NCBI GenBank assembly: GCA_032027045.1
Contig: JAVSMU010000001.1
Span: 2,120,039-2,184,038 of the forward strand
Direction of reading: 5' to 3'
DNA from: Truepera sp.
GTDB lineage: Bacteria; Deinococcota; Deinococci; Deinococcales; Trueperaceae
Length of the DNA stretch: 64,000 bases
Shown: positions 1 through 64,000 of the stretch, piece after piece
Position numbering within the stretch: the stretch's first letter is position 1
How the letters are laid out: every line of letters starts with the position of its first letter
Position numbers and translations under genes: made by a program
Notes under the pieces: generated by a model
Seen by the model: only the letters and a program-made list of their open reading frames with translations
What the model was told of the DNA's origin: nothing
The model's database searches: none

Positions 1-294
1 TCCGGACGAAGTGCGCGGCTAAATGGCCGGGGGACGCGCAGATGCGGGCGTACTGCGAGCGCGTGGGGGCGCCTGGTGTGCGCGTGCGAACTGGAGTGGC
101 GGAACGATTACAGCATGCAGGCGTACTGCGTTCGGCGCGCTCTCGACTGAGACCCGAGCGCATGCGTGCGCGGTAGCCGCTCGGTAGGCATCGATATACG
201 CCGCATCAACCAGGTGCATGTCAATCTAAGGGCACAAGGGGAAGCAACACGGTTCTGCTCGCAGAACGGTCAACTACCAGAGAGGACCGAAGTG
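1..294. other. No gene recognised (left edge, accessory DNA)
   Basis: I see no convincing coding frame here. The short reading frames lack recognisable protein features or a ribosome binding site. Base composition is visibly less GC-rich from about 180 onward than in the housekeeping part of the window, matching the DUF1801 gene that follows. Confidence 0.4.
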
Positions 295-657
295 ATGAGG
301 GAAAAGGCAACGAGCATTGATGAGTATCTTGGTGGAATCAACCCTGCATTCCGACCGGAGCTCGAACGCATTCGTGCGCTCGTAACCGGGCTCGCGCCGA
401 ACGTCGAAGAAGCGATGAGTTATAGCATGCCGACACTGAAGTATAAGAACCGCGCATTGGTGTATTTCACCGCATCGAAAAAGCACATGAGTCTGTACCC
501 TTCGTCCTGGGCGATCGAGGAGTTCAAGGACCGACTGGCGGATTACAAGACCTCTGAGCACGCGATTCAGTTCACGCTGGAGAAGCCACTGCCCGGCGAA
601 CTGATCGAGGACCTCGTACGGTTCCACATACGCGAGATCGACGCCGACCGGAAATAA
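295..657 (+). CDS. DUF1801 (YdhG-like) domain protein
   Basis: A 120-residue single-domain protein of the DUF1801/YdhG-like family. The family pattern is visible: an N-terminal helical stretch (SIDEYLGGINPAFRPELERI), the central EEAMSYSMPTLKYKNRALVYFTASKKHMSLYP segment (given here only as landmark residues 47-75), and a C-terminal helix LIEDLVRFHIREI. Members are small cytoplasmic proteins, some called iron chaperones, but biochemical function is poorly established. I chose the ATG at 295 because AGAGGA lies just upstream at 281-286 and the family begins here; an in-frame extension back to 166 has no family-like sequence. Codon use is less GC-biased than the genes after 2.9 kb, suggesting acquired DNA. 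It stands alone, upstream of a decayed transposase. Confidence 0.8.
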   Translation: MREKATSIDEYLGGINPAFRPELERIRALVTGLAPNVEEAMSYSMPTLKYKNRALVYFTASKKHMSLYPSSWAIEEFKDRLADYKTSEHAIQFTLEKPLPGELIEDLVRFHIREIDADRK

Positions 658-1059
658 CTGATCACCACGTAGCCTTCTATTGAGAAACGTGGTGAACCCC
701 ACCTCAGACGACATCGTCTATCTTGGAGTGAACCTCTCTGTTACTCGAACTGCGCTCGCGTTCATCGAGGCCCGCAATCTACTAATGGCAGACCTCGGCG
801 ACTTCACGCACGATCCCGTTCTCACGCTTGAAGCCTCACCCCTTGCAGCTACTCTACGTCGTTCACGACGCTGAGCACGAGGACGGTGCTTTTCAGTCGC
901 GAGCGCTCGAGGGCGACCCGGCCGGTTAGTGATCTTCTTTCGTCGGGCTGGCGTTCGACAACGCATAGGCACTTTGGGGTGTTGCCGGAATCGTGTTGTG
1001 TGCCTGACGCGGTTCTTGGGGTTGGTTGGGGCTTCGGGGAGGACGCTGATGGCGATGCG
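658..1059. other. Non-coding accessory segment before the transposase remnant
   Basis: No gene is supported. A 64-codon frame at 680-874 has no recognisable family, signal sequence or ribosome site. From about 890 the sequence leads into the decayed transposase, whose normal N-terminal half is not recognisable in any frame, so this segment may be deletion scar. Confidence 0.4.
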
Positions 1060-2126
1060 GTCGACGATGAGGTGGAGTCCGGCGACGACGCCTATGCTGG
1101 CTTGCGTAAGCGTGGCTACAGCAAGGACAGCCGCAGCGATTTGGCGCAGGCGGTGCTCGGTTTCGCCGTGACCAGGGATGGCATTCCCGTGCGGTGTTGG
1201 GTGTGGCCCGGCAACACGGTGGACGTGAGCGTCGTTGAGGAAGTGAAGCGTGACCTGAACGACTGGAAGCTGGGCAGGGTCATGATGGTGATGGACACGG
1301 GTTTCAACAGCACCGAGAACCGCCGCACCCTGCAGGGCGCTGGCGACGCTTTCATCCTGGGCGAGAAGATGCGCTTAGGGAGAGACGTCACCCTGCCCCA
1401 GGCCCTGACTAGAGCCGGACGTTACAAGACCCTGGCTAACGGCCTCAAGGTCGAGGAGGTCATCATCAACCAGGGCAGCGTCGCCAGCCGGCGCTTCGTG
1501 GTGGTGCATAACCCGGAGCAAGCCGAACGCGAGCGGGCAAGCGAGCCGACATCATCGCCGAGGCGGAGCGCAGCTTGGCCGCGCTGGGTGACCTGAGCGG
1601 CAAGAGTCACACCAAGGCGGTTTGCGACCTTAAGGCGCACAAGGTGTTCGGGCGTTACCTGCGGGAACTCAAGAGCGGCGCCCTGAAGCTCGACAAGGCC
1701 AAGATCGATGCCGAAGCGAAGGTGGATGGGAAGTACCTGATCAGCACCAGCGACGAGCACCTATCCGTTGAGGACGTGCTGCTGGGTTACAAGCAGCTTG
1801 ACGAGATCGAGAGAGTGAACCGCGACCTGAAGCACACGGTGGATGTGAGACCCGTGTACCACCGCAGGAGCGACCGCATTAAAGCGCACGTGCTGTTGCG
1901 TTGGCTGGCGCTGCTGCTTATAAGGATCGCGGAGAGCGAATCCGGCGAAAGTCGGCATCAGCTCAAGAAGCTCTTTCGGCCATTGTTGGTGGCTGAACAC
2001 GCCACCCAGCACGGAGTCATCAGCCAAACGAACAAGCTCACGATTGAGCAGAAGCGCGTGCTGGACAGGCTTGACCTGAAGACCCCGAAGCATTACCTGG
2101 AGACCTCGACCCCCAAGAAAGCCTGA
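1060..2126 (+). pseudogene. IS1634-type (IS4 superfamily) transposase, truncated and frameshifted
   Basis: Two overlapping frames together give one transposase. The first carries LRKRGYSKDSRSDLAQAVLG, the RDGIPVRCWVWPGNT strand, and VMDTGFNSTENRRTLQGAG (the second acidic residue region), then GEKMRLGRDV; the second frame resumes with KRADIIAEAERSLAAL and continues through DEHLSVEDVLLGYKQLDEIERVNRDLKH to a C-terminal RIKAHVLLRWLALLL motif typical of IS1634 enzymes (the glutamate of DDE lies in this part). The frame changes from one codon phase to the next at about 1531-1541, consistent with loss of one base; there is no slippery run, so programmed frameshifting is unlikely. The N-terminal ~150-200 residues, including the first catalytic Asp, are not seen. 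Terminal inverted repeats were not identified with confidence. The element is most likely dead. Confidence 0.85.
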
Positions 2127-2327
2127 AACAGCATAGGCACACCAGCGTTCGGATCGCCGAGCGCGATTCTTGCGCCGGTGACGGCCTTACTCGTGCTTTT
2201 CTGTAGCTAGGCGCTGTCGAACGCCAGCCAGCGCGACTCCGCTGGGATTCTCCAAAGAGCTGGATATCCCCCATACATATCCCCAGAGCGCGCCTAGCCT
2301 GTTAGTCACAGATGTGGGGAAAAGAAA
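2127..2327. other. Intergenic remnant between the transposase and tRNA-Lys
   Basis: About 200 bp without a supported gene. It contains a 9-bp inverted repeat (GCTAGGCGC at 2206-2214 and its complement at 2290-2298) whose arms are 75 nt apart; this may be chance. Nothing else is recognisable. Confidence 0.35.
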
Positions 2328-2351
2328 GAACCCCGTCCAAGACGGGGTTTC
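2328..2351 (-). terminator. Intrinsic terminator of tRNA-Lys
   Basis: Stem AACCCCGTC (2329-2337) pairs with GACGGGGTT (2341-2349) around a 3-nt loop. Read on the minus strand it follows the tRNA by 4-5 nt after the CCA end and is followed by a T-rich run (TTCTTTCTTTTC), the normal form of a Rho-independent terminator. Read on the plus strand it could also stop transcription from the transposase side. Confidence 0.85.
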
Positions 2352-2354
2352 TCG

Positions 2355-2430
<76 letters not shown>

Positions 2431-2459
2431 ACGCCGCTCGCCGTGCGAACGCGCTCGCT

Positions 2460-2489
2460 AGTCTACGAAAGAGCTGGCGCCGCGGTCAA
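2460..2489 (-). promoter_or_regulatory. Sigma-70-type promoter of tRNA-Lys
   Basis: On the minus strand TTGACC (2484-2489) and TAGACT (2460-2465) are separated by 18 bp, both close to consensus. The predicted start is about 23 nt upstream of the mature tRNA 5' end. Confidence 0.75.
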
Positions 2490-2594
2490 CCGATCACGAC
2501 CGCGCAACACGGTCGCCCACGGCAGAAACCTCAGAGCAAGGGACGAATGGACGGCGAACACCTAGCACGGCAGGGCACGCCGTGTCGGACGCGG

Positions 2595-2786
2595 TCATTG
2601 CTCGGCCCGCCTGCGAATCTCGTTGTAGACGGCCGCCAACCGGCCGTACAGGTCCAACGGCGCGTTGCCTTGGGCCAAGAACTCCTCCAGTCGCTCGCAC
2701 AGCTTGACCAGTTCTGACAAGGCCAATAGCTCGAGCCTCGGACTTCCCGGGTCCGGCAAGGCTTCTCCCTGGTTCGTGATCGGCAC
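2595..2786 (-). CDS. 63-residue orphan protein with a strong, shared promoter
   Basis: A small protein I do not recognise. It has a polar N-terminus (PITNQGEALPDPGSPR) and then an amphipathic helical part (LELLALSELVKLCERLEEFL and LDLYGRLAAVYNEIRRRAEQ), with no signal peptide and a single Cys. The case for a real gene is regulatory: a GTG start at 2786 is preceded by GAGGAGGAGACCC, and further upstream lie a -10 (TACATT) and paired TTAA boxes. All of this closely matches the promoter of the secreted repeat-protein operon that starts at 7431. It is divergent from the ATPase/BTAD regulator at 2901, so the three transcription units may form one regulatory circuit. Function unknown; a small helical cytoplasmic partner protein is a guess. 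Confidence 0.65.
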   Translation of the reverse strand: MPITNQGEALPDPGSPRLELLALSELVKLCERLEEFLAQGNAPLDLYGRLAAVYNEIRRRAEQ

Positions 2787-2805
2787 GGGTCTCCTCCTCG
2801 CGCCG

Positions 2806-2839
2806 AATGTAATGCGTCGTGACTTAATCCTGGCTTAAC
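2806..2839 (-). promoter_or_regulatory. PhoB-like direct-repeat promoter of the 63-residue gene
   Basis: Read on the minus strand: GTTAAGCCAGGATTAAG (TTAA repeated at exactly 11 bp), then 11 nt, then TACATT, then 19 nt including GAGGAGGAG, then GTG. The arrangement of an 11-bp direct repeat ending 11 nt before a -10, with no good -35, is that of promoters activated by OmpR/PhoB-family regulators. The same architecture appears at 7454-7487. Confidence 0.6.
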
Positions 2840-2840
2840 T

Positions 2841-2869
2841 GCCGGGGTCGACACCGGCACTCGTATACT
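2841..2869 (+). promoter_or_regulatory. Palindrome and -10 in front of the ATPase/BTAD regulator gene
   Basis: GCCGGGGTCGACACCGGC (2841-2858) is an 18-bp inverted repeat with one mismatched pair, centred on GTCGAC. It ends 5 nt before a good -10, TATACT (2864-2869). The position covers the -35 region and no normal -35 is seen, so it may be an operator for an activator or repressor of the downstream gene. Confidence 0.5.
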
Positions 2870-2900
2870 CGTTGGCAATGCAACCCAGCTAGGGAGACGA

Positions 2901-5624
2901 ATGTTCGACGTAAGACCAGCGACGAACCCGCTTCTCCTTCGGCGTGAGCGACTGCTGGAGCGCCTTCCAGATAGGCCCGGCCACGTCGTTTGGCTCGAGG
3001 CGCCTTACGGGTACGGCAAGAGCGTCTTGGCCGCCCAGTGGGCGCAGACGCTCGAGGACGAGGGATGGCGGGTCGTGTGGCTGTCCTTGGCGGGCCGCGA
3101 GCCCAAGCCAACTATCGCGCAGGCTCTCGAGCTACCCGCCAACGCCCCTTGGGGCGTGATCATCGATGAGCTCTGGCGTTGTCAGACCCTTCTCGTGCTC
3201 GAGGATCTGGACGGCAGCGAGGACCTCTCCTTGGTGTTGGGCCAAGTTGGGGGGCTCATCCTCCTTGCGAGCAGGCAGTCGCTGCCGTATCCGGGGCTGT
3301 TGCGGCTTCGAACCGAACGGCGCCTCACCCAGTTGAGCTCCGACCAATTGGCGTTCACCAAGCAGGAGGCCGCCGAGCTGTTCTCGGACACGCCAGGCGG
3401 CGACGAGGCCTGGCGCCTTACCCACGGTTGGTCGCTGCCCCTGCACTTCGCGGCCTTGACGGGCGACCTACCGCAGCACGCTAGCCTGCTCGAAGGCGTC
3501 AGGCGCAGCGTCAGCGACCGCGCATGGCGCGAGCTTCTCTTCCTCGCCACCGTGGAAGTGCTTCCTAAGTCGGCCGCCGTCGCGGCCACCGGCGACCTCG
3601 TGCGGTCCGGGTTCTTGCAGAACCTCGAGGGCGGCTACAGGCTCCACCCTTTGATGGCCGAGAGTGTCCTTGGCTCGCACCGGGAGCGCGCGGTGGCGGA
3701 ACTCGCGACCCAGGCCGGGCGCCTCGAACCTGCCGTTCGCGCGGCCGCTTTCGAACGAGTGGGTGATGTTGACGGCCTCGCACAGTTGCTGGCAAGCGGC
3801 GAGGGAGGGTTGTATCAGAGCGCGCCGGAGGAGTTCTTGCGTTGGGAAACCGCAACGCCGAGCGACAACGGCCTCCAGCGGCGCGCGCACGTAACCATCG
3901 CGCGGCTCGTCCTCAACCAGTTCGAGCCCGCGGCAGCCGATGCCCTTGAGCTCGTGGCGGAAGAGGGTCTTCCGACGAGGCTACGCGCTCGGCTCGTCTC
4001 CAACGCCATCTCTAGGCTAGCGGCCGCGAAACGCTTAGAAGTGGCCGCAGCCTTCGAGAAGAAGGCCTACGAGCTGCTGAACGACATCGAGCCGCTAGAG
4101 GCTGCTTCCATGCTGCGGAACCTGGCGACTCTCGATTTCGTGCGCGGCGACTTCGCTCAGATGGAGGCTCGGCTGCGTGCCGGTCTCGGTTTCCTGGCGA
4201 ACAGCGAGGCCGGTCAGGCGACGACGAATGTGGAGTTCAGGCTGCGCGCCAACCTGAACCTCCTGGCCTGGGAGGTTCGCGGGGAGATCGATGAACCATT
4301 GGCCTCCCAGCTGGAACTCCTGTCACGGCCGGACCTGGACGACACCGCCAATGTGATGTTGCGGCAGAACCTCGCTGTCAGTTACGCGCTCAAGGGCGAG
4401 GAGGACAAGGCCCTCGAGCAACTGCGGATTGCGAGCGGCAGTGCCTCGACCTACTCGCGGCTTCTCTTGCGCCAGATGACCGCCTACTTCGAGGGCGACC
4501 TACAAGCCTTCCCCGGCCTGCTTACGGCGGCGCGGCGCTGGGAGACCTTCGAGATGAGCGAGCGAGTCAGCGCCCTGTGGCTGCGCGCCCTGAGGCGCGC
4601 GGGCGACCCCGTCACTGCCTTCGACCTCCTAGACGTCCTCGAGATCGGTCCATTCACGAAACTCGAGCTGGTCTGGGCGGAGGTGAACAGGGGCGGCCTG
4701 GAGCGCGCCCGTCAGCTCGTCGCCGAGACCCGCGGCGCCTACCCGTACCGTGAGTTCCAACTCCACTGGCACGCCGCCAACTACCTGGTAGAGCGCACGC
4801 CGGAGGCGCTCGAGGCCCTGTTCGCCCTGACGCGCAACGGCACCGACGCGCTGCGGTACACGATGGTGCCGCTCTCGACGTTGCCGCAAGACCGCCCGGA
4901 GCTGTCCGTCGGTTACCCGCTCGAACAAGTGCTGGCGGCCGGCTGGGAGGCGGCGGTGAAGCTGCGCCTGGCCGAGATCCCGCCGCTCGAGGTGCGCCTG
5001 CTGGGTGAGGTGCGCGTGACCAGGATGGGTGAGGATCTGCAGCTCACCGATCGCCAGCGCGAGCTCATCACGCTCCTGGCCCTAGGTGCGACCAGGGAGG
5101 CGATCGGCGAGGAGATGTGGCCCGAGGCCGACGTCAAGAAGCAGCGCAACAACCTCGGGGTCCAGCTGAACCTCCTTCGCAAGCTGCTCGAACCCTGGGG
5201 GGTCACCACGTTCCTTGGCGAGAGGAGCCTCAGGCACTTCCGGACCGACCTCCAGGAGCTCGAAGACGCCATAGACGCCGCCGATGCCCCGCGGGTACTG
5301 AACATGTATGAAGAACCGCTCGCCCCGGGCGTGGAGGTCGGCCTCGTAGCCGATCAGCGCTACGACCTCCGCGAACGCGTCGTGCAGGCGCTACTCTCTG
5401 CCGCACTCACGACCGCGAACGACGGCGCGCTGAGTTACCTCAAACGTGTCATGGAACTGGAGCCCCTCCACGAGGAGGCGCTTCAGGCCCTGCTCGTCAT
5501 CCTTCAGGGCATGGGCAGGCGCGGGGAAGCCCTGAAACAGTTCCGGAGGTTCGAGGAGCAGTTGAACCAGGAGACCGGTCTGGCTCCCCACCCCAAGACG
5601 GTCTCACTGGCATCTTCCGGTTGA
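2901..5624 (+). CDS. ATPase-TPR-BTAD (SARP-related) transcriptional regulator
   Basis: A 907-residue cytoplasmic regulator built like MalT/AfsR-type signal-transduction ATPases. Residues 30-41 (VWLEAPYGYGKS) form the Walker A loop and TLLVLEDLD near 96-104 is Walker B. A long helical-repeat middle region follows. From about residue 693 there is a winged-helix domain (LEVRLLGEVRVTRMGEDLQLTDRQRELITLLAL, landmark only), continuing with QRNNLGVQLNLLRKLLEPWG, and a bacterial transcriptional activation (BTAD) helical domain to the end (LERVMELEPLHEEALQALL-type repeats). In Streptomyces AfsR the DNA-binding/BTAD part is N-terminal; here it is C-terminal. AGGGAGACG precedes the ATG at 2901. It is divergent from the 63-residue gene and its end lies 8 bp from the end of the secreted-protein operon, so regulation of those neighbours is plausible but unproven. 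Confidence 0.85.
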   Translation: MFDVRPATNPLLLRRERLLERLPDRPGHVVWLEAPYGYGKSVLAAQWAQTLEDEGWRVVWLSLAGREPKPTIAQALELPANAPWGVIIDELWRCQTLLVLEDLDGSEDLSLVLGQVGGLILLASRQSLPYPGLLRLRTERRLTQLSSDQLAFTKQEAAELFSDTPGGDEAWRLTHGWSLPLHFAALTGDLPQHASLLEGVRRSVSDRAWRELLFLATVEVLPKSAAVAATGDLVRSGFLQNLEGGYRLHPLMAESVLGSHRERAVAELATQAGRLEPAVRAAAFERVGDVDGLAQLLASGEGGLYQSAPEEFLRWETATPSDNGLQRRAHVTIARLVLNQFEPAAADALELVAEEGLPTRLRARLVSNAISRLAAAKRLEVAAAFEKKAYELLNDIEPLEAASMLRNLATLDFVRGDFAQMEARLRAGLGFLANSEAGQATTNVEFRLRANLNLLAWEVRGEIDEPLASQLELLSRPDLDDTANVMLRQNLAVSYALKGEEDKALEQLRIASGSASTYSRLLLRQMTAYFEGDLQAFPGLLTAARRWETFEMSERVSALWLRALRRAGDPVTAFDLLDVLEIGPFTKLELVWAEVNRGGLERARQLVAETRGAYPYREFQLHWHAANYLVERTPEALEALFALTRNGTDALRYTMVPLSTLPQDRPELSVGYPLEQVLAAGWEAAVKLRLAEIPPLEVRLLGEVRVTRMGEDLQLTDRQRELITLLALGATREAIGEEMWPEADVKKQRNNLGVQLNLLRKLLEPWGVTTFLGERSLRHFRTDLQELEDAIDAADAPRVLNMYEEPLAPGVEVGLVADQRYDLRERVVQALLSAALTTANDGALSYLKRVMELEPLHEEALQALLVILQGMGRRGEALKQFRRFEEQLNQETGLAPHPKTVSLASSG

Positions 5625-5632
5625 CCTGGCAC

Positions 5633-6436
5633 CTACTGCACTTCGGAGTATGGCGTGAAGGTCCCGTCCACCTCGATCTGGTACCACGTGTTCTGGCTCG
5701 GATCGAAGACCAGGGGGAGGCCGGCGGGGGTCTGGTAGTAGGTGCCCTGACTGGGAGCGAACGGCAAGTAGTAACTCGTGCCGGTGTTCGGGTCGCCGTA
5801 CTCCCCGACCCCCTGAATGGCGCCACGCACGTAAGCGTCGTGGGAGGCCTGTTGGGAGTCCTGCATGCTCATCCAAGCACCGAAGGACTGATCGTTGGCG
5901 GCGGACTGGGCCTGGACGCCGGCCATGAAGGCATCGAAGTTCCCTTGCTGCGCCTCCATGCTGGCCTTGGAGCCCTGGGCGGCTAGCTGGCAGTCGAGCG
6001 GGTATCGCTGGCAATGGATGTACTTGCCCCACTCGAGAGCGTAAGCGTCGGGCGAGCTCATGTCACCGGTGGTAGTGCGGTAGAGGTCGATGAAGTACTT
6101 GTTGTACTGCGCTATCTGGGCATCGATCTGCTGTCCCATCTGGTCCATCTGCCCCATGTAGTAGTTCTGCCCGGCCAACAAGTCGGCCATGATCTGGCCC
6201 ACTTCGCCTGCGGCGTTCCCGCCGTAACTCGGATAGAACCCCTGGCCCGCGGGGTAACCGTAGCTCATACCCAGATTCGGATCGTACTGGTACCCCTCCG
6301 TGGGCGGTACGTACGGGTACCCCATCGGATAACCCATGGGGTAGCCGTACGGGTATGACTGCGCGGTGGCCGCTGTGAGCAGTAACGCGGCCACTATGGC
6401 CCTCGAGACCTCGAGTGTGCGCCCGGCGAGCCCCAT
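5633..6436 (-). CDS. Secreted Tyr/Gly/Pro-rich protein (second gene of pair)
   Basis: A 267-residue exported protein of unknown function. An N-terminal hydrophobic segment ending LLLTAATAQS looks like a cleavable signal peptide. It is followed by a low-complexity stretch of YPYGYP/MGYP repeats (about residues 28-70), then a helical middle (MADLLAGQNYYMGQMDQMGQ and a Met/Gln-rich region) and a C-terminal part rich in aromatic residues (TSYYLPFAPSQGTYYQTPAG). It begins 5 nt after the stop of the upstream Gln/Pro-rich protein gene, so translation is probably coupled. Both are exported, Gln/Tyr-rich and lack enzyme motifs, suggesting a surface or matrix structure; that is inference. A convergent regulator gene ends 8 bp away. 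Confidence 0.75.
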   Translation of the reverse strand: MGLAGRTLEVSRAIVAALLLTAATAQSYPYGYPMGYPMGYPYVPPTEGYQYDPNLGMSYGYPAGQGFYPSYGGNAAGEVGQIMADLLAGQNYYMGQMDQMGQQIDAQIAQYNKYFIDLYRTTTGDMSSPDAYALEWGKYIHCQRYPLDCQLAAQGSKASMEAQQGNFDAFMAGVQAQSAANDQSFGAWMSMQDSQQASHDAYVRGAIQGVGEYGDPNTGTSYYLPFAPSQGTYYQTPAGLPLVFDPSQNTWYQIEVDGTFTPYSEVQ

Positions 6437-6441
6437 GATTC

Positions 6442-7431
6442 TCAGAGGCCGCCCGCGAACTGCAATTCGTACTCGCTGTCTCCAACGTAGAGGATGGCCC
6501 CGGGGCCAACCCGGTCCGCCCAGAACTCGTACTGGTAGCCTTCGGCCATGAAGGCTCCATGCAGCGTCTGCTCATCGAGGTGGGCCTGGAACTGGTACTG
6601 CTGGCCCTGGTACTGCAGGTAACCCGTGTACGCTCCCTGCGAGCCCTGGACCATGAGGCTTATGCCGGAAGTATTGCCCACGAACCGCCCGTTCCAATCG
6701 GTGGGCGCTTGCGGTGCCGTGGCACCGGGCCCCTGAGGGTAAACGGGCGGGTAAACAGGCTGCTGACCACCCGGCGCCTGCGGGAAACCAGGCTGCTGAC
6801 CAATCGGTGCTTGCGGGTAACCGGGTTGCTGACCACCCGGCATCTGCGGGTAACCGGATTGCTGACCACCCGGCATCTGCGGGTAACCGGGCTGCTGACC
6901 AATCGGTGCTTGCGGGTAACCGGGCTGCTGACCACCCGGCATCTGCGGGTAACCGGACGGCTGCCCGCCCGGCATCTGCGGCGGGGGCGTGTTCGTGGGC
7001 ACGGCCCCTGCCGGCGGCGGCGGCCAGCCGGCCATTCCATCCGGACCCGGAACTCCCCCGGCAGCACCCCCCGGGTTGCCGCCAGCCTGACGCCGAAGCG
7101 TAAGTGCCTGACCCTGACCAACGGGCTGCCCGTTGGCATCCATCTGGTAGAAGGCCAGCTGCAGAGTCTGCCCGTCCTGGCTCAGTTGCCCCTGAAACCC
7201 TAGAATGCCCTGCTGCGACTGGACCACGCCGGCAGCGAACAGTTGCTGCGTGTTCCCTTGCAGGGGCCACTGGCCGCTGGGGCCTACGAGCACGCCCTGC
7301 AGGGAGCCGTCCGGTGCCTGCTGCAGGTTGATCGTCACGCCGTTGGCCGGATCGGCGAAGCTGCCACTGAACTGCTGGGCGAGGGCCACCTGAACGAGCA
7401 GTAACGCCACCATGGATGCGTACCTGAACAC
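6442..7431 (-). CDS. Secreted Gln/Pro-rich repeat protein with duplicated domain
   Basis: A 329-residue exported protein. I place the start at GTG 7431 because AAGGAGGAGACC lies directly upstream and the following VFRYASMVALLLVQVALAQ is a clean signal peptide; a start 13 codons earlier would put polar residues ahead of it. After the signal come a beta-rich domain (FSGSFADPANGVTINLQQ...), a Gly/Pro linker, six to seven 11-residue repeats of the form PGGQQPGYPQM/PIGQQPGYPQA, and a second beta-rich domain (WNGRFVGNTSGISLMVQGSQ...). The two beta-rich domains share the pattern GxF, IxLxxQ, GxLxxxGQ, LxGxF, suggesting internal duplication. No enzyme motif is seen. It is first in a two-gene operon under the PhoB-like promoter at 7454-7487. 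A cell-surface or matrix role is a guess. Confidence 0.78.
   Translation of the reverse strand: MFRYASMVALLLVQVALAQQFSGSFADPANGVTINLQQAPDGSLQGVLVGPSGQWPLQGNTQQLFAAGVVQSQQGILGFQGQLSQDGQTLQLAFYQMDANGQPVGQGQALTLRRQAGGNPGGAAGGVPGPDGMAGWPPPPAGAVPTNTPPPQMPGGQPSGYPQMPGGQQPGYPQAPIGQQPGYPQMPGGQQSGYPQMPGGQQPGYPQAPIGQQPGFPQAPGGQQPVYPPVYPQGPGATAPQAPTDWNGRFVGNTSGISLMVQGSQGAYTGYLQYQGQQYQFQAHLDEQTLHGAFMAEGYQYEFWADRVGPGAILYVGDSEYELQFAGGL
6759..6975 (-). repeat. 33-bp in-frame tandem repeats (PGYPQ repeats)
   Basis: Six full units and a partial one start at 6759, 6792, 6825, 6858, 6891, 6924 and 6957. Each encodes 11 residues. Units alternate between two versions (PGGQQPGYPQM and PIGQQPGYPQA), giving a 66-bp higher-order repeat that suggests duplication by unequal exchange. 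This is coding repeat, not a CRISPR array. Confidence 0.9.
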
Positions 7432-7453
7432 GGTCTCCTCCTTAGCTGGCGGC

Positions 7454-7487
7454 AGATTAGAGGGCGGCACATTAATTCTGATTTAAC
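7454..7487 (-). promoter_or_regulatory. PhoB-like direct-repeat promoter of the secreted-protein operon
   Basis: Read on the minus strand: GTTAAATCAGAATTAAT (TTAA repeated at 11 bp), 11 nt, TAATCT as -10, then 22 nt containing AAGGAGGAGACC before GTG 7431. The box agrees with the one at 2824-2839 in 13 of 16 positions, with the same repeat-to--10 distance. In such GC-rich DNA these A/T-rich repeats stand out. Confidence 0.6.
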
Positions 7488-7694
7488 CCGGTCGAAGGGG
7501 GCGGAGACCAAGTTCCCCAGGTGATCAGAGGCCTGCTGCGTTCGGCGGGATTTCTCGGGAGGGCGTAGCGACACCGCATGGCATGCGCCCTCGAGGCGAT
7601 AATGGCCTATGGTCGTCGGCGCACATACCCACCCCCTTTCGGCAGCAACCGAAGTAGCCCCGCACAGCGAGTCAGACAAGGAGCGGTTCGCGGA

Positions 7695-8921
7695 ATGACC
7701 GCCCCTCCGCTCTTCCGCGAAGCCGACTGCGACGTGGCCATCGTGGGTGGCGGCATCGTCGGTCTCGCCACGGCCCTCGCCCTGACCGACGAGCGTCCCA
7801 ACCTCCGCGTTGTCATCTTGGAGAAGGAGAACGAGGTCGGCCGGCATCAGACGGGGCACAACAGCGGCGTCGTCCACTCGGGCATCTACTACCAACCCGG
7901 CTCGTTGAAGGCCTCCCTGTGCCGTCAGGGCGTGGGGCTCATGCACGAGTTCTGCCTGCTTCACGACCTGCCCTTCGAAGAGTGTGGCAAGGTCATCGTG
8001 GCCACCAACGAGGCCGAATTGGCGCCGCTGCAGACGCTGTACGAGCAGGGCGTCGCCAACGGCGTGCCCGACCTGCGCCTTCTGGGTCCCGACGAACTCC
8101 GCGAGATCGAACCGAACGTGGTCGGTCTAAAGGCGATCCTCTCGCCAACCACCGCCATCACCGACTATGGCGCCGTGGCGCGAAAGCTGCGCGAGGTGCT
8201 CGAAGGGCGCGGCGTAACCGTCATCACCGGGGCGAAGGTGGCGGCCATCGACGCCGCCGGGCCCAGGGTGACGTTGCGGGGCCCGGGGCTCGAAGTGAGG
8301 GCGCGCTTCATGGTGAACTGCGCCGGGCTCTACTCGGACGAGATCGCCCGCAAGAGCGGGCTGCAGCCGGACCTTCGCATCGTGCCCTTCCGGGGTGAGT
8401 ACTACCTGATCAGGGCCGAGCGCCAAGGCCTCGTGCGAAACCTCGTTTACCCCGTGCCCGACCCTGCCATGCCCTTCCTCGGCGTTCACTACACGCGGAC
8501 GGTGACCGGCGAGACGGAGGCGGGACCGAACGCCGTTCTGGCCCTGGCACGCGAGGGTTACGCGCTCACGACGTTCGACCTGGACGAGACGGCTCGCACG
8601 CTGGGGTTCGGTGGGTTCTGGAGGCTGGCTGCGAAGTACTGGAAGGTCGGCGCCTTCGAGTACTACCGGTCCATGAGCAAGGCGGCCTTCGTGAGGTCGC
8701 TCCAGAAGCTCGTGCCTATAATCACCGCCGACGACCTGATACCCGGCCACGCGGGCGTGCGGGCCCAGGCCGTGGACTCTCACGGCCGCCTGGTCGACGA
8801 CTTCGCCTTCTTGGAAACGGAGAACGCCTTACACGTGCTGAACGCGCCCTCACCCGCCGCCACGGCGTCCCTCGCGATCGGCAAGCACGTCGCCGAGCGG
8901 ATACCACTGGCCACCGGCTAG
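7695..8921 (+). CDS. lhgO: L-2-hydroxyglutarate oxidase family FAD enzyme
   Basis: A 408-residue FAD-dependent oxidoreductase of the DAO superfamily. The N-terminal dinucleotide-binding motif VAIVGGGIVGLATALAL (residues 13-29) is followed by EKENEVGRHQTGHNSGVVHSG, where the HNSGVVHSG element is characteristic of LhgO/L2HGDH proteins, and by FRGEYY and HAGVRAQAVD further on. The family oxidises L-2-hydroxyglutarate to 2-oxoglutarate, usually passing electrons to the membrane quinone pool. The ATG at 7695 is preferred over an earlier in-frame ATG because the protein family begins at this point and AAGGAG lies at 7678-7683. A GATAAT hexamer at 7598-7603 may be the -10. It is followed by a second FAD enzyme 66 bp downstream on the same strand. 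Confidence 0.85.
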   Translation: MTAPPLFREADCDVAIVGGGIVGLATALALTDERPNLRVVILEKENEVGRHQTGHNSGVVHSGIYYQPGSLKASLCRQGVGLMHEFCLLHDLPFEECGKVIVATNEAELAPLQTLYEQGVANGVPDLRLLGPDELREIEPNVVGLKAILSPTTAITDYGAVARKLREVLEGRGVTVITGAKVAAIDAAGPRVTLRGPGLEVRARFMVNCAGLYSDEIARKSGLQPDLRIVPFRGEYYLIRAERQGLVRNLVYPVPDPAMPFLGVHYTRTVTGETEAGPNAVLALAREGYALTTFDLDETARTLGFGGFWRLAAKYWKVGAFEYYRSMSKAAFVRSLQKLVPIITADDLIPGHAGVRAQAVDSHGRLVDDFAFLETENALHVLNAPSPAATASLAIGKHVAERIPLATG

Positions 8922-8987
8922 TGCGTCGGGCACCATTGGCCCGCACCCCGTGAATAACGTGACCTGCGCGACCTGCGCCAGGGGCCG

Positions 8988-10658
8988 ATGATGAGCCCAG
9001 GAGGCGCGGTTGCGGCCGATGCCATCGTCGTGGGCGCCGGACTCGCGGGCCTGGTGGCAGCCGTAGAGCTGAGCGGGCGCGGCCACAGGGTCATCATCCT
9101 CGACCAGGAGCCCGAGCAGTCACTCGGCGGTCAGGCGTTCTGGTCGTTCGGCGGCCTCTTCTTGGTCAACTCACCCGAGCAGCGGCGGCTGGGCATCCGC
9201 GACTCGTATGAACTCGCCTGGAACGACTGGCTGGGCTCCGCCGGCTTCAGCGGCGCCCAGGACGAGTGGCCGCGCAAGTGGGCCGAGGCGTACGTGGCCT
9301 TCGCTGCGGGCGAGAAACGCTCGTGGCTCAGGGGCTTGGGCGTGAGCTTCTTCCCGGTGGTCGCCTGGGCCGAGCGGGGCGGCGCCCTGGCAACCGGTCA
9401 CGGCAACTCGGTGCCGCGCTTTCACATCACGTGGGGCACCGGGCCGGGCCTGCTGGAGCCGTTCGTTGGGCGCCTGCGAGAGGCCGAGGCGAAGGGCCTC
9501 GTCACCTTCAAGTTCCGCCACCGGGTGTCCGCCCTCACCCTGCAAGCGGGGGCCGTGACCGGGGTCCAGGGGGAGGTGCTCGAGCCGAGCGCCGCAGAGC
9601 GCGGTCGGCCCAGCTCACGCAAGGCCGTTGGCGGCTTCGAGTTCCACGCGCCCATCACGATCGTCACGTCGGGCGGCATCGGCGGGAATCCTGAGCTGGT
9701 GCGAGAGCGCTGGCCCGCGCGGCTCGGCACGCCGCCCGAGGAGATGCTCTCCGGCGTGCCGCCGCACGTTGACGGGCGCATGCTCGGCATCACGGCGGAA
9801 GTCGGCGGCAACGTCATCAACGCGGACCGCATGTGGCATTACACCGAGGGAGTGCAGAACCACAGTCCTGTGTGGCCGCGGCACGGCATCAGAATCCTGC
9901 CGGGCCCGTCGTCGTTGTGGCTCGACGCCGCGGGCAACCGACTGCCGCCACCCCTCTTCCCCGGCTTCGACACCCTGGCCACTCTGGCGCATATCCGCGC
10001 TACCGGATTCGATCACACCTGGTTCGTGCTCACGCGCAAGATCGTCGAGCGCGAGTTCGCGCTCTCGGGTTCGGAGCAGAACCCGGACCTGACCGGCCGC
10101 TCCATGCGCCTCCTCGCCAAGCGCGTCCTCCCAGGGGCGCCTGGGCCCGTCCAGGCCTTCGTTGACCGTGGGCCCGACTTCGTGAGGGCCGACAACCTCT
10201 CCGAACTCGTCCGAAAGATGAACGCCCTGACGGGCAAAGACCTGCTCGACCCCGCCCGAGTGGAGCGGGAGGTGCGGGCGCGCGACGGGCAGCTGGCCAA
10301 CGCCTTCGCCAAGGACGCTCAAATTACCGCCATGCGCGGCGCCCGCGCTTACCTACCGGATCGCCTGATCCGCGTGGCGAGGCCCCACCGCCTGGAGAGC
10401 GCGGCGGCCGGACCGCTCATCGCGGTACGGCTCCGGGTGTTGACCCGCAAGACGCTCGGCGGGCTCGAGACCGACCTGGCCGGTCGTGTATTGAACGGGA
10501 GCCCGGAGCCGATCCAGGGCCTGTACGCGGCCGGCGAAGTAGCCGGCTTCGGCGGCGGCGGGATGCACGGCCACCGCGCGCTGGAAGGCACTTTCTTGGG
10601 TGGCTGCCTCTTCTCCGGACTCAGGGCGGGCCGGGCGGCCGCCGAGGCCCTGACCTGA
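8988..10658 (+). CDS. FAD-binding dehydrogenase (fumarate reductase/ketosteroid dehydrogenase-like)
   Basis: A 556-residue flavoprotein of the FAD-binding-2 family, close to the uncharacterised group of about 550-residue FAD-binding dehydrogenases related to 3-ketosteroid-delta1-dehydrogenases. The N-terminal motif DAIVVGAGLAGLVAAVELS with the ending Asp/Glu of the second strand (VIILDQEPE) and the GGQAFWSFGGLF segment are visible. The C-terminal FAD motif is GLYAAGEVAGFGGGGMHG near residue 508. It lies directly after lhgO on the same strand, so the two may be co-transcribed. The substrate cannot be read from sequence. ATG at 8988 is the first Met before the Rossmann motif; a second ATG is adjacent. 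No clear ribosome site is visible. Confidence 0.82.
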   Translation: MMSPGGAVAADAIVVGAGLAGLVAAVELSGRGHRVIILDQEPEQSLGGQAFWSFGGLFLVNSPEQRRLGIRDSYELAWNDWLGSAGFSGAQDEWPRKWAEAYVAFAAGEKRSWLRGLGVSFFPVVAWAERGGALATGHGNSVPRFHITWGTGPGLLEPFVGRLREAEAKGLVTFKFRHRVSALTLQAGAVTGVQGEVLEPSAAERGRPSSRKAVGGFEFHAPITIVTSGGIGGNPELVRERWPARLGTPPEEMLSGVPPHVDGRMLGITAEVGGNVINADRMWHYTEGVQNHSPVWPRHGIRILPGPSSLWLDAAGNRLPPPLFPGFDTLATLAHIRATGFDHTWFVLTRKIVEREFALSGSEQNPDLTGRSMRLLAKRVLPGAPGPVQAFVDRGPDFVRADNLSELVRKMNALTGKDLLDPARVEREVRARDGQLANAFAKDAQITAMRGARAYLPDRLIRVARPHRLESAAAGPLIAVRLRVLTRKTLGGLETDLAGRVLNGSPEPIQGLYAAGEVAGFGGGGMHGHRALEGTFLGGCLFSGLRAGRAAAEALT

Positions 10659-10702
10659 CCGGCCACCATCCGAACCCCGGCAGGGTCAGCCGCGCAACGG
10701 GC

Positions 10703-11206
10703 TCAGTCTCGGGCCGACCCACCGGGAGCGCCCGACTTCATCGTCGCACCACGGTTCGGACCCGCCGCGTCATGCCAGCCGTTGTGGACGGCCGCGCCAC
10801 CCTCGACGGCGCGTTTGAAGCTCTCCAGGTCGGCCTCCAAGCGTGCATTGACCACGCCCAGGGCAGCGCCGACGTTCTCCACCAGGCCTTCCGGCTCGTA
10901 CTCGACGTGCATGTGAACCCTGGTCCTGCCCTCGTCGAGCTTGTCGAACGTGACCTCGCCCTCGTTCTTGGCGCCCGACGTGCTCTCCCACTTGATCTTG
11001 TCGCTGGGCGAGAGTTCGGTCACCTTGGCGTCCCACTCGAGCTCGTGACCCGTCACCTCGGCCCGCCAGTGGAGCGTGTCGTCACCGGTGCGCCTCACTT
11101 CCTCGACGCCTTCCATGAAGCTCGGGTAGCGCTCGAAGTCGCTGAAGAGCATGAAGGCCTCGGAGATGTGAACGTTCACGTCTACCGAACCATCGAAGCT
11201 AGCCAT
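10703..11206 (-). CDS. SRPBCC (polyketide cyclase/dehydrase-like) protein
   Basis: A 167-residue START-like protein. The pattern is that of the SRPBCC/COQ10 group: SVDVNVHISEAFMLFSDFERYPSFMEGVEEV, then beta strands ending in EVTFDKLDEGRTRVHMHVEYEP and a C-terminal helix NARLEADLESFKRAVE. Such proteins form a hydrophobic cavity and bind lipids, quinones or small aromatic compounds; no catalytic assignment is possible here. The ATG at 11206 is preceded by GAAGGAGGG. The last 25 residues (PNRGATMKSGAPGGSARD) are low-complexity and probably disordered. It stands between a convergent FAD dehydrogenase and the ABC exporter operon. Confidence 0.85.
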   Translation of the reverse strand: MASFDGSVDVNVHISEAFMLFSDFERYPSFMEGVEEVRRTGDDTLHWRAEVTGHELEWDAKVTELSPSDKIKWESTSGAKNEGEVTFDKLDEGRTRVHMHVEYEPEGLVENVGAALGVVNARLEADLESFKRAVEGGAAVHNGWHDAAGPNRGATMKSGAPGGSARD

Positions 11207-11279
11207 ATGGCCCTCCTTCTCACGCCACCGATGCTAGGGCGCGCCGGCGTGTGAACCATATGGCTCGGCTGAGAAACCC

Positions 11280-12773
11280 TTACGCGGGAACGAGTAGGAG
11301 CACCAGCAACATGCCGACCTGAGCGCCGACGATCCAACCGGGGACGCCGAAAGCGCTGAGCACCAGGCTCGGGAGCGCGGCAAGGATGGCGGCGACGATC
11401 TGAGCCTCCCAGCGTGAAGCGCCGCTTCCGCTCCAGGACGCATACTTCTCCAGGGCCAGCAACACGACCAGCACGAGGGTCGCGGCCCCTAGAAGCTCGC
11501 CTAAGCCCACGCCCAGATAGGTGACCACGGGCACGGCCAACACGAGGAACAGCAGCGCGCCGGGTGTCACGCGGCCAAGCGTGCGCTCGGCCGGCTCTAC
11601 GGGAAGCACGCCCACGGCGAACTCGGGGCCCAGCAGAACACTGCCGGCGCGGGCGATCAACAACGCGGCAAGTAAGACGCCGAGCGCCCCGCTAAGCAAC
11701 CCGGCGCCCCCCGGAACACCGCCGCCGCCAACGCCGCCGGCAGCGTCTCCGGCCGCGGACCCCAGTGCGGCCGCCCCACCGTTGACCAAGATGGCGGCGC
11801 TGGCGGCGGTGAGCGTGATGAGCAGGGCGAACGCCATCCGTAGGGGCGGCCTGCGCCACAGGTCGGTGGCCGTGCGCCAGGCGATGGCGCGCCATTGCGG
11901 CGCGTTCGCCGGCACCAGGGGCAGTGAACGCCGCGGTTTGGTGGCCCCCGGGGTGTCGTGAAGGGCGGCCAACAGGCGCCGCTTCTCTCCGCCGTCCGCC
12001 GCCGCCTGACGCACGAAGCCGGCGACACCCGCCATCAGCTGCATGGTGCGCATGGCCTGAAGTTGCGTGAGGACGAGGCTCTGAGAGGCGAACCTGGGCG
12101 GCCAGTACTCGGCCAGCGAGCGCCGCGCCCACGTCAGGGCCAGGACTGCCAGCAGGGCCGGGCCAACGAGAACGACGGGCGACGGGCTCAACAGGGCGTC
12201 AGCCAGGCCGTAGGGCACTACCGCGAGGCCCGCCCCGACGAGGGCTACCACCCAACCCTGATAGCCGACGCCGTCCGTCGAGCGCGCGTAGCGCAGCCAG
12301 GAACCCGAGAACCGCGCGACGAACACCAAGGCCAGGGCCGGCGCGGCCCAAGGCGCGCTTACTCCGAACAGCGGCGGCGCTATCGCCGTCCACAGGAGGC
12401 CCAAGACGGCCCCCAAGGCAGCTGCGCCCCCCGCGCGCACCATGAAGCGCCACCTGAGCGCCGACCACGGCTCCACCGGCGCAACGCCCAACCGGTGGAG
12501 GTCGCGCCGATCGAGGATGACCGGGGGCACCTTGCCGGCCAGCGCCAGGCCGAGAAAGAACAGCGCGAGACCCACCATCAATACTGTGCGGGGGCTGCCG
12601 GCAGGCACGGCCAGCGGCGTGAGCGCCTCGAGGCCCGCCACCACGAACACTACGATCCAGCCGATCAGGTAGAGGATCGTCCACCACCCGACGGCCCGGC
12701 CCACCCACTCCCGGTACGCGTGGAACGCGCGGACGACCGTGCGGCGGCGCAGGTATACGACTGCGCGGTTCAC
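11280..12773 (-). CDS. ABC exporter membrane protein (permease)
   Basis: A 497-residue polytopic membrane protein with about ten or more hydrophobic segments (for example GRAVGWWTILYLIGWIVVF near the start and the C-terminal GWIVGAQVGMLLVLLLVPA). It forms an operon with the ATPase gene at 12770-13423: its GTG start overlaps the ATPase stop as GTGA. I place the start there, although the frame is open further upstream, because everything upstream lies inside the ATPase gene and reads as out-of-frame sequence. A Gly/Ala-rich loop (residues ~340-370) separates two membrane halves. Substrate unknown; the organisation resembles ABC-2-like exporters with one ATPase and one permease. Confidence 0.75.
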   Translation of the reverse strand: MNRAVVYLRRRTVVRAFHAYREWVGRAVGWWTILYLIGWIVVFVVAGLEALTPLAVPAGSPRTVLMVGLALFFLGLALAGKVPPVILDRRDLHRLGVAPVEPWSALRWRFMVRAGGAAALGAVLGLLWTAIAPPLFGVSAPWAAPALALVFVARFSGSWLRYARSTDGVGYQGWVVALVGAGLAVVPYGLADALLSPSPVVLVGPALLAVLALTWARRSLAEYWPPRFASQSLVLTQLQAMRTMQLMAGVAGFVRQAAADGGEKRRLLAALHDTPGATKPRRSLPLVPANAPQWRAIAWRTATDLWRRPPLRMAFALLITLTAASAAILVNGGAAALGSAAGDAAGGVGGGGVPGGAGLLSGALGVLLAALLIARAGSVLLGPEFAVGVLPVEPAERTLGRVTPGALLFLVLAVPVVTYLGVGLGELLGAATLVLVVLLALEKYASWSGSGASRWEAQIVAAILAALPSLVLSAFGVPGWIVGAQVGMLLVLLLVPA

Positions 12774-13423
12774 GCTTCGAGGTGCCCGTCTTGCAGCGCC
12801 AAGCGCCGCGCCTCCAACAAGGACTCGAGCTCGCGCTGGTGGCCCGTCAGCAAGACCGTGCCGCCCGCCCTCGCTCTTTGTTGCAGGCCGGCTGCCAGCA
12901 TCTCCTGGCTGGCCAGGTCGAGGCCATTGAAGGGCTCGTCGAGGATCGTGAGCGGCAACTCGAGCCCCAACGCCAGCGACAGGGCGAGCTTCTGGCGCAT
13001 GCCCCGCGAGTGCGTGCCCGGGAACTCGTCCAACTTGCTCGTGAGACCGAAACGCTCGAGCCACTCGAGCGTCTTAGCGTCCGCCTCTGGCCGGCCGTAC
13101 AGGATGGCCGTGAACCGGACGTGCTCGCGCAAAGTGAGGTCCTCGTAGAGCGCCGGGTCGTCCGGTGAAAAGACGAACTTCGACCTGGCTGTCATGCCGC
13201 GGTTCGGACGGCCGAAGATGGCGACGTCGCCCGTATGCGGCAGCAGGCCCACCACGGCGCGGATGAGAGTGCTCTTGCCCGCGCCGTTCGGCCCCACCAA
13301 CAGCGCGACCTCGCCGGCCGCCAGCGTGAACGACACGTCCTCGAGCACGCTTACGCCGCCCAGGCGCACATTCAGTTCGGTGACGACGAGCGGCGCAGCG
13401 ACGGTATCCGTGTCTGTGGCCAT
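12770..13423 (-). CDS. ABC transporter ATP-binding protein
   Basis: A 217-residue ATPase subunit. Walker A is GPNGAGKST, the signature region reads HSRGMRQKLALSLALGL (a variant of LSGGQ in which the serine-glycine pair is retained), and Walker B is LTILDEPFNGLD, followed by the H-loop HQRE. This divergent SRGM signature is common in ABC-2 type exporter ATPases. I take ATG 13423 as start, with a TAGAGT hexamer (13432-13437) ending 8 nt before it and no Shine-Dalgarno, which would make the mRNA leaderless; a TTG three codons upstream overlaps that hexamer. Co-transcribed with the permease gene, overlapping by 4 bp. Confidence 0.88.
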   Translation of the reverse strand: MATDTDTVAAPLVVTELNVRLGGVSVLEDVSFTLAAGEVALLVGPNGAGKSTLIRAVVGLLPHTGDVAIFGRPNRGMTARSKFVFSPDDPALYEDLTLREHVRFTAILYGRPEADAKTLEWLERFGLTSKLDEFPGTHSRGMRQKLALSLALGLELPLTILDEPFNGLDLASQEMLAAGLQQRARAGGTVLLTGHQRELESLLEARRLALQDGHLEA

Positions 13424-13506
13424 GTCCGCCAACTCTACCAGCCGGGCATGGAGCCTTCAGATCGCCATGCAGCCGAACGCCGGCGAGCAGGCGGGCACTG
13501 GCGGAA

Positions 13507-13598
13507 CGCACGACCCCGTGACGCGCACACGCACGACCCCGTGACGCGGACGTGCACGCCGTAGTGACGTGGGCGTGCACGCCGCCGTGATGCACGCG
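13507..13598. repeat. Four degenerate 23-bp tandem repeats
   Basis: Units begin at 13507, 13530, 13553 and 13576. The core GTGA recurs at 13518, 13541, 13564 and 13587, exactly 23 bp apart. The first two units share CGCACGACCCCGTGACGCG; the last two share TGCACGCCG. They lie in the 290-bp gap between the ABC exporter operon and the acidic-protein gene, which otherwise shows no gene. Confidence 0.8.
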
Positions 13599-13716
13599 CA
13601 CCTGCGCCCAACGCTCAGGACCTACATTGAAGTCGGTTGTCGGCCCCGCGAGCGGCTGCCGTTGCTCGGCGACGAGCCCTACGCCCCGCTCCGCCGCGGC
13701 CGAGAGGGAGGCCGAG

Positions 13717-14166
13717 ATGGACTCGACCAGAAGGACAGGGTCCCAGTCGCTATCGGGGCCGAACCAAGATGACGACGTTGAGGACACGGGCGCCACGTTC
13801 GACGACCCGAGCTTCCAAGGCGGGCCCGCCTACGACCCCACGCTGGACGACTTCGACGTCACCGGCATGCCGGACCCGTTTCCAGGGACGGCCGCCGCCA
13901 CCCCCGATTACCTGGACGACAACGGCGAGGAGCCGACCGTGGACGACGACCCGCCCGAGGGCGACGGCGTAACCGATACGCCCCTCACGTGGGAGTACGA
14001 GGGCATCGCCATGCGCGACGAGTTGGCGCGCCGGCTCGGCGAGCTGATCGTGGACGTGCGGGAATGGGCCGAACTCGAGGACTCCGAGGAGGCCGACGAC
14101 ATCGCGAGCTCGTTGACCGACCTCTACGAGCGCCTGGGGGCCCCTAGCGAGTCGACCGACACCTAG
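13717..14166 (+). CDS. Acidic hypothetical protein
   Basis: A 149-residue, strongly acidic protein without recognised domain. The first ~85 residues are rich in Asp, Pro and Gly and look disordered. The C-terminal part (EYEGIAMRDELARRLGELIV and WAELEDSEEADDIASSLTDL) should form one or two helices. No signal peptide or membrane segment. I choose ATG 13717 because GGGAGG lies a few bases upstream; an earlier in-frame ATG (13627) would add Arg/Ser-rich residues unlike the rest. It precedes the DUF4139 gene on the same strand by 53 bp. Function unknown. Confidence 0.55.
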   Translation: MDSTRRTGSQSLSGPNQDDDVEDTGATFDDPSFQGGPAYDPTLDDFDVTGMPDPFPGTAAATPDYLDDNGEEPTVDDDPPEGDGVTDTPLTWEYEGIAMRDELARRLGELIVDVREWAELEDSEEADDIASSLTDLYERLGAPSESTDT

Positions 14167-14207
14167 CCGGAGCTGCGTTCCACACCAACCGTCTCATCCG
14201 AGTGTCG

Positions 14208-14213
14208 TAGATT
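14208..14213 (+). promoter_or_regulatory. -10 of a probable leaderless transcript (DUF4139 gene)
   Basis: TAGATT ends exactly 6 nt before the ATG at 14220 and no Shine-Dalgarno is present, so transcription should start at or next to the start codon. Confidence 0.55.
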
Positions 14214-14219
14214 TCTTAC

Positions 14220-16268
14220 ATGAGCCAAGACGCGCCAGCCCGGCCAGCCGCTCGTGCCCTGCCGATCCTCGCAGTCCTCGCCCTCTTTAGTGGGATGGCC
14301 CTTGCCCAGCAGGTGCCGGCCGCCACGCCCGCCGACCTGCCGGTCACGCGGTTGGTGCTGTTCACGAACGGCGTCGGCTACTTCGAACACGAGGGTACCG
14401 TCGTCGGCGATCAGGTCCTCACCCTCGACGTGCCCAAGGACGCGATGGACGATCTGCTGCAGAGCCTGGTGCTGCAAGACCTCGACGGCGGCAGCGTCAG
14501 GCCGGTCCGTTACACGGCTCAGGACCCGCTGCAGCGGGTGCTCGACAGCTACCAGATCGACGTCTCGTCGAACCTGAACGTAGCTGACGTGCTGGCGCAG
14601 ACGCGCGGCGCGAAGGTGACGCTCGTTGGTGGCCGCACGCTGACCGGGACGGTCGTGGGCGTGGAGCGCGAGCAGGTGCCCGAGCAGGCACCGCGAACCT
14701 TCCTGACCCTCGCCACCAGCACCGGCCTGGTGCGCGTGGCGCTCGACGAGTTCGAGGAGGTGCGCTTCGACGATCCGAGGCTCAAGGCCCAGCTCGACGA
14801 GGCACTCGCGGCCATCGCGGCCCACGCGGGCGAGGACGTGTCCAAGGTCACCATCAGCTTCGAGGGCGAGGGGACGCGCCGCGTGCGCGTTGCCTACTTG
14901 CGCGAGATGCCCGTATGGAAGAGCACCTACCGCCTGGTCGTCGGCGACGACGGCAAGGGCACCCTGCAAGGCTGGGCCATCCTCGACAACCCGACCGACG
15001 TGCGCCTCGAGGACGTGAAGGTGAGCTTCGTGGCCGGCCAGCCGATCTCGTTCGTCACCAGCCTGTTCGAACCGATCTACGTGACGCGGCCACGCGTCGA
15101 GACCGAGCGGGCCGGCAACGTCGTGGCCCAGGTGGACGCCGGCGCAATGCCGTACGCTCCCGCGCCGGCACCGGCCATGGCCGCCCGGGGGGTGGCCGAC
15201 ATGGCCATGGAGTCCAAGGCGGCGCCCGACCTGACCGGAGCCGGCGTCACGGCCATGGCCACCGGCAGCCGCGGCGGCGCCTCGTTCAGCTACGACGTCT
15301 CACAACCGGTCACCGTTGGCCCTTACGAGTCGGCCATGGTGCCCATCGTCGTCACCGACGTAGGCGCCACGCCGCTGACGGTGTTCAACCAGTCGGTCAT
15401 CCCCGACCACCCGCTACGCGCGGTGCGCCTCTCGAACGATACCGGCCTTCACCTCGCGGCGGGCACCGTTACCGTCTACGATTCGAACGGCTTCGCCGGC
15501 ACGGCGCAGATGTCCGACCTCGTACCAAACGACTCCCGCATCCTGCAGTACGCCGTCGATCTCGACCTCACGCTGCTGCGCACGACAGGCGACGCCACCG
15601 ACCGCGTCGTGTCGGTGAAGCTCGCCGGCGGGCTCGTAGAGACCACCGTCGCCACCCGCCAAACGACGAAGGTGGCGATCAAGTCGACCACCACCGAACC
15701 GCGGTTTCTCGTAGTCGAGCTACCCCGCCCGGCCGGCTACGACGTCGTCTCGCCCACTCCCCCTCCTGCCATCACCGGCGCCAACTACCGCTTCGGCGTG
15801 GCCATCAACGGCGGCACGGACCCTGAACTCTTGGCGCAGCTCAGCTGCAATGCGGGCGAGGAGTGCACGTTGGAGGTCGTGCTCGAACGCACCGACCTGC
15901 GCACCACGTCGCTGGCCAACGTCAACGTCGACACGCTGGCCTTCTACCTGGAGAACGTCCGGTTGAGCGACGCCGACCGCGCCGTCATCCAGCAGGTCGT
16001 CGACCTCCAACGCCAGGTGAGCGCCAAACAGCGCGAGCTAGACACCACGACGCGGAGCATCGACACCATCCACAACGAGCAGGACCGCATCAGACAGAAC
16101 ATGGCTGCGCTCGACCGGAACTCGGCGCTGTACCGCCGCTACGTCTCCGACCTCACGGACCAGGAAGACCAACTGGCCGACCTCCTGGAGCGCGTCGGAC
16201 AACTGCGTGGCGAGCTAAGCTCGTTGCAGCAGCGCATAGCGGACCTGATCGCGGGGCTCGGGGGCTAG
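14220..16268 (+). CDS. Exported DUF4139 domain protein
   Basis: A 682-residue exported protein. The N-terminus (RALPILAVLALFSGMALAQQ) is a signal peptide. It is followed by LPVTRLVLFTNGVGYFEHEGTV, the typical start of the DUF4140/DUF4139 family (mucoidy inhibitor A-like proteins), the conserved WKSTYRLVV...LQGWAILDNPTDVRLEDVKVSFVAGQP region near 235-275, and a C-terminal alpha-helical coiled coil (about residues 585-680, DLQRQVSAKQRELDTTTRSI). An Ala/Met-rich linker lies around residues 300-345. The biochemical role of the family is unknown; it is presumed periplasmic or surface. It is followed after 42 bp by the GreA/GreB-like gene, which has its own leaderless-type promoter. Confidence 0.85.
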   Translation: MSQDAPARPAARALPILAVLALFSGMALAQQVPAATPADLPVTRLVLFTNGVGYFEHEGTVVGDQVLTLDVPKDAMDDLLQSLVLQDLDGGSVRPVRYTAQDPLQRVLDSYQIDVSSNLNVADVLAQTRGAKVTLVGGRTLTGTVVGVEREQVPEQAPRTFLTLATSTGLVRVALDEFEEVRFDDPRLKAQLDEALAAIAAHAGEDVSKVTISFEGEGTRRVRVAYLREMPVWKSTYRLVVGDDGKGTLQGWAILDNPTDVRLEDVKVSFVAGQPISFVTSLFEPIYVTRPRVETERAGNVVAQVDAGAMPYAPAPAPAMAARGVADMAMESKAAPDLTGAGVTAMATGSRGGASFSYDVSQPVTVGPYESAMVPIVVTDVGATPLTVFNQSVIPDHPLRAVRLSNDTGLHLAAGTVTVYDSNGFAGTAQMSDLVPNDSRILQYAVDLDLTLLRTTGDATDRVVSVKLAGGLVETTVATRQTTKVAIKSTTTEPRFLVVELPRPAGYDVVSPTPPPAITGANYRFGVAINGGTDPELLAQLSCNAGEECTLEVVLERTDLRTTSLANVNVDTLAFYLENVRLSDADRAVIQQVVDLQRQVSAKQRELDTTTRSIDTIHNEQDRIRQNMAALDRNSALYRRYVSDLTDQEDQLADLLERVGQLRGELSSLQQRIADLIAGLGG

Positions 16269-16297
16269 CCGAACCCGTTCCGACCGCCACCCCGCGG

Positions 16298-16303
16298 TAG
16301 TGT
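16298..16303 (+). promoter_or_regulatory. -10 of a probable leaderless transcript (GreA/GreB-like gene)
   Basis: TAGTGT ends 7 nt before ATG 16311, with no ribosome binding site between. Confidence 0.45.
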
Positions 16304-16310
16304 GGCCCTC

Positions 16311-16826
16311 ATGAGCCGTGCTTTCGTGAAGGAGGACGCCGACAGCGAGGACGTGGTGGTCACGCACCGCGCACCCCTGCCCGCCGGCGTCCCCAACCTC
16401 GTCACGCCGGCGGGCCTGGCGGCGCTGGAGGCGGAACGCGACGCGAAGCTCGCCTCCCTGGAGGACTTGAAGGCCGGCGAGGTCACGGGTGAAGCCACCC
16501 GCCGCCTGGCCGCGTTGGAGGAGGAGCTTCTCCTCTTGCTCGAGCGCCTAGCCAGCGCCAAGGTCAGCCCGCCGCCCGACGACCGCAAGCTGGCCGGCCT
16601 CGGAGCCACGGTGCGCGTGCGCTACCTGGGCGGCCCGCAGTCCGGCCAGACCTCGGAGCTGTCACTCGTCGGCGTCGACGAAGCGGACCCGCTCGAGGGC
16701 CGCGTAGCCTTCGTCGCGCCCGTTGCCCAGGCCCTGATGGGCCGGCGCGAGGGCGAGGTCGTGACGTTCGAGGCCGGTGAGAATACGCTTACGGTCGAGC
16801 TCGAGAGCGTCGAGTATCCCGCGTAG
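16311..16826 (+). CDS. GreA/GreB-family transcription factor, lacking the acidic tip
   Basis: A 171-residue homologue of transcript cleavage factors, which bind in the RNA polymerase secondary channel. The start MSRAFVKEDAD is the classic GreB opening, followed by LVTPAGLAALEAERD, a coiled-coil hairpin (residues ~33-80) and a C-terminal FKBP-like domain (LGATVRVRYLGGPQSG to PVAQALMGRREGEVVTFE). In active Gre factors the coiled-coil tip carries an Asp and a Glu in a GDLxENAEY-type motif; here the turn reads KAGEVTGEATRRL and that motif is missing. It may therefore inhibit or modulate polymerase, as Thermus Gfh1 does, rather than stimulate cleavage; this is inference. The ATG at 16311 is chosen over the ATG at 16302 because the family begins MSRAF. 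Confidence 0.8.
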   Translation: MSRAFVKEDADSEDVVVTHRAPLPAGVPNLVTPAGLAALEAERDAKLASLEDLKAGEVTGEATRRLAALEEELLLLLERLASAKVSPPPDDRKLAGLGATVRVRYLGGPQSGQTSELSLVGVDEADPLEGRVAFVAPVAQALMGRREGEVVTFEAGENTLTVELESVEYPA

Positions 16827-16830
16827 GCGG

Positions 16831-16916
16831 CGCACCGGACGCACCAGACGCACCGGGCGCACCTGGCGCACCGCATAGAGCGCACCGGACGCACCGGACG
16901 CACCGGGCGCACCGGG
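16831..16916. repeat. 9-bp minisatellite between convergent genes
   Basis: Nine copies of CGCACCGGA-type nonamers (CGCACC followed by GGA, AGA, GGG, TGG or GCA), interrupted once by TAGAG at 16876-16880. The array fills almost the whole gap between the Gre-like gene and the convergent GHMP kinase gene. No other terminator is visible in that gap. Confidence 0.85.
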
Positions 16917-16924
16917 CGCGCGTA

Positions 16925-17890
16925 TCAGACGCGACTAACGGAGCTACCCTTTTCCGTGAACGCCAAGGGGACTTCCCTCAGTTCCGCCAGCGCGGCCCGC
17001 ACCGCCTCGACCTGTCCGTCCGGGCAGCACACGAGCACGAAACCCCCGATCTTGCCGCCGGGAAGCTGCGCGGTGGCACCAACGGCGTTCACCCGGACCA
17101 CCAACGACCTTACCCAGTCGTCGACGAAATCGCCTGGCAGCCGCTGTTTGAGGCGCTGCTGCTCACCGACGCACCGCGCCACGCCGGCGAGATCACCGCC
17201 GCTCAGGGCGGACGTCAACTCGAGCGCCACGGCCTTGATGTCGTGCAGCACCGGCAGCGCTTGGTCGAAGCGCGCCAACAGCGCGGCCAGGGAGGTGCGA
17301 GTGGCGCCCCGCCTCGGCGTGGCGAAGAGCAGTAGCGAGCCGAACAAGGTGCTCTGGAACTCGTCCGGGAGTTCGAGCGGCACCTCGGTAACGCTCTCGC
17401 CCCTGTAGGCCAGGCAGCGCAAGCCGCCGCGGGCCGAGATGTTGGCGTCGTGGTACCCCGAGGCTCCGGCCAGCTCGTCGACCTCCAGCCGCGCCGCCCA
17501 GGCGCCCAGGCGTGCGGCGTCGACCTCCTCGCCCCTCGCCGCCAGCGCCGCGTGCACTAGGGCCGTGCAGATTGCGCCCGACGCCCCCAAGCCACTGTGC
17601 CCCTCCACGTCCAGCCAGACACCCAGGCGCACCGGCGGGTGTACGGGGTCCACCGATGCGAGCGCGGTGCGCACCAGCTCGTGCCTGACTTCACCCACGG
17701 TGCTCGCCTGGTCGACCCGGCCCTCGGCGACCACCTCGAAGCGCCCGTCCACGCTCGGCAGCCAAGTCACCCGCGCCGCCAGGCCGATTGTCGCGCTCAC
17801 CGTCAGGCCGCCGTGCGCGTCGGCGTAGGGCTTGAGGTCGGTGAGCCCCCCCGCGAGCGGTACGCGCAGTGGGGCCCGGGCCACGAGCAT
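16925..17890 (-). CDS. GHMP-family sugar kinase
   Basis: A 321-residue kinase of the galacto-/homoserine-/mevalonate-/phosphomevalonate family, most like heptose-7-phosphate or fucose/galactokinase-type members. It opens with ARAPLRVPLAGGLTD, the substrate-binding start typical of D-glycero-D-manno-heptose-7-phosphate kinases, and has the ATP-binding GHSGLGASGAICTALVHA at about residues 108-125 and a C-terminal GGKIGGFVLVC motif. The start at ATG 17890 lies 5 nt after the nucleotidyltransferase stop. The pair kinase plus nucleotidyltransferase suggests salvage or synthesis of an activated sugar for glycan or polysaccharide assembly. The exact sugar is unknown. Confidence 0.8.
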   Translation of the reverse strand: MLVARAPLRVPLAGGLTDLKPYADAHGGLTVSATIGLAARVTWLPSVDGRFEVVAEGRVDQASTVGEVRHELVRTALASVDPVHPPVRLGVWLDVEGHSGLGASGAICTALVHAALAARGEEVDAARLGAWAARLEVDELAGASGYHDANISARGGLRCLAYRGESVTEVPLELPDEFQSTLFGSLLLFATPRRGATRTSLAALLARFDQALPVLHDIKAVALELTSALSGGDLAGVARCVGEQQRLKQRLPGDFVDDWVRSLVVRVNAVGATAQLPGGKIGGFVLVCCPDGQVEAVRAALAELREVPLAFTEKGSSVSRV

Positions 17891-17895
17891 GCCGC

Positions 17896-18612
17896 TCAGC
17901 CCTGCCGCTTGAGCGTCAGTAACTGCGTGACGACGTCGGCCACGTTCGCCTCGGCCGAGGGGAAGGTGCCCCCGATGTGTAGCCGCCGGCCGAGGCACAC
18001 GAAGCCGACCTCGGCCTCGCCGGCCTCTATCAGTAGTTGCAGGTTGGGCAGGCACCGGTACTCGCCGGAGTCCTCGGCGCGCCCGGCCAGCTCCGTGAGC
18101 AGCCGCCGCTCGAACTTCCACACGCCGCCGTCGGAGAAAGGACCGGCGCCCTGCCACACCCTCGTCACCAGCGTGCCCTCGGCCGAGACCTTCACGTCGG
18201 GGCCGCTATCCTCTTCCTCTACCAGGGTCAAGGCGTTGGGGGCCCGGTGGTGGAGCAGGGCCGCGAACAGCTCGTGCGGGGCGAACACGTCGGCCTGCCA
18301 CACGAGCACCGGACCGGACTCCGGGTCAAGGTGCGGCGCCACCAGGCCAAGGGCGTGACCCGTGCCCAGGGGCCGCGGTTGCTCGACGTAGTTGATCTCA
18401 AGCCCGCCAAAGCGAGCGCCGAAGTACGCCCGCACCTGCTCCTGGAGGTGACCGACCACCAGGTGGACCCGCTCCGCCCCCGCCACGGCCGCCTCGGCCA
18501 TGCTCAACTCGAGGAACGGCCGCAGCCCGACCGGGTACATGCACTTCTGCAGGTACACGCCCAAGCGCCCCATGCGGGTGCCGGTCCCAGCTGCCAGGCA
18601 GACGAATTCCAT
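17896..18612 (-). CDS. Sugar-phosphate nucleotidyltransferase
   Basis: A 238-residue NTP transferase. The N-terminal LAAGTGTRMGRLGVYLQKCMYPVGLRPFLEL matches the nucleotide-binding LAAGxGTRMxPxTxxxPKxMxPVxxKPxLE pattern, with Lys replaced by Gln-Lys shift in the middle part. QPRPLGTGHAL and WQADVF (the metal-binding Asp region) follow. Such enzymes join a sugar-1-phosphate to an NTP. ATG 18612 is preceded by AAGGG. It is downstream of the WYL regulator gene (31-bp gap) and upstream of the GHMP kinase on the same strand, so all three probably form an operon. Confidence 0.82.
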   Translation of the reverse strand: MEFVCLAAGTGTRMGRLGVYLQKCMYPVGLRPFLELSMAEAAVAGAERVHLVVGHLQEQVRAYFGARFGGLEINYVEQPRPLGTGHALGLVAPHLDPESGPVLVWQADVFAPHELFAALLHHRAPNALTLVEEEDSGPDVKVSAEGTLVTRVWQGAGPFSDGGVWKFERRLLTELAGRAEDSGEYRCLPNLQLLIEAGEAEVGFVCLGRRLHIGGTFPSAEANVADVVTQLLTLKRQG

Positions 18613-18643
18613 GTTCAGCCCTTCGCGGAGCCGCGCGCCGCCA

Positions 18644-19594
18644 TCAGTCGGCGTACGCTCCCAGCGCGCTGGTCAGTTCTTCTGCCATGCGCTCGCGCAC
18701 GGAGAGAGGCGCCATGACCTCCACGGAGGACCCCCAGCCGAGCAGCCAGGGCAGCAACTCGAGGGGTTGGCCGTTCGAGTCTACGGTGCCGGTGAGGTAT
18801 ACGATCCGCCGGCCGTCGGGCGCCACTTCCCCCAGCCGCAAGTTGCGGTCGAAGCTCTCCGTCATGCGCCTCGCCACCGTCTCGCCGACGTGCAGGGTGA
18901 TCTCGATCTCCTCCCCCATGACGATGCCGAAGGAGGAGCCCAGGCGGCCGCTCGGGTCGAAGTCTTCCGGGATCTCGTAGGTAGCGTCTCGCAACTGCAC
19001 CTGCGTCATGCGCGCAAGCTTGAAGATGGCGACGTCGTTGCGAACGGTGCGGTCGAACGCCAGCACGTAGGGCTCGAGGTTGCGGCGGTTCAGTTCGTAG
19101 AAGTAGATCTCGAGGTCTCGGGGCTGCTTCGTGCCGGAGTGCGCCGACTCGTACGTGCAGCGCAGCACGCGCTGCTGGAACCAGGCCTGCGCCACCAGGT
19201 CGAGCACGCGGTCCTCCGGCGCCGACTTGAGGCCCTCGACGCCGTCCAGCAACGACTTACGCGCCCTCTCGGGCACTTGTTTCGCCAGCTTCACCAGCGC
19301 CGTGCGGTAATGCCGCTCACCCACGCCCGTGTGCAGCAGCAACCGGGTGGCGCTGTACACGGCCAGGGCTTCCACCTCGTTGAGGGCGGTGGCCTTCTGG
19401 GGCACCCAGTAGCGGTGCCGGTCGTCTTTGCGGAGCTCGACGCCCATGTGCTCGGCGAGCGTGACCAGGTCGCGCTCGATCGTGCGGCGGCTAAAGCCGT
19501 GCTGGGCCGCCAACTCGACCACGGTGCGGGGCCGCAACTCGAGCTCCTCGCGCAACGTAGCGAGACGCTGCGCCTTGCCCACGGTACGGTTCAC
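18644..19594 (-). CDS. WYL-domain helix-turn-helix regulator
   Basis: A 316-residue DNA-binding regulator. An N-terminal winged helix (residues 8-60, with TVVELAAQHGFSRRTIERDLVTL) is followed by a WYL-type domain (LRCTYESAHSGTKQPRDLEI, YFYELNRRNLEPYVLAFDR; here the W-Y-L triad region is degenerate) and a C-terminal WCX-like extension with LLGWGSSVEVMAPLSVRERM. WYL domains bind ligands such as nucleic acids or nucleotides. The start is GTG 19594, without Shine-Dalgarno but with TAACCT ending 6 nt upstream, so the message is probably leaderless. It is the first gene of a putative operon with the nucleotidyltransferase and kinase genes, which it may control. Confidence 0.85.
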   Translation of the reverse strand: MNRTVGKAQRLATLREELELRPRTVVELAAQHGFSRRTIERDLVTLAEHMGVELRKDDRHRYWVPQKATALNEVEALAVYSATRLLLHTGVGERHYRTALVKLAKQVPERARKSLLDGVEGLKSAPEDRVLDLVAQAWFQQRVLRCTYESAHSGTKQPRDLEIYFYELNRRNLEPYVLAFDRTVRNDVAIFKLARMTQVQLRDATYEIPEDFDPSGRLGSSFGIVMGEEIEITLHVGETVARRMTESFDRNLRLGEVAPDGRRIVYLTGTVDSNGQPLELLPWLLGWGSSVEVMAPLSVRERMAEELTSALGAYAD

Positions 19595-19600
19595 GCCCCG

Positions 19601-19606
19601 AGGTTA
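19601..19606 (-). promoter_or_regulatory. -10 of a probable leaderless transcript (WYL regulator)
   Basis: On the minus strand TAACCT ends exactly 6 nt before the GTG start at 19594. No ribosome binding site is present. Confidence 0.5.
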
Positions 19607-19663
19607 CCCCGTGAGGCGGCCGCCGCGGCGTCCTGCTCGCGCACCCTACGGAAACGGCGCGCT

Positions 19664-20425
19664 TCAGGCCGCGGTCCAGCCCCCGTCGGCCGCGAGTAGC
19701 GCGCCGCTGATCATCTTCGCCTCGTCGGAGACCAGGAACAGGGCGGTGTTCGCGATGTCCTCGGGTTGCAGCTGCGCGGGAATCAGCCCGTAGTAACGCT
19801 GCAGGCGGCTGCTGCCGTACGGGTCCATCTTGGCGGCGTCCACGCTAGCCATGATGTTGGTGACCACTGCCCCCGCGAGGATGGCGTTGCAGCGGATCGC
19901 CTTGGGGCCGTACAGGAAGGCGGTGTTGCGGGTGAGGCCCACTATGGCGTGCTTCGACATCGTGTACGCCGCGCCGGCCGCGGCGCCACTGACGCCCGCC
20001 ACGCTCGCGATGTTGAGGATCACGCCACCCTTCTCGCCCATGGCCCTGATGCCTGCGCCACTGGCGAACACTGGCCCGTCGACGTTGACGCCCATGACGC
20101 GCCGGTAGACTTCCTCGTCCATCTCGGCGGCCCCCTGATTGATGTCCATGACGCCCGCGTTGTTCACCAAGATGTCGAGCTGGCCGTACGCCGCGACGGC
20201 CGCGGCGACCATCGCCTCTACTTCGGCGCGCACCGCGACGTTCGTCTTCAGGCCCCGCATCTCCCCGCCCGCCGCCCTGACCTCGTCGGTAACGCCTTGC
20301 AGGCTCGCCTCGTTCCAGTCGGCACCGAACACCTTGGCGCCCTCGGCCGCGAACCGTATCGCCATGGCGCGACCCATGCCCGAACCTGCGCCCGTGATAA
20401 GCGCCACCTTGCCTGCTAGTCTCAT
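19664..20425 (-). CDS. Short-chain dehydrogenase/reductase
   Basis: A 253-residue classical SDR. The cofactor motif TGAGSGMG (residues 11-18), the NNAG motif (residues ~88-91), the catalytic Ser of NIASVAG and the YTMSK catalytic Tyr/Lys pair are all present. The family reduces or oxidises alcohols and ketones with NAD(P)H; the residue after the second strand (GADWNE, Asp) suggests preference for NAD(H). The substrate is not deducible. The ATG at 20425 has GGAGGA upstream. It is divergent from the large exported transglutaminase-like gene, and the 29-bp shared site at 20534-20562 lies in the 226-bp gap between them. Confidence 0.88.
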   Translation of the reverse strand: MRLAGKVALITGAGSGMGRAMAIRFAAEGAKVFGADWNEASLQGVTDEVRAAGGEMRGLKTNVAVRAEVEAMVAAAVAAYGQLDILVNNAGVMDINQGAAEMDEEVYRRVMGVNVDGPVFASGAGIRAMGEKGGVILNIASVAGVSGAAAGAAYTMSKHAIVGLTRNTAFLYGPKAIRCNAILAGAVVTNIMASVDAAKMDPYGSSRLQRYYGLIPAQLQPEDIANTALFLVSDEAKMISGALLAADGGWTAA

Positions 20426-20533
20426 GATTCCTCCGCATCGGGGCCCCGGTCAGGCCGTAGTCACCGAGCTTTGCGCCGTGCCGGGCCTCTGCACCAGGCT
20501 ACGCTCCCCCGACGCGCAACACCTGAGCAGAAC

Positions 20534-20562
20534 CCCTACTTGCACGTAGGAGATTCACCTAC
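20534..20562. promoter_or_regulatory. 29-bp shared site, copy 1 (between SDR and transglutaminase-like genes)
   Basis: CCCTAC (20534-20539), five variable bases, then CGTAGGAGATTCACCTAC (20545-20562). The second part is a palindrome GTAGG-N7-CCTAC; with the first CCCTAC it also forms an inverted pair CCTAC-N6-GTAGG. It is centred about 50-55 bp upstream of a -10-like hexamer (TAGAGT 20603-20608) for the gene at 20652. The same pattern with the same spacing recurs at 25614-25642. Confidence 0.6.
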
Positions 20563-20651
20563 CCGACACCTAGCGAGCATCATCAGGGCGCCGCGGTGAG
20601 TGTAGAGTATGCAACTGCCACGACGCACGTGCAGCAACCGGGAGGAACCTC

Positions 20652-23108
20652 ATGGGCAGGGCTTCAGGAACGAGCGCCCGAAGTAACGTCGAACACCGTT
20701 TCTCGAGAACTCGCCGCCGAGCCACGGCCCTACTGGCGTGCGTAACGCTCATGACGGCGTTCGCCCAGACCCCGCCCGACCCCGACGTCCTGTTCGCGAA
20801 CCTAGAGGGCGCCTTGGCCGAGGCGCCGAGGGCGAACTTCCAGGTGGACGCCGCTCTCGCGACGCTGGGGACGCCGGGCGAGGTGAGCGTCGAGGCGATC
20901 TTCGACTTCGTGCGTGACGACTTCGGCTACGTGCCCTACCGGGGTGCGCTGAAGGGTGCCGCGGGTGTGCTGATGGACGGAGCCGGCAACGCCCTCGACC
21001 GCACGTTGCTCCTCAAGGCCCTCCTCGAGGCTAACGGCGTCAGGGCCATAGTTGCCCACGCGACGCTCGACGCCGACGCGGCGGCTGCGGGAGTCGCGGC
21101 CCTCCGGACGCGCCCAGCCACGCCCCCGGCGGTGGCGCCACAGACCGACCCGATCGAGCGCCTTGCCGCGCTCTACGGGCTGGAGCCGGCGGACGTGACC
21201 GCGCGCCTGGAGCACGCCGTGACCGCCGCCGCCGCTCTCGAGCGCAGCATCGACGAACGCACCGATTACCAGAGCGAAGCGCTGCTCGCGGCCCTCGAGG
21301 CGTCTGGGAAGCAGGATTCCTTCCTCACCGCGGAGAGTCCGAGCGCTCTAGAGGCCGTTGCCGATCACTGGTGGGTGGAGGTCGAAGGCGACAACGGCTG
21401 GCTCGACCTCGACCCCACCCTGCCCGACGCACGGATCGGCACCAGCCTGGCGCCGGCCCAGCTGCGCTTCGACCTCACCGACCTGCGGCTCCTGGCGGCC
21501 GTGGACGGCTCCTGCCGTGACCTCTCGTGCGGCGACCGCCTGCACCGCGTGAGGGTCGCGGTGGTGGCCGAAACCTGGGACGGCGAGGAGTTGACGGAAA
21601 CGGAGGTCGCGGCCACCGACCTCCTCGCCGCGGAGGGCGCCGAACACGCCGCGGCCTTCGCCGCGCTGCCCACCGACTACCCCGACCCCGATCTCTACGC
21701 CGAGCCAGATGCGACCACCGCGTACCGGGAGGCACTCCTCGCGATCACCGAGTGGCGCCCGACGCTGTTCGTTAACGACGTCACCTTCGGCAAGTCCACG
21801 GTGAACGCCGACGGCACCATCCGCGAGGACGGAGGTGGGGGCGGCGCCGGCGCGTTAGGCGGCGGCATCGGCGGGATGTTCGGAGGCTTCGGCGGATCCA
21901 CCGCGGGGGCCGAAGACGAGTCCGCAGGCGCGTTCACCGCACTCTGGCTCGATTACACGGTCACGGCTGCGGGAGCCTTCGAGACCACCTACCGCCGCGA
22001 GGTCTTCGACCTGCTCGGCCCGGCCGCGAGGGCGGCCGGCGTCACCGCCCTCGAGCTGACCGAAGAACAGCTCCTGGAGCGCGCGGCGGCCCTCTCGGGA
22101 CAGACGGACATCGTCGTCGCGGGCGCCGGCCTCCCGCCGGAGGCGGTCGAGGCCGCGGCGCTTAGCCGCCTGCTCAGCGACGAGAACGCCTGGTTGGAGG
22201 CCTACGCGGTCGACGGCCCGTTGCCACCGAGAATGATCGCCGAGCGTTTAGCGGGCATCGCGCGCTCGGTGACCCCGCTCGAGCGCTTCCAGCAGCTCCG
22301 CGGAGCCCACATGACCGCCACCCAGACGGCGCCCCTGGTCGTCGCCTACCACCGCAGCCTGGCGCCCGACTTCAGCGTGGCCGCGGCCTTCGACTTGGTG
22401 TCGGGCGGCGTTTCCACGAGCGACGCCGCGGATGCCCGCAGGGCTCAGCTCGTGCAGGGCGTGCGCGACACCGTCTTGGAGGCCCTGCTTCAAGAGCAGT
22501 TGGCCGATCCCGCCGAGCCCGCGCAGGGTCCGGCCGCGGTGTCCACCGCGTTCGCCTCGGACCTGGTGGCGGGCCGCCCCTGGCAGGTCGTGGCCTCGGC
22601 TTCCGAGCTCGACGCCGCGGCGCCGAACCTCGTGCCTGACCTGCGCGCTCGCGTGCTGGCCGACCTGGCGGCGGGCCGCCTGGCGTTGGTGCCGGCCGGA
22701 GGCGAGGATGCGGTGGGGTGGTGGAGCCTCGACCCGGCAACAGGCGCGGTCGTCGGCATGGGCGATCGAGGTTGGGGCCAGGCCTTCTCCGAATACTCGG
22801 AGCAGGCGGACGTCATACTTCAGTTGCGCACGGTTCTGAACCAGTACGCCTCCATCGGCAGGTGTCTGGGCATGACCATCAGCCTTCCCTTGCAGGGCTA
22901 CGCTCAAGAGGGCAAGGATGCGCTGGCGGAGTGCATCTTCACCACGGTCTGCTCGGGCGTCAACACCGGCCTGAGCATGCTCCCCAACATCAACACGACC
23001 TGGACTACCGTCATCTACATGGCCACCATCGACGCCCTGTGGGGAGGCGTGCCGGAGCTCGGCTACGGGGGCCTCTGTGGCGGCCTGTTCAAGAAGTTGA
23101 AAGGCTGA
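20652..23108 (+). CDS. Exported protein with a degenerate transglutaminase-like domain
   Basis: An 818-residue protein. A long basic N-terminus followed by ALLACVTLMTAFAQ suggests a signal peptide. Residues ~75-140 (VEAIFDFVRDDFGYVPYRGA, GNALDRTLLLKALLEANGVRA) and DHWWVEVEGDNGWLDLDPTLP near 240 match the transglutaminase-like fold, including the His/Asp-equivalent strands, but the catalytic Cys position is not a Cys (GNALD), so it is probably a non-catalytic member. A Gly-rich run (EDGGGGGAGALGGGIGGMFG) lies near residue 395. The C-terminal third has a hydrophobic stretch with several Cys. ATG 20652 is preceded by GGGAGGAAC. Role unknown; surface or envelope localisation is inferred. Confidence 0.7.
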   Translation: MGRASGTSARSNVEHRFSRTRRRATALLACVTLMTAFAQTPPDPDVLFANLEGALAEAPRANFQVDAALATLGTPGEVSVEAIFDFVRDDFGYVPYRGALKGAAGVLMDGAGNALDRTLLLKALLEANGVRAIVAHATLDADAAAAGVAALRTRPATPPAVAPQTDPIERLAALYGLEPADVTARLEHAVTAAAALERSIDERTDYQSEALLAALEASGKQDSFLTAESPSALEAVADHWWVEVEGDNGWLDLDPTLPDARIGTSLAPAQLRFDLTDLRLLAAVDGSCRDLSCGDRLHRVRVAVVAETWDGEELTETEVAATDLLAAEGAEHAAAFAALPTDYPDPDLYAEPDATTAYREALLAITEWRPTLFVNDVTFGKSTVNADGTIREDGGGGGAGALGGGIGGMFGGFGGSTAGAEDESAGAFTALWLDYTVTAAGAFETTYRREVFDLLGPAARAAGVTALELTEEQLLERAAALSGQTDIVVAGAGLPPEAVEAAALSRLLSDENAWLEAYAVDGPLPPRMIAERLAGIARSVTPLERFQQLRGAHMTATQTAPLVVAYHRSLAPDFSVAAAFDLVSGGVSTSDAADARRAQLVQGVRDTVLEALLQEQLADPAEPAQGPAAVSTAFASDLVAGRPWQVVASASELDAAAPNLVPDLRARVLADLAAGRLALVPAGGEDAVGWWSLDPATGAVVGMGDRGWGQAFSEYSEQADVILQLRTVLNQYASIGRCLGMTISLPLQGYAQEGKDALAECIFTTVCSGVNTGLSMLPNINTTWTTVIYMATIDALWGGVPELGYGGLCGGLFKKLKG

Positions 23109-23138
23109 GAACGGACCCGGTCTGGCCGCCGGTCGAAC

Positions 23139-23789
23139 CTAGACGAGGCCGCGTTCGAGCGCCCACCTGACGAGCTCGGCGCGCGAGCGCACCCCCAGCT
23201 TCTCCGAGGCCCTCTCTCGATACGTCGCGACGGTCTTCTCGCTGAGGCTGAGCTCTGCGGCTATCTCGCGGTAAGTGAACCCGGTAGCGATCCCCTTCAC
23301 GACGTCTCGTTCGCGCTCGGTAAGCTGGGCGGTCCGCCGCGGGTCGGGGTTCGCGAGGGCGCGGGACAGTTGGGCCAGTAGCCTGGCGGGAACGTAGTAC
23401 TCGCCCCGGTCGACGGCCAAGATGGCGTCGACCAGCTCGGTCTCCAGGGAGGTCTTGGGTACGTACCCGGACCCGCCGCCGTCGAGGAACCGCTGAACGT
23501 ACTCGGGGTCCTCGTGCATGGAGAGGGCAACGAAGCGGGCCTCGGGCAGTGCCAGGCGGAGGTCGGCCAAGGCTTCGATTCCGCTGCGGCCGGGCAAGGA
23601 CAGATCGAGCAGGACCACGTCGGGCGTCTGCGCCTCGGCGAGTTGCAGCGCCTCCTCGGCGGAACCTGCCTCCGCAACGACGTCGAGCTTCACGCTGGTG
23701 GAGTCGTGTAGTTCGAGCAGCGACCTCACTCCCGAGCGCACCAGGGCGTGGTCGTCGACGAGCATCAGCCTGATAGTGTGCCGCTTCAT
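23139..23789 (-). CDS. NarL/FixJ-type response regulator
   Basis: A 216-residue two-component regulator. The receiver domain has the acidic pair DDH (residues 12-14), the phosphoacceptor Asp in VVLLDLSLPG near residue 62, the Ser of ALSM and the Lys of VPKTS. The C-terminal LuxR-type helix-turn-helix is LTERERDVVKGIATGFTYREIAAELSLSEKTVATYR (landmarks only). It is the last gene of a minus-strand run Usp, Usp, histidine kinase, regulator, starting 9 bp after the kinase gene. Proteins of this type bind short palindromes; the GTAGG/CCTAC sites at 20.5 and 25.6 kb are candidate targets. Confidence 0.92.
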   Translation of the reverse strand: MKRHTIRLMLVDDHALVRSGVRSLLELHDSTSVKLDVVAEAGSAEEALQLAEAQTPDVVLLDLSLPGRSGIEALADLRLALPEARFVALSMHEDPEYVQRFLDGGGSGYVPKTSLETELVDAILAVDRGEYYVPARLLAQLSRALANPDPRRTAQLTERERDVVKGIATGFTYREIAAELSLSEKTVATYRERASEKLGVRSRAELVRWALERGLV

Positions 23790-23798
23790 GCCCTTACG

Positions 23799-24461
23799 CT
23801 ATAGGGCCGGCACTCGCGCGTAAATGGACGTTCCTCCCCCCCGGGAACTCTCTACGCTCAGCTCTCCACCGAGCGCCAACACCCGGGCCCTGGCGCCCGC
23901 CAGGCCGATGGGGGCGGCGAGGCCACTGGCGCCCTCCAGGATGCCGACCCCGTCGTCCTCCACGACCAGGTGGAACCAGCCGCGAACTGCGGTGAGCACC
24001 AGGGAGGCGTTCTCTGCCTGTGCGTGCTCTACGACGTTCGCCAGCGCCTCCTGGGCCACCCGGAACAGCGCGACCTCCGCCTCGGGCGCCCCGCCCAAGG
24101 GCCGGCGTGGCCGCTCCGGAACGTCGGCCAGCACGGTGATCATCACGTTACCTCGCTGCTCCGCCTGGCGCGCTTCCGCCCTCAGCGCCGCCGGAAGGCC
24201 GAGCTCGTCCAGGGTCGAGGGCCTCAGTTCCAGCGCGATGCGCCGCACGGCGTCCAGGGCCTGGGACGCGAGCTCCCGCAAGTGTTCGCGCTGCTCCGCC
24301 ACGGCGCAGTCATCGAGGCTCTGCAGTCCGAGCAACATGGCCTTCAGCGACTGACCCACGCCCTCGTGAAGCTCCGCCGCCACCACGGAACGTTCGCGCT
24401 CCTGCGCTTCGAACGCGGCGCGCAGCAGCTCCGCATGCTGGGCGGGAGTGAGCGGGTCCAC
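23799..24461 (-). CDS. Soluble histidine kinase (HisKA_3), no sensor domain
   Basis: A 220-residue kinase with only the transmitter part. The dimerisation/phosphoacceptor helix reads RERSVVAAELHEGVGQSLKAM, with the His of ELHEGVGQ near residue 32; the ATPase domain has QEALANVVEHAQA (N box) and VEDDGVGI (G1 box). There is no membrane segment or recognisable input domain, and the length is about half of normal NarX/DegS-type kinases. The signal must therefore come from a partner, possibly the universal stress proteins encoded just upstream. The start is GTG 24461, 9 bp downstream of the Usp stop. It should phosphorylate the regulator encoded by the next gene. Confidence 0.88.
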   Translation of the reverse strand: MDPLTPAQHAELLRAAFEAQERERSVVAAELHEGVGQSLKAMLLGLQSLDDCAVAEQREHLRELASQALDAVRRIALELRPSTLDELGLPAALRAEARQAEQRGNVMITVLADVPERPRRPLGGAPEAEVALFRVAQEALANVVEHAQAENASLVLTAVRGWFHLVVEDDGVGILEGASGLAAPIGLAGARARVLALGGELSVESSRGGGTSIYARVPAL

Positions 24462-24470
24462 GCCAGGGCC

Positions 24471-25052
24471 TCAGCCGGCGACGTCGTCCAGTGGCGTGGC
24501 GACGCGGGCCGGCACGGCCACCCGCTCCCCCGCGCCCTCGGCGACGGGCCGCACCATCATCACGGGCACGTGAACGCGCCTGAGCACCTCGCCGGCCACG
24601 CTGCCGAGAAGCATCCGGCCCAGCCCCGAGCGGCCACGCGTGGCCATGACGACCATCCCGAAACCTTCTTCCTTGACCACGTCAACGATCTCGGCAGCAG
24701 CGTCACCGAAGCGCACCACGGGTACTACGTCGAAGCCGGCAGCGTCGAGCCGGCGCGCCTCGCCCAGGACCTCCTCCTCGAGGTTCGCGATGGCGCCCTC
24801 GTAGACCTGGCTGTAGTAGACGGGAGGCTCGTCCGAACGCCAGCCGTCACTGGCCGACCAGCCTTCGACGACCAGCGGCCTGGATGGGATGGGGTTGTGG
24901 CCCTCCGGCACGGGCGCGACCCTGAGCAGGGTCAGGGAGTGCGTCTCCGGACGCAACACGTCGATGACGTAAGGGATGACCTGCCGGGAGAACTCGGAGC
25001 CGTCGAGCGGGATGAGTACCCGCACGCGCTCGCTCTTGCTGGCGGCGCTCAT
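24471..25052 (-). CDS. Universal stress protein (UspA family)
   Basis: A 193-residue single-domain Usp. VRVLIPLDGSEFSRQVIPYV begins the fold and VVMATRGRSGLGRMLLGSVAGEVLRRVHVPVMMV gives the ATP-binding G-x2-G-x9-G-(S/T) signature (landmarks only). An insertion of about 25 residues after the first strand (GHNPIPSRPLVVEGWSASDG) and a C-terminal tail enlarge it. ATG 25052 has AGGAGGT upstream. It lies between another Usp gene and the soluble histidine kinase on the same strand, with a 36-bp gap upstream, so is likely co-transcribed. Confidence 0.9.
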   Translation of the reverse strand: MSAASKSERVRVLIPLDGSEFSRQVIPYVIDVLRPETHSLTLLRVAPVPEGHNPIPSRPLVVEGWSASDGWRSDEPPVYYSQVYEGAIANLEEEVLGEARRLDAAGFDVVPVVRFGDAAAEIVDVVKEEGFGMVVMATRGRSGLGRMLLGSVAGEVLRRVHVPVMMVRPVAEGAGERVAVPARVATPLDDVAG

Positions 25053-25088
25053 GTTTGCTACCTCCTGATCGGGCCAGGGGCCCTTCCG

Positions 25089-25541
25089 TCAGCCCTCTTT
25101 GTCCTCTTCGCCACGCACCAGCAGGAACGGTTTGCTGGAGCGGCGCAACGCGCCCTCGGCCACGGACCCGAACATCCAGCGGTTGAACCCGCGGCGTCCG
25201 TGAGTGCCCATGACGACCAGGTCGTGGCCCGTCTCGGCCTCGTGGATGGCCTTGACCGGGTCGTTGTGCTCCACCAGCTGGGTCTCCGCCACCACGCCCA
25301 TGTTCTCCGCTCGCGTCTTGGCGCCCTCCAGCAGCGTTATGGCCGCCTCCCGCAAGTCCTGGTAGAGCTGGGCCGAGTAAGGCAGGGTCTCGGGGGTGGC
25401 GTACCCCGCAGTGAGGGGGTTCTCGAGGACGTGGAGGAACGTCACCTGGGCGCCGAGCTGCTTGGCCAACTCCAGCCCTTGCGCGAGCGCCAAGTCGGAG
25501 CAGGCGCTCCCGTCGGTTGGCATCAGGATCTTCTTGTACAT
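25089..25541 (-). CDS. Universal stress protein (UspA family)
   Basis: A 150-residue typical Usp: MYKKILMPTDGSACSDLALAQ at the N-terminus and VVMGTHGRRGFNRWMFGSVAEGAL with the ATP-binding glycine signature. I take ATG 25541 as start: GGGAGGT lies directly upstream and the family starts with this MYKKIL motif, though the frame is open further back. It heads the run Usp-Usp-kinase-regulator on the minus strand and is divergent from the two-domain Usp gene at 25725. The shared 29-bp site at 25614-25642 lies between them. Confidence 0.92.
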   Translation of the reverse strand: MYKKILMPTDGSACSDLALAQGLELAKQLGAQVTFLHVLENPLTAGYATPETLPYSAQLYQDLREAAITLLEGAKTRAENMGVVAETQLVEHNDPVKAIHEAETGHDLVVMGTHGRRGFNRWMFGSVAEGALRRSSKPFLLVRGEEDKEG

Positions 25542-25613
25542 CACAGACCTCCCGTAGGCGCAGTGGCCTGACACCAGGTTACGACCTCCGCACACCGCAA
25601 GGCAGGGCCGACA

Positions 25614-25642
25614 CCCTACAGGGGCGTGGGAAATCCACCTAC
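25614..25642. promoter_or_regulatory. 29-bp shared site, copy 2 (between divergent Usp genes)
   Basis: CCCTAC (25614-25619), five variable bases, then CGTGGGAAATCCACCTAC (25625-25642). It agrees with copy 1 (20534-20562) in both blocks and in their spacing, differing at three of 18 positions in the second block. It is centred about 57 bp upstream of TATGAT (25691-25696), the probable -10 of the gene at 25725, nearly the same distance as for copy 1. Confidence 0.6.
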
Positions 25643-25690
25643 GCCTGGGTTTCGCCATTCGCCCCCGCCGCAAGACCACGCGCGCGAACG

Positions 25691-25696
25691 TATGAT
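25691..25696 (+). promoter_or_regulatory. -10 hexamer of the two-domain Usp gene
   Basis: TATGAT, 28 nt before the ATG at 25725, leaving room for a short leader that contains GGAGGT. No good -35 is visible, in keeping with activation from the upstream 29-bp site. Confidence 0.5.
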
Positions 25697-25724
25697 GCGA
25701 GGCATAGGACGCCTGGAGGTAAGC

Positions 25725-26558
25725 ATGCGAATCCTGCATCCGACCGACTTCTCGCAGCCGGCCCAGTTGGCTTTGGCCCTGGCGCGTGACCTTCGGCGCC
25801 GCTCGAACGGGAGCCTGCACGTAGTGCACGTTCAGCAGCGCTTCGAGTCGGACAGCACCAGGTTGCGCTCACAACTCGACAGCCTGAACCCGGAGCTGAG
25901 CCGCCGCGCCGACGAGGACCGCAACCTCGAGGTCGAACGGCTGCGTGGCATGCTCTCGCACGTCTCCAGCCCGGACGCTACCAGCGAGCTCTTGTGGGGC
26001 AACCCCGTCGAGGAGTTGCTGGCGATGCAAGAACGTTTCGACATGGTGGTGATGGGCGCGCATGGCGCCAGCCGCTTCGACAAAGTGTTCCTCGGCGGCG
26101 TTGCCGGGCGCTTCGTTCGCCGCGCCCACGTGCCCGTGATCACGGTCAGGGACGAGGCCACCGTCGGCCAGCTTCAGCGCGTGTTGGTGGCCACCGATTT
26201 CGGCGAGCCCTCCGCGGCTGCCTGGGAGCTCGTACGTTCTTGGGCTCCTTGGGGCGTCGAGGTGGTGCTGACTCACGTGATAGACGACGAGAGGCTGAAG
26301 GACGACGCCGACCACATGCACGAGGTCACCACGCAGATGAGCGACCTGTCGCAGGGCGTAGCCTCGCGCCTGGTGGTTCGCTCGGGCAATCCCGTCACGG
26401 TAGTGCCGCAGATAGCTCAAGAAGTGGGGGCGGACCTGATCGCCATCGGCCTGCGGCACCATAGCGCTGCCGCGGGACTCCTCCTCGGCAGCCGGGCAGA
26501 TGCGTTGATTCGCTCGAGTTCGGTGCCTATCCTCAGCGTGCCCGTCACCGTGCCCTGA
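25725..26558 (+). CDS. Two-domain universal stress protein
   Basis: A 277-residue protein with two tandem Usp folds. Domain 1 starts MRILHPTDFSQPAQLALALA and ends with VVMGAHGASRFDKVFLGGVAGRFVRRAHVPVITV; domain 2 starts QRVLVATDFGEPSAAAWELV and ends IGLRHHSAAAGLLLGSRADALIRSSSVPILSV (landmarks). The ATP-binding glycines are well kept in domain 1 and altered in domain 2. ATG 25725 is chosen because GGAGGT is just upstream and the Usp fold starts there. It is divergent from the other Usp genes, and convergent with phosphoglucomutase. Confidence 0.92.
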   Translation: MRILHPTDFSQPAQLALALARDLRRRSNGSLHVVHVQQRFESDSTRLRSQLDSLNPELSRRADEDRNLEVERLRGMLSHVSSPDATSELLWGNPVEELLAMQERFDMVVMGAHGASRFDKVFLGGVAGRFVRRAHVPVITVRDEATVGQLQRVLVATDFGEPSAAAWELVRSWAPWGVEVVLTHVIDDERLKDDADHMHEVTTQMSDLSQGVASRLVVRSGNPVTVVPQIAQEVGADLIAIGLRHHSAAAGLLLGSRADALIRSSSVPILSVPVTVP

Positions 26559-26567
26559 GGCGAGACC

Positions 26568-26609
26568 TCTGAAACCAGGCGTCTGAAACCAGACGACCCG
26601 AAGCCAGCC
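26568..26609. repeat. 14-bp degenerate tandem repeats between convergent genes
   Basis: TCTGAAACCAGGCG (26568-26581), TCTGAAACCAGACG (26582-26595) and the decayed ACCCGAAGCCAGCC (26596-26609). GTCTG-AAAC-CAGAC at 26581-26594 can form a small hairpin, so the array may double as a bidirectional terminator for the Usp and pgm genes. Confidence 0.6.
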
Positions 26610-26645
26610 CCAGAGGCCTGGCCCCCGAAGCTAGAAGACGGTGCC

Positions 26646-28331
26646 CTAGACCCCCGCCCGCTCGAACTGGTCCTGCACCAGTGCGCGGGCCTCGTCCTGC
26701 AACTTCGCGAGGCGCTCCTCACCGGCGAAGCTCTCGCCGTAGATCTTGTAGACGTCCTCCGTGCCCGAGGGCCGAGCGGCGAACCAGCCGTTCTCGGTGA
26801 TGACCTTGATGCCGCCGATGGGCTCGCCGTTCGCGGGCGCCTTGGACATCACCTTCACGATCTTCTCGCCGGCCAATTCGCTCATGCCGGCCGCCTCCAG
26901 GGCCTCGGCGGTGAGGGCGCCGAGCACCTTCTTGCGTTCCTTCGACGCCGGCACGTCGATGCGCGCGTAGGCGGGGTCTCCGAAGCGCGCGGTCAGCTTC
27001 GCGTAGCGTTGCCCAGGATCCTCACCGGTCTTGGCCTTGATCTCGCAGGCCAAGAGGCCGAGGATGAGGCCGTCCTTGTCGGTCGTCCAGGGCGCGCCAT
27101 CCTTCCGCAGGAACGCCGCGCCGGCGCTCTCCTCCCCCGCGAACCCGTAGGCGCTCGTGAGGAGCCCCTGCACGAACCACTTGAAGCCTACGGGCACCTC
27201 GGCGACCTCGCGTCCGAGAGACTCGGCGACCTTGTCGATCATCGAACTCGACACGAGGGTCTTGCCCACCTTCGCGTCGCCGGGCCAGTAGCTGCGATGC
27301 GTGAACAAGTACTCGATGGCAACCGCCAGGTAATGGTTCGGGTTCATGAGGCCATGGCTCGGCGTCACTATTCCGTGGCGGTCGGCGTCGGGGTCGTTGC
27401 CGAAGGCCACGTCGAAGTCGTGTTGCATGTGGATCAGGTTGGCCATGGCGTCGGGCGACGAGCAGTCCATGCGAATCTTGCCATCGTGATCGACGGGCAT
27501 GAAAGAGAAGGTCGGATCCACCACGTCGTTGACGAGCGTCAGGTCGAGCTTCCAGCGCTCGGCGATGGGGTTCCAGTAGGCGAGGGAGGAGCCGCCCAGC
27601 GGATCCACCCCCACCCTGACCCCGGCGGCGCTGATGGCCTCCATGTCGACGACGCTGCCCAGGTCGTTGACGAACGGCGCTACCAAGTCGCGCTCCTCGA
27701 ACGCGCCGGAGGCGCGGGCCTTGGCGAGCGACTGGCGCTTGACGCCGGTCAGGCCGGCCTCCAAGTAGGCGTTCGCGGCCTGCTGGATCTCGCCCGTTTC
27801 GTCGGAGTCGGCCGGGCCCCCGTGGGGCGGGTTGTACTTGAAGCCACCGTCGTTCGGGGGGTTGTGCGAGGGGGTAACGACAACACCGTCGGCGCGGCGC
27901 GATGCCGGCACCATGGCCGGGTGCTGCCCCGTAGCCAGGTTGTGCGTGAGGATCGCGTGCGAGATGACGGGGGTCGGTACCGGGGCGAAGCCCTTGGCGG
28001 CCACGACCGAGACGCCGTTGGCGGTCAGCACCTCGAGGGCCGTGACGAGCGCTGGAGTAGACAGCGCGTGCGTGTCGGAGCCGAGGAACAACGGTCCGCC
28101 CAGGCCCTCACGCTTGCGCCGATCGGCGATGGCCTGGCAGATGGCGAGGATGTGATCCTCGTTGAAGGTGCCATCCTCGCTCGTGCCACGGTGCCCGGAG
28201 GTGCCGAAAGAAACGCGTTGCGCGGCGACGGACGGGTCGGGCGCCTGTGCGTAATAGTCCGTCACGAGCCGTGGGACGTCGATAAGAAGCGACCTGGGCG
28301 CCTTGCGACCGGCGAGTGGGCTACGGTTCAT
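26646..28331 (-). CDS. pgm: Phosphoglucomutase (alpha-D-glucose-specific)
   Basis: A 561-residue enzyme interconverting glucose-1-phosphate and glucose-6-phosphate. The phosphoserine loop is [20 protein letters not shown] near residue 150, the metal-binding loop is DPDADRHG near residue 315, the sugar-binding loop is EESAGA near 380, and the C-terminal phosphate-binding loop is [16 protein letters not shown]. Length and motifs match the bacterial Pgm subgroup rather than phosphomannomutase. It supplies or drains glucose-1-phosphate and so links to UDP-glucose for the glucan synthase encoded 3 kb away. The start ATG 28331 is divergent from the pyrophosphatase gene across about 300 bp of non-coding DNA. 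Confidence 0.93.
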
Positions 28332-28631
28332 GCATCGACCTCCAGACGGTCCAGCGAACGACCCAACCTGGCCGATACGCTGCGGACGCGTTCCTCAACG
28401 TTACAACCTGCCACTAGTGACCGCAGGAACGGTTGCCCCTCGGCGCCCCGTCAGACCAAACCCACCGCGCTTATGAGAAGTCCGTGAATGGTAGGCTGGC
28501 GGCTGCCTCATGGGCGCGTGGCCGCTCCTGGCCGAGGATCACTCACGCCGGCGCAGGTTACGCGACTGCCTCGAATAACAGTCCGTGGGCGCGCAGCAAC
28601 GACGGCGCCCGGGCATCTCGCTGGAGGAAGC
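28332..28631. other. Divergent promoter region of pgm and hppA
   Basis: 300 bp between divergent genes. GC content dips compared with coding DNA. I see no repeat, RNA gene or strong consensus promoter; the only clear element is GGAGGA at the right end, the ribosome binding site of the pyrophosphatase gene. Confidence 0.4.
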
Positions 28632-30743
<2,112 letters not shown>

Positions 30744-30796
30744 ACCGGGGACCCAAGGGTGGGGCCCTTCGGCGGCCCCAAGTTCTCAGTCTACTG

Positions 30797-30832
30797 CTAG
30801 GGCCACACGAAAACTAGGACGTGTGGCCCTAG
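30797..30832 (+). terminator. Perfect 13-bp hairpin downstream of hppA
   Basis: CTAGGGCCACACG (30797-30809) is exactly complementary to CGTGTGGCCCTAG (30820-30832), with a 10-nt loop. It begins 53 nt after the hppA stop. There is no T-run after it, so it may act as a transcript-stabilising or Rho-assisted end, or as a DNA site; terminator is the simplest reading. Confidence 0.5.
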
Positions 30833-31052
30833 TCATACTCAGGCGCGCGGAGTACCGTGAAGGCGGAAGGAGGTCTACGAGATAGAGATCCCAGAAGACC
30901 ACTTCTTAAAGAGCGACCCTAGCGCCACTAGAGGCTCGACCGAGTAACCCGACCAAGCACAGAACACCAGAGGACGGGCACCGACGGAGCGGAGAAAAGG
31001 CAGCCGGGGTTGCTCGCTTTTGGTTCCCAGGAACTCCGAGGGGCGTTCTACC

Positions 31053-31080
31053 CCCAGGCTGAACCTGGGTTCTTGCTTGT
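31053..31080 (+). terminator. Hairpin CCCAGG/CCTGGG with T-rich tail
   Basis: CCCAGG-CTGAA-CCTGGG is followed by TTCTTGCTTG, a weak intrinsic terminator. It lies 115 nt upstream of the ferredoxin start and could end an upstream RNA. The tail overlaps the candidate -35 of the ferredoxin gene. Confidence 0.45.
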
Positions 31081-31102
31081 CCCGGGATAAACCTGCTAGA
31101 AC
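31073..31102 (+). promoter_or_regulatory. Candidate promoter of the ferredoxin gene
   Basis: TTGCTT (31073-31078) and TAGAAC (31097-31102) separated by 18 bp. Each matches four of six consensus positions. A 90-nt leader would precede the coding region. Confidence 0.4.
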
Positions 31103-31195
31103 AGCCTTAGTGAGGGCTGGGCCCTCGCGAGTCCGGCGGGCGGCAAGCGCCCGGCGACAAACGGGGCCGCGATCCTGGCCCGGAAGAAGGCGGAA

Positions 31196-31432
31196 ATGGC
31201 CTACACCATTACGGAACCCTGCATCGGCGTCAAGGACGCCTCGTGCGTGGACGTCTGCCCCGTGGAGTGCATCTACGAGGCCGACGACCAGTTCTACATC
31301 AACCCCGAAGAGTGCATCGACTGCGGCGCTTGCGTGCCGGCGTGCCCCGTCGACGCCATCTTCCCCGAGATGGACGTGCCCGAGGAGTGGGCCTCGTACA
31401 TCGAGAAGAACACGCGCCTATCCGGCCTCTGA
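31196..31432 (+). CDS. fdxA: 7Fe ferredoxin
   Basis: A 78-residue electron carrier with two iron-sulfur clusters. The first motif is C-x7-C-x3-C-P (CIGVKDASCVDVCP), which binds a [3Fe-4S] cluster, and the second is C-x2-C-x2-C-x3-C-P (CIDCGACVPACP), which binds [4Fe-4S]. This arrangement and the C-terminal PEEWASYIEKN are typical of the 7Fe ferredoxins of Thermus, Mycobacterium and relatives. ATG 31196 is preceded by a purine-rich GAAGAAGGCGGAA. Its last 15 bp overlap the end of the convergent glucan synthase gene. Confidence 0.95.
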   Translation: MAYTITEPCIGVKDASCVDVCPVECIYEADDQFYINPEECIDCGACVPACPVDAIFPEMDVPEEWASYIEKNTRLSGL

Positions 31433-34400
31433 CGGCCGCCCGGTAGCGTAGATCACGTCCACGACGTGCTCCTGCCCGTCGTCGACGAGCTTGATCACAG
31501 CTGTTTCCGACTCGGGCTCGCCGGGCTTGGCGCGCAGCACGTAGGTGCTGCTTCCGAACGAGTACCGCACCTCGAAACCGGGCCATGCCTTGGGCACGCG
31601 CGGGCGTAGGCGGAGTTCGTCAGCCACGCGCTCCAACCCCAGGAGCCCCTCCAAGCCGAACCTGTAGAACCAGGCCCCCGACCCCGTGTACCAGCTCCAG
31701 CCGCCGCGCCCCACGTGGGGTTCGAGGCTGTAGACGTCGGCCGTCATCACGTAAGGCTCGACCTTGAACCTCCCGGCGGAGGCGCGGTCGGCGGTGTGCA
31801 TGACGGGGTTGAGCAGTTGGTAGAGGGAGTGAGCCGCGTCGCCGTCGCCCAGCTCCGCGAAGGCCCAGGCAGACCAGATGACGCCGTGCGTGTACTGGCC
31901 GCCGTTCTCCCTGACGCCGGGTAGATAACCCTTGATGTACCCGGGGTCCCGGGTGGTGCGATCGAAGGGCGGCGTGAAGAGCCTGATGAGCCGATCCTCG
32001 CGTCTCACGCAGAGTTCGTCGACGGACCGCATGGCCCGCACGGCCCGCGCCCGCGGCGCCGCTCCGGAAAGCACCGCCCAAGACTGCGCAATGGAGTCGA
32101 TCTTGCACTCCTCGTTCGTGTGGCTCCCCAGTGGCGTGCCGTCGTCGAAGAACGCCCTCAAGTACCACTCGCCATCCCATGCGCTGTTCTCGATGGCGGC
32201 GGCGTAATCCTTGGCCCGCGCGCGCCACGTCCCGGCCTCTTCCTCCTGGCCGCGGCCTTCCAGCACGCTTGCGAAGCGGTGGATGACGTCGATCAGGAAC
32301 CACCCCAACCACACCGACTCGCCCTTGCCACCCACGCCCACGCGGTTCATGCCGTCGTTCCAGTCGCCGGTGCCCATCAGCGGTAGACCGTTACGCCCCT
32401 TGGTGGCGCCGCGCTCCAACGCCCGGCGGCAGTGCTCCAGCAGGCTCCCCGCCTCGTCGCCCGCCGAGAACGCGTCGTAGCGCTCCTCCTCATCCGGCTT
32501 CAACGCCGGCCCGTGAAGGAACGGCACCTGCTCGTCGAGCACGCCGGTGTCGCCGGTCGTCGTGACGTAGCGCTCGGCCACGTAGACGAGCCATAGCAGG
32601 TCGTCGGTGATGCGCGTCCGCACGCCGCGCCCCGCCGGGGGGTGCCACCAGTGCAGCACGTCGCCCTCTTCGAACTGGTGGGCGGCGGCGCGCAGCAGCT
32701 GCTCCCGCGCCAGTTCCGGCGCGGCGTGGAGCAGCGCCACCACATCCTGCAGTTGGTCGCGGAAACCGAAGGCCCCGCCCGGCTGGTAGAACGCGGTGCG
32801 CCCGAAATAGCGGCTCGAGATCGTCTGGTAGACGAGCCAGCGGTTGGTGAGGACGTCGAGCGCGGCATCGGGCGTCTTGACCTGCACGCGGCCGAGGCGC
32901 TCCTCCCAGGCCGCATCGGCCACCTGGCGCACGCCCTCGTAACCGGCCATGTTCCGGTACTGCTGGGCGAGGCCCAGGGCGTGGTCCTTGTCGTCGCCTT
33001 GGCCCAGGGCGAAGAGCACCTCCTCGGTGCCCCCCGCCGCCAGGTCGAGGTGAAGTTGGAGGGCCGCGCAGGGATCCTTGCCGGCAGTGGTCGACCCGCT
33101 CAGGCCGATGCGTTTGAGGCTGTCGGGTTCCGCGAGGTTGCCCAGTCGGCCCAAGAACTCGCGGCGGTCGGTGGTGACGCCGTGGGGCGACTTGTTGCTG
33201 GCCAGGAAAGCGACCCGCTCTCCGAAGTCCGCGGCGTACGGGTTGCGCGCCAGGAGCACGCAGCGCTCGGGGTCGTAGTCGGGTATGACGTAGAGGCTCG
33301 TGGACGCACGGTCCACGCCCAGGACCCACTCGGCGTAATAGGTGACGGTCACCCTGCGGGGTCGGTCGAGGAGGTTGCGTACCCGGAGCCTCACGAGCTT
33401 CACGGGGTCGGAGGCCGCGACGGAGACCTCCAGGTCGTGCTCCAGACCGTGGCTCGAGTGCCGGTAGGTCGTACGGCCCGCGGCGTGGCGCACCTCGAAC
33501 TGCACGGCGGCGCCGGCAGGGTGCGGGGTGGCCGACCAGATCTCCGCCGTCTCCTCGTCACGCAAGTAGACGGCCTCGCCGCTCGGGTCGGAGACCGGGT
33601 CGTTGCTCCAAGGGGTCAGGCGGTTCTCTCCGCTGTTGATCGCCCACGTAGTACCCATGCCGGCCTCGGTGGTGAGGCAACCCAGCGTGGGGTTGGCGAT
33701 CACGTTCGTCCAGGGCGCGGGGGGCAGCGCCCCGCGCCGCGCCCGGATGACGTATTCCTGCCCGTCCTGCGAGAAACCTCCCCAGCCGTTGTCGAACGCC
33801 AGTTCCATGGCGGGTGGTTCATGGTCCGGCTCGGGCCAAGGCGCCACGCTCGCCGAGAGGCGGGGCAGGCCCACCGGCACGGGCTCTCGCAGGGGTAACA
33901 GCTGCTCCTTCAAGGAGCCGTCGCTGCCGGTCAACAACACCCGCGCGCTGCTCTCGAGCAGCGTAAGGTCGGCGGGCGCCAACTGGTCCTGCCTCAGCAG
34001 GTAGATACCGCCCTTGGCATTGAGCCACTCGTCGCCACCGGTGCGGCTGAGGTGCCACCGCAACCTGGCATGAAGGCCCTGATCGTAGGCGGTGTCCCGG
34101 GCGTTCAACAGCACCAGATCCACCTTGACGCCGCGGCGGCGCAGCAGCGCGTGGGCCTTGAGGACGTCGGCGACCAGTGGCAGTTGCGCGAGGTCGTCGA
34201 GCCTCACGAGCAAGATGGGGAAGTCGCCCGAGATGCCCTGACCCCACAGTGACGACTGGCCCAACGTGTTCGCAGCCAGCGTGGCCGAACTCGCCCGCAG
34301 CGCCGGGTTCGGGTAGATGATCGCGGAGTAGAGCCGCTCGTAGAGTTCGACCTGCTCGGGCGTGAGGCCGTACCTTCTCAGCTCGACCCTGCCGCGCATG

Positions 34401-37400
34401 CGTGCCAGGCCGAACTCGCGGATGACCATGCCGGACCCCCGCAGGCGATCGAGGACGCCGAGGACCTCGTTGCGGCTCTTGCCGAAGGCCGTCACGAACG
34501 TGAACTCCACCTGGGAGTGGGGCGCCAGTTCGAAGGCCTGGGCGAGCGCCATCACCGGGTCGAGCGTCGCCCCGACTCCACCCCCGAGCGGGCCCCGCGG
34601 CCCCTGGGCGTCTCGCAGCTCGTTGCCGCGGCCCAGGAAGGCGGCGCGGTCGCTCTCGAACTCGCCCCCGAACGGCACGGTGCGTGGCGTGATCAGGGCG
34701 TGTGCGCCGAACACCGCCGGCTCGGCCGACGAGCGCGGGCGCCGCCGGAAGAGCAGGGCCGCTCGCTTGGCGTCGAAGCTGCTCTCGACGAACAGCTTGC
34801 TGAACGCCGGGTGGCGGGCGTCGGCAGAGGCCGGCCCCAGAACGACCTCCGCGTACGACGTCACCCGCAGCCGGCGCTTGCGCTCGCTACGGTTGACGAT
34901 CACGAGGCGCCGCAGTTCGGCGTTCTCCTCGCCGACCACGACCTCCAAACGCGTGAAGACCCCGGCGACCTCCCGCTGGTACTCCACCATGAACGGGTGG
35001 AACACGACGCGTTCCTCGCGAGCGTCGGCGGGCAGCGGCCGGCGGGTGGCGGACCAGACGCTCCCGTCCTCCTCGTCCTTCAAGAACAGCCAAGTGCCGT
35101 CCAGGTCGCGCGTGCCGTCGGGCCGCCAGCGCGTGATGGCCACGTCACCCGCTGCCGACCAACCGCCGCCGGCGGCACTCGTGAGCACCGTGTACGTGCC
35201 GTTCGACAGCAGGTGACACACGGGAGTGGGCGTGTCGATGGAGACCGGCCAGGGCTTGTCCAGCTCGGCGGCGGTGACGGGCGCGGTGGCCGCGTCCTCC
35301 ACGCGCACCTCGTCGACGACGGGCACTTCTAGCGGGATCCGTTCCTGGAGCAGGAGCTCGACGGCCGCTATGCGCGGATCGGCGTGGAAGCGCTCTATCA
35401 TCGCGTCGTCCGTGAGCGCGTTGGCCAGCGCCAAGAAGGCCATGCCCTGGTGGTGCGCCATGTGCGAGCGCACGAGCGCGAAATCCGCACCCAGGGGCCT
35501 TCGCGAGGGCGTGTAGTCGAGGGCCTCGTAGAAGCCGTGGGGCCCGAGCGCGCCGAGGGCCGTCAGGCGGTCGAAGTTCTCCAGCGTCGCCCGCGGCCGG
35601 TAGGGCAATGCCAGCACCGAAGCGTAAGGAGCGATGACGAGGTCTCCCTCGTAAGAGCGGTCCAGCGCCAGTTCGGGGACGCCGAAGGCGTGGTACTGGT
35701 AGTTGCCCGCTGCGTCTACGCGTGCGTAGCCGGACTCGCTGACGCCCCAGGGCACCCCGTGCCGCTTCCCGTAGGCCATCTGCACGTCCACGGCAACCAT
35801 GCAGCTCTGCTCCAGCAGCGTGGCGCCGAAACGGCGCATGAGCAGCGGTGGCATCAGGTACTCGAACATCGTCCCGCTCCATGAGAGGAGGGTCGCCCGG
35901 CCCTTCACGTCACCCAGCGGCCGGTTCAGGTGTACCCAGTGGCTGACCGGCACGTCGTGCTTCGCCACGGCCACCAGACTGGCGAGGCGCGCCTCGGAAG
36001 CAAGCAGGTCGTAGTAGTTGGCGTCCAAGTGCTCGGCGTCGACGTTGTAACCGATGCGCAGCAGCTTCCGCTCGGAGTCGAAGAGGAATGCGAAGTCGGT
36101 GCTTTCGATCTCCGCTCGCAGCCTGTCGGCGATGTCCTCGAAGGAGCCGATCAGGCCAGCGGCGGCCTTGCGGCTGGACGCCAGGCGCGCCTCCAGGGCC
36201 TCGGTCCACTTCTTCCGTTCCTCGCCCTTGTCACCGGCCGCGTCCCTGAACGCCCTCAGCCTCACCGCCGCCGCGGCCGACCACTCCTCCAGGGAACGCA
36301 GGCTGGGGTCGGTGGAGAAGGCTACCTTCACGTCGTGCCAGGCGGCGCCTGCCGGCGAGTCGGCCGCCAGTCCGTTGGCCCAGTCGCCTGCCTCGGCCAG
36401 CGCGCCCACCCAGGGCGCCAGCGAGTCGAACTCTCCCAGCGTGACCCTGATCCCATGATGTACCCGTTCGGCCCAGAGCCGCGCCGCCGCCAAGTCCGCG
36501 CCCGAGAGGTCGCCCGAGTCGATGGCGGCCACCAACCCCTGTTGAAGCTCCGCCCAGGCCTCGTCCCTCAGGTAGGTCACTAGCGCGGCCCAGCGCTCCC
36601 GCTTGCCCTCGTCCCGCTCCACCCTGGCGCGCACGGCGGCGGCCTTTGCCGTCAGCTCGGCGCCCTCGAGCATGGCCTCTGCGAGCACCTGTTCGAGCAC
36701 CTCGAGTGAATCGCAGAGCCCGCCCAGGTGAGCCGCCGGGTCGAGCGGTTGGTCGAGTAGCCAGAGGCAGCCCTGACGCAAGGCCATGAACGACCCGATC
36801 ATGTTGCCGGAGTCGACGGTCGAGACGTACCGCGGGTTGAGCGGCTCGAGGCTGCGGGTGTCGTACCAGTTGAGCAGGTGACCGCGGTAGCGCTCGAGGC
36901 GAGCGAGAACCTCGAGCGTGTTCTGCAGCCGCAACGAGAGCTCGACCACGCCCAGGTACCCGAGGTTGTACGCTCCCAGCGTGGAAAGCAGCATGAGTCC
37001 GATGTTCGTGGGTGACGTCCGGTGCGCCGTCACGGGGTTGGGATCCAGCTGCACGTTGTCGGGCGGCAGCCAGTTGTCCTCCGGCCCGATGAAGTGCTCG
37101 AAGTAGAGCCAGGTACGCCGTGCCAGGCCGTGAAGCCGCCGCTTCTCCTCCGCAGCGAGAGGCCTCGGTTTCGCGTCGGAGGCGACCGAAAGCAGGTGAG
37201 CCGTCAAGGGCGCCACCAACCACAGCAGCAACACCACCGCGGCCTCCTCCAGCGAGGTCGGCCTGACCAGCACGACGAGAGCCACTGCGGCGACACTCAG
37301 GAGCTCGGCCCACGCCATGCGGCGCACCTTGCCCCAGAGCGTGGGCGTCACTTCGGCGTAGGTCTGCGCGGCGGTGCGCCAACTTAGTAGGTTGCGGTGG

Positions 37401-39955
37401 CTGACGAACAGCCGGTAGAGGGTCACGGTCACGCTCTGGACCCTGGCGATCGCTTCGTACGGGATGAAGGTCAGTGTGATGACGAACCGGCCCAGAGCCT
37501 GGCTGAGTGGCTGCCACGCCGCAAGCCGGCGCCGTCCGGGTACGGCTTGGTTCTCGATGAGGCCCGCCACGAACGCGATGACTGCGCCGGCCATCAGCGG
37601 GGCGAACAACGTCGAGAGCGCGATGAGCGTCCATACCAGCGCGGAACCCGGCAGGATCGTCCAGCCCGCGACGAAGAGGAGGAACAGCGCCGGCGCCACC
37701 AAGCTGCGCCTCAGGTTGTCGCCGATCTTCCACGCGCCCGCCGGGCCGAGCCGCTCTCCCCTGCCGCCACCGCGCACCCCGAGCAACGTGGCGGCCAGCC
37801 ACGGCAGAAGCTGCCAGTCGCCGCGCACCCAACGTTGGGCGCGTTGCACCTGCGCAAGGTAGGTGGGTGGGTAGTCCTCGTACAGAACGACGTCGGACAC
37901 GAGCGCCACGCCGCCGAAGATGCCCTCGAGCAGGTCGTGGCTGAGGAGGCTGTTCTCGGGCACGCGCCCCGCCATCGCGCGTTCGAAGGCGTCCACGTGG
38001 TAGAGGCCCTTGCCCACGAAGATAGCGGCCCCGAAGAGGTCCTGGTAGACGTCCGACACCGCCAGCGTATAGAGGTCGAGGCCGTTCTCGCCGACGAAGA
38101 GCCTGCTGAAACGGGAGGCGTTGGCGCTCTCGGGCAGCACGTCGGTGCGCGGCTGCAAGAGGCTGTAGCCGGCGACCACGCGGCCGTCTTCCCCGAACTC
38201 GGCGCGGTTCAACGGGTGCTCCAGCGTGCCGACCAGGCGGTGGGCCGTTCCCGAGGGCAGGCGCGTATCCGCGTCGAGCGTGAGCACGTACTTGACGTCG
38301 GCCAGGCCGGTGGGGTCGCCGACGATGACCTCGTAGGTCGTGTCGGGCGCCCCGCGCAACAGCCGGTTGAGTTCCATGAGCTTGCCGCGCTTGCGTTCCC
38401 ACCCCATCCAGACACCTTCGCGCGGGTTCCAGCGGCGCCCGCGGTGGAGTAGGTGGAAGGGCCGGGGTCTAGCCTCGTTCGAAGCGGCGTGGATGCGCGG
38501 GCTCGGTTGGCCGTACTTGGCGTTCAGCGCATCGATCCTGTGCCTGGCGTGTTCCAGGATGTCGGCGTCGCCCGGCAGCGTGGCGGAATCGGCGTCGGGG
38601 AAGTCGCTGAGCAGCGCGTACGAGAGCTGCGGGTCGGGGTTCCCGAGGTAGTGCCGCTCGAGCTGTGAGACGAGCTCATCGACCTCCTCGCGGCTACCGA
38701 ACAGCACGGGCATCACCACCGCGGTGCGGTTGCCCGCAGGGATGCCCTTGCGGAAGTCGAGCTTGGGCAGGAGCCTCGGGCTCAGGAGGTGGCTGACCGA
38801 GTAGTTGACCACGGCTACCGCCACGGTCAGTGCCGGCACCAACATGAGGAGGCCCGCTATCAACACCAGCCACCAGCCGGCGCCATGCGAGCCGGCGTAC
38901 GCGAGGCCCCATAGCATGAGCGCCGCCCCGACGAGCGCGACGCTGCCTAAGTACACGAAGGTCGGGTGCGCCAGCACCCAGGCCTTGAGCCGCTCCGAGT
39001 TGGACCGGCGGTAACTGAAGGCGCGCTCGAGGTCCTCGACGCCTAAGTCGATCAGGTAGTAGCCGACGTGCCGGGTGCGGGGCCTGGAACCAGGGTCGGC
39101 GGCAGCGGCCACGGACAGCCGAACCGCCTCGCGCGCCACCGCCAGTTCGTCCGCGTCGCTGCGGGCCGCCAGTCGCTCGACCACCTTGCGGTAGCGATCG
39201 CGCGTCTTGAAGGTCATGTTCGCGTAGTCGCCACTTGCATCCTTGCGGAGTTCACGGTCGCTCAGGCTCGCCGCTTCGAAGAACTCCGCCCAATCGGCGG
39301 TCTTCACGTTCCTCAGGCCCACGACGCAGTCGGCCACGCGTTGCTTGGCGTGCTTGCGCTCCGAACCGGCTTCCTCGTCTGGGGGAGCCGCGGTTATCTC
39401 CTCGGCGGCGTCGCTCAACCACTCCAGAAGCGCCAGCCGGACGAGCGACGGCAACGCCCACAACTCGCCCATCGTCAACGGCGCGCTGTGCTGATAGGCC
39501 TCGATCAGCTCGAGCATCCTGCCGACGTCGACGCGCCCGCCACACTCCTCCAGGAGCTCGAGCGCGAGGGCGTACGCGCGCGGCGACCCCGCCAGCTCGG
39601 CGCCGGGCGCCAAGCGGGGTAGGCGCCGGAAGTAGTCGAGGGGCAGGTCCTGGATGACCTGGCGGACCGCCTCGCGGATCATGTAGTAGTTGTCGAGGAA
39701 CCACTCGGCGGCGTAGCTCTCGGTCTCCGTGGCCGCGGACTGCACGCTGAACAGTTGGTGGGCGCGCTCGAGCTTCTTGGTGCAGGCGCTCAGCCGGGCC
39801 TGGGGCGAAGGCGCCGCCAGGGCCCCAACGTCGGCCTCGGGCGCAACCGGTTGTGCCTGCGCCCAGGCACCCGCCAGGCGCTCGGTTTCGGAAGCCTCCG
39901 GACTAACCGCTTCCGGTTCCACTGCCGCCGAGTCGGCACCGCTCATCTTCCCCAT
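31418..39955 (-). CDS. ndvB: Cyclic beta-1,2-glucan synthase (NdvB/Cgs type)
   Basis: A 2845-residue membrane enzyme, the usual size for this family. An N-terminal cytoplasmic part leads to membrane segments around residues 330-400 (LGSVALVGAALMLWGLAYAG). The glycosyltransferase (GT84) domain follows with YVLTLDADTRLPSGTA near residue 555 and QRAQRWVRGDWQLLPWL near 700, then a second membrane cluster (about 760-1000). The C-terminal half has the glycoside phosphorylase-like (GH94) repeats that control ring size; the general-acid region TGDWNDGMNRVGVGGKGES lies near 2530. It makes cyclic or linear beta-1,2-glucan from UDP-glucose, used for osmotic adaptation or surface functions. Its start overlaps the Usp gene by 13 bp, a translationally coupled pair. 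Confidence 0.93.
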   Translation of the reverse strand: MGKMSGADSAAVEPEAVSPEASETERLAGAWAQAQPVAPEADVGALAAPSPQARLSACTKKLERAHQLFSVQSAATETESYAAEWFLDNYYMIREAVRQVIQDLPLDYFRRLPRLAPGAELAGSPRAYALALELLEECGGRVDVGRMLELIEAYQHSAPLTMGELWALPSLVRLALLEWLSDAAEEITAAPPDEEAGSERKHAKQRVADCVVGLRNVKTADWAEFFEAASLSDRELRKDASGDYANMTFKTRDRYRKVVERLAARSDADELAVAREAVRLSVAAAADPGSRPRTRHVGYYLIDLGVEDLERAFSYRRSNSERLKAWVLAHPTFVYLGSVALVGAALMLWGLAYAGSHGAGWWLVLIAGLLMLVPALTVAVAVVNYSVSHLLSPRLLPKLDFRKGIPAGNRTAVVMPVLFGSREEVDELVSQLERHYLGNPDPQLSYALLSDFPDADSATLPGDADILEHARHRIDALNAKYGQPSPRIHAASNEARPRPFHLLHRGRRWNPREGVWMGWERKRGKLMELNRLLRGAPDTTYEVIVGDPTGLADVKYVLTLDADTRLPSGTAHRLVGTLEHPLNRAEFGEDGRVVAGYSLLQPRTDVLPESANASRFSRLFVGENGLDLYTLAVSDVYQDLFGAAIFVGKGLYHVDAFERAMAGRVPENSLLSHDLLEGIFGGVALVSDVVLYEDYPPTYLAQVQRAQRWVRGDWQLLPWLAATLLGVRGGGRGERLGPAGAWKIGDNLRRSLVAPALFLLFVAGWTILPGSALVWTLIALSTLFAPLMAGAVIAFVAGLIENQAVPGRRRLAAWQPLSQALGRFVITLTFIPYEAIARVQSVTVTLYRLFVSHRNLLSWRTAAQTYAEVTPTLWGKVRRMAWAELLSVAAVALVVLVRPTSLEEAAVVLLLWLVAPLTAHLLSVASDAKPRPLAAEEKRRLHGLARRTWLYFEHFIGPEDNWLPPDNVQLDPNPVTAHRTSPTNIGLMLLSTLGAYNLGYLGVVELSLRLQNTLEVLARLERYRGHLLNWYDTRSLEPLNPRYVSTVDSGNMIGSFMALRQGCLWLLDQPLDPAAHLGGLCDSLEVLEQVLAEAMLEGAELTAKAAAVRARVERDEGKRERWAALVTYLRDEAWAELQQGLVAAIDSGDLSGADLAAARLWAERVHHGIRVTLGEFDSLAPWVGALAEAGDWANGLAADSPAGAAWHDVKVAFSTDPSLRSLEEWSAAAAVRLRAFRDAAGDKGEERKKWTEALEARLASSRKAAAGLIGSFEDIADRLRAEIESTDFAFLFDSERKLLRIGYNVDAEHLDANYYDLLASEARLASLVAVAKHDVPVSHWVHLNRPLGDVKGRATLLSWSGTMFEYLMPPLLMRRFGATLLEQSCMVAVDVQMAYGKRHGVPWGVSESGYARVDAAGNYQYHAFGVPELALDRSYEGDLVIAPYASVLALPYRPRATLENFDRLTALGALGPHGFYEALDYTPSRRPLGADFALVRSHMAHHQGMAFLALANALTDDAMIERFHADPRIAAVELLLQERIPLEVPVVDEVRVEDAATAPVTAAELDKPWPVSIDTPTPVCHLLSNGTYTVLTSAAGGGWSAAGDVAITRWRPDGTRDLDGTWLFLKDEEDGSVWSATRRPLPADAREERVVFHPFMVEYQREVAGVFTRLEVVVGEENAELRRLVIVNRSERKRRLRVTSYAEVVLGPASADARHPAFSKLFVESSFDAKRAALLFRRRPRSSAEPAVFGAHALITPRTVPFGGEFESDRAAFLGRGNELRDAQGPRGPLGGGVGATLDPVMALAQAFELAPHSQVEFTFVTAFGKSRNEVLGVLDRLRGSGMVIREFGLARMRGRVELRRYGLTPEQVELYERLYSAIIYPNPALRASSATLAANTLGQSSLWGQGISGDFPILLVRLDDLAQLPLVADVLKAHALLRRRGVKVDLVLLNARDTAYDQGLHARLRWHLSRTGGDEWLNAKGGIYLLRQDQLAPADLTLLESSARVLLTGSDGSLKEQLLPLREPVPVGLPRLSASVAPWPEPDHEPPAMELAFDNGWGGFSQDGQEYVIRARRGALPPAPWTNVIANPTLGCLTTEAGMGTTWAINSGENRLTPWSNDPVSDPSGEAVYLRDEETAEIWSATPHPAGAAVQFEVRHAAGRTTYRHSSHGLEHDLEVSVAASDPVKLVRLRVRNLLDRPRRVTVTYYAEWVLGVDRASTSLYVIPDYDPERCVLLARNPYAADFGERVAFLASNKSPHGVTTDRREFLGRLGNLAEPDSLKRIGLSGSTTAGKDPCAALQLHLDLAAGGTEEVLFALGQGDDKDHALGLAQQYRNMAGYEGVRQVADAAWEERLGRVQVKTPDAALDVLTNRWLVYQTISSRYFGRTAFYQPGGAFGFRDQLQDVVALLHAAPELAREQLLRAAAHQFEEGDVLHWWHPPAGRGVRTRITDDLLWLVYVAERYVTTTGDTGVLDEQVPFLHGPALKPDEEERYDAFSAGDEAGSLLEHCRRALERGATKGRNGLPLMGTGDWNDGMNRVGVGGKGESVWLGWFLIDVIHRFASVLEGRGQEEEAGTWRARAKDYAAAIENSAWDGEWYLRAFFDDGTPLGSHTNEECKIDSIAQSWAVLSGAAPRARAVRAMRSVDELCVRREDRLIRLFTPPFDRTTRDPGYIKGYLPGVRENGGQYTHGVIWSAWAFAELGDGDAAHSLYQLLNPVMHTADRASAGRFKVEPYVMTADVYSLEPHVGRGGWSWYTGSGAWFYRFGLEGLLGLERVADELRLRPRVPKAWPGFEVRYSFGSSTYVLRAKPGEPESETAVIKLVDDGQEHVVDVIYATGRPSEAG

Positions 39956-41010
39956 GCCTCGTCCGTCACGTCAGGATGGGTGCCCGCTCGTTCGGTCCAG
40001 GGCACGTCATGGATGACCAGGAGGCTCGTCTCGCCGTAGCCGATGAGGTTCGTCACCACCTCGCCGAACGGCCACTCCTGATCGCCGCCGTACCCGTGGG
40101 CGCTCATGATCACCAGGTCCACTCCGGCGTCGTCCACCATCTTGTGCAACTCCGCCGCAGCGCTTCTCCCGACGGCAAGGCGCCGCTCCACGTCGAAGCC
40201 CAGCCGCGCCTGAACGTCGAGCAAGTAGTCCTTGGCGACGGCCGTGTTGATGTCCACGAGGCGCCTCGCCAACTCGAGTTCCTCCGCTGTCGGCGGCACG
40301 AGCCGCGGCAGCGCCGGTTCCTCGACGACGTGGGCGAGGATGATCTTCGCGCCACTCTTTTGTGCCAGGAACCTCACCGCCGGGAGCACGCACTCCGCGC
40401 GGGTGCAGCCGTCGAGGGCGACGAGCACGGTACGGAAGAGGGGGGCGGACGCGGCTGAAGCAGCCGGTGCGGCCGGCGCCGAAGTTACGTCTTCCACCGG
40501 CGCTTCCGCACCCGGCCCAGTGGCGCTCGGCGCCACGCGGTCGGCCGGCCGCGTCGTCGGCTTGCGCGGCTCGGTATCCGTCGACCGCCTCCACCCGCGG
40601 CCCCTCACGAGCAGGGTCGACACGTAGCTGCGCCACAGGACCTGGCCGCCCAGGCTTCCGACCTGCTCCCGCCCGAACGCCCCGGTCGGAAGGATCATCA
40701 GGTCGACGCCCTGATGGGCCTGGTGGATGATGTGCTCCGTGGTCTGGCCTTCGGGCAGCGAGTAATCGACCTTCACTCCCGCGTCACGTAGATCGTCGGC
40801 CACGCGCTTCACGTATGCCTCGGCATCTGCGCGTACGGCGTGCCACTCGAGGATGTCGATGGGGGCGAACTGGTTTCCCCGACGGTGCGGTTCGAGTACG
40901 TAGATCAACTGAAGGTCGCCGCCCGTCATCAACGCCAGGCTCCGAGCGTGGTGGATCGCCTCGTCATCTAGTCGAGTGCCCGATAAGGGCAACAAGAGGT
41001 GGTCGAACAT
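39943..41010 (-). CDS. Two-domain universal stress protein coupled to the glucan synthase
   Basis: A 355-residue protein with two Usp folds joined by a Pro/Ala-rich linker of about 50 residues (RPADRVAPSATGPGAEAPVE). Domain 1 starts MFDHLLLPLSGTRLDDEAIHHARSL; domain 2 starts FRTVLVALDGCTRAECVLPAVRFL and contains IMSAHGYGG. The glycine-rich nucleotide signature is weak in both. ATG 41010 is preceded by GAGGGGG. The stop lies inside the start region of ndvB, so the stress protein and the glucan synthase are made together, suggesting osmotic or stress control of glucan synthesis (inference). Confidence 0.88.
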   Translation of the reverse strand: MFDHLLLPLSGTRLDDEAIHHARSLALMTGGDLQLIYVLEPHRRGNQFAPIDILEWHAVRADAEAYVKRVADDLRDAGVKVDYSLPEGQTTEHIIHQAHQGVDLMILPTGAFGREQVGSLGGQVLWRSYVSTLLVRGRGWRRSTDTEPRKPTTRPADRVAPSATGPGAEAPVEDVTSAPAAPAASAASAPLFRTVLVALDGCTRAECVLPAVRFLAQKSGAKIILAHVVEEPALPRLVPPTAEELELARRLVDINTAVAKDYLLDVQARLGFDVERRLAVGRSAAAELHKMVDDAGVDLVIMSAHGYGGDQEWPFGEVVTNLIGYGETSLLVIHDVPWTERAGTHPDVTDEAWGR

Positions 41011-41291
41011 GGCTGCCCCCTCTCTAGTCCGTTTGGAGTTGCGCGCCTGGTCAAGGCGTCGGTCGTTGCTTCGGTCACCGCCCTATGACGGGCTCTCGAA
41101 GCTAGGGTCGCCTGCAACTGATCAGCGAGGAGAAGCGCACCCTCCGTTGAGGGGAGTGTAGCCCGGAACCCCGGTTCCTAGCCGGTCAGGGCGCACTGCT
41201 CGCCCCGTCGGCTCAGCGAGGGTCGCCGCGGGCGAGCCGCGTTCTCGAAGGCGGAACCGGACGATCCGGGGTCACCTTGGGGCGGCGGACG
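41011..41291. other. Gap between tdh end and the Usp-ndvB promoter
   Basis: 281 bp without a gene. It holds the promoter region of the Usp-ndvB operon and the 3' flank of tdh. A perfect-armed palindrome GGAACC-CC-GGTTCC lies at 41165-41178 and a small stem CCGGA-TCG-TCCGG follows tdh on the minus strand. No copy of the 29-bp Usp-linked site is present. Confidence 0.4.
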
Positions 41292-42332
41292 CTACGCGCC
41301 GCCGCGCCAATCCAGCATCACCTTGCCGCAGTCGCCCGCGCGCATGACGTCGAACGCCTGCTGGAAGTCCTCGGCCGCGAAGCGGTGGGTGATGACGGGC
41401 GTCACGTCGAGTCCCGCCTGCAGCAGGTTGCGCATCTTGTACCAGGTCTCGAACATCTGGCGGCCGTAGATGCCCTGGAGGTGGAGGCCCTTGAAGACGA
41501 CCTTGTTCCAGTCGATGGCGATGTCGGCCGACGGGATGCCCAACAGCGCCACCTTGCCGCCGTGGATGATGGTGTCGAGGATCTGAGCGTAGGCGGGCGG
41601 CGCGCCCGACATCTCCATGGCGACGTCGAAGCCCTCCGCCATGCCCAGCGACGCCATGACGTCGTTCAGGTCGGTGGCCGGGTCGGCGACGTTCACGCCC
41701 AGCGTGGCGCCCATGCGCTGCGCCAGCGCCAACCGCGACTCCCTGACGTCGGTGATGACGATGTTGCGCGCCCCCACGAAGCGCGCCACGGCGGCGGCCA
41801 TCAGCCCGATGGGCCCCGCGCCGGTGATCAACACGTCCTCGCCCACCAGGTCGTACGTGAGGGCCGTATGCACGGCGTTCCCCAGCGGGTCGAGGATGGC
41901 GCCCAGGTCGTCCGAGATGGTGGCGGGGAGCTTGAAGGCGTTGAAGGCGGGCAGCACGAAGTAATCGGCGAAGGCTCCCTGGCGCTGCACGCCGACGCCC
42001 ACCGCGTTGCGGCAGAGGTGCCGGCGCCCCGCCCGGCAGTTGCGGCAATGCCCGCAGGTGATGTGCCCCTCGCCGCTCACGCGGTCGCCCACCCGGAAGC
42101 CACTTACCTCCGAGCCCACCTCCTCGACCACGCCGACCCACTCGTGCCCCGTTATGAGGGGGACCGGGACGGTCCGTTGCGACCAGGCGTCCCAGTTGTA
42201 GATGTGCACGTCGGTGCCGCACAGGCTGGTCTTCACCACGCGCATGAGCAGGTCGTTGGGCCCCGGAGTGGGCTGGGGGGCGTCGACGAGCCAGATGCCC
42301 TCGCGCGCCTCCAGCTTGGACAGGGCCCTCAC
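41292..42332 (-). CDS. tdh: L-threonine 3-dehydrogenase
   Basis: A 346-residue zinc-dependent medium-chain dehydrogenase that oxidises L-threonine to 2-amino-3-ketobutyrate with NAD+. The catalytic zinc ligands are in [13 protein letters not shown] and [12 protein letters not shown]; the structural zinc site is [15 protein letters not shown]; the NAD fold is [20 protein letters not shown]. The [18 protein letters not shown] pattern is typical of Tdh rather than other alcohol dehydrogenases. The GTG start at 42332 follows immediately after the kbl stop codon, so the two are coupled. Product passes directly to Kbl, giving glycine and acetyl-CoA. Confidence 0.95.
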
Positions 42333-43544
42333 CTAGATGACCCCGAGCTCTCTTCCCACATGAGAGAACGCCGCCACGGCGCGCTCGAGCTGCAGCCGCG
42401 AGTGCGCCGCCGACATCTGGGTGCGGATGCGCGCCTCGCCCCTTGGCACGACGGGGAACGAGAAGCTCACCACGTAGACGCCCAGCTCCAGCATGCGCTC
42501 GGCCATCCGCCCCGCCAGTGACGCGTCGCCGATCATGACCGGGATTATCGGATGGCCCTCGCCGGCCAGCCTGAAGCCCGCCGACGTCATGGCCTGCCTG
42601 AAGAAGGCGGCGTTGCCCGCCAGCTTCTCCCGCAGGTGGGCGCCGTCTTCGAGCATGTCGAGGACCTTCAGCGAGGCCGCCACCACGCTAGGTGCCAGCG
42701 AGTTCGAGAACAGGTACGGCCGGCTGCGCTGCCTGAGCCACTCGACGATCTCGCGGCGCCCGCTCGTGTAGCCGCCGGACGCGCCGCCCAGGGCCTTGCC
42801 GAGTGTGCCGGTGAGGATGTCGACCCGGCCCATCACGCCGCGCGCCTCGTGAGAGCCGCGGCCCTCGGCGCCGGTGAAGCCGGTGGCGTGACTGTCGTCG
42901 ACCATCACCAGCGCCCCGTACTCGTCGGCGAGGTCGCAGATGGCCTCCAGGTCGGCGATCACGCCGTCCATCGAGAAGACGCCGTCGGTGGCGATGAGCT
43001 TGTAGCGCGCGCCCGCGGCCACCGCCGCCTGCAACTGGCGCTCCAGGTCGGCCATGTCGTTGTTGGCGTAGCGGAAGCGCTTCGCCTTGGAGAGCCGCAC
43101 GCCGTCGATGATGCTCGCGTGGTTGAGGGCGTCGGAGATGACGGCGTCGTCGCTTCCCAGCAGGGTCTCGAAGAGGCCGCCGTTGGCGTCGAAGCACGAC
43201 GAGTACAAGATGGTGTCGTCGGTGCCGAGGAAGGCGCTCAGGCGCACCTCGAGCTGCTTGTGGATGTCCTGCGTGCCGCAGATGAAGCGCACCGACGCCA
43301 CGCCGAAGCCGCGCTCGTCGAGCCCGCGCTGGGCCGCGATTATGACGTCCGGGTGGTTCGCGAGCCCCAGGTAGTTGTTGGCGCAGAGGTTGAGGACCTC
43401 GCGCCTGGCGCCGTCCTCGGTGATCTCGATGAGGGCCTGCTGCTGCGACACGATGACGCGTTCGTCCTTGTAGAGCCCCTCCGCGCGCAACTCCTCCAGC
43501 TGGTCGCTAAGGCCCGTGAGGAAGGCCTGCCGCTCACTCGCCAT
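42333..43544 (-). CDS. kbl: 2-amino-3-ketobutyrate CoA ligase (glycine C-acetyltransferase)
   Basis: A 403-residue PLP enzyme of the alpha-oxoamine synthase family. The family landmarks are [50 protein letters not shown] and the PLP lysine in [26 protein letters not shown] is characteristic of Kbl as opposed to aminolevulinate or serine palmitoyl transferases. It cleaves 2-amino-3-ketobutyrate with CoA to glycine and acetyl-CoA. ATG 43544 overlaps the end of the aldehyde dehydrogenase gene by 11 bp. Third gene of the deoC-ALDH-kbl-tdh operon. Confidence 0.95.
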
Positions 43545-45939
43545 AGGGCACCCACACGTTCTTCACGCGCGTGGCGCGGCGCAGGAGCATGGGCCCGGAC
43601 GCCTGGGCGTCGTCGTACCAGTCGCGTTGCTTACCGTGGTTGACCCACGTGGCCTTGAGGTTGCCGGCGCTCTCGCGCTCGACCATGGCGCTGCCCTCCG
43701 CCGAGCCCGCGTACCACATGGCCTCCACCGCGTCGTGCTGCGCCAGCACCTTCGCCAGCTCGTCGCGCACGCCCGTCACGATGTTGACGGCACCCGCGGG
43801 GACGTCGGACGTGTCGAACACCTGGTAGAGGTCGGTGGCGAGGAGCGGCCAGCGCGCGCTGGGCACCGCCACCACCCGGTTGCCCATGGCCAGGGCCGGT
43901 GCCACCAGCGAGACGAAAGCCAGGAGCGGGGCCTCGTCCGGGCAGACGATGGCCATCACGTCGTACGGCTCGTTCATGGCCAGGGTGACGTTGCGCATGG
44001 GCGTGGGGTGCACGCGGCCGTCGTACTTGTCGGCGTAGGCCGCGGCGCTGAAGAGCCGCTCGACGCTCTTGCCCACCTCGCGAGCGGCCGCGCGGCGGTT
44101 GACGTTCGTCAGGCTCCTGATGCGCTCCTCGAACTCGGGGGCGCGCACTTCCAGGTTCTCGGCCACGTAGTAGAGGACCTGGGCGCGCAGGTGAGCGGTG
44201 GCCTTCGTCCAGCCGCCGTTCTTCACGGCGGCCTCGACGGCGTCGCGCACGTCCTTGCGGTTACCCAACGGGGCGTCGCCCACCCTGGCGCCCGCGGCGC
44301 TCAGGACGGGGTAGACGTAGTTGCCGTCGGGCCGCTTCTGCCGCCCACCGATGTAGAGCTTCGGGGTGCGGTCGATGCCGAAGGCGGAGCGCTCATCGCC
44401 CAGGCCCGCCGTCACGTCGGCGGCGGGTGTGGGGGCTACCAGGTCGGACGCGGCGTAGTTGGGCAGGCCCGCCTCGTGCTTCGGCTTCAGGTACTCGAAC
44501 ATGCCCTCGCGGCCGCCCTCACGGCCGAAGCCGCTCTCGCGGTAGCCACCGAAGCCGGCCGCGGCGTCGAACTGGTTGGTGCAGTTGACCCATACGACGC
44601 CCGCCTTGAGGCGGGGCGCCACGTCGAGGGCGAGGTTGACGTTCTCGGTCCACACGCTGGCGGCCAGGCCGTAGCGCGTGTCGTTGGCGAGCTGGACGGC
44701 CTCGGCCGGCGTGCGGAAGGTCATGCTCACGATCACGGGCCCGAAGATCTCCTCCTGGGCGATGACCGCGGCCGGTGAGACCTCGGTGAAGAGCGTCGGC
44801 GGGTAGTACCAACCGTCCTTGGGCGCGCTCCAACTCGGCTGGTAACAGCGCGCACCCTCCTCCCGGCCCTGCGCCACCAGGCGCTCGATCTTGGCTAGCT
44901 GCACGGGCGCGATGATGGCGCCGATGTCTATGCCCTTGTCGAGCGACGGCCCCTCACGTAGCGTCTCCATGCGGGCGATGAGCTTGGCCTCGAGGCGCTT
45001 GGCCACGCTCTCTTGCACCAGTAGGCGGCTGCCGGCGCAGCAGACCTGACCCTGGTTGAACCAGATGGCGTCGACCACGCCCTCCACGGCACTGTCCAAG
45101 TCGGCGTCGTCGAACACGATGAACGGCGACTTGCCGCCCAGCTCGAGGGAGAGCTTCATGCCGCGGCCGGCCGTGGCCTTGCGGATGCTGCGCCCGACCT
45201 CGGTGGAGCCGGTGAACGCCACCTTGTCGACGCCGTCGGCCGCCACCAGCGCCGCGCCCGTAAGGCCGTCACCCGTGACCACGTTGAGGACGCCGGCGGG
45301 CAGGCCGACCTCGCTTGCCAGCTCGGCGAAGAGCAGCGCGGTGAGGGGCGTGAACTCGGCCGGCTTCAGCACGACCGTGTTGCCGGCTGCGAGGGCCGGC
45401 GCCACCTTCCAGGCGAGCATGAGCAGCGGGAAGTTCCAGGGGATGATCTGGGCGCACACGCCCACGGCCTCCTGGTCGGGGAACTCGGTGTCCAAGAGCT
45501 GCGCCCAGCCGGCGTGGTGGTAGAAGTGCCGCGCCACCAGGGGAACGTCGAGGTCGCGCGTCTCCCTGATGGGCTTGCCGTTGTCGAGCGACTCGAGCAC
45601 GGCCAGGAGGCGCGCGTGCTTCTGCACGTGGCGGGCCAGGGCGTAGAGGTAACGAGCGCGGCCGTGGCCACCGAGGCCCTGCCAGGCGGACTGTGCGGCG
45701 CGGGCAATCTTCACGGCCTTGGCGACGTCGCGCTCGTCGCCCTGTGCCACCTGGGCCAGTTCGCTGGCGTCCGCCGGGTAGTGCGTGGCGAAGGTCTCCC
45801 CCGACGCGGGCTTGACGAAGCGCCCGCCGATGAAGTGCCCGAAACGGTTGCCGTGGCGCTTCAACCAGGCACGTGCCACGTCCTGGGCCTCGGGGGCGGG
45901 CCCGTACTCCATGCTGTCGAAGATCTCCCTGACGCTCAT
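43534..45939 (-). CDS. ALDH16-type tandem-domain aldehyde dehydrogenase
   Basis: An 801-residue aldehyde dehydrogenase made of two ALDH units. The N-terminal unit is complete: [22 protein letters not shown], the [16 protein letters not shown] glutamate and the [13 protein letters not shown] nucleophile Cys near residue 297. The second unit, from about residue 500, keeps the fold ([33 protein letters not shown]) but has no catalytic Cys or Glu. This size and organisation match ALDH16 (animal ALDH16A1 and bacterial homologues of about 800 residues). It probably oxidises the acetaldehyde released by the DeoC encoded just upstream, to acetate, using NAD+. ATG 45939 has AAGGAG upstream. Confidence 0.9.
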
Positions 45940-45970
45940 GCTCGGAGGCTCCTTGTATCTTCTCGCCCCA

Positions 45971-46996
45971 TCAGCCGAGGGGGTGGCGGTAGGTAGCGGA
46001 GTAGCGGCCCGTCACGTGATGCTCGAGCTGCCGCTCGATGTCGGCGAGCAACGAGCTGGCGCCTATGCGGAAGAGGTCGGGCTCGAGCCAGCGCCGGCCC
46101 AACTCCTCCTTCATCAGCACCAACCATGCCAGGGCGTCCTTGGCCGTTCTGAGGCCACCGGCGGGCTTGAAGCCCACGTGGTAGCCGGTCCGCTCCAGGT
46201 ACTCGCGGATGGCGCGGGCCATCGTGAGGCTCACGGGAAGGGTGGCGTTCTCGGGTTCCTTGCCCGTGGAGGTCTTGATGAAGTCGGCGCCGGCCATCAT
46301 GGCCACCAGACTGGCGCGGTACACGGTGCGCAGCGTGCCGAGCTCGCCCGTTGCCAGGATGGCCTTCATGTGCGCGGGGCCACAAGCCTCTCGGAAGAGG
46401 CGGAGCTCGTCGTAGAGCGCCTCCCAGTCCTGGGTCAGCGCGTGGCGACGGGAGATGACTATGTCTATCTCGGCTGCGCCGGTCACCACCGAGCGGCGGA
46501 TCTCCTCGACGCGCGTCTCCAGGGGCGAGAGGCCGGCGGGGAACCCGGTCGAGACGGCGGCCACGGGTACGCCGCTGCCGCGCAGCGCCGCCACCGCCGT
46601 GGGCACCATGTCGTGATAGACGCACACTGCGCCCGTCGTGATGCCCGCGTTGCCCATGCCGAGGTCGTCGAGGAGGTCTTGCCTGACGGGCCTCAGGGCC
46701 TTGGCGCACAGCCGCCGCACGCGGCCCGGCGTGTCGTCGCCGGCCAGCGTCGTCAGGTCGATGAGGGTGACCGCCTTCAAGAGCCAGGCCGCCTGCCACT
46801 CCTTCTTGACGCTCCGGCGCGTGGTCAGGGTGGCGGAGCGCCGCTCGACGGCGCTGCGGTTGACCCGCACGCCCTCAACCCAGTCGAGCTCCAGCGCCAT
46901 GCCCTCGTTGCGCGGCAACGGTGCGAACGTCCTAGCCACGGAGTCGCTCCCACGGGCGCCCGCATCGGGCTCGACTTCGATTCGTGAGATGGCCAT
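45971..46996 (-). CDS. deoC: Deoxyribose-phosphate aldolase, long (eukaryote-like) type
   Basis: A 341-residue aldolase splitting 2-deoxyribose-5-phosphate into glyceraldehyde-3-phosphate and acetaldehyde. The Schiff-base Lys is in GADFIKTSTGKE, the second Lys in GFKPAGGLRTAKDALAWL, and EIDIVISRRHAL plus STGFPAGLSPLETRVEEI complete the barrel. With the N-terminal extension KKEWQAAWLLKAVTLIDLTT and the C-terminal LFRIGASSLLADIERQ it resembles animal-type DERA, rather than the ~220-260-residue enzymes of E. coli or Bacillus. I start at ATG 46996 because AGGAGAG lies 8-9 nt upstream; the frame is open much further but reads as non-protein. First gene of the operon with ALDH16, kbl and tdh. Confidence 0.93.
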   Translation of the reverse strand: MAISRIEVEPDAGARGSDSVARTFAPLPRNEGMALELDWVEGVRVNRSAVERRSATLTTRRSVKKEWQAAWLLKAVTLIDLTTLAGDDTPGRVRRLCAKALRPVRQDLLDDLGMGNAGITTGAVCVYHDMVPTAVAALRGSGVPVAAVSTGFPAGLSPLETRVEEIRRSVVTGAAEIDIVISRRHALTQDWEALYDELRLFREACGPAHMKAILATGELGTLRTVYRASLVAMMAGADFIKTSTGKEPENATLPVSLTMARAIREYLERTGYHVGFKPAGGLRTAKDALAWLVLMKEELGRRWLEPDLFRIGASSLLADIERQLEHHVTGRYSATYRHPLG

Positions 46997-47200
46997 GCCT
47001 ACTCTCCTCTGGCGCGTCAACGGCGCCACCGACCGCAGTTTCCCGAGCATACACCCCGGTAGCCGTGGCTTTTCCCGCGCCGGCCGACCGTTCTGCGGTG
47101 CTGGCCGGCCTCCACTTATGATTGGCGCGAAGGCGACGGGCAGCCCGCGTATCGATAACGCTCCGTTGGCCCGCGCCGCCGCGTACCCCGGAGGTCGACC

Positions 47201-48199
47201 ATGCAACTCTCCCGCTTCCCCCGCCGCCATTACACGGACGGCCCCACGCCGCTCGAACGCCTGCCCCGCCTGAGCGCCCACCTGGGCGGGCCCAACCTGT
47301 GGATCAAACGCGACGACCTCCTCGGCCTCGCCGGCGGCGGCAACAAGACCCGCAAGCTGGAATTCTTGGTGGCCGACGCGCTCGAGCACGGCGCCGACAC
47401 CCTGGTGACGACGGGGGCCGTGCAGTCCAACCACTGCCGCCTGACGCTTGCCGCGGCCGTCCACGAGGGCCTCTCCTGCCGCCTGGTCCTGGAGGAACGG
47501 GTGCCGGGCAGCTACGACGCGCACGCCAGCGGCAACAACTTCCTCTTCGGCCTGCTGGGCGTGGAGGCCGTCACGGTCGTGCCCGCGGGCACGGACCTGT
47601 CGGCGGCCATGCAGCAGGTAGCCGACGAGGTGGCGGCGCTGGGCCGGAGAGCCTACGTGATCCCCGGCGGCGGCTCCAACGCCCTGGGGGCGCTCGGTTA
47701 CGTGGCGTGCGCGCAGGAGCTCATGCAGCAATCGTTCGAGTTGGGCCTGAACGTGACGCACCTCGTGACGGCCAGCGGGAGCGGCGGCACTCACGGCGGC
47801 GTCGTGGCGGGGATGACGGGCACCAGCGCGGGAGTGCCAATCACCGGCATCAGCGTGCGGGCGCCCAGGGCGCCGCAGGAGGAGAAGATCCTGGGCCTGG
47901 CCCGCGCCACCGCCGAACTCGCGGGGTCGGAGCGACCACCCACCGCCGCGGACGTGGCAGTGCTCGACGACTACGTGGGCGAGGGCTACTCGATCCCGAC
48001 GGCCGGCATGGTCGAGGCCGTCAAGCTCTTCGCGCGCCTGGAGGGCGTGCTCCTCGACCCCGTGTACACGGGCAAGGCGGCCGCGGGCCTCATCGACCTC
48101 GTGCGCCGGGGGGCCTTCGACCGCCACGACGATGTCGTCTTCCTGCACACCGGCGGCAGCCCGGCCCTGTACGCCTACCAGGACGTGCTGGCGGGCTGA
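47201..48199 (+). CDS. D-cysteine desulfhydrase / ACC deaminase family PLP enzyme
   Basis: A 332-residue fold-type II PLP enzyme. The PLP lysine is in GLAGGGNKTRKLEFLVADAL, the conserved VTTGAVQSNHCRLTLAAAV segment provides the substrate serine, and VTASGSGGTHGGVVAG binds the phosphate. This combination fits D-cysteine desulfhydrase (D-cysteine to pyruvate, sulfide and ammonia) better than ACC deaminase, but activity on other D-amino acids is possible. ATG 47201 is preceded by GGAGGTCGACC. A TATGAT at 47117-47122 may be the -10. The stop overlaps the start of the racemase gene (TGATG), so the two are co-translated. Confidence 0.85.
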   Translation: MQLSRFPRRHYTDGPTPLERLPRLSAHLGGPNLWIKRDDLLGLAGGGNKTRKLEFLVADALEHGADTLVTTGAVQSNHCRLTLAAAVHEGLSCRLVLEERVPGSYDAHASGNNFLFGLLGVEAVTVVPAGTDLSAAMQQVADEVAALGRRAYVIPGGGSNALGALGYVACAQELMQQSFELGLNVTHLVTASGSGGTHGGVVAGMTGTSAGVPITGISVRAPRAPQEEKILGLARATAELAGSERPPTAADVAVLDDYVGEGYSIPTAGMVEAVKLFARLEGVLLDPVYTGKAAAGLIDLVRRGAFDRHDDVVFLHTGGSPALYAYQDVLAG

Positions 48200-48945
48200 T
48201 GGGGCGATCCAGGCCGATCCTGGGCATCCTCGGCGGGCTCGGGCCGGCGGCGACCGTGGACTTCTACGCCAAGCTCGTCGCGGCGACGCCGGCACTTACC
48301 GACCAGGACCACCTCCACGTGATCATCGACGCCGACCCGGGCGTGCCCAACCGCAACGAGGCGGTAGCCGGCACGGGTCCGAGTCCGGCGCCGCAGCTTG
48401 CGGCCATGGCCGTGAGGCTGGAGGCGGCCGGCGCCGAGGCGCTGTTCATGGTCTGCAACGCGGCGCATGCTTTCTCGGACGCCATCACCAGCGCGGTCAG
48501 CGTGCCCCTCGTGAGCATCGTAGGCGAGACGGTCGACGCGACCCTGGCCGCCGCCCCGGGCGCGCGCAGGGTCGGGGTGCTGGCCGCAGCCGGGGCGCAG
48601 GACGCCCGCCTTTACGCCACGGCTTTCGAGGCGCGTGGCGTCGGTGTCCTCGAGCCCGTCGGGGAGCGCCGCAATAGGTTCATGAGCCTGCTCTACCGCG
48701 TGAAGGCGGGCGAGACGGGCGCGGGCGTCCGCGAAGGCATGCTGGCGCTGGCGCGCGAGCTGACGGACGCCGGCGCCGAGGCAATCGTGGCGGGCTGCAC
48801 GGAGGTGCCACTCGTTTTTAACGCCGACGACCTGAGCGCTGCGGGCCTGAACGTGCCGCTCGTGTCGTCGACGGACGCGCTGGTGGCGGCCGCGGTGGCC
48901 ATCGGGACGGGTGTCAGGCCACTGCCGTTACGCGCGCCTCGTTAA
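48199..48945 (+). CDS. Aspartate/glutamate racemase family protein
   Basis: A 248-residue cofactor-independent racemase. It opens with PILGILGGLGPAATVDFY and carries the two catalytic cysteines in MVCNAAHAF and AGCTEVPLVF. VFYAK-type and NRNEAVAG residues are typical of aspartate racemase/EcL-DER-like proteins. It interconverts L- and D-aspartate or glutamate, or a related acidic amino acid. Coupled by a one-base overlap with the D-cysteine desulfhydrase gene, giving a D-amino-acid metabolism pair. The stop codon lies next to the phnD promoter region. Confidence 0.88.
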   Translation: MGRSRPILGILGGLGPAATVDFYAKLVAATPALTDQDHLHVIIDADPGVPNRNEAVAGTGPSPAPQLAAMAVRLEAAGAEALFMVCNAAHAFSDAITSAVSVPLVSIVGETVDATLAAAPGARRVGVLAAAGAQDARLYATAFEARGVGVLEPVGERRNRFMSLLYRVKAGETGAGVREGMLALARELTDAGAEAIVAGCTEVPLVFNADDLSAAGLNVPLVSSTDALVAAAVAIGTGVRPLPLRAPR

Positions 48946-48958
48946 AGCTGTGAATTCC

Positions 48959-49001
48959 TTAACGTCGGGTTAGGTAGTCCGGCGGGCGGGCATGCTAATC
49001 T
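48959..49001 (+). promoter_or_regulatory. Candidate PhoB-like promoter of phnD
   Basis: TTAAC (48959-48963) and TTAGG (48970-48974) lie 11 bp apart, followed after 21 nt by TAATCT (48996-49001), preceded by TG as an extended -10. The -10 is the same hexamer as in the secreted-protein promoter. The repeat-to--10 distance is 10 nt longer than in the other two boxes, so the match is weaker. Confidence 0.4.
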
Positions 49002-49086
49002 GCGCCGACGCAGGCATGGAGAGGGACGACCGGCAGCGTACCGGCGGCCTTGCCACGCCGCGACCGCCAACGTCGGAGGACACCAA

Positions 49087-49968
49087 GTGAAGCGACTGAT
49101 CTCCACCCTGATCGCCCTCGTGCTGGGCGCGACCCTGTTCATGGGCACCGCTCAAGCGCAAGGAGACGTACCCAGCAAGCTCGTCCTCGGCATGGTCCCG
49201 AGCCGCGAGGCCGACGCCATCGTCGACAGCCTCGACCCGATCGCCGCCATGCTTTCCGAGCGCCTGCTCATCCCCGTCGAGACCTTCGTGTCCACCAACT
49301 TCGTCGGCCTCGTCGAGGCTGTCGGCACCGGCCGCGTCGACATCGGCCTCTTCGGCCCGGCGGCGCTCGTGCAGGCCGTCGACAACTACGGCGCCCAGGT
49401 CATCCTCGCCTCCGTGCGCAGGGGCGCCACCTCGTACCGCGCGCAGTTCAACGTCCGCTGCGACAGCGGCATCACGACCTTCGAACAGCTCCGCGGCAAG
49501 ACCATCGCCTTCGTCGACCCCGGCTCCGCCTCCGGCTACCAGTTCCCCTACGTCACCCTCAAGAACACCTACGGCATCGACCCCGACAAGGACATGACCG
49601 CCATCTTCGCCGGCTCCCACGACGCCGCCGCCCTCGCCGTCTACAACGGAGACGTCGACGTCTCCGTCACCTTCGGCGGCTCCCCCGGCTCCGACGGCCG
49701 CGAGACCATCGAAGCCGAGTACCCCGACGTCAAGGACGTCGTCTGCATCCTCGGCTACTCCGACTACATCCCCAACGACGGCGTCGTCGTGCGCAAGGGC
49801 CTCGACCCCGAGCTCGTCGAGCAGATCACGCAGGCCATGATCGACATCGCCGCCACCCCCGAGGGCAAGGAACTCACCAAGACCCTGTTCAACGTCACGG
49901 ACTTCGCTCGCATCGACGCGTCGGCCTACGACATCGTCCGCGAGGTCTCCAAGACCTTCCAGCGCTGA
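49087..49968 (+). CDS. phnD: Phosphonate/phosphite ABC transporter substrate-binding protein
   Basis: A 293-residue periplasmic or lipoprotein-like binding protein. The signal peptide is RLISTLIALVLGATLFMGTAQAQ. The PhnD hallmarks are present: LVLGMVPSREADAI, VDIGLFGPAALVQA, FNVRCDSGITTFEQLRGKTIAFVDPGSASGYQFP, AGSHDAAALAVYNGDVDVSVTF (landmarks). The GTG start at 49087 has GGAGGA upstream. It should bind phosphonate, phosphite or hypophosphite and deliver it to the PhnC/PhnE membrane complex encoded next. Two hairpins follow, which would favour higher expression of the binding protein than of the transporter subunits. No C-P lyase or phosphite dehydrogenase gene is present in the window, so the substrate is undetermined. 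Confidence 0.93.
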   Translation: MKRLISTLIALVLGATLFMGTAQAQGDVPSKLVLGMVPSREADAIVDSLDPIAAMLSERLLIPVETFVSTNFVGLVEAVGTGRVDIGLFGPAALVQAVDNYGAQVILASVRRGATSYRAQFNVRCDSGITTFEQLRGKTIAFVDPGSASGYQFPYVTLKNTYGIDPDKDMTAIFAGSHDAAALAVYNGDVDVSVTFGGSPGSDGRETIEAEYPDVKDVVCILGYSDYIPNDGVVVRKGLDPELVEQITQAMIDIAATPEGKELTKTLFNVTDFARIDASAYDIVREVSKTFQR

Positions 49969-49975
49969 GTGGCGT

Positions 49976-50040
49976 CGGGGCGTCAAGGCGCCCCGGCGGA
50001 AACGCACGTCAGGCGGCGGCCGGGTCTATCCCTGGCCGCC
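49976..50040 (+). terminator. Two hairpins in the phnD-phnC gap
   Basis: CGGGGCG (49976-49982) pairs with CGCCCCG (49989-49995), 8 nt after the phnD stop. A second, stronger stem GGCGGCCGGG/CCC-T-GGCCGCC spans 50015-50040 with a 5-nt loop. No T-run follows either. They are likely partial terminators or 3'-end stabilisers inside the operon. Confidence 0.6.
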
Positions 50041-50065
50041 GATTCCGTGTAGCGTTGGTGCCGTC

Positions 50066-50836
50066 GTGGGACATATCAACTTCGAGAACGTCGAGGTCGT
50101 TTACAAGACCGGCCTCAAGGCCCTGAAGGGCGTGACCCTGGACATACCCCGGGGTCAGTTCGTCGTCGTGGTGGGGCTTTCGGGCGCCGGCAAGTCGACG
50201 CTCATCCGCACCGTCAACAGCCTCGTCTTGCCGTCGAGCGGCCGCGTGGTGGTCGACGGCACCGACGTCACCAGCGCACGCGGCCGAGCTCTCAGGCGCG
50301 CGCGGTCCGACATCGGCATGATCTTCCAGACCTTCAACTTGGTGAAGCGCTCGAGCGTCATCCGCAACGTGCTGGCGGGCCGCCTTGGCAGCCTGCCCGC
50401 CTGGCGCGGCGTCCTCAGCGCCTTTCCCAGGGAGGACCTGGCGTACGCGCACGACTGCCTCGACCGCGTGGGCATCCCCGAGAAGGCCTACGTGCGCGCC
50501 GACGCCCTCTCGGGCGGTCAACAGCAGCGCGTGGGGATCGCACGCGCGCTCGCGCAGAACCCGTCGGTCATGCTGGCCGACGAGCCCGTCGCCAGCCTCG
50601 ACCCACCCACCTCGCACGCCGTCATGTCGGACCTCAAGCGCATCAGCCGCGAGGACGGCATCACGACGGTGGTGAACCTGCACTTCATAGACATGGCCCG
50701 CGACTACGCCGACCGCATCATCGGCATGCGCGACGGTTTGGTCGTGTTCGACGGCACCCCGGACGAGGCCACCGACGCCTCCTTCGAGGAGATCTACGGC
50801 CGCCCCATAGACGACAAGGACCTGCGCGGTGGCTAG
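50066..50836 (+). CDS. phnC: Phosphonate ABC transporter ATP-binding protein
   Basis: A 256-residue ATPase subunit. Walker A is GLSGAGKSTLIR, the Q-loop GMIFQTFNLV, the signature LSGGQQQRVGIARAL, Walker B VMLADEPVASLDP and the switch His in NLHFIDMA. NLVKRSSVIRNVLAGRLG is the PhnC-specific segment. GTG 50066 is the start; there is a weak Shine-Dalgarno in GCGTTGGTG. Its end overlaps phnE by 8 bp. Confidence 0.95.
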   Translation: MGHINFENVEVVYKTGLKALKGVTLDIPRGQFVVVVGLSGAGKSTLIRTVNSLVLPSSGRVVVDGTDVTSARGRALRRARSDIGMIFQTFNLVKRSSVIRNVLAGRLGSLPAWRGVLSAFPREDLAYAHDCLDRVGIPEKAYVRADALSGGQQQRVGIARALAQNPSVMLADEPVASLDPPTSHAVMSDLKRISREDGITTVVNLHFIDMARDYADRIIGMRDGLVVFDGTPDEATDASFEEIYGRPIDDKDLRGG

Positions 50837-51614
50837 GCCCGCCGTCTCACGGCCACCCGCGGCCGGGCGCCTGAAGACGTGGCTCACGCTGGCGGCGGTC
50901 GCCGGCCTGTTCGTGCTGGCCTTCCAGCAGACGAAGTTCAACCTGCCGGCCCTGTTCACCGGCGCGGCCGACTTCTTCCGCTTCTTCGGTCGCTTGCGGC
51001 CGGACTTCACGGCGCTGCCGCAGATCTGGGGGCCGCTCCTCCAGACCATCCAGATCGCGTACGTGGCGACCGTCGTCGGCAGCCTGATCGCCATCCCGCT
51101 CATCTTCCTCGCGTCGGCCAACACGGCCGTCAACCCCGCCAGCATGTGGGTCGCGCGCACGCTGCTGACGGTGCTGCGCAGCATCCCGGACCTGCTGTGG
51201 GCCGCCCTCTTCGTCGCCGTACTTGGCCTCGGCGCCCTGCCCGGCGTGGTGGCGCTGACCTTCTTCTCGATAGGCGTGCTCGCCAAGCTGGGTTCCGAGA
51301 CCGTCGAGTCCATCGACCCGGGGCCCCTGGAGGCCCTCAGGGCCGTGGGCGCCGGCCGCAACCGCACCATCGCCTTCGCCGTCGTCCCGCAAGTGGCGGC
51401 CACCATGGTTTCTTACATGCTTTACGTCTTCGAGATCAACGTGAGGGCGAGCGTCGTCATCGGCTTCGTGGGCGCCGGCGGCATCGGGCTGCTGCTGCAG
51501 CGTTACTTCAACTTCTTCGACTACACCGGCCTGGGGGCACTGATCGTCGTGATCTTCGTCGTCGTTCTCATCATCGACGGGTTCAGCGTCTGGGCCCGGT
51601 CGCGGCTCATCTAG
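50829..51614 (+). CDS. phnE: Phosphonate ABC transporter permease (first)
   Basis: A 261-residue membrane permease with about six hydrophobic segments. The EAA-like loop that contacts the ATPase reads ESIDPGPLEALRAVGAGRNRTI, and the ending VIGFVGAGGIGLLLQRYFNFFDY is characteristic of PhnE. GTG 50829 overlaps phnC by 8 bp. It forms the transmembrane channel with the second PhnE. Confidence 0.93.
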   Translation: MARPAVSRPPAAGRLKTWLTLAAVAGLFVLAFQQTKFNLPALFTGAADFFRFFGRLRPDFTALPQIWGPLLQTIQIAYVATVVGSLIAIPLIFLASANTAVNPASMWVARTLLTVLRSIPDLLWAALFVAVLGLGALPGVVALTFFSIGVLAKLGSETVESIDPGPLEALRAVGAGRNRTIAFAVVPQVAATMVSYMLYVFEINVRASVVIGFVGAGGIGLLLQRYFNFFDYTGLGALIVVIFVVVLIIDGFSVWARSRLI

Positions 51615-51617
51615 GCA

Positions 51618-52439
51618 ATGACGGGCAGCCTCCAAGAGACGCGACTCAAGATCCCGCCGGCGCCGGCGCACGTGCGCCGCAACCGCAACCTGCTCGCGCT
51701 GGGCGGCCTCCTGATGGTGGCGCTCTTCGTGCTGGCGCTGGTGACCATGGACCTGCCCGCCTGGTCTCGCGTCGTCAGGGGTCTGCAGAACAACGCCGCA
51801 CCCCTCCTGAGGGGGTTGATCCGTCCCGACACCGGCGTCTTCCGGTTGGCGTGGGACTCGATGGTCGTCACCTTCTTCATGGCCTTCCTGGGCACCGCGC
51901 TGGGCGCCACGCTCGCCTTCCCGTTATCGTTCCTGGCCTCCGGCAACCTGCTGGGCGGCACGCGCTGGGCGCTGCCCGGCAAGGCCGTGCTCGTGGCGGT
52001 GCGCACCTTCCCCGAGATCGTCCTGGCCGTCATCTTCGTGGCGGCTGCCGGGCCCGGGCCCACCGCCGGCATCATGGCGATGGGCATCCACTCCATCGGC
52101 TACCTGGGCAAGGTGTTCTCCGACGTCATCGAGGGCATCGACCAGGGCCCCATGGAGGCCATCCGCGCCGCCGGCGGCAACCAGCTGGAAACGTTCCTCT
52201 ACGCCGTGGTCCCCCAGGTTCTGCCCGAGTTCGCCTCCAACGTCCTCTACCGGCTGGAGATCAACCTGCGTTCCGCGGCGGTCCTCGGCATGGTCGGCGC
52301 GGGCGGCATCGGCCTCCCCCTCATCCAGCGCCTGCAGTTCCGCCGTTGGGCCGAGGTCTCGATGATCATCATCGTGATCGTCGGGTTCATCATCGTGGTC
52401 GACGCCGTCAGTTCGCGCATCCGGCGCCGGCTCGTCTGA
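51618..52439 (+). CDS. phnE: Phosphonate ABC transporter permease (second)
   Basis: A 273-residue permease related to the first PhnE. It carries the ATPase-contact loop EGIDQGPMEAIRAAGGNQLE and the ending LGMVGAGGIGLPLIQRLQFR. The N-terminal ~45 residues (LQETRLKIPPAPAHVRRNRN) are longer and polar. It begins 3 nt after the first permease gene. Two unequal PhnE subunits in one operon, forming a heterodimeric channel, are common in phn and ptx systems. Confidence 0.93.
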   Translation: MTGSLQETRLKIPPAPAHVRRNRNLLALGGLLMVALFVLALVTMDLPAWSRVVRGLQNNAAPLLRGLIRPDTGVFRLAWDSMVVTFFMAFLGTALGATLAFPLSFLASGNLLGGTRWALPGKAVLVAVRTFPEIVLAVIFVAAAGPGPTAGIMAMGIHSIGYLGKVFSDVIEGIDQGPMEAIRAAGGNQLETFLYAVVPQVLPEFASNVLYRLEINLRSAAVLGMVGAGGIGLPLIQRLQFRRWAEVSMIIIVIVGFIIVVDAVSSRIRRRLV

Positions 52440-52469
52440 GCGCTACCGCGGCGCTGCACCACCACGAAC

Positions 52470-52489
52470 GGCCGGTGCTACGACCGGCC
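52470..52489 (+). terminator. Hairpin after the phn operon
   Basis: GGCCGGT (52470-52476) pairs with ACCGGCC (52483-52489) around a 6-nt loop, 30 bp after the second phnE stop and just before the next promoter. No T-run is present. Confidence 0.5.
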
Positions 52490-52500
52490 CGCTCGCGTGG

Positions 52501-52506
52501 CATGAT
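52501..52506 (+). promoter_or_regulatory. -10 of a probable leaderless transcript (gene at 52513)
   Basis: CATGAT (one mismatch to TATGAT) ends exactly 6 nt before ATG 52513, with no ribosome binding site. Confidence 0.45.
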
Positions 52507-52512
52507 CGGGCC

Positions 52513-52947
52513 ATGAGCGACTACCCCGAAGCCACGCGAGAACGCCTGCTCGACGCCGCCGCGGAGGTGCTGCTAGCCACCGTCGCCGCCGACCGCACGG
52601 GTCTCGTCGGCTACTTCCGCGAGATCATGGCCGCCGGTCGCTACCTGTACGACGCGCGGCAGAAGTACGCCGACAACGCCCTGGTGACGGCGCTCTTCCA
52701 GCGCACGGAAGCCGGCGAGGCCAACGCTTCGGAGGAGCCCCTCACGCGCGAGCGCCTGCTCGAGCGGCTTGGCGAGGTCGGCGAGCTCGTGAAAGACGAC
52801 GAGGAGGGCGCCGAGTTCAAGCGGTTCCTCTTCGAGCTGGCCGAGCACGTGTCGAAGGCCGCCGGCGGTTTCTTGAGGCCGCGCATCAGCGAGGACGAGG
52901 CCGCGTTCCTGGCCCAGCTACGAGTGCTCCTGAAGATGCCAGACTGA
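52513..52947 (+). CDS. Hypothetical helical protein
   Basis: A 144-residue all-helical, acidic protein I do not recognise. Segments ATRERLLDAAAEVLLATVAA, GYFREIMAAGRYLYDARQKY and RERLLERLGEVGELVKDDEE are predicted amphipathic helices; there is no signal peptide, membrane segment or Cys. The start follows a -10-like hexamer by 6 nt. The first ~25 residues superficially look like a TetR N-terminus but the helix-turn-helix is missing. The next gene, for a membrane protein, starts 5 nt after its stop, so the two are co-transcribed and may work together. Confidence 0.6.
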   Translation: MSDYPEATRERLLDAAAEVLLATVAADRTGLVGYFREIMAAGRYLYDARQKYADNALVTALFQRTEAGEANASEEPLTRERLLERLGEVGELVKDDEEGAEFKRFLFELAEHVSKAAGGFLRPRISEDEAAFLAQLRVLLKMPD

Positions 52948-52952
52948 GGAAC

Positions 52953-54230
52953 GTGAAAGGCCGTTGGGTGTGGGGCGTCAGCCTCGCCAGCTTCGTTCTG
53001 GCCGCCGGCACCGGCACTTACTTCCGCTTCGCGCTCATCCACCGGCTCCCCGGGGTCCTCGAGTACATAAGGCACGCTCACTCGCACCTGATGTTCTTCT
53101 CGTGGATAACCCCGCCCCTCATGCTGTTGATCGGTGCCCACCTGCGGCGCCGCGGGCTGCGAACCAGGGCCTTCGGCCTGGCGGCCACCATCGCCGTCTT
53201 CAGTGGGCTCGCAACCTACCTGCCGTTCCTCAAGAGCGGCTACCACCTCATGAGCTTAGGAGGCGGCAAGCCGCTGCCCATCTCGATGTTCGTGTCGGGC
53301 TTCAACGGTTTCGCCTGGTTCCTCTTCCTGTTCGCCTACGTGGTGGCCACGTGGAAGGTGCGGCGCTGGCCGGTCTTGCGGCTCTTCGACGGCGCCTTGG
53401 CCCTCATGGTCGTCGCCTCGCTCGCCATCGGAGGCCTCGCGTTCCTGGGCGCCACCGGCCAGGTGCAAAGGCCCACCATGCTCGCCCTCGTCGAATGGTT
53501 CCTGACGGCGTTCGCGGACGGCTGGTTCGGCCTGAGCGTGGTCGGTCTGGCGGCGCGGTTCTCACGGCCCGCACGGCTCTCCCGCTACCCCCTGGGGCTT
53601 CTCGTGTGGACGTTGGTGGCGGCCATCGCCCTGCGCAGCGCGGCGCGCTTCGCCGTGGCGGGGCCGGGGTGGGTCTGGGCCGGCGGCATCGATGCCGCCA
53701 CCAGCGCCCTGGCGGCTCTCGTCTGGCTGGTGCTCGTCTTCGTCGTCTGGCCGCCCTCCGAGACCGCCGTACCGTCGCTGGCGGGCGTCACCCTGTGGCT
53801 GCGCCAGATCGCACTGGCGCTACTGATGCTCAAGGGCGCCGTCGAGTTCGCCGGGGCGCCGCCGGCGGTGCGGCAGTGGCTCTTCGCCGCGCCGCTCCAC
53901 ATCCTCTTCTTGCACGCGTTCCTGCTGGGCGCGGTGAGTTTCGCGCTGCTGTTCGCCGTCAGGTCCACGTGGGGCCCGGGCGTGTTCCGTGGCGCCTGGG
54001 CGTTCGTAGCCACCGTGGCCCTGATGCTCGCGGCGCTCGTGACCCTTACGCCGGTCTGGCCCCGCGCCTGGGCCGGGCCCTGGGCCCTCTACGCCACGGC
54101 GATCACGAGCCTGGGGCCGGCGCTGGTCGCGTTGCTTGCCCTCTTCAGGCTCGACCTCGGGTACGGAACCAGAGCCACACCACCGTCAGCAGGAGCAACA
54201 GGACCAGCCCAGACAGGGCCGTCGGTATGA
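52953..54230 (+). CDS. Polytopic membrane protein with HxHSH motif
   Basis: A 425-residue protein with about eleven to twelve membrane segments and little else. A conserved-looking RHAHSHLMFFSW sits at the start of the second segment (residues ~37-50), and another His-containing helix LHILFLHAFLLGAVSF lies near residue 320. Closely spaced His residues in membrane helices often bind heme or metal, as in NnrS-like or cytochrome-oxidase-like proteins, but I cannot name the family. GTG 52953 is preceded by GAGGA. Its 3' end overlaps the convergent MFS gene by 86 bp; the last ~25 residues (RATPPSAGATGPAQTGPSV) are in the overlap and look like low-complexity tail. Confidence 0.65.
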   Translation: MKGRWVWGVSLASFVLAAGTGTYFRFALIHRLPGVLEYIRHAHSHLMFFSWITPPLMLLIGAHLRRRGLRTRAFGLAATIAVFSGLATYLPFLKSGYHLMSLGGGKPLPISMFVSGFNGFAWFLFLFAYVVATWKVRRWPVLRLFDGALALMVVASLAIGGLAFLGATGQVQRPTMLALVEWFLTAFADGWFGLSVVGLAARFSRPARLSRYPLGLLVWTLVAAIALRSAARFAVAGPGWVWAGGIDAATSALAALVWLVLVFVVWPPSETAVPSLAGVTLWLRQIALALLMLKGAVEFAGAPPAVRQWLFAAPLHILFLHAFLLGAVSFALLFAVRSTWGPGVFRGAWAFVATVALMLAALVTLTPVWPRAWAGPWALYATAITSLGPALVALLALFRLDLGYGTRATPPSAGATGPAQTGPSV

Positions 54231-55275
54231 CCTGCGGGCCATCGGCCTGCACCACGCGGCCGATCAGCGGGGCGGTCAGCGCGGGGCCCAGGTTGGCCGC
54301 CGCGACCACCACCGGCGTGACCTGTTCGGCCCGCTGAGGGAACACCTCGGTGAGCCAGGCGAGCGTCGTCGGGAAGATCGGGGCCAGGCTCAGGCCCACA
54401 AGCACGAAGGCGAGCGGCGCCGACTCCACCCGGTGCGCCGCCAGCATGAAGACCAGCGCCGCGCCGGCGCTGTACAGGACCATCGAGTGCGACTTGAGGC
54501 GCGAGGATATGGGTGCCGCCAGCACGCGGCCGACCACGATCGCCAGCCAGTACAGCGACGTGAAGGCCGCCGCCCGCGCCCCGAAGTGCGGTGTCAGGAA
54601 CTCCGTCTCCCACGACGTGACGCCGACCTCGGCCGACACGTAGAAGACGTAGAGGAGCACGAACCCGGCCAGGCTGGTCCAGGCGACGGGCGCCGCGCCT
54701 AGCTCGGGGAGCGCGACCTCGGGCGCACGGATGGTAGCCGCCCACGGCAGGAGCACCAGGGCGCCCAGGGCAATGAACAAGAAGGGCGGCGCGAAGCGCG
54801 GCTCGAAGGCGGTCACGAGCAGGGGCCCCACCACGGCCCCGACGCCGAACAGGGCGCTGCTCAGGTTCAGGGCGGGAGCCGCCTTCGGACTGAAGGCCAC
54901 CGCCACCATGAGGTTGGACGTGACGTTGAGGAGCCCGGCCCCGGCACCGCCCAGGACGGCGCCCGCCAGTACCAGGACCCACGTTGGCGCGAGGGCTATG
55001 GCGCCCGCGCCGACCGCCAGTACGCCGGCGGCCGTCAACAGCACGCGCTTGTAACCCAGCGCCCGCAGCAGGAAACCCGAGACCACGATGCCGAGGAAAG
55101 AACCCAGGAACTGTGCGCTCACCACGATGCTCACGGCCTCGACCCCGATCCCGAAACGCTCCCGGAGCATGGGAAACGACGGGCCGTAGAGCGCCTGGAG
55201 CGCCCCGATGAGGAGGAACACCGCGAAGCTCAACCACAAGATGGCCTGGCGGGAAACGGTTTTCGGGGTCGCCAT
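54145..55275 (-). CDS. MFS transporter
   Basis: A 376-residue major facilitator with about twelve membrane segments. The N-terminal part reads LSFAVFLLIGALQALYGPSFP and LLRALGYKRVLLTAAGVLAV carries the loop 2-3 charged motif; the overall pattern resembles the sugar/FucP-like or FPT/SET-like MFS groups. Two related halves are evident. ATG 55275 has no clear ribosome site but TAACGT lies 9 nt upstream. Substrate unknown. It is convergent with the membrane protein gene and divergent from alaS. Confidence 0.8.
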   Translation of the reverse strand: MATPKTVSRQAILWLSFAVFLLIGALQALYGPSFPMLRERFGIGVEAVSIVVSAQFLGSFLGIVVSGFLLRALGYKRVLLTAAGVLAVGAGAIALAPTWVLVLAGAVLGGAGAGLLNVTSNLMVAVAFSPKAAPALNLSSALFGVGAVVGPLLVTAFEPRFAPPFLFIALGALVLLPWAATIRAPEVALPELGAAPVAWTSLAGFVLLYVFYVSAEVGVTSWETEFLTPHFGARAAAFTSLYWLAIVVGRVLAAPISSRLKSHSMVLYSAGAALVFMLAAHRVESAPLAFVLVGLSLAPIFPTTLAWLTEVFPQRAEQVTPVVVAAANLGPALTAPLIGRVVQADGPQVIPTALSGLVLLLLLTVVWLWFRTRGRA

Positions 55276-55339
55276 GCAGCAGGCACGTTACCGCGCCGGG
55301 CCGGACCCGGCACGCTTCCGGGTGTCACCGCCCGCTCGG

Positions 55340-55345
55340 TATACT
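55340..55345 (+). promoter_or_regulatory. -10 of the alaS operon
   Basis: TATACT, 28 nt upstream of the GTG start of alaS. The -35 region (about 55317-55322) is a weak match. Confidence 0.5.
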
Positions 55346-55373
55346 TACACCTCGGCGACGCTCGGAGGCACCC

Positions 55374-58043
55374 GTGGTAGACGGCATCCAACAGATCAAC
55401 GATTTGCGCGAGAAGTTCCTGCGCTTCTTCCAGTCCCGGGGCCACCTGGTCTACGGCTCGGCGTCCGTCAAGAGCGACGACCCGACCCTCATGTTCACCA
55501 GTGCCGGGATGGTGCAGTTCAAGCCGTACTTCCTGGGTGCCACCCCCAAGTTCGCGGGCCACGAGGGCACCTGGCACCGCGTCACCACGGCGCAGAAGTG
55601 CCTGCGGATCAACGACGTCGAGAACGTCGGGGTGACGCTGCGCCACCACTCGTTCTTCGAGATGCTGGGCAACTTCTCGTTCGGCGACTACTTCAAGTCG
55701 GAGGCCTCCGCCTGGGCGTGGGAGTTCGCCACCTCGAAGGAGTACCTGGGGTTGGACCCCGAACGCCTCTTCGTGACGGTCTACCAGGACGACGACGAGG
55801 CTTACACCATTTGGCACGAAGAGGTGGGCGTGCCTGAGGCGCGCATCAGCCGCTGGGGCGAGAGCGACAACTTCTGGCCCGCCAACGCCGTGAGCAAGGG
55901 CCCCAACGGGCCGTGCGGGCCCTGTTCCGAGATCTTCTACGACCGCGGTCCCGGTTTCGGCACGGCCGAGGAGACGGGACCCAACACGGGGTCGGGCGAC
56001 CGTTTCATCGAGTTCTGGAACCTCGTCTTCACGCAGTTCGACCGCCGGGACGGCGGGCAATTGGTGCCCCTGCCGCAACAGAACATCGATACCGGCCTGG
56101 GCTTCGAACGCCTCGTGGCCGTGATGACGGACAAGGAGGACGCCTACGCGACCGAGCTGTTCCAGCCGACGATCCGGCGCGTCGCCGCCCTCTCGGGCGT
56201 GCCCTACGCGGGCCCCAAGTCGGTGTCGCACCGCGTGATCGCCGACCACGTGCGCGCCGTGACGTTCGCCATCTCCGACGGCGTCCTGCCCGCCAACGAC
56301 GGCGCCGGCTACGTGGTGAAGATGCTCACGCGCCGCGCCTCGCGCCACGCGTGGCTGTTGGGGCTGCGCGAGCCCGTCCTCCACGCGCTCGTCGACCAGG
56401 TGGTGGAGTCGATGGGCGAGGCGTACCCCGAGATCAAGAACGGCGCCGAGCGCGTGAAGGGCATCATCCACGCCGAGGAGGAGCAGTTCCTCAGGACCCT
56501 GGAGGCCGGGATACAGCGGGTGAGCACTATCCTCGACGGGCTCGACGGCGCCGTGCTCCCTGGAGCCGTGGCCTTCGACCTGTGGCAGACCTACGGCTTC
56601 CCCCTAGACCTCACCCGCGAGATGGCCGCGGAGCGCGGCCTCGAGGTGGACGCGGCGGGCTACGAGGTGGCCCGCCAACGAGCGCGCGAGCTCTCGAGGG
56701 CCGGCGGCGCGGGCCGCGAGCTGTTCAAGGCCGCCAGCGACGCGTTGGGCAGGGTCGCCGAGCGCGTCGGCGAGACGACGTTCCTCGGCTACGAGGCCGA
56801 GGAGGCCACCGCGAAGGTCGTGGCCCTGGTCACGCCGGGCGACGACGCGAGGGAGCAGGACGCCTTCACCGAGGGCGACGCGGGCACGGTGGTGCTCGAC
56901 CGAACGCCCTTCTACCCGGAGGGCGGCGGTCAGGTGGGCGACGCCGGCGTGCTGGAGTGGCCGGGCGGCAAGGCCCTGGTGTCCGCCACCAAGAAGTCGC
57001 GGCAGGGCCTGACGCTCCACCAGGCGCGGGTCGTGCGCGGCAGGCTGGCGGCAGGACAGGCGGTCACGGCCCGCGTGGACCCCGCGCGCCGCGAGACTCA
57101 GAAGCACCACTCGGCCACGCACCTCCTGCACGCCGCGCTGCGCTCCGTGTTGGGCCATCACGTGGCCCAGGCCGGTTCGCTGGTGGCGCCCGACAGGCTG
57201 CGCTTCGACTTCTCCCACCCTCACGCGGTCACGGCCGAGGAGCAGTTGCGCGTGGAGGAACTGGTGAACCGCTGGGTGCAGTCCGACCTCGCCGTCGACT
57301 GGCGCGTCGTGCCCATCTCGGAGGCCCGCGCGGCCGGAGCGATGATGCTCTTCGGCGAGAAGTACGGCGAGAACGTGCGCATGGTGAAGATGGGCGAGGT
57401 GTCCACCGAACTCTGCGGGGGCACGCACGTGGGCCGCACCGGGCAGATCGGCGCCTTCGTCATCGTGAGCGAGGAGGCCGTGTCGGCCGGGGTCAGGCGC
57501 ATGGAGGCCCGCGTCGGCGCCTCCGCGCTGCGTTACCTCGAGGAGTTGCGCCGGTCGCAGGAGCGGCTGGCCGCCTTGCTGGGCGGCAAGCCGGCGCAGC
57601 TCGAGGAGCGGCTGCTGAAGCTCCAAGCCGACCACAAGGAGGCGTTGAGAGAGGCGGCGCAGCTGCGTGACCGCCTCGCAAGCGCCCAGACGAGCTCGGG
57701 TGCGGCGGCCAGCGAGGTGCAAGAGGCCGGGGGCTTCAGCTACCTGACGGCCCTGCTCGAGGGCCTCGACGCCGGCGCCCTGCGCAACGCCGCCGACTCG
57801 CTGCTGGCCAAGAGCGGCGCCGACGTGGTGGTCTTGGGCTCGGGCGGCGCGCTGGTGGCCAAGGCATCCCCCGCCGCGGTCGCTAGGGGTGCCAACGCGG
57901 GCAAGTTGGTGCGCAGCGTGGCCGCCAGCGTTGGCGGCAGCGGCGGTGGCCGCGCCGACATGGCCCAGGCCGGCGTGAAGGAACCGGGGCGCCTCGCCGA
58001 GGCCCTCGCCACCGTGGGCGACGCGCTCGCCTCCGGCAGCTGA
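55374..58043 (+). CDS. alaS: Alanyl-tRNA synthetase
   Basis: An 889-residue class II synthetase of full length. Aminoacylation landmarks include INDLREKFLRFFQSRGH at the start, TSAGMVQFKPYFLG and FFEMLGNFSFGDYFK; the editing domain has HHSATHLLHAALR and CGGTHVGRTGQIG (zinc ligands His, His, Cys, His); the C-terminal C-Ala domain contains GGSGGGRADMAQAG (here SGGGRADMAQAG). GTG 55374 has CGGAGG upstream. It heads the operon alaS-HAD-ruvX-mltG, an order of alaS, ruvX and mltG seen in many bacteria. Confidence 0.97.
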   Translation: MVDGIQQINDLREKFLRFFQSRGHLVYGSASVKSDDPTLMFTSAGMVQFKPYFLGATPKFAGHEGTWHRVTTAQKCLRINDVENVGVTLRHHSFFEMLGNFSFGDYFKSEASAWAWEFATSKEYLGLDPERLFVTVYQDDDEAYTIWHEEVGVPEARISRWGESDNFWPANAVSKGPNGPCGPCSEIFYDRGPGFGTAEETGPNTGSGDRFIEFWNLVFTQFDRRDGGQLVPLPQQNIDTGLGFERLVAVMTDKEDAYATELFQPTIRRVAALSGVPYAGPKSVSHRVIADHVRAVTFAISDGVLPANDGAGYVVKMLTRRASRHAWLLGLREPVLHALVDQVVESMGEAYPEIKNGAERVKGIIHAEEEQFLRTLEAGIQRVSTILDGLDGAVLPGAVAFDLWQTYGFPLDLTREMAAERGLEVDAAGYEVARQRARELSRAGGAGRELFKAASDALGRVAERVGETTFLGYEAEEATAKVVALVTPGDDAREQDAFTEGDAGTVVLDRTPFYPEGGGQVGDAGVLEWPGGKALVSATKKSRQGLTLHQARVVRGRLAAGQAVTARVDPARRETQKHHSATHLLHAALRSVLGHHVAQAGSLVAPDRLRFDFSHPHAVTAEEQLRVEELVNRWVQSDLAVDWRVVPISEARAAGAMMLFGEKYGENVRMVKMGEVSTELCGGTHVGRTGQIGAFVIVSEEAVSAGVRRMEARVGASALRYLEELRRSQERLAALLGGKPAQLEERLLKLQADHKEALREAAQLRDRLASAQTSSGAAASEVQEAGGFSYLTALLEGLDAGALRNAADSLLAKSGADVVVLGSGGALVAKASPAAVARGANAGKLVRSVAASVGGSGGGRADMAQAGVKEPGRLAEALATVGDALASGS

Positions 58044-58054
58044 GGCGCGGCTCC

Positions 58055-58942
58055 ATGCCGGCTCCCGCTCACTTCGACGGCACCGCGCCACGCCTCCCTT
58101 CGGGGCTGACGTTGCCGCGCCTGATAGCCATCGACATCGACGGCACCATCCTCGGACCCGACAAGCTCGTGACGCCGCGCACGCGCGCCGCCATCGGCGC
58201 GGTGAGGGAGCTGGGCGTCAAGGTGGTCCTCGCTACCGGCAGGCCCTTGCGCACGGCCCTGCCCATCGCCCAGGAGGTGGGTGCGACCGACTCGGTGATC
58301 GCCTACAACGGCGCCGCCATGTCACACGCCGGGAGCTTCCGGGTCCTCGGCGAGCTCGAGCTGGGCGCGGCCACCGAGGCCCTGCGCCGCATCCGCACTG
58401 CGGCGCCGAGCGCCACCCTGGCGCTGGAGACCGACTCGGGCTGGGTGCTGGACGGCGCCGCCGGCGGCGGGCCGCTCGAGCCCGTCGGCAACGTGGCGCA
58501 CCTCTTCCACGGCGGGCCACCGACGGCCGTCGGCCCGCTCGAGGATTTCATCGGCGGCTCTCGCATCAAGCTGCTGGCCGTCTACGACGACGAGCACCCG
58601 TCGCGGCTGGCGCGGGTGCTGGAGGGCCTCGACCTCTACTCCACCTGGAGCCTGCCGTTCCTCCTCGAGGTCCACCACGCGGCCGTCGACAAGAGCGCCG
58701 CCCTGGCGGAGTTGTGCCGGCTGCTCGGGGTGAAGCCCGAGGAAGTGGCCGCCTTCGGCGACCAACACAACGACGCCGGCATGCTCGCCTGGGCGGGCCT
58801 CGGCGTGGCCATGGGCAACTCCGAGCCGGAGGCGCTGGAGGTCGCGGACTTGGTGACGGCCAGCAACCTAGCGGACGGGGTCGCAATGGTGATAGAGAGC
58901 TGGTTGCGGGCCGCACCCGGCAGCCACGAGGTGGCGGTCTGA
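58055..58942 (+). CDS. Cof-type HAD hydrolase
   Basis: A 295-residue haloacid-dehalogenase-superfamily phosphatase. Motif I is AIDIDGTILGP with the nucleophile Asp, motif II ATGRPLRTAL, motif III Lys in VDKSAAL and motif IV FGDQHNDAGML. The large cap domain and the motif IV sequence place it in the Cof/YbiV (type IIB) group, which dephosphorylates sugar phosphates or cofactors. It lies 11 bp after alaS and overlaps the ruvX start by a few bases, so is part of the operon. Confidence 0.9.
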   Translation: MPAPAHFDGTAPRLPSGLTLPRLIAIDIDGTILGPDKLVTPRTRAAIGAVRELGVKVVLATGRPLRTALPIAQEVGATDSVIAYNGAAMSHAGSFRVLGELELGAATEALRRIRTAAPSATLALETDSGWVLDGAAGGGPLEPVGNVAHLFHGGPPTAVGPLEDFIGGSRIKLLAVYDDEHPSRLARVLEGLDLYSTWSLPFLLEVHHAAVDKSAALAELCRLLGVKPEEVAAFGDQHNDAGMLAWAGLGVAMGNSEPEALEVADLVTASNLADGVAMVIESWLRAAPGSHEVAV

Positions 58943-59406
58943 GCCGGAGCGACCAGGCCCCGGCCCCTCCGCTGGAAGAGGGCGAGCGCCTGCTGGCGCT
59001 CGACGTCGGCGACGCTCGCATCGGCCTGGCCACGGGCACGGTGGGCTCGCTGCTGGCGTTCGGCCGCGGCTCGCTCACGCGGCAGGGCACCAGGAAGGAC
59101 GTGGCCGCGCTGCTGGCCATGCTGGCGGACGAGGGCATGGCCGCCGTGGTCGTGGGCCTGCCCGTGAGGCTGGGCGGCGAGGAGTCGGCCCAGACGGAAC
59201 GCGTGCGCCGCTTCGCGGCCGAGCTGCGGGCCGCCGGCGCGCGCGTGGAGTTCGAGGACGAGCGCCTCACGACGCGCATCGCCGAGCGGCAGGTCGGAGC
59301 TTCGGGCCTGCCCCGCTCGCGGCGCCAGGAGAAGGGCCGCCTGGACGAGGCCGCGGCGGTGCTCATCTTGGAGTCGTACCTTCGGCGCGTGAAGGGCCAA
59401 GAGTGA
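58939..59406 (+). CDS. ruvX: RuvX/YqgF-family Holliday junction resolvase, probable CTG start
   Basis: A 155-residue RNase H-fold protein with LLALDVGDARIGLATG (first catalytic Asp), VVVGLPVRLGGEESAQTERVR and FEDERLTTRIAE, then DEAAAVLILESYL with the last Asp. These motifs are diagnostic for YqgF/RuvX, involved in rRNA processing and possibly recombination. No ATG, GTG or TTG exists in frame between the HAD stop region and the first conserved motif. The best start is CTG 58939, which overlaps the HAD stop as CTGA and has GAGGTGG 5 nt upstream; CTG 58972 is an alternative. Its end overlaps mltG as GTGA. Confidence 0.88.
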   Translation: MSRSDQAPAPPLEEGERLLALDVGDARIGLATGTVGSLLAFGRGSLTRQGTRKDVAALLAMLADEGMAAVVVGLPVRLGGEESAQTERVRRFAAELRAAGARVEFEDERLTTRIAERQVGASGLPRSRRQEKGRLDEAAAVLILESYLRRVKGQE

Positions 59407-60470
59407 CCCAGGAACCGACCCCGAAACGCGCCGGCCGCAACTGGGCGATCGCGCTCCTCGTTCTCGTGGTGCTCGTCGCCGCCGGCCTCAGCGCGGTGCG
59501 CTTCGTGCTCTCTCCCGTGAGCGCCACTCACGCACCCGTCGAGTTCGAGGTGCTGCCGGGTTGGGGCGGCGCCCGCGTCGCGCAGGCGCTGGAGGACGCG
59601 GGCCTGGTGCGCTCCGGCCTGGCCTTCGAGCTGCTCTTGCGCGCCACGGGCCTGGACAGAAAGGTCGGCGAGGGCCTGTACGACCTCTCGCCCGACATGA
59701 GCAGCCGCCAGCTCGCCGCCGCCCTCGCGGCCGGCGGGCGCCCGCGCACGGTGCGCATCGTGGTGCCCGAAGGCTGGCGGGCCGCGGCCGTGGTCGCCCG
59801 GTTGGCGGCCAACGGCCTGGGCGAGCTGCCGGAGCTGGAGGCGCTGGTGCGCTCACCCGGCGAGCTGGCGCCGCCGTGGCTCTCCGCCGACGACTCGCTC
59901 GAGGGTTACCTGTTCCCGGCCAGCTACGACCTACCCGTCCACTCGACGGCGTCACAGGCGCTGGGCGCGATGGTCGAGCGCTTCGAGGCGGAAGTGACGG
60001 AGCCGGTCGTCCGCAGGCTGGCTAGCGAGGAGTTGCGCGTGCGTGACTGGGTGACGCTCGCCAGCATGGTCCAGGCGGAGGCCGCGTCCGACGGCGAGAT
60101 GCCGATCATCGCCGGCGTGTTCCTCAACCGCCTGGACGAGGGCATGCCCCTGCAGTCGGACCCGACCGTCGCGTATGGCTTGGGCAAGGCGCTGCCGGAA
60201 CTGAGCGCGGTAGCAGGCGACCTCAGGAAGGACACGCCCTGGAACACGTACACGCGACCGGGGCTGCCCGCCGGGCCGATCTGCAACCCGGGAACCGCGG
60301 CGCTGCTCGCGGTGCTGTCACCGCAGCGCCTGGACGCGAAGGGTTCGCCGTACCTCTACTTCCTCCACGGCAGCGACGGCGGCATCTCGGTGTTCAGGCC
60401 GAACACGAACCTTGAAGCGCACAACCGGGACGTGGAGCGCTACCTGCGCAGCGGACGTCAGGCGCGCTAG
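59403..60470 (+). CDS. mltG: Endolytic murein transglycosylase MltG
   Basis: A 355-residue inner-membrane lytic transglycosylase that terminates peptidoglycan strands. One membrane helix (NWAIALLVLVVLVAAGLSAV) is followed by a LysM-like part (FEVLPGWGGARVAQALEDAG) and the YceG catalytic domain: LEGYLFPASYDLP, the catalytic Glu in TLASMVQAEAAS near residue 226, GVFLNRLDEGMPLQSDPTVAYGL, NTYTRPGLPAGPICNPG and LYFLHGSDG. GTG 59403 overlaps the ruvX stop as GTGA. Confidence 0.95.
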   Translation: MTQEPTPKRAGRNWAIALLVLVVLVAAGLSAVRFVLSPVSATHAPVEFEVLPGWGGARVAQALEDAGLVRSGLAFELLLRATGLDRKVGEGLYDLSPDMSSRQLAAALAAGGRPRTVRIVVPEGWRAAAVVARLAANGLGELPELEALVRSPGELAPPWLSADDSLEGYLFPASYDLPVHSTASQALGAMVERFEAEVTEPVVRRLASEELRVRDWVTLASMVQAEAASDGEMPIIAGVFLNRLDEGMPLQSDPTVAYGLGKALPELSAVAGDLRKDTPWNTYTRPGLPAGPICNPGTAALLAVLSPQRLDAKGSPYLYFLHGSDGGISVFRPNTNLEAHNRDVERYLRSGRQAR

Positions 60471-60583
60471 CTCGCGGGTCAGCTGCCTTAGCTCGCGGGT
60501 TCGCGGCCCAGCTGCCGTGGCTCGAGGGTTCGCCGCCATACCTCGCAGGTTCGCCGCCCCCGCTCCCTGGTTCGCTGCGTCAG
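60471..60583. repeat. 21-bp degenerate tandem repeats between convergent genes
   Basis: CTCGCGGGT-type starts occur at 60471, 60492, 60521, 60542 and 60563 (spacings 21, 29, 21, 21), with a shared GGTTCGCCGCC core. The array fills the gap between mltG and the convergent ribbon-helix-helix gene and runs into the end of that gene. Confidence 0.7.
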
Positions 60584-60783
60584 CCTGCGTGTTCGTCGTC
60601 GCCTTCGGGGTCCGCAGCGTCGGCCGCGCGCCGCTCCCGTAGGCGCCCTGCGCGGCGCAGGGCGTCGGTGAGCAGGTACTCGATCTGGGAGTTGACGCTC
60701 CGCAGCTCGTCGGCGGCCCACTTCTCGATCGCGGCGTGCACGCCGGCGTCGAGCCGCAGCAGGTACCGCCTCTTCTCAGCCAT
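60580..60783 (-). CDS. Ribbon-helix-helix (Arc/CopG-like) DNA-binding protein
   Basis: A 67-residue protein with [44 protein letters not shown] (positions 4-47), a beta strand followed by two helices, the Arc/CopG/HicB-antitoxin fold. The strand RYLLRLD would insert into the DNA major groove as a dimer. The C-terminal tail [19 protein letters not shown] is charged and disordered. It is the third gene of the SPFH-hydrolase operon. RHH proteins usually bind tandem short palindromes and control their own operon; three GATATC palindromes lie in front of this operon at 63451-63478. No partner toxin gene is adjacent. Confidence 0.82.
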
Positions 60784-60804
60784 GGCCGGCCCGGCCCGCC
60801 TTCC

Positions 60805-62544
60805 TCAGGGGCCCCGGTGCAGGTTGCCGGCCAGGTAGGTGGCGATGACCTGCACGAGCGTCGGCGAGATGACCGCGTCAGGGCCGGGCAGCGGCAACGA
60901 CGCCGCCGGTCCGGCGGTGTCGACGAGGTTGTGCGTCAGGTCATCCAGGAGGAACAGCGTGGCGTGGGGCGCCCCGGCGGCAAGTAACTCCGCGTCCGTC
61001 ACCTTCACCAAGAGATCCTTCCTGCCCTGGATGACGGCCACGGGCACCTCGACGCCGCGCGCCGCCACCTGCGGATCGACGGCGAACTCGCTCCTGAGGA
61101 GCCCGGCGGCGTGGGCGAACATGGCCGCAACCGGGTTGTCGGCGAGTTCGGGCGTCGGCTTCAGGGCCGTGCCGCTCGAGGACTTTATGGCCGCGAAGGC
61201 CTCGTCGATCTGGCGACCGAGGGTGGCCAGTTGCTCCTCGGTGGCGCCGCTTCGCTTGTCGCCTTCGAGCAGCTGTTCGCGGGCCAGAACGTCGAGCGGC
61301 CTGCCGGGGGCGGCGATCAGCACCAGGGCCCGGGGGCTCACGTAGCCGCGCGCGGTGGCGTAGAGCGCGATGATGCCGCCCTCGGAGTGCCCGATGAGGC
61401 CCAGGCGTCGAGCGTCCACCCCTTGCTGACGCGTCAGGGCCGCCAGCCAGTCGGCCGCGTTCTGGGCGTAGGTCTCGATGGTGACCGCGTTGCCGTCGCC
61501 GGTCGAGGGCGGGACTCCCAGCTTCAAGGCCCGCAGCACGCCGAAGCCGCGGCACGCGAGGCCGTAGGCGAGCTGCTCATAGCCGCTGTTGGTGAGCAGC
61601 GGCGGCGCGTTGCCATCCAGGTCGGCGGCGCCCGAACCGGGCAGTAGCAGCAGCGTCGGCGCCGCCGGGCCGCTGCCGTCGGCGGCGGCCTTCGGCAGCG
61701 TCAGCTTGCCGACCAGGGTGGCCCCGGTGCTGCTCACGCTCAGCTCTCGCTCTACGAGGCAAGGGGCGGCGGCGGCCAGGGCCGCGGTCACCCCGGCCCG
61801 GTCGGACCCCACCGTGGTTGCCGCGGCACCACTGGCCTCGCCCGCCTGCCTGCGCTCCATGCGCACGTTGCCCGGCGTGGTGGTCAGGACCAGGATGTCT
61901 CCCCCGTCGTCGACGTAGGCGGCCGCGTCGATGCTCTGCGGCCCGACCCTCAGGGTGCCGCCCAAGCGCCGGACTCTCACGTCCTCGCCCCCGTAACTGA
62001 CGGTGTCGTCGACGGGCGCAGCGAGCTCGAAGGTGCCGAGCATCGCCACTTGCGGCACGATGATGTCGAACGTCTTGCCGACCCCATCCTTCAATACCTG
62101 GTCGACGAGGACCTGGTAGCCATCGATGAAGTTGTTGTCGAGCACGTGAACGGGGCCGGTCAACGGCAAGGAGACGTTCTGCTTCTGGCCCCCCTGCTCG
62201 ATGGCGAAGTCGGCGCTGGTGGCGCTGAAGGTGACGTCGATGACCACCTCGGTCCCGTGAACGGTCCCTTGGAGGTGATAACTCTTGGCTGCGCCGGTGG
62301 CATCGGTGACGAGCACGTCGGAGAGGTCGAAGCCGCTCGCCACCTTGGCGGTGCCGTGTGACCGGGTGCCGTCTTCCTCGCGCACTAGCGCCATCCCGGC
62401 CTCCCCGACGGTATTGCCGCCGACGAGGATGTCGAACTGCAGCGGCGCCGGAGCGTCGCCGCCCTGGCCGAAGGCCGCGCCGGCTCCCAGGACCACGGCA
62501 ACCTTGACGGCTCGCCAAACACTCGAAAGTGCTCGCATGTTCAC
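60805..62544 (-). CDS. Exported alpha/beta hydrolase
   Basis: A 579-residue exported protein. The signal peptide is AVKVAVVLGAGAAFGQ. Residues ~30-240 form a beta-rich domain (FDILVGGNTVGEAGMALV, VHGTEVVIDVTFSATSADFA). The C-terminal alpha/beta hydrolase has LLLLPGSGAADLDG (oxyanion region), GLIGHSEGGIIALY with the nucleophile Ser near residue 390, and a late DLTHNLVDTAGP with the probable catalytic His. Esterase or peptidase activity is expected but the substrate is unknown. GTG 62544 is preceded by GGGAGAG. It lies between the SPFH gene (13-bp gap) and the RHH gene (21-bp gap), one operon. Confidence 0.8.
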   Translation of the reverse strand: MNMRALSSVWRAVKVAVVLGAGAAFGQGGDAPAPLQFDILVGGNTVGEAGMALVREEDGTRSHGTAKVASGFDLSDVLVTDATGAAKSYHLQGTVHGTEVVIDVTFSATSADFAIEQGGQKQNVSLPLTGPVHVLDNNFIDGYQVLVDQVLKDGVGKTFDIIVPQVAMLGTFELAAPVDDTVSYGGEDVRVRRLGGTLRVGPQSIDAAAYVDDGGDILVLTTTPGNVRMERRQAGEASGAAATTVGSDRAGVTAALAAAAPCLVERELSVSSTGATLVGKLTLPKAAADGSGPAAPTLLLLPGSGAADLDGNAPPLLTNSGYEQLAYGLACRGFGVLRALKLGVPPSTGDGNAVTIETYAQNAADWLAALTRQQGVDARRLGLIGHSEGGIIALYATARGYVSPRALVLIAAPGRPLDVLAREQLLEGDKRSGATEEQLATLGRQIDEAFAAIKSSSGTALKPTPELADNPVAAMFAHAAGLLRSEFAVDPQVAARGVEVPVAVIQGRKDLLVKVTDAELLAAGAPHATLFLLDDLTHNLVDTAGPAASLPLPGPDAVISPTLVQVIATYLAGNLHRGP

Positions 62545-62557
62545 GTTGTCTCTCCCT

Positions 62558-63436
62558 TCAACCGCTGTACAGGGTGCCCGCGTTGACGATGGGCGACACC
62601 GCCTGCTCGCTCACCAGGGCAACCATGAGGTTGTTCGCCATGGCGGCGCGCTTCTCGTCGTCGAGTTCGACCACGCCGCGTTCCGACAGGCCGTTGAGTG
62701 CGTCCTCGACCATCCCGACGGCGGCCTCGACGATGAGCCGGCGCGCCGACACCACCGCCTGCGCCTGCTGGCGCCGCAGCATGGCCTGCGCGATCTCGGG
62801 AGCGTACGCGAGGTGGGTGAGGCGCGCCTCGATGACGTCCACGCCGGCCACCTCGAGCCGCTGCTCGAGCTCCTTGCGCAGCGCGTCGGCCAGTTCGTCG
62901 GGGTTCTCGCGCAGCGATGGCCTGTCTTGACCCGAGGCGTCGTACGGGTAGCGGGTTGCCAGCCCGCGCAGGGCGGTCTCGGACTGGATGCCGACGAACT
63001 GCTCGTAGTCGTCCACGTCGAACACGGCCTTGGCCGACTCGGCCACGCGCCAAACCACCACCGCGGCTATCTCGACCGGGTTGCCGTCGGCGTCGTTCAC
63101 CTTCACGCGCTCGCTGGTGAAGTTGCGCACCCGCAGGCTGACCGGCTTCTTGCTGGTGAAGGGGTTCACCCACCAGAAGCCGGCGCTGCGCAACGAGCCG
63201 GCGTACGAGCCGAACAGCGTGAGGACGCGCGCCTGGTTGGGCTGCACGGCCTGGAGCCCGAAGGCAAGCAGGGCGCCCAAGGCGAGCGCCAGCAGGCCCG
63301 CGACGAGGGGAAGGACGAGTTCGCTGGAACCGCCGTAAACGACGAGCGCCGTTCCACCCAGGAGCAGGACGACGGTCACGGTCAACCCCAGGAAGCCGTT
63401 GGCGGCTCCGGCTTCTCTCTCGACGACTTGGTTCAT
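62558..63436 (-). CDS. SPFH/band 7 membrane protein
   Basis: A 292-residue stomatin/prohibitin-type protein. Two N-terminal membrane segments ([20 protein letters not shown] and [20 protein letters not shown]) are followed by the SPFH domain: [51 protein letters not shown] and TLRxL-type [12 protein letters not shown]; the C-terminal part [22 protein letters not shown] is a helix that mediates assembly. Such proteins organise membrane microdomains. ATG 63436 is preceded by GGGAGG. Its upstream region carries the triple GATATC array at the probable transcription start. Confidence 0.92.
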
Positions 63437-63450
63437 TACGCCTCCCGTGT

Positions 63451-63478
63451 GATATCCGCGTGATATCAGCGCGATATC
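63451..63478 (-). promoter_or_regulatory. Triple GATATC operator at 11-bp spacing
   Basis: GATATC occurs at 63451-63456, 63462-63467 and 63473-63478, exactly 11 bp apart, so the three 6-bp palindromes lie on one face of the helix. A -10-like TATGTT (63484-63489, minus strand) is directly upstream, placing the array at about +1 to +35 of the SPFH operon, a repressor position. Confidence 0.65.
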
Positions 63479-63525
63479 GGCCCAACATAACATGCCGCCC
63501 GTGCCTCCTGGATGAGGCCCGTTGG

Positions 63526-63531
63526 TAAAGT
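63526..63531 (+). promoter_or_regulatory. -10 of a probable leaderless transcript (dcd)
   Basis: TAAAGT ends exactly 6 nt before ATG 63538. No ribosome binding site lies between. Confidence 0.5.
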
Positions 63532-63537
63532 GCCGGC

Positions 63538-64000
63538 ATGAGCATCAAACCGGACTGGTGGATCCGCGAGAGGGCGCGCGAGGGGATGATCGTCCCCTTC
63601 GAGGAGAGCCTCGTGCGCGAAGGCGTCATCAGCTACGGCCTGTCGAGCTTCGGCTACGACCTGAGGGCCGCACCCGAATGGCGCATATTCGTCAACGCCT
63701 TCAACACGGTGGTCGACCCCAAGAACTTCGACACCAGCAGCCTGGTCGAGTATGGCGGCGACACCTGCATCATCCCGCCCAACAGCTTCGTGCTTACGAG
63801 GTCCGTCGAGCGCCTGCGCATACCCGACGACACTATGGTGATCGCGCTCGGGAAGTCCTCGTACGCCAGGTGTTTCAGCGCAGACACCCGCGTGGCCCTG
63901 GCCGACGGAACGGCTCCCACTCTCGAGGAGTTGGCGTCGCGGCGGGCGGGCGACGAACCCCCTCTCGGCTACTCGATGGCGGCGAGCGGCCGCGTGGTGA
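63538..64000 (+). CDS. dcd: dCTP deaminase, intein-interrupted, cut by the window end
   Basis: The first 111 residues are dCTP deaminase, the trimeric enzyme that converts dCTP to d[43 protein letters not shown] and [10 protein letters not shown], the phosphate-binding Ser/Arg motif of the active site. At Cys112 the sequence changes to [22 protein letters not shown], which is not deaminase but an intein splicing block A. The rest of the enzyme, with the catalytic Glu region, would follow the intein beyond the window. ATG 63538 is chosen as the deaminase family start. There is no ribosome site; TAAAGT 6 nt upstream suggests a leaderless message. Divergent from the SPFH operon. Confidence 0.92.
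63871..64000 (+). other. N-terminal part of an intein inside dcd
   Basis: Starting at Cys112 of the open frame: [13 protein letters not shown], matching intein block A (Cys1, then D-T-x-V-x-x-x-D-G), followed by TLEELA and the beta-rich [11 protein letters not shown] typical of the next Hint-fold strands. Cys1 is at 63871-63873, right after SSYAR. The deaminase family usually has Cys at this place (YARCG), so the splice would restore Cys as the +1 residue. Whether a homing endonuclease is present lies beyond the window. Confidence 0.88.

Follow-up and report, generated by a model that had tools for sequence, protein, structure and literature searches.

The locus described here raises the question of what two neighbouring genes for exported, repeat-rich proteins have to do with the large regulator encoded beside them. 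The window, a stretch of 64,000 nucleotides, corresponds to positions 2,120,039-2,184,038 of a 2.92-Mb Truepera genome assembled in a single contig. Both genes lie on its minus strand, PA at 6442..7431 and PB at 5633..6436, with PB downstream of PA and an intergenic gap of 5 bp. The initial annotation had placed the two reading frames here and described their N-termini as exported-looking, and we could reproduce both points. PA starts with GTG at 7431, preceded by a good ribosome-binding site (AAGGAGGAGACC), and ends at 6442. The N-termini of PA and PB (MFRYASMVALLLVQVALAQQ and RAIVAALLLTAATAQS, respectively) resemble signal peptides, as judged by inspection and a crude rule only.

PA is a 329-aa protein with a linker rich in Pro, Gly, Gln and Tyr. 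The alternating 11-residue repeats noticed earlier in this linker were confirmed by Tandem Repeats Finder at 6747..6981 (minus strand), where 7.1 copies of a 33-bp unit scored 295 and 2.4 copies of a 99-bp alternating unit gave the better fit with a score of 386. These repeats vary among the PA relatives, which are about 50% identical and were found in four genomes of the same genus. The AlphaFold model, calculated from a four-sequence alignment, predicts the two beta-rich domains that had been proposed to flank the linker, with eight strands each, at residues 22-114 and 248-327, while the linker (residues 117-241) is predicted with low confidence or as disordered. The predicted up-and-down topology of the domains resembles that of avidin and fatty-acid-binding (calycin-like) barrels, and Foldseek pointed, with low TM-scores, to avidins, fatty-acid-binding proteins and C-terminal barrels of PBP-like proteins. 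The best PDB match reached E = 0.018 and none reached E<=0.001. PA also differs from the avidin/calycin barrels in showing no evidence of a ligand site, and we treat the similarity as a hint about the fold only. One strong PDB sequence match of PA, an ARID-domain protein, was discounted since its alignment covers the low-complexity linker.

PB (267 aa) has a YP-rich N-terminus, a helical region with a cysteine pair and a conserved C-terminal segment. Besides this segment, the alignment shows conservation of YFIDLYR.TTGD..SPD and of IHCQ.P.DCQ, and the cysteine pair is conserved. The predicted model of PB was too poor for use (pLDDT 48.7). PB is present in 7 of 101 relatives, all within two genera of Trueperaceae (Deinococcota). 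Neither protein matched a family in Pfam or NCBIfam, in agreement with the earlier statement that no family could be recognised, and no homologue among known enzymes or housekeeping proteins turned up. The plasmid records contained no match to PA.

Tail-to-tail with PB lies the gene for a 907-aa regulator (2901..5624, plus strand), which had been described as a large ATPase/BTAD protein. The sequence agrees with this description, firmly for BTAD and probably for the ATPase. The C-terminal BTAD domain is clear (Pfam PF03704, E=6.3e-10, 40 bits against a cut-off of 22.1), and nSTAND_NTPase5 was found slightly under its curated cut-off (E=9e-8, 32.6 bits against 34), with a GYGK segment that is invariant across seven relatives. 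The front part of the protein matches MalT (PDB 8bob, E=1.8e-9), and the NCBIfam MalT model gave 35.9 bits at the N-terminus, far under its equivalog cut-off of 537 bits. Towards the C-terminus, positions 693-902 match AfsR by profile (E=0.0018), and the match to the Pfam domain Trans_reg_C, the winged helix expected before a BTAD domain, stays under its cut-off (E=0.087).

SARP/BTAD activators are known mainly as switches of antibiotic clusters in Streptomyces. The regulator shares with AfsR and the large SARPs of that genus a BTAD domain, accompanied by a probable OmpR-type HTH and by probable NTPase and TPR-like parts. It differs from them in its order, since the NTPase comes first and the HTH-BTAD last, and the N-terminal HTH-BTAD of the Streptomyces SARPs is absent. 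Its N-terminal region also resembles the NTPase of the MalT/LAL group of STAND activators, but its predicted DNA-binding part is of the OmpR/BTAD type and not LuxR-type. Judged by sequence, it represents a variant of the known STAND and BTAD activators in which the domain order is reversed. AfsR is known to bind as a side-by-side dimer and to be modulated by ATP as well as by its own NOD and TPR parts, while SARP promoters contain direct repeats 11 bp apart that overlap the -35 region, the 3' repeat lying 8 bp from the -10 element (PMC10936776).

Several STAND/BTAD proteins are encoded in the same genome. One of them (locus L139 6308-8500, G000:C1:1345307-1347499) is again large and combines TPRs with a BTAD domain at its C-terminus (E=4.5e-18); it lies near a lipoprotein gene whose site, of the type described below, is at 1,343,125. 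Just upstream of the 907-aa regulator and the orphan gene, at window positions 886-2126, two overlapping frames of 236 and 183 aa encode a transposase, which is probably a frameshifted insertion element.

The orphan gene (2595..2786, minus strand) is divergent from the regulator and encodes a 63-aa protein without a signal peptide and without a match in Pfam. Its homologues in four genomes of the same genus are 71-84 aa long, each behind a TTAA-N7-TTAA promoter site, and the gene is retained in all five genomes of the genus that carry this regulator.

Seven loci, from six genomes, show the regulator in tail-to-tail arrangement with genes of the PA/PB type. G002, G003 and G005 have the arrangement with PB-PA and regulators that are about 57% identical; the partner is PB with a piece of PA in G022, and PA, placed by its position, in G006. 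A paralogous regulator in the genome studied here stands tail-to-tail with a 397-aa PA/PB fusion. The same genome encodes a PA-like protein of 490 aa and, about 13.6 kb upstream, a second pair, PA'-PB' (L006 5258-6907, G000:C1:2112257-2113906). PA' is 53% identical to PA and has its own TTAA-N7-TTAA promoter; a TAG truncates PB', which suggests that one of the two copies is decaying. Linkage to PA/PB is scattered over the regulator tree, in which many other members adjoin different lipoproteins or exported proteins. We rejected a single clade of PA/PB-linked regulators, as the tree needs four changes. PA-type beta domains occur in 28 of 61 relatives, many of them inside other exported-looking proteins of the order. 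Regulator, orphan and exported pair had been proposed to form a linked system. The linkage recurs in relatives, where its absence would have refuted the idea, and together with the promoter motif this recurrence strongly supports it, but the beta domain of PA is not unique to the pair.

The promoter type that was said to be common to PA and the orphan gene proved to be the most informative part of the locus. Comparison of upstream regions revealed TTAA-N7-TTAA-N12-TAnnnT in front of PA, PA', a fusion gene in G004 and the orphan gene. The putative promoter/operator of PA-PB (TTAAATCAGAATTAATGTGCCGCCCTCTAATCT, 7454..7486, minus strand) has two TTAA 11 bp apart followed by the -10 element TAATCT, and that of the orphan gene (TTAAGCCAGGATTAAGTCACGACGCATTACATT, 2806..2838, minus strand) has the same layout. 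In G004, the 33-bp promoter precedes both the PA-fusion and the PA gene. Counted in heptamers, the distance to the -10 element is 9 bp at N12 sites and 8 bp at N11 sites, and neither TTAA of a site can serve as a normally spaced -35. The candidate target promoters look like those of afsS and the SARPs, with two direct repeats 11 bp apart near the -10 and no good -35, although their half-site is TTAAG.

By pattern search, TTAA-N7-TTAA occurs in 10 places in the genome, against 0 for the reversed-pattern control. Over spacings of 1-22, the same searches gave 19 TTAA pairs, 10 with spacing 7 and 9 with the other 21 spacings together (Poisson 4e-11). Four of the ten sites precede PA, PA', the orphan gene and the PA/PB fusion, the last of which has no clear -10 at the expected distance. 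Another precedes the PA-like 490-aa protein. Four stand before lipoproteins, namely an SBBP propeller, an NHL/SGL propeller, a Big_7 protein and a 626-aa protein without a Pfam match, and the tenth, at 2,822,374, before a possible exported protein of uncertain start.

The five genomes of the genus that carry the regulator have 22 strict N12 sites, and every one of them lies before either a gene called exported (17) or the orphan gene (5); two of these five orphan genes were assigned by position and alignment where the longest-ORF choice of the script took another frame. Export was called by a crude rule, which about 35% of ordinary genes satisfy too; family-wide, the gene behind 19 of 27 strict sites tested was called exported (p=2e-4). 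This p value is conservative because orphan sites were scored as failures. The family-wide calls include one glmM that is probably wrongly called exported, and one exported gene in G036 was missed by the longest-ORF choice. The consensus of the 22 genus sites is TTAAG-N6-TTAAG-N11-TAnnnT, in which only the G after each TTAA (14/22) and the T before the second repeat (13/22) are new information, since TTAA, TA and the final T were set by the search. The inner 7 bp and the flanks vary between sites, with the TTAA pairs and their spacing constant.

Around 33 regulator loci, a gap of 12 was found at 26 sites when at most one mismatch was allowed in the two TTAA, compared with 0-3 sites for each other gap from 6 to 18. 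When all 16 A/T tetramers were compared at these loci, the count of exported genes preceded was 21 (at 18 loci) for TTAA and 0-5 for the others. These counts are not an independent test, since the set includes near-duplicate loci and several loci in which the motif had originally been noticed. In two genomes that had not been used before (G065 and G074) a site lies beside the regulator, and several regulators elsewhere in the order have a site before the adjoining exported gene. G035 and G110 have the regulator and no site, and Thermus-like genomes have no site adjacent to it. G001, of the same genus, lacks the regulator, PA, PB and the site alike. Within Trueperaceae, the regulator and strict sites co-occur (7/8 against 1/23, p=2e-5); the co-occurrence was not significant in the other families of the order that were sampled.

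Some related observations were made along the way. Large lipoproteins of 579-813 aa (L140 4097-5977, L193, L195-L197, L199 and L127 8620-10980) share the N-terminal pattern G.V.LP.G..LDL..LTV.T..G, and all have the promoter or lie beside a regulator; the two that were scanned had no Pfam match. G017 and G025 carry many N11-spaced TTAAG repeats, several before lipoproteins, and 7 nt upstream of a glmM-like gene they have a similar repeat (L206 and L208). The repeats of these two genomes are probably read by another OmpR-type factor. In three loci of Thermus-like genomes (L233, L240 and L245), an exported protein of 266-271 aa and a divergent ORF of 462-466 aa are separated by a TTAAC-type site. 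This ORF has no Pfam match and looks by eye like a regulator with an N-terminal HTH, and the two genes are possibly a sister regulatory pair.

From this comparison of sequences, we think it probable that a large-SARP-like activator of the STAND type drives a regulon of surface proteins and lipoproteins, with the PA-PB operon as its neighbour-linked output. By homology, the 907-aa regulator would sense a signal through its MalT-like NTPase and its TPR-like part. Once active, its C-terminal OmpR-HTH/BTAD domains would occupy the two TTAAG half-sites, 11 bp from each other, as neighbours and, as in AfsR, might bring RNA polymerase to promoters with a -10 element that lack a -35 at the canonical spacing. 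Judging by the sites observed, its outputs would be PA-PB, the small protein divergent from the regulator, and scattered lipoproteins and exported beta proteins. The small protein is perhaps a feedback partner; AfsR likewise has the small protein AfsS as a target, but the parallel is an analogy only. We infer that the pair would work in the envelope or extracellularly. PA would contribute two beta barrels connected by a flexible linker, and PB would be helical, with a beta tail and a conserved pair of cysteines. Unlike SARP targets, the candidate targets are exported proteins and not antibiotic clusters, and the host belongs to Deinococcota. The same type of promoter appears to link related regulators of the order to other exported proteins.

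The assignment of the sites to this regulator is suggested by adjacency, co-occurrence and the class of the protein. Other factors of the OmpR family, response regulators included, likewise use TTAA-type direct repeats with an 11-bp period, so the reader of TTAA-N7-TTAA could be a response regulator of the PhoB/PhoP type or some other OmpR-family factor that acts in envelope stress, with the STAND-BTAD protein as a co-located bystander. N11-spaced TTAAG repeats and TTAAC/TTCAG variants occur in genomes without this regulator, for example G025, and were for that reason left out of the regulon. Other BTAD-type regulators lie near other sites, as at L139. We nevertheless consider such a reader unlikely: the sites adjoin STAND-BTAD regulators in several lineages, G001 has no site although it presumably has ordinary response regulators, and the site in Thermus-like genomes lies between an exported gene and another regulator-like ORF, for which Pfam gave no match. 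Very improbable, in our view, is that the shared promoter is an ancestral upstream region copied along with gene duplication and not a functional operator. The second, decaying pair upstream would fit such copying, but the element also precedes unrelated lipoproteins in this genome and in relatives (SBBP and NHL/SGL propellers, Big_7 and large ones without a Pfam match), and the TTAA pairs and spacing persist while the sequence within and around them changes.

A different question is whether PA-PB forms an adhesive, S-layer or matrix structure, its repeats giving length or cohesion and its regulation being incidental. This would be compatible with the regulon. The Pro/Gly/Gln/Tyr-rich linker, the two beta domains and the export signals speak for it, but the argument is one of composition, the linker repeats differ among relatives and no structural or family match was found. 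We regard it as possible but doubtful, and a structural or adhesive role of PA-PB remains a guess. The best reading of the sequences is that PA and PB are envelope proteins induced within a surface-protein regulon.

Searches of titles and abstracts, mainly in the open-access literature, returned no published account of such a regulon in Deinococcota, and the regulon, its operator code and the PA/PB families are apparently undescribed in the open literature searched. More broadly, the STAND-BTAD branch of the Truepera/Thermus order may be a dedicated surface-remodelling system, with one operator code (TTAAG-N6-TTAAG and a -10), exported targets nearby and elsewhere, a small partner protein in one genus, and PA/PB families largely confined to it; we hold this tentatively, with slightly less than even confidence. 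A SARP/BTAD relative with reversed domain order appears to control surface proteins in a deep and little-studied phylum. The promoter code is precise enough to predict the regulon from sequence, every strict site of the genus being accounted for. Genomes of Thermaceae also carry related regulators and sites, so cultured relatives may offer a test of the operator code. The locus offers a testable set of regulator, operator and targets, a promoter-based search for surface proteins of Deinococcota, and two new protein families.
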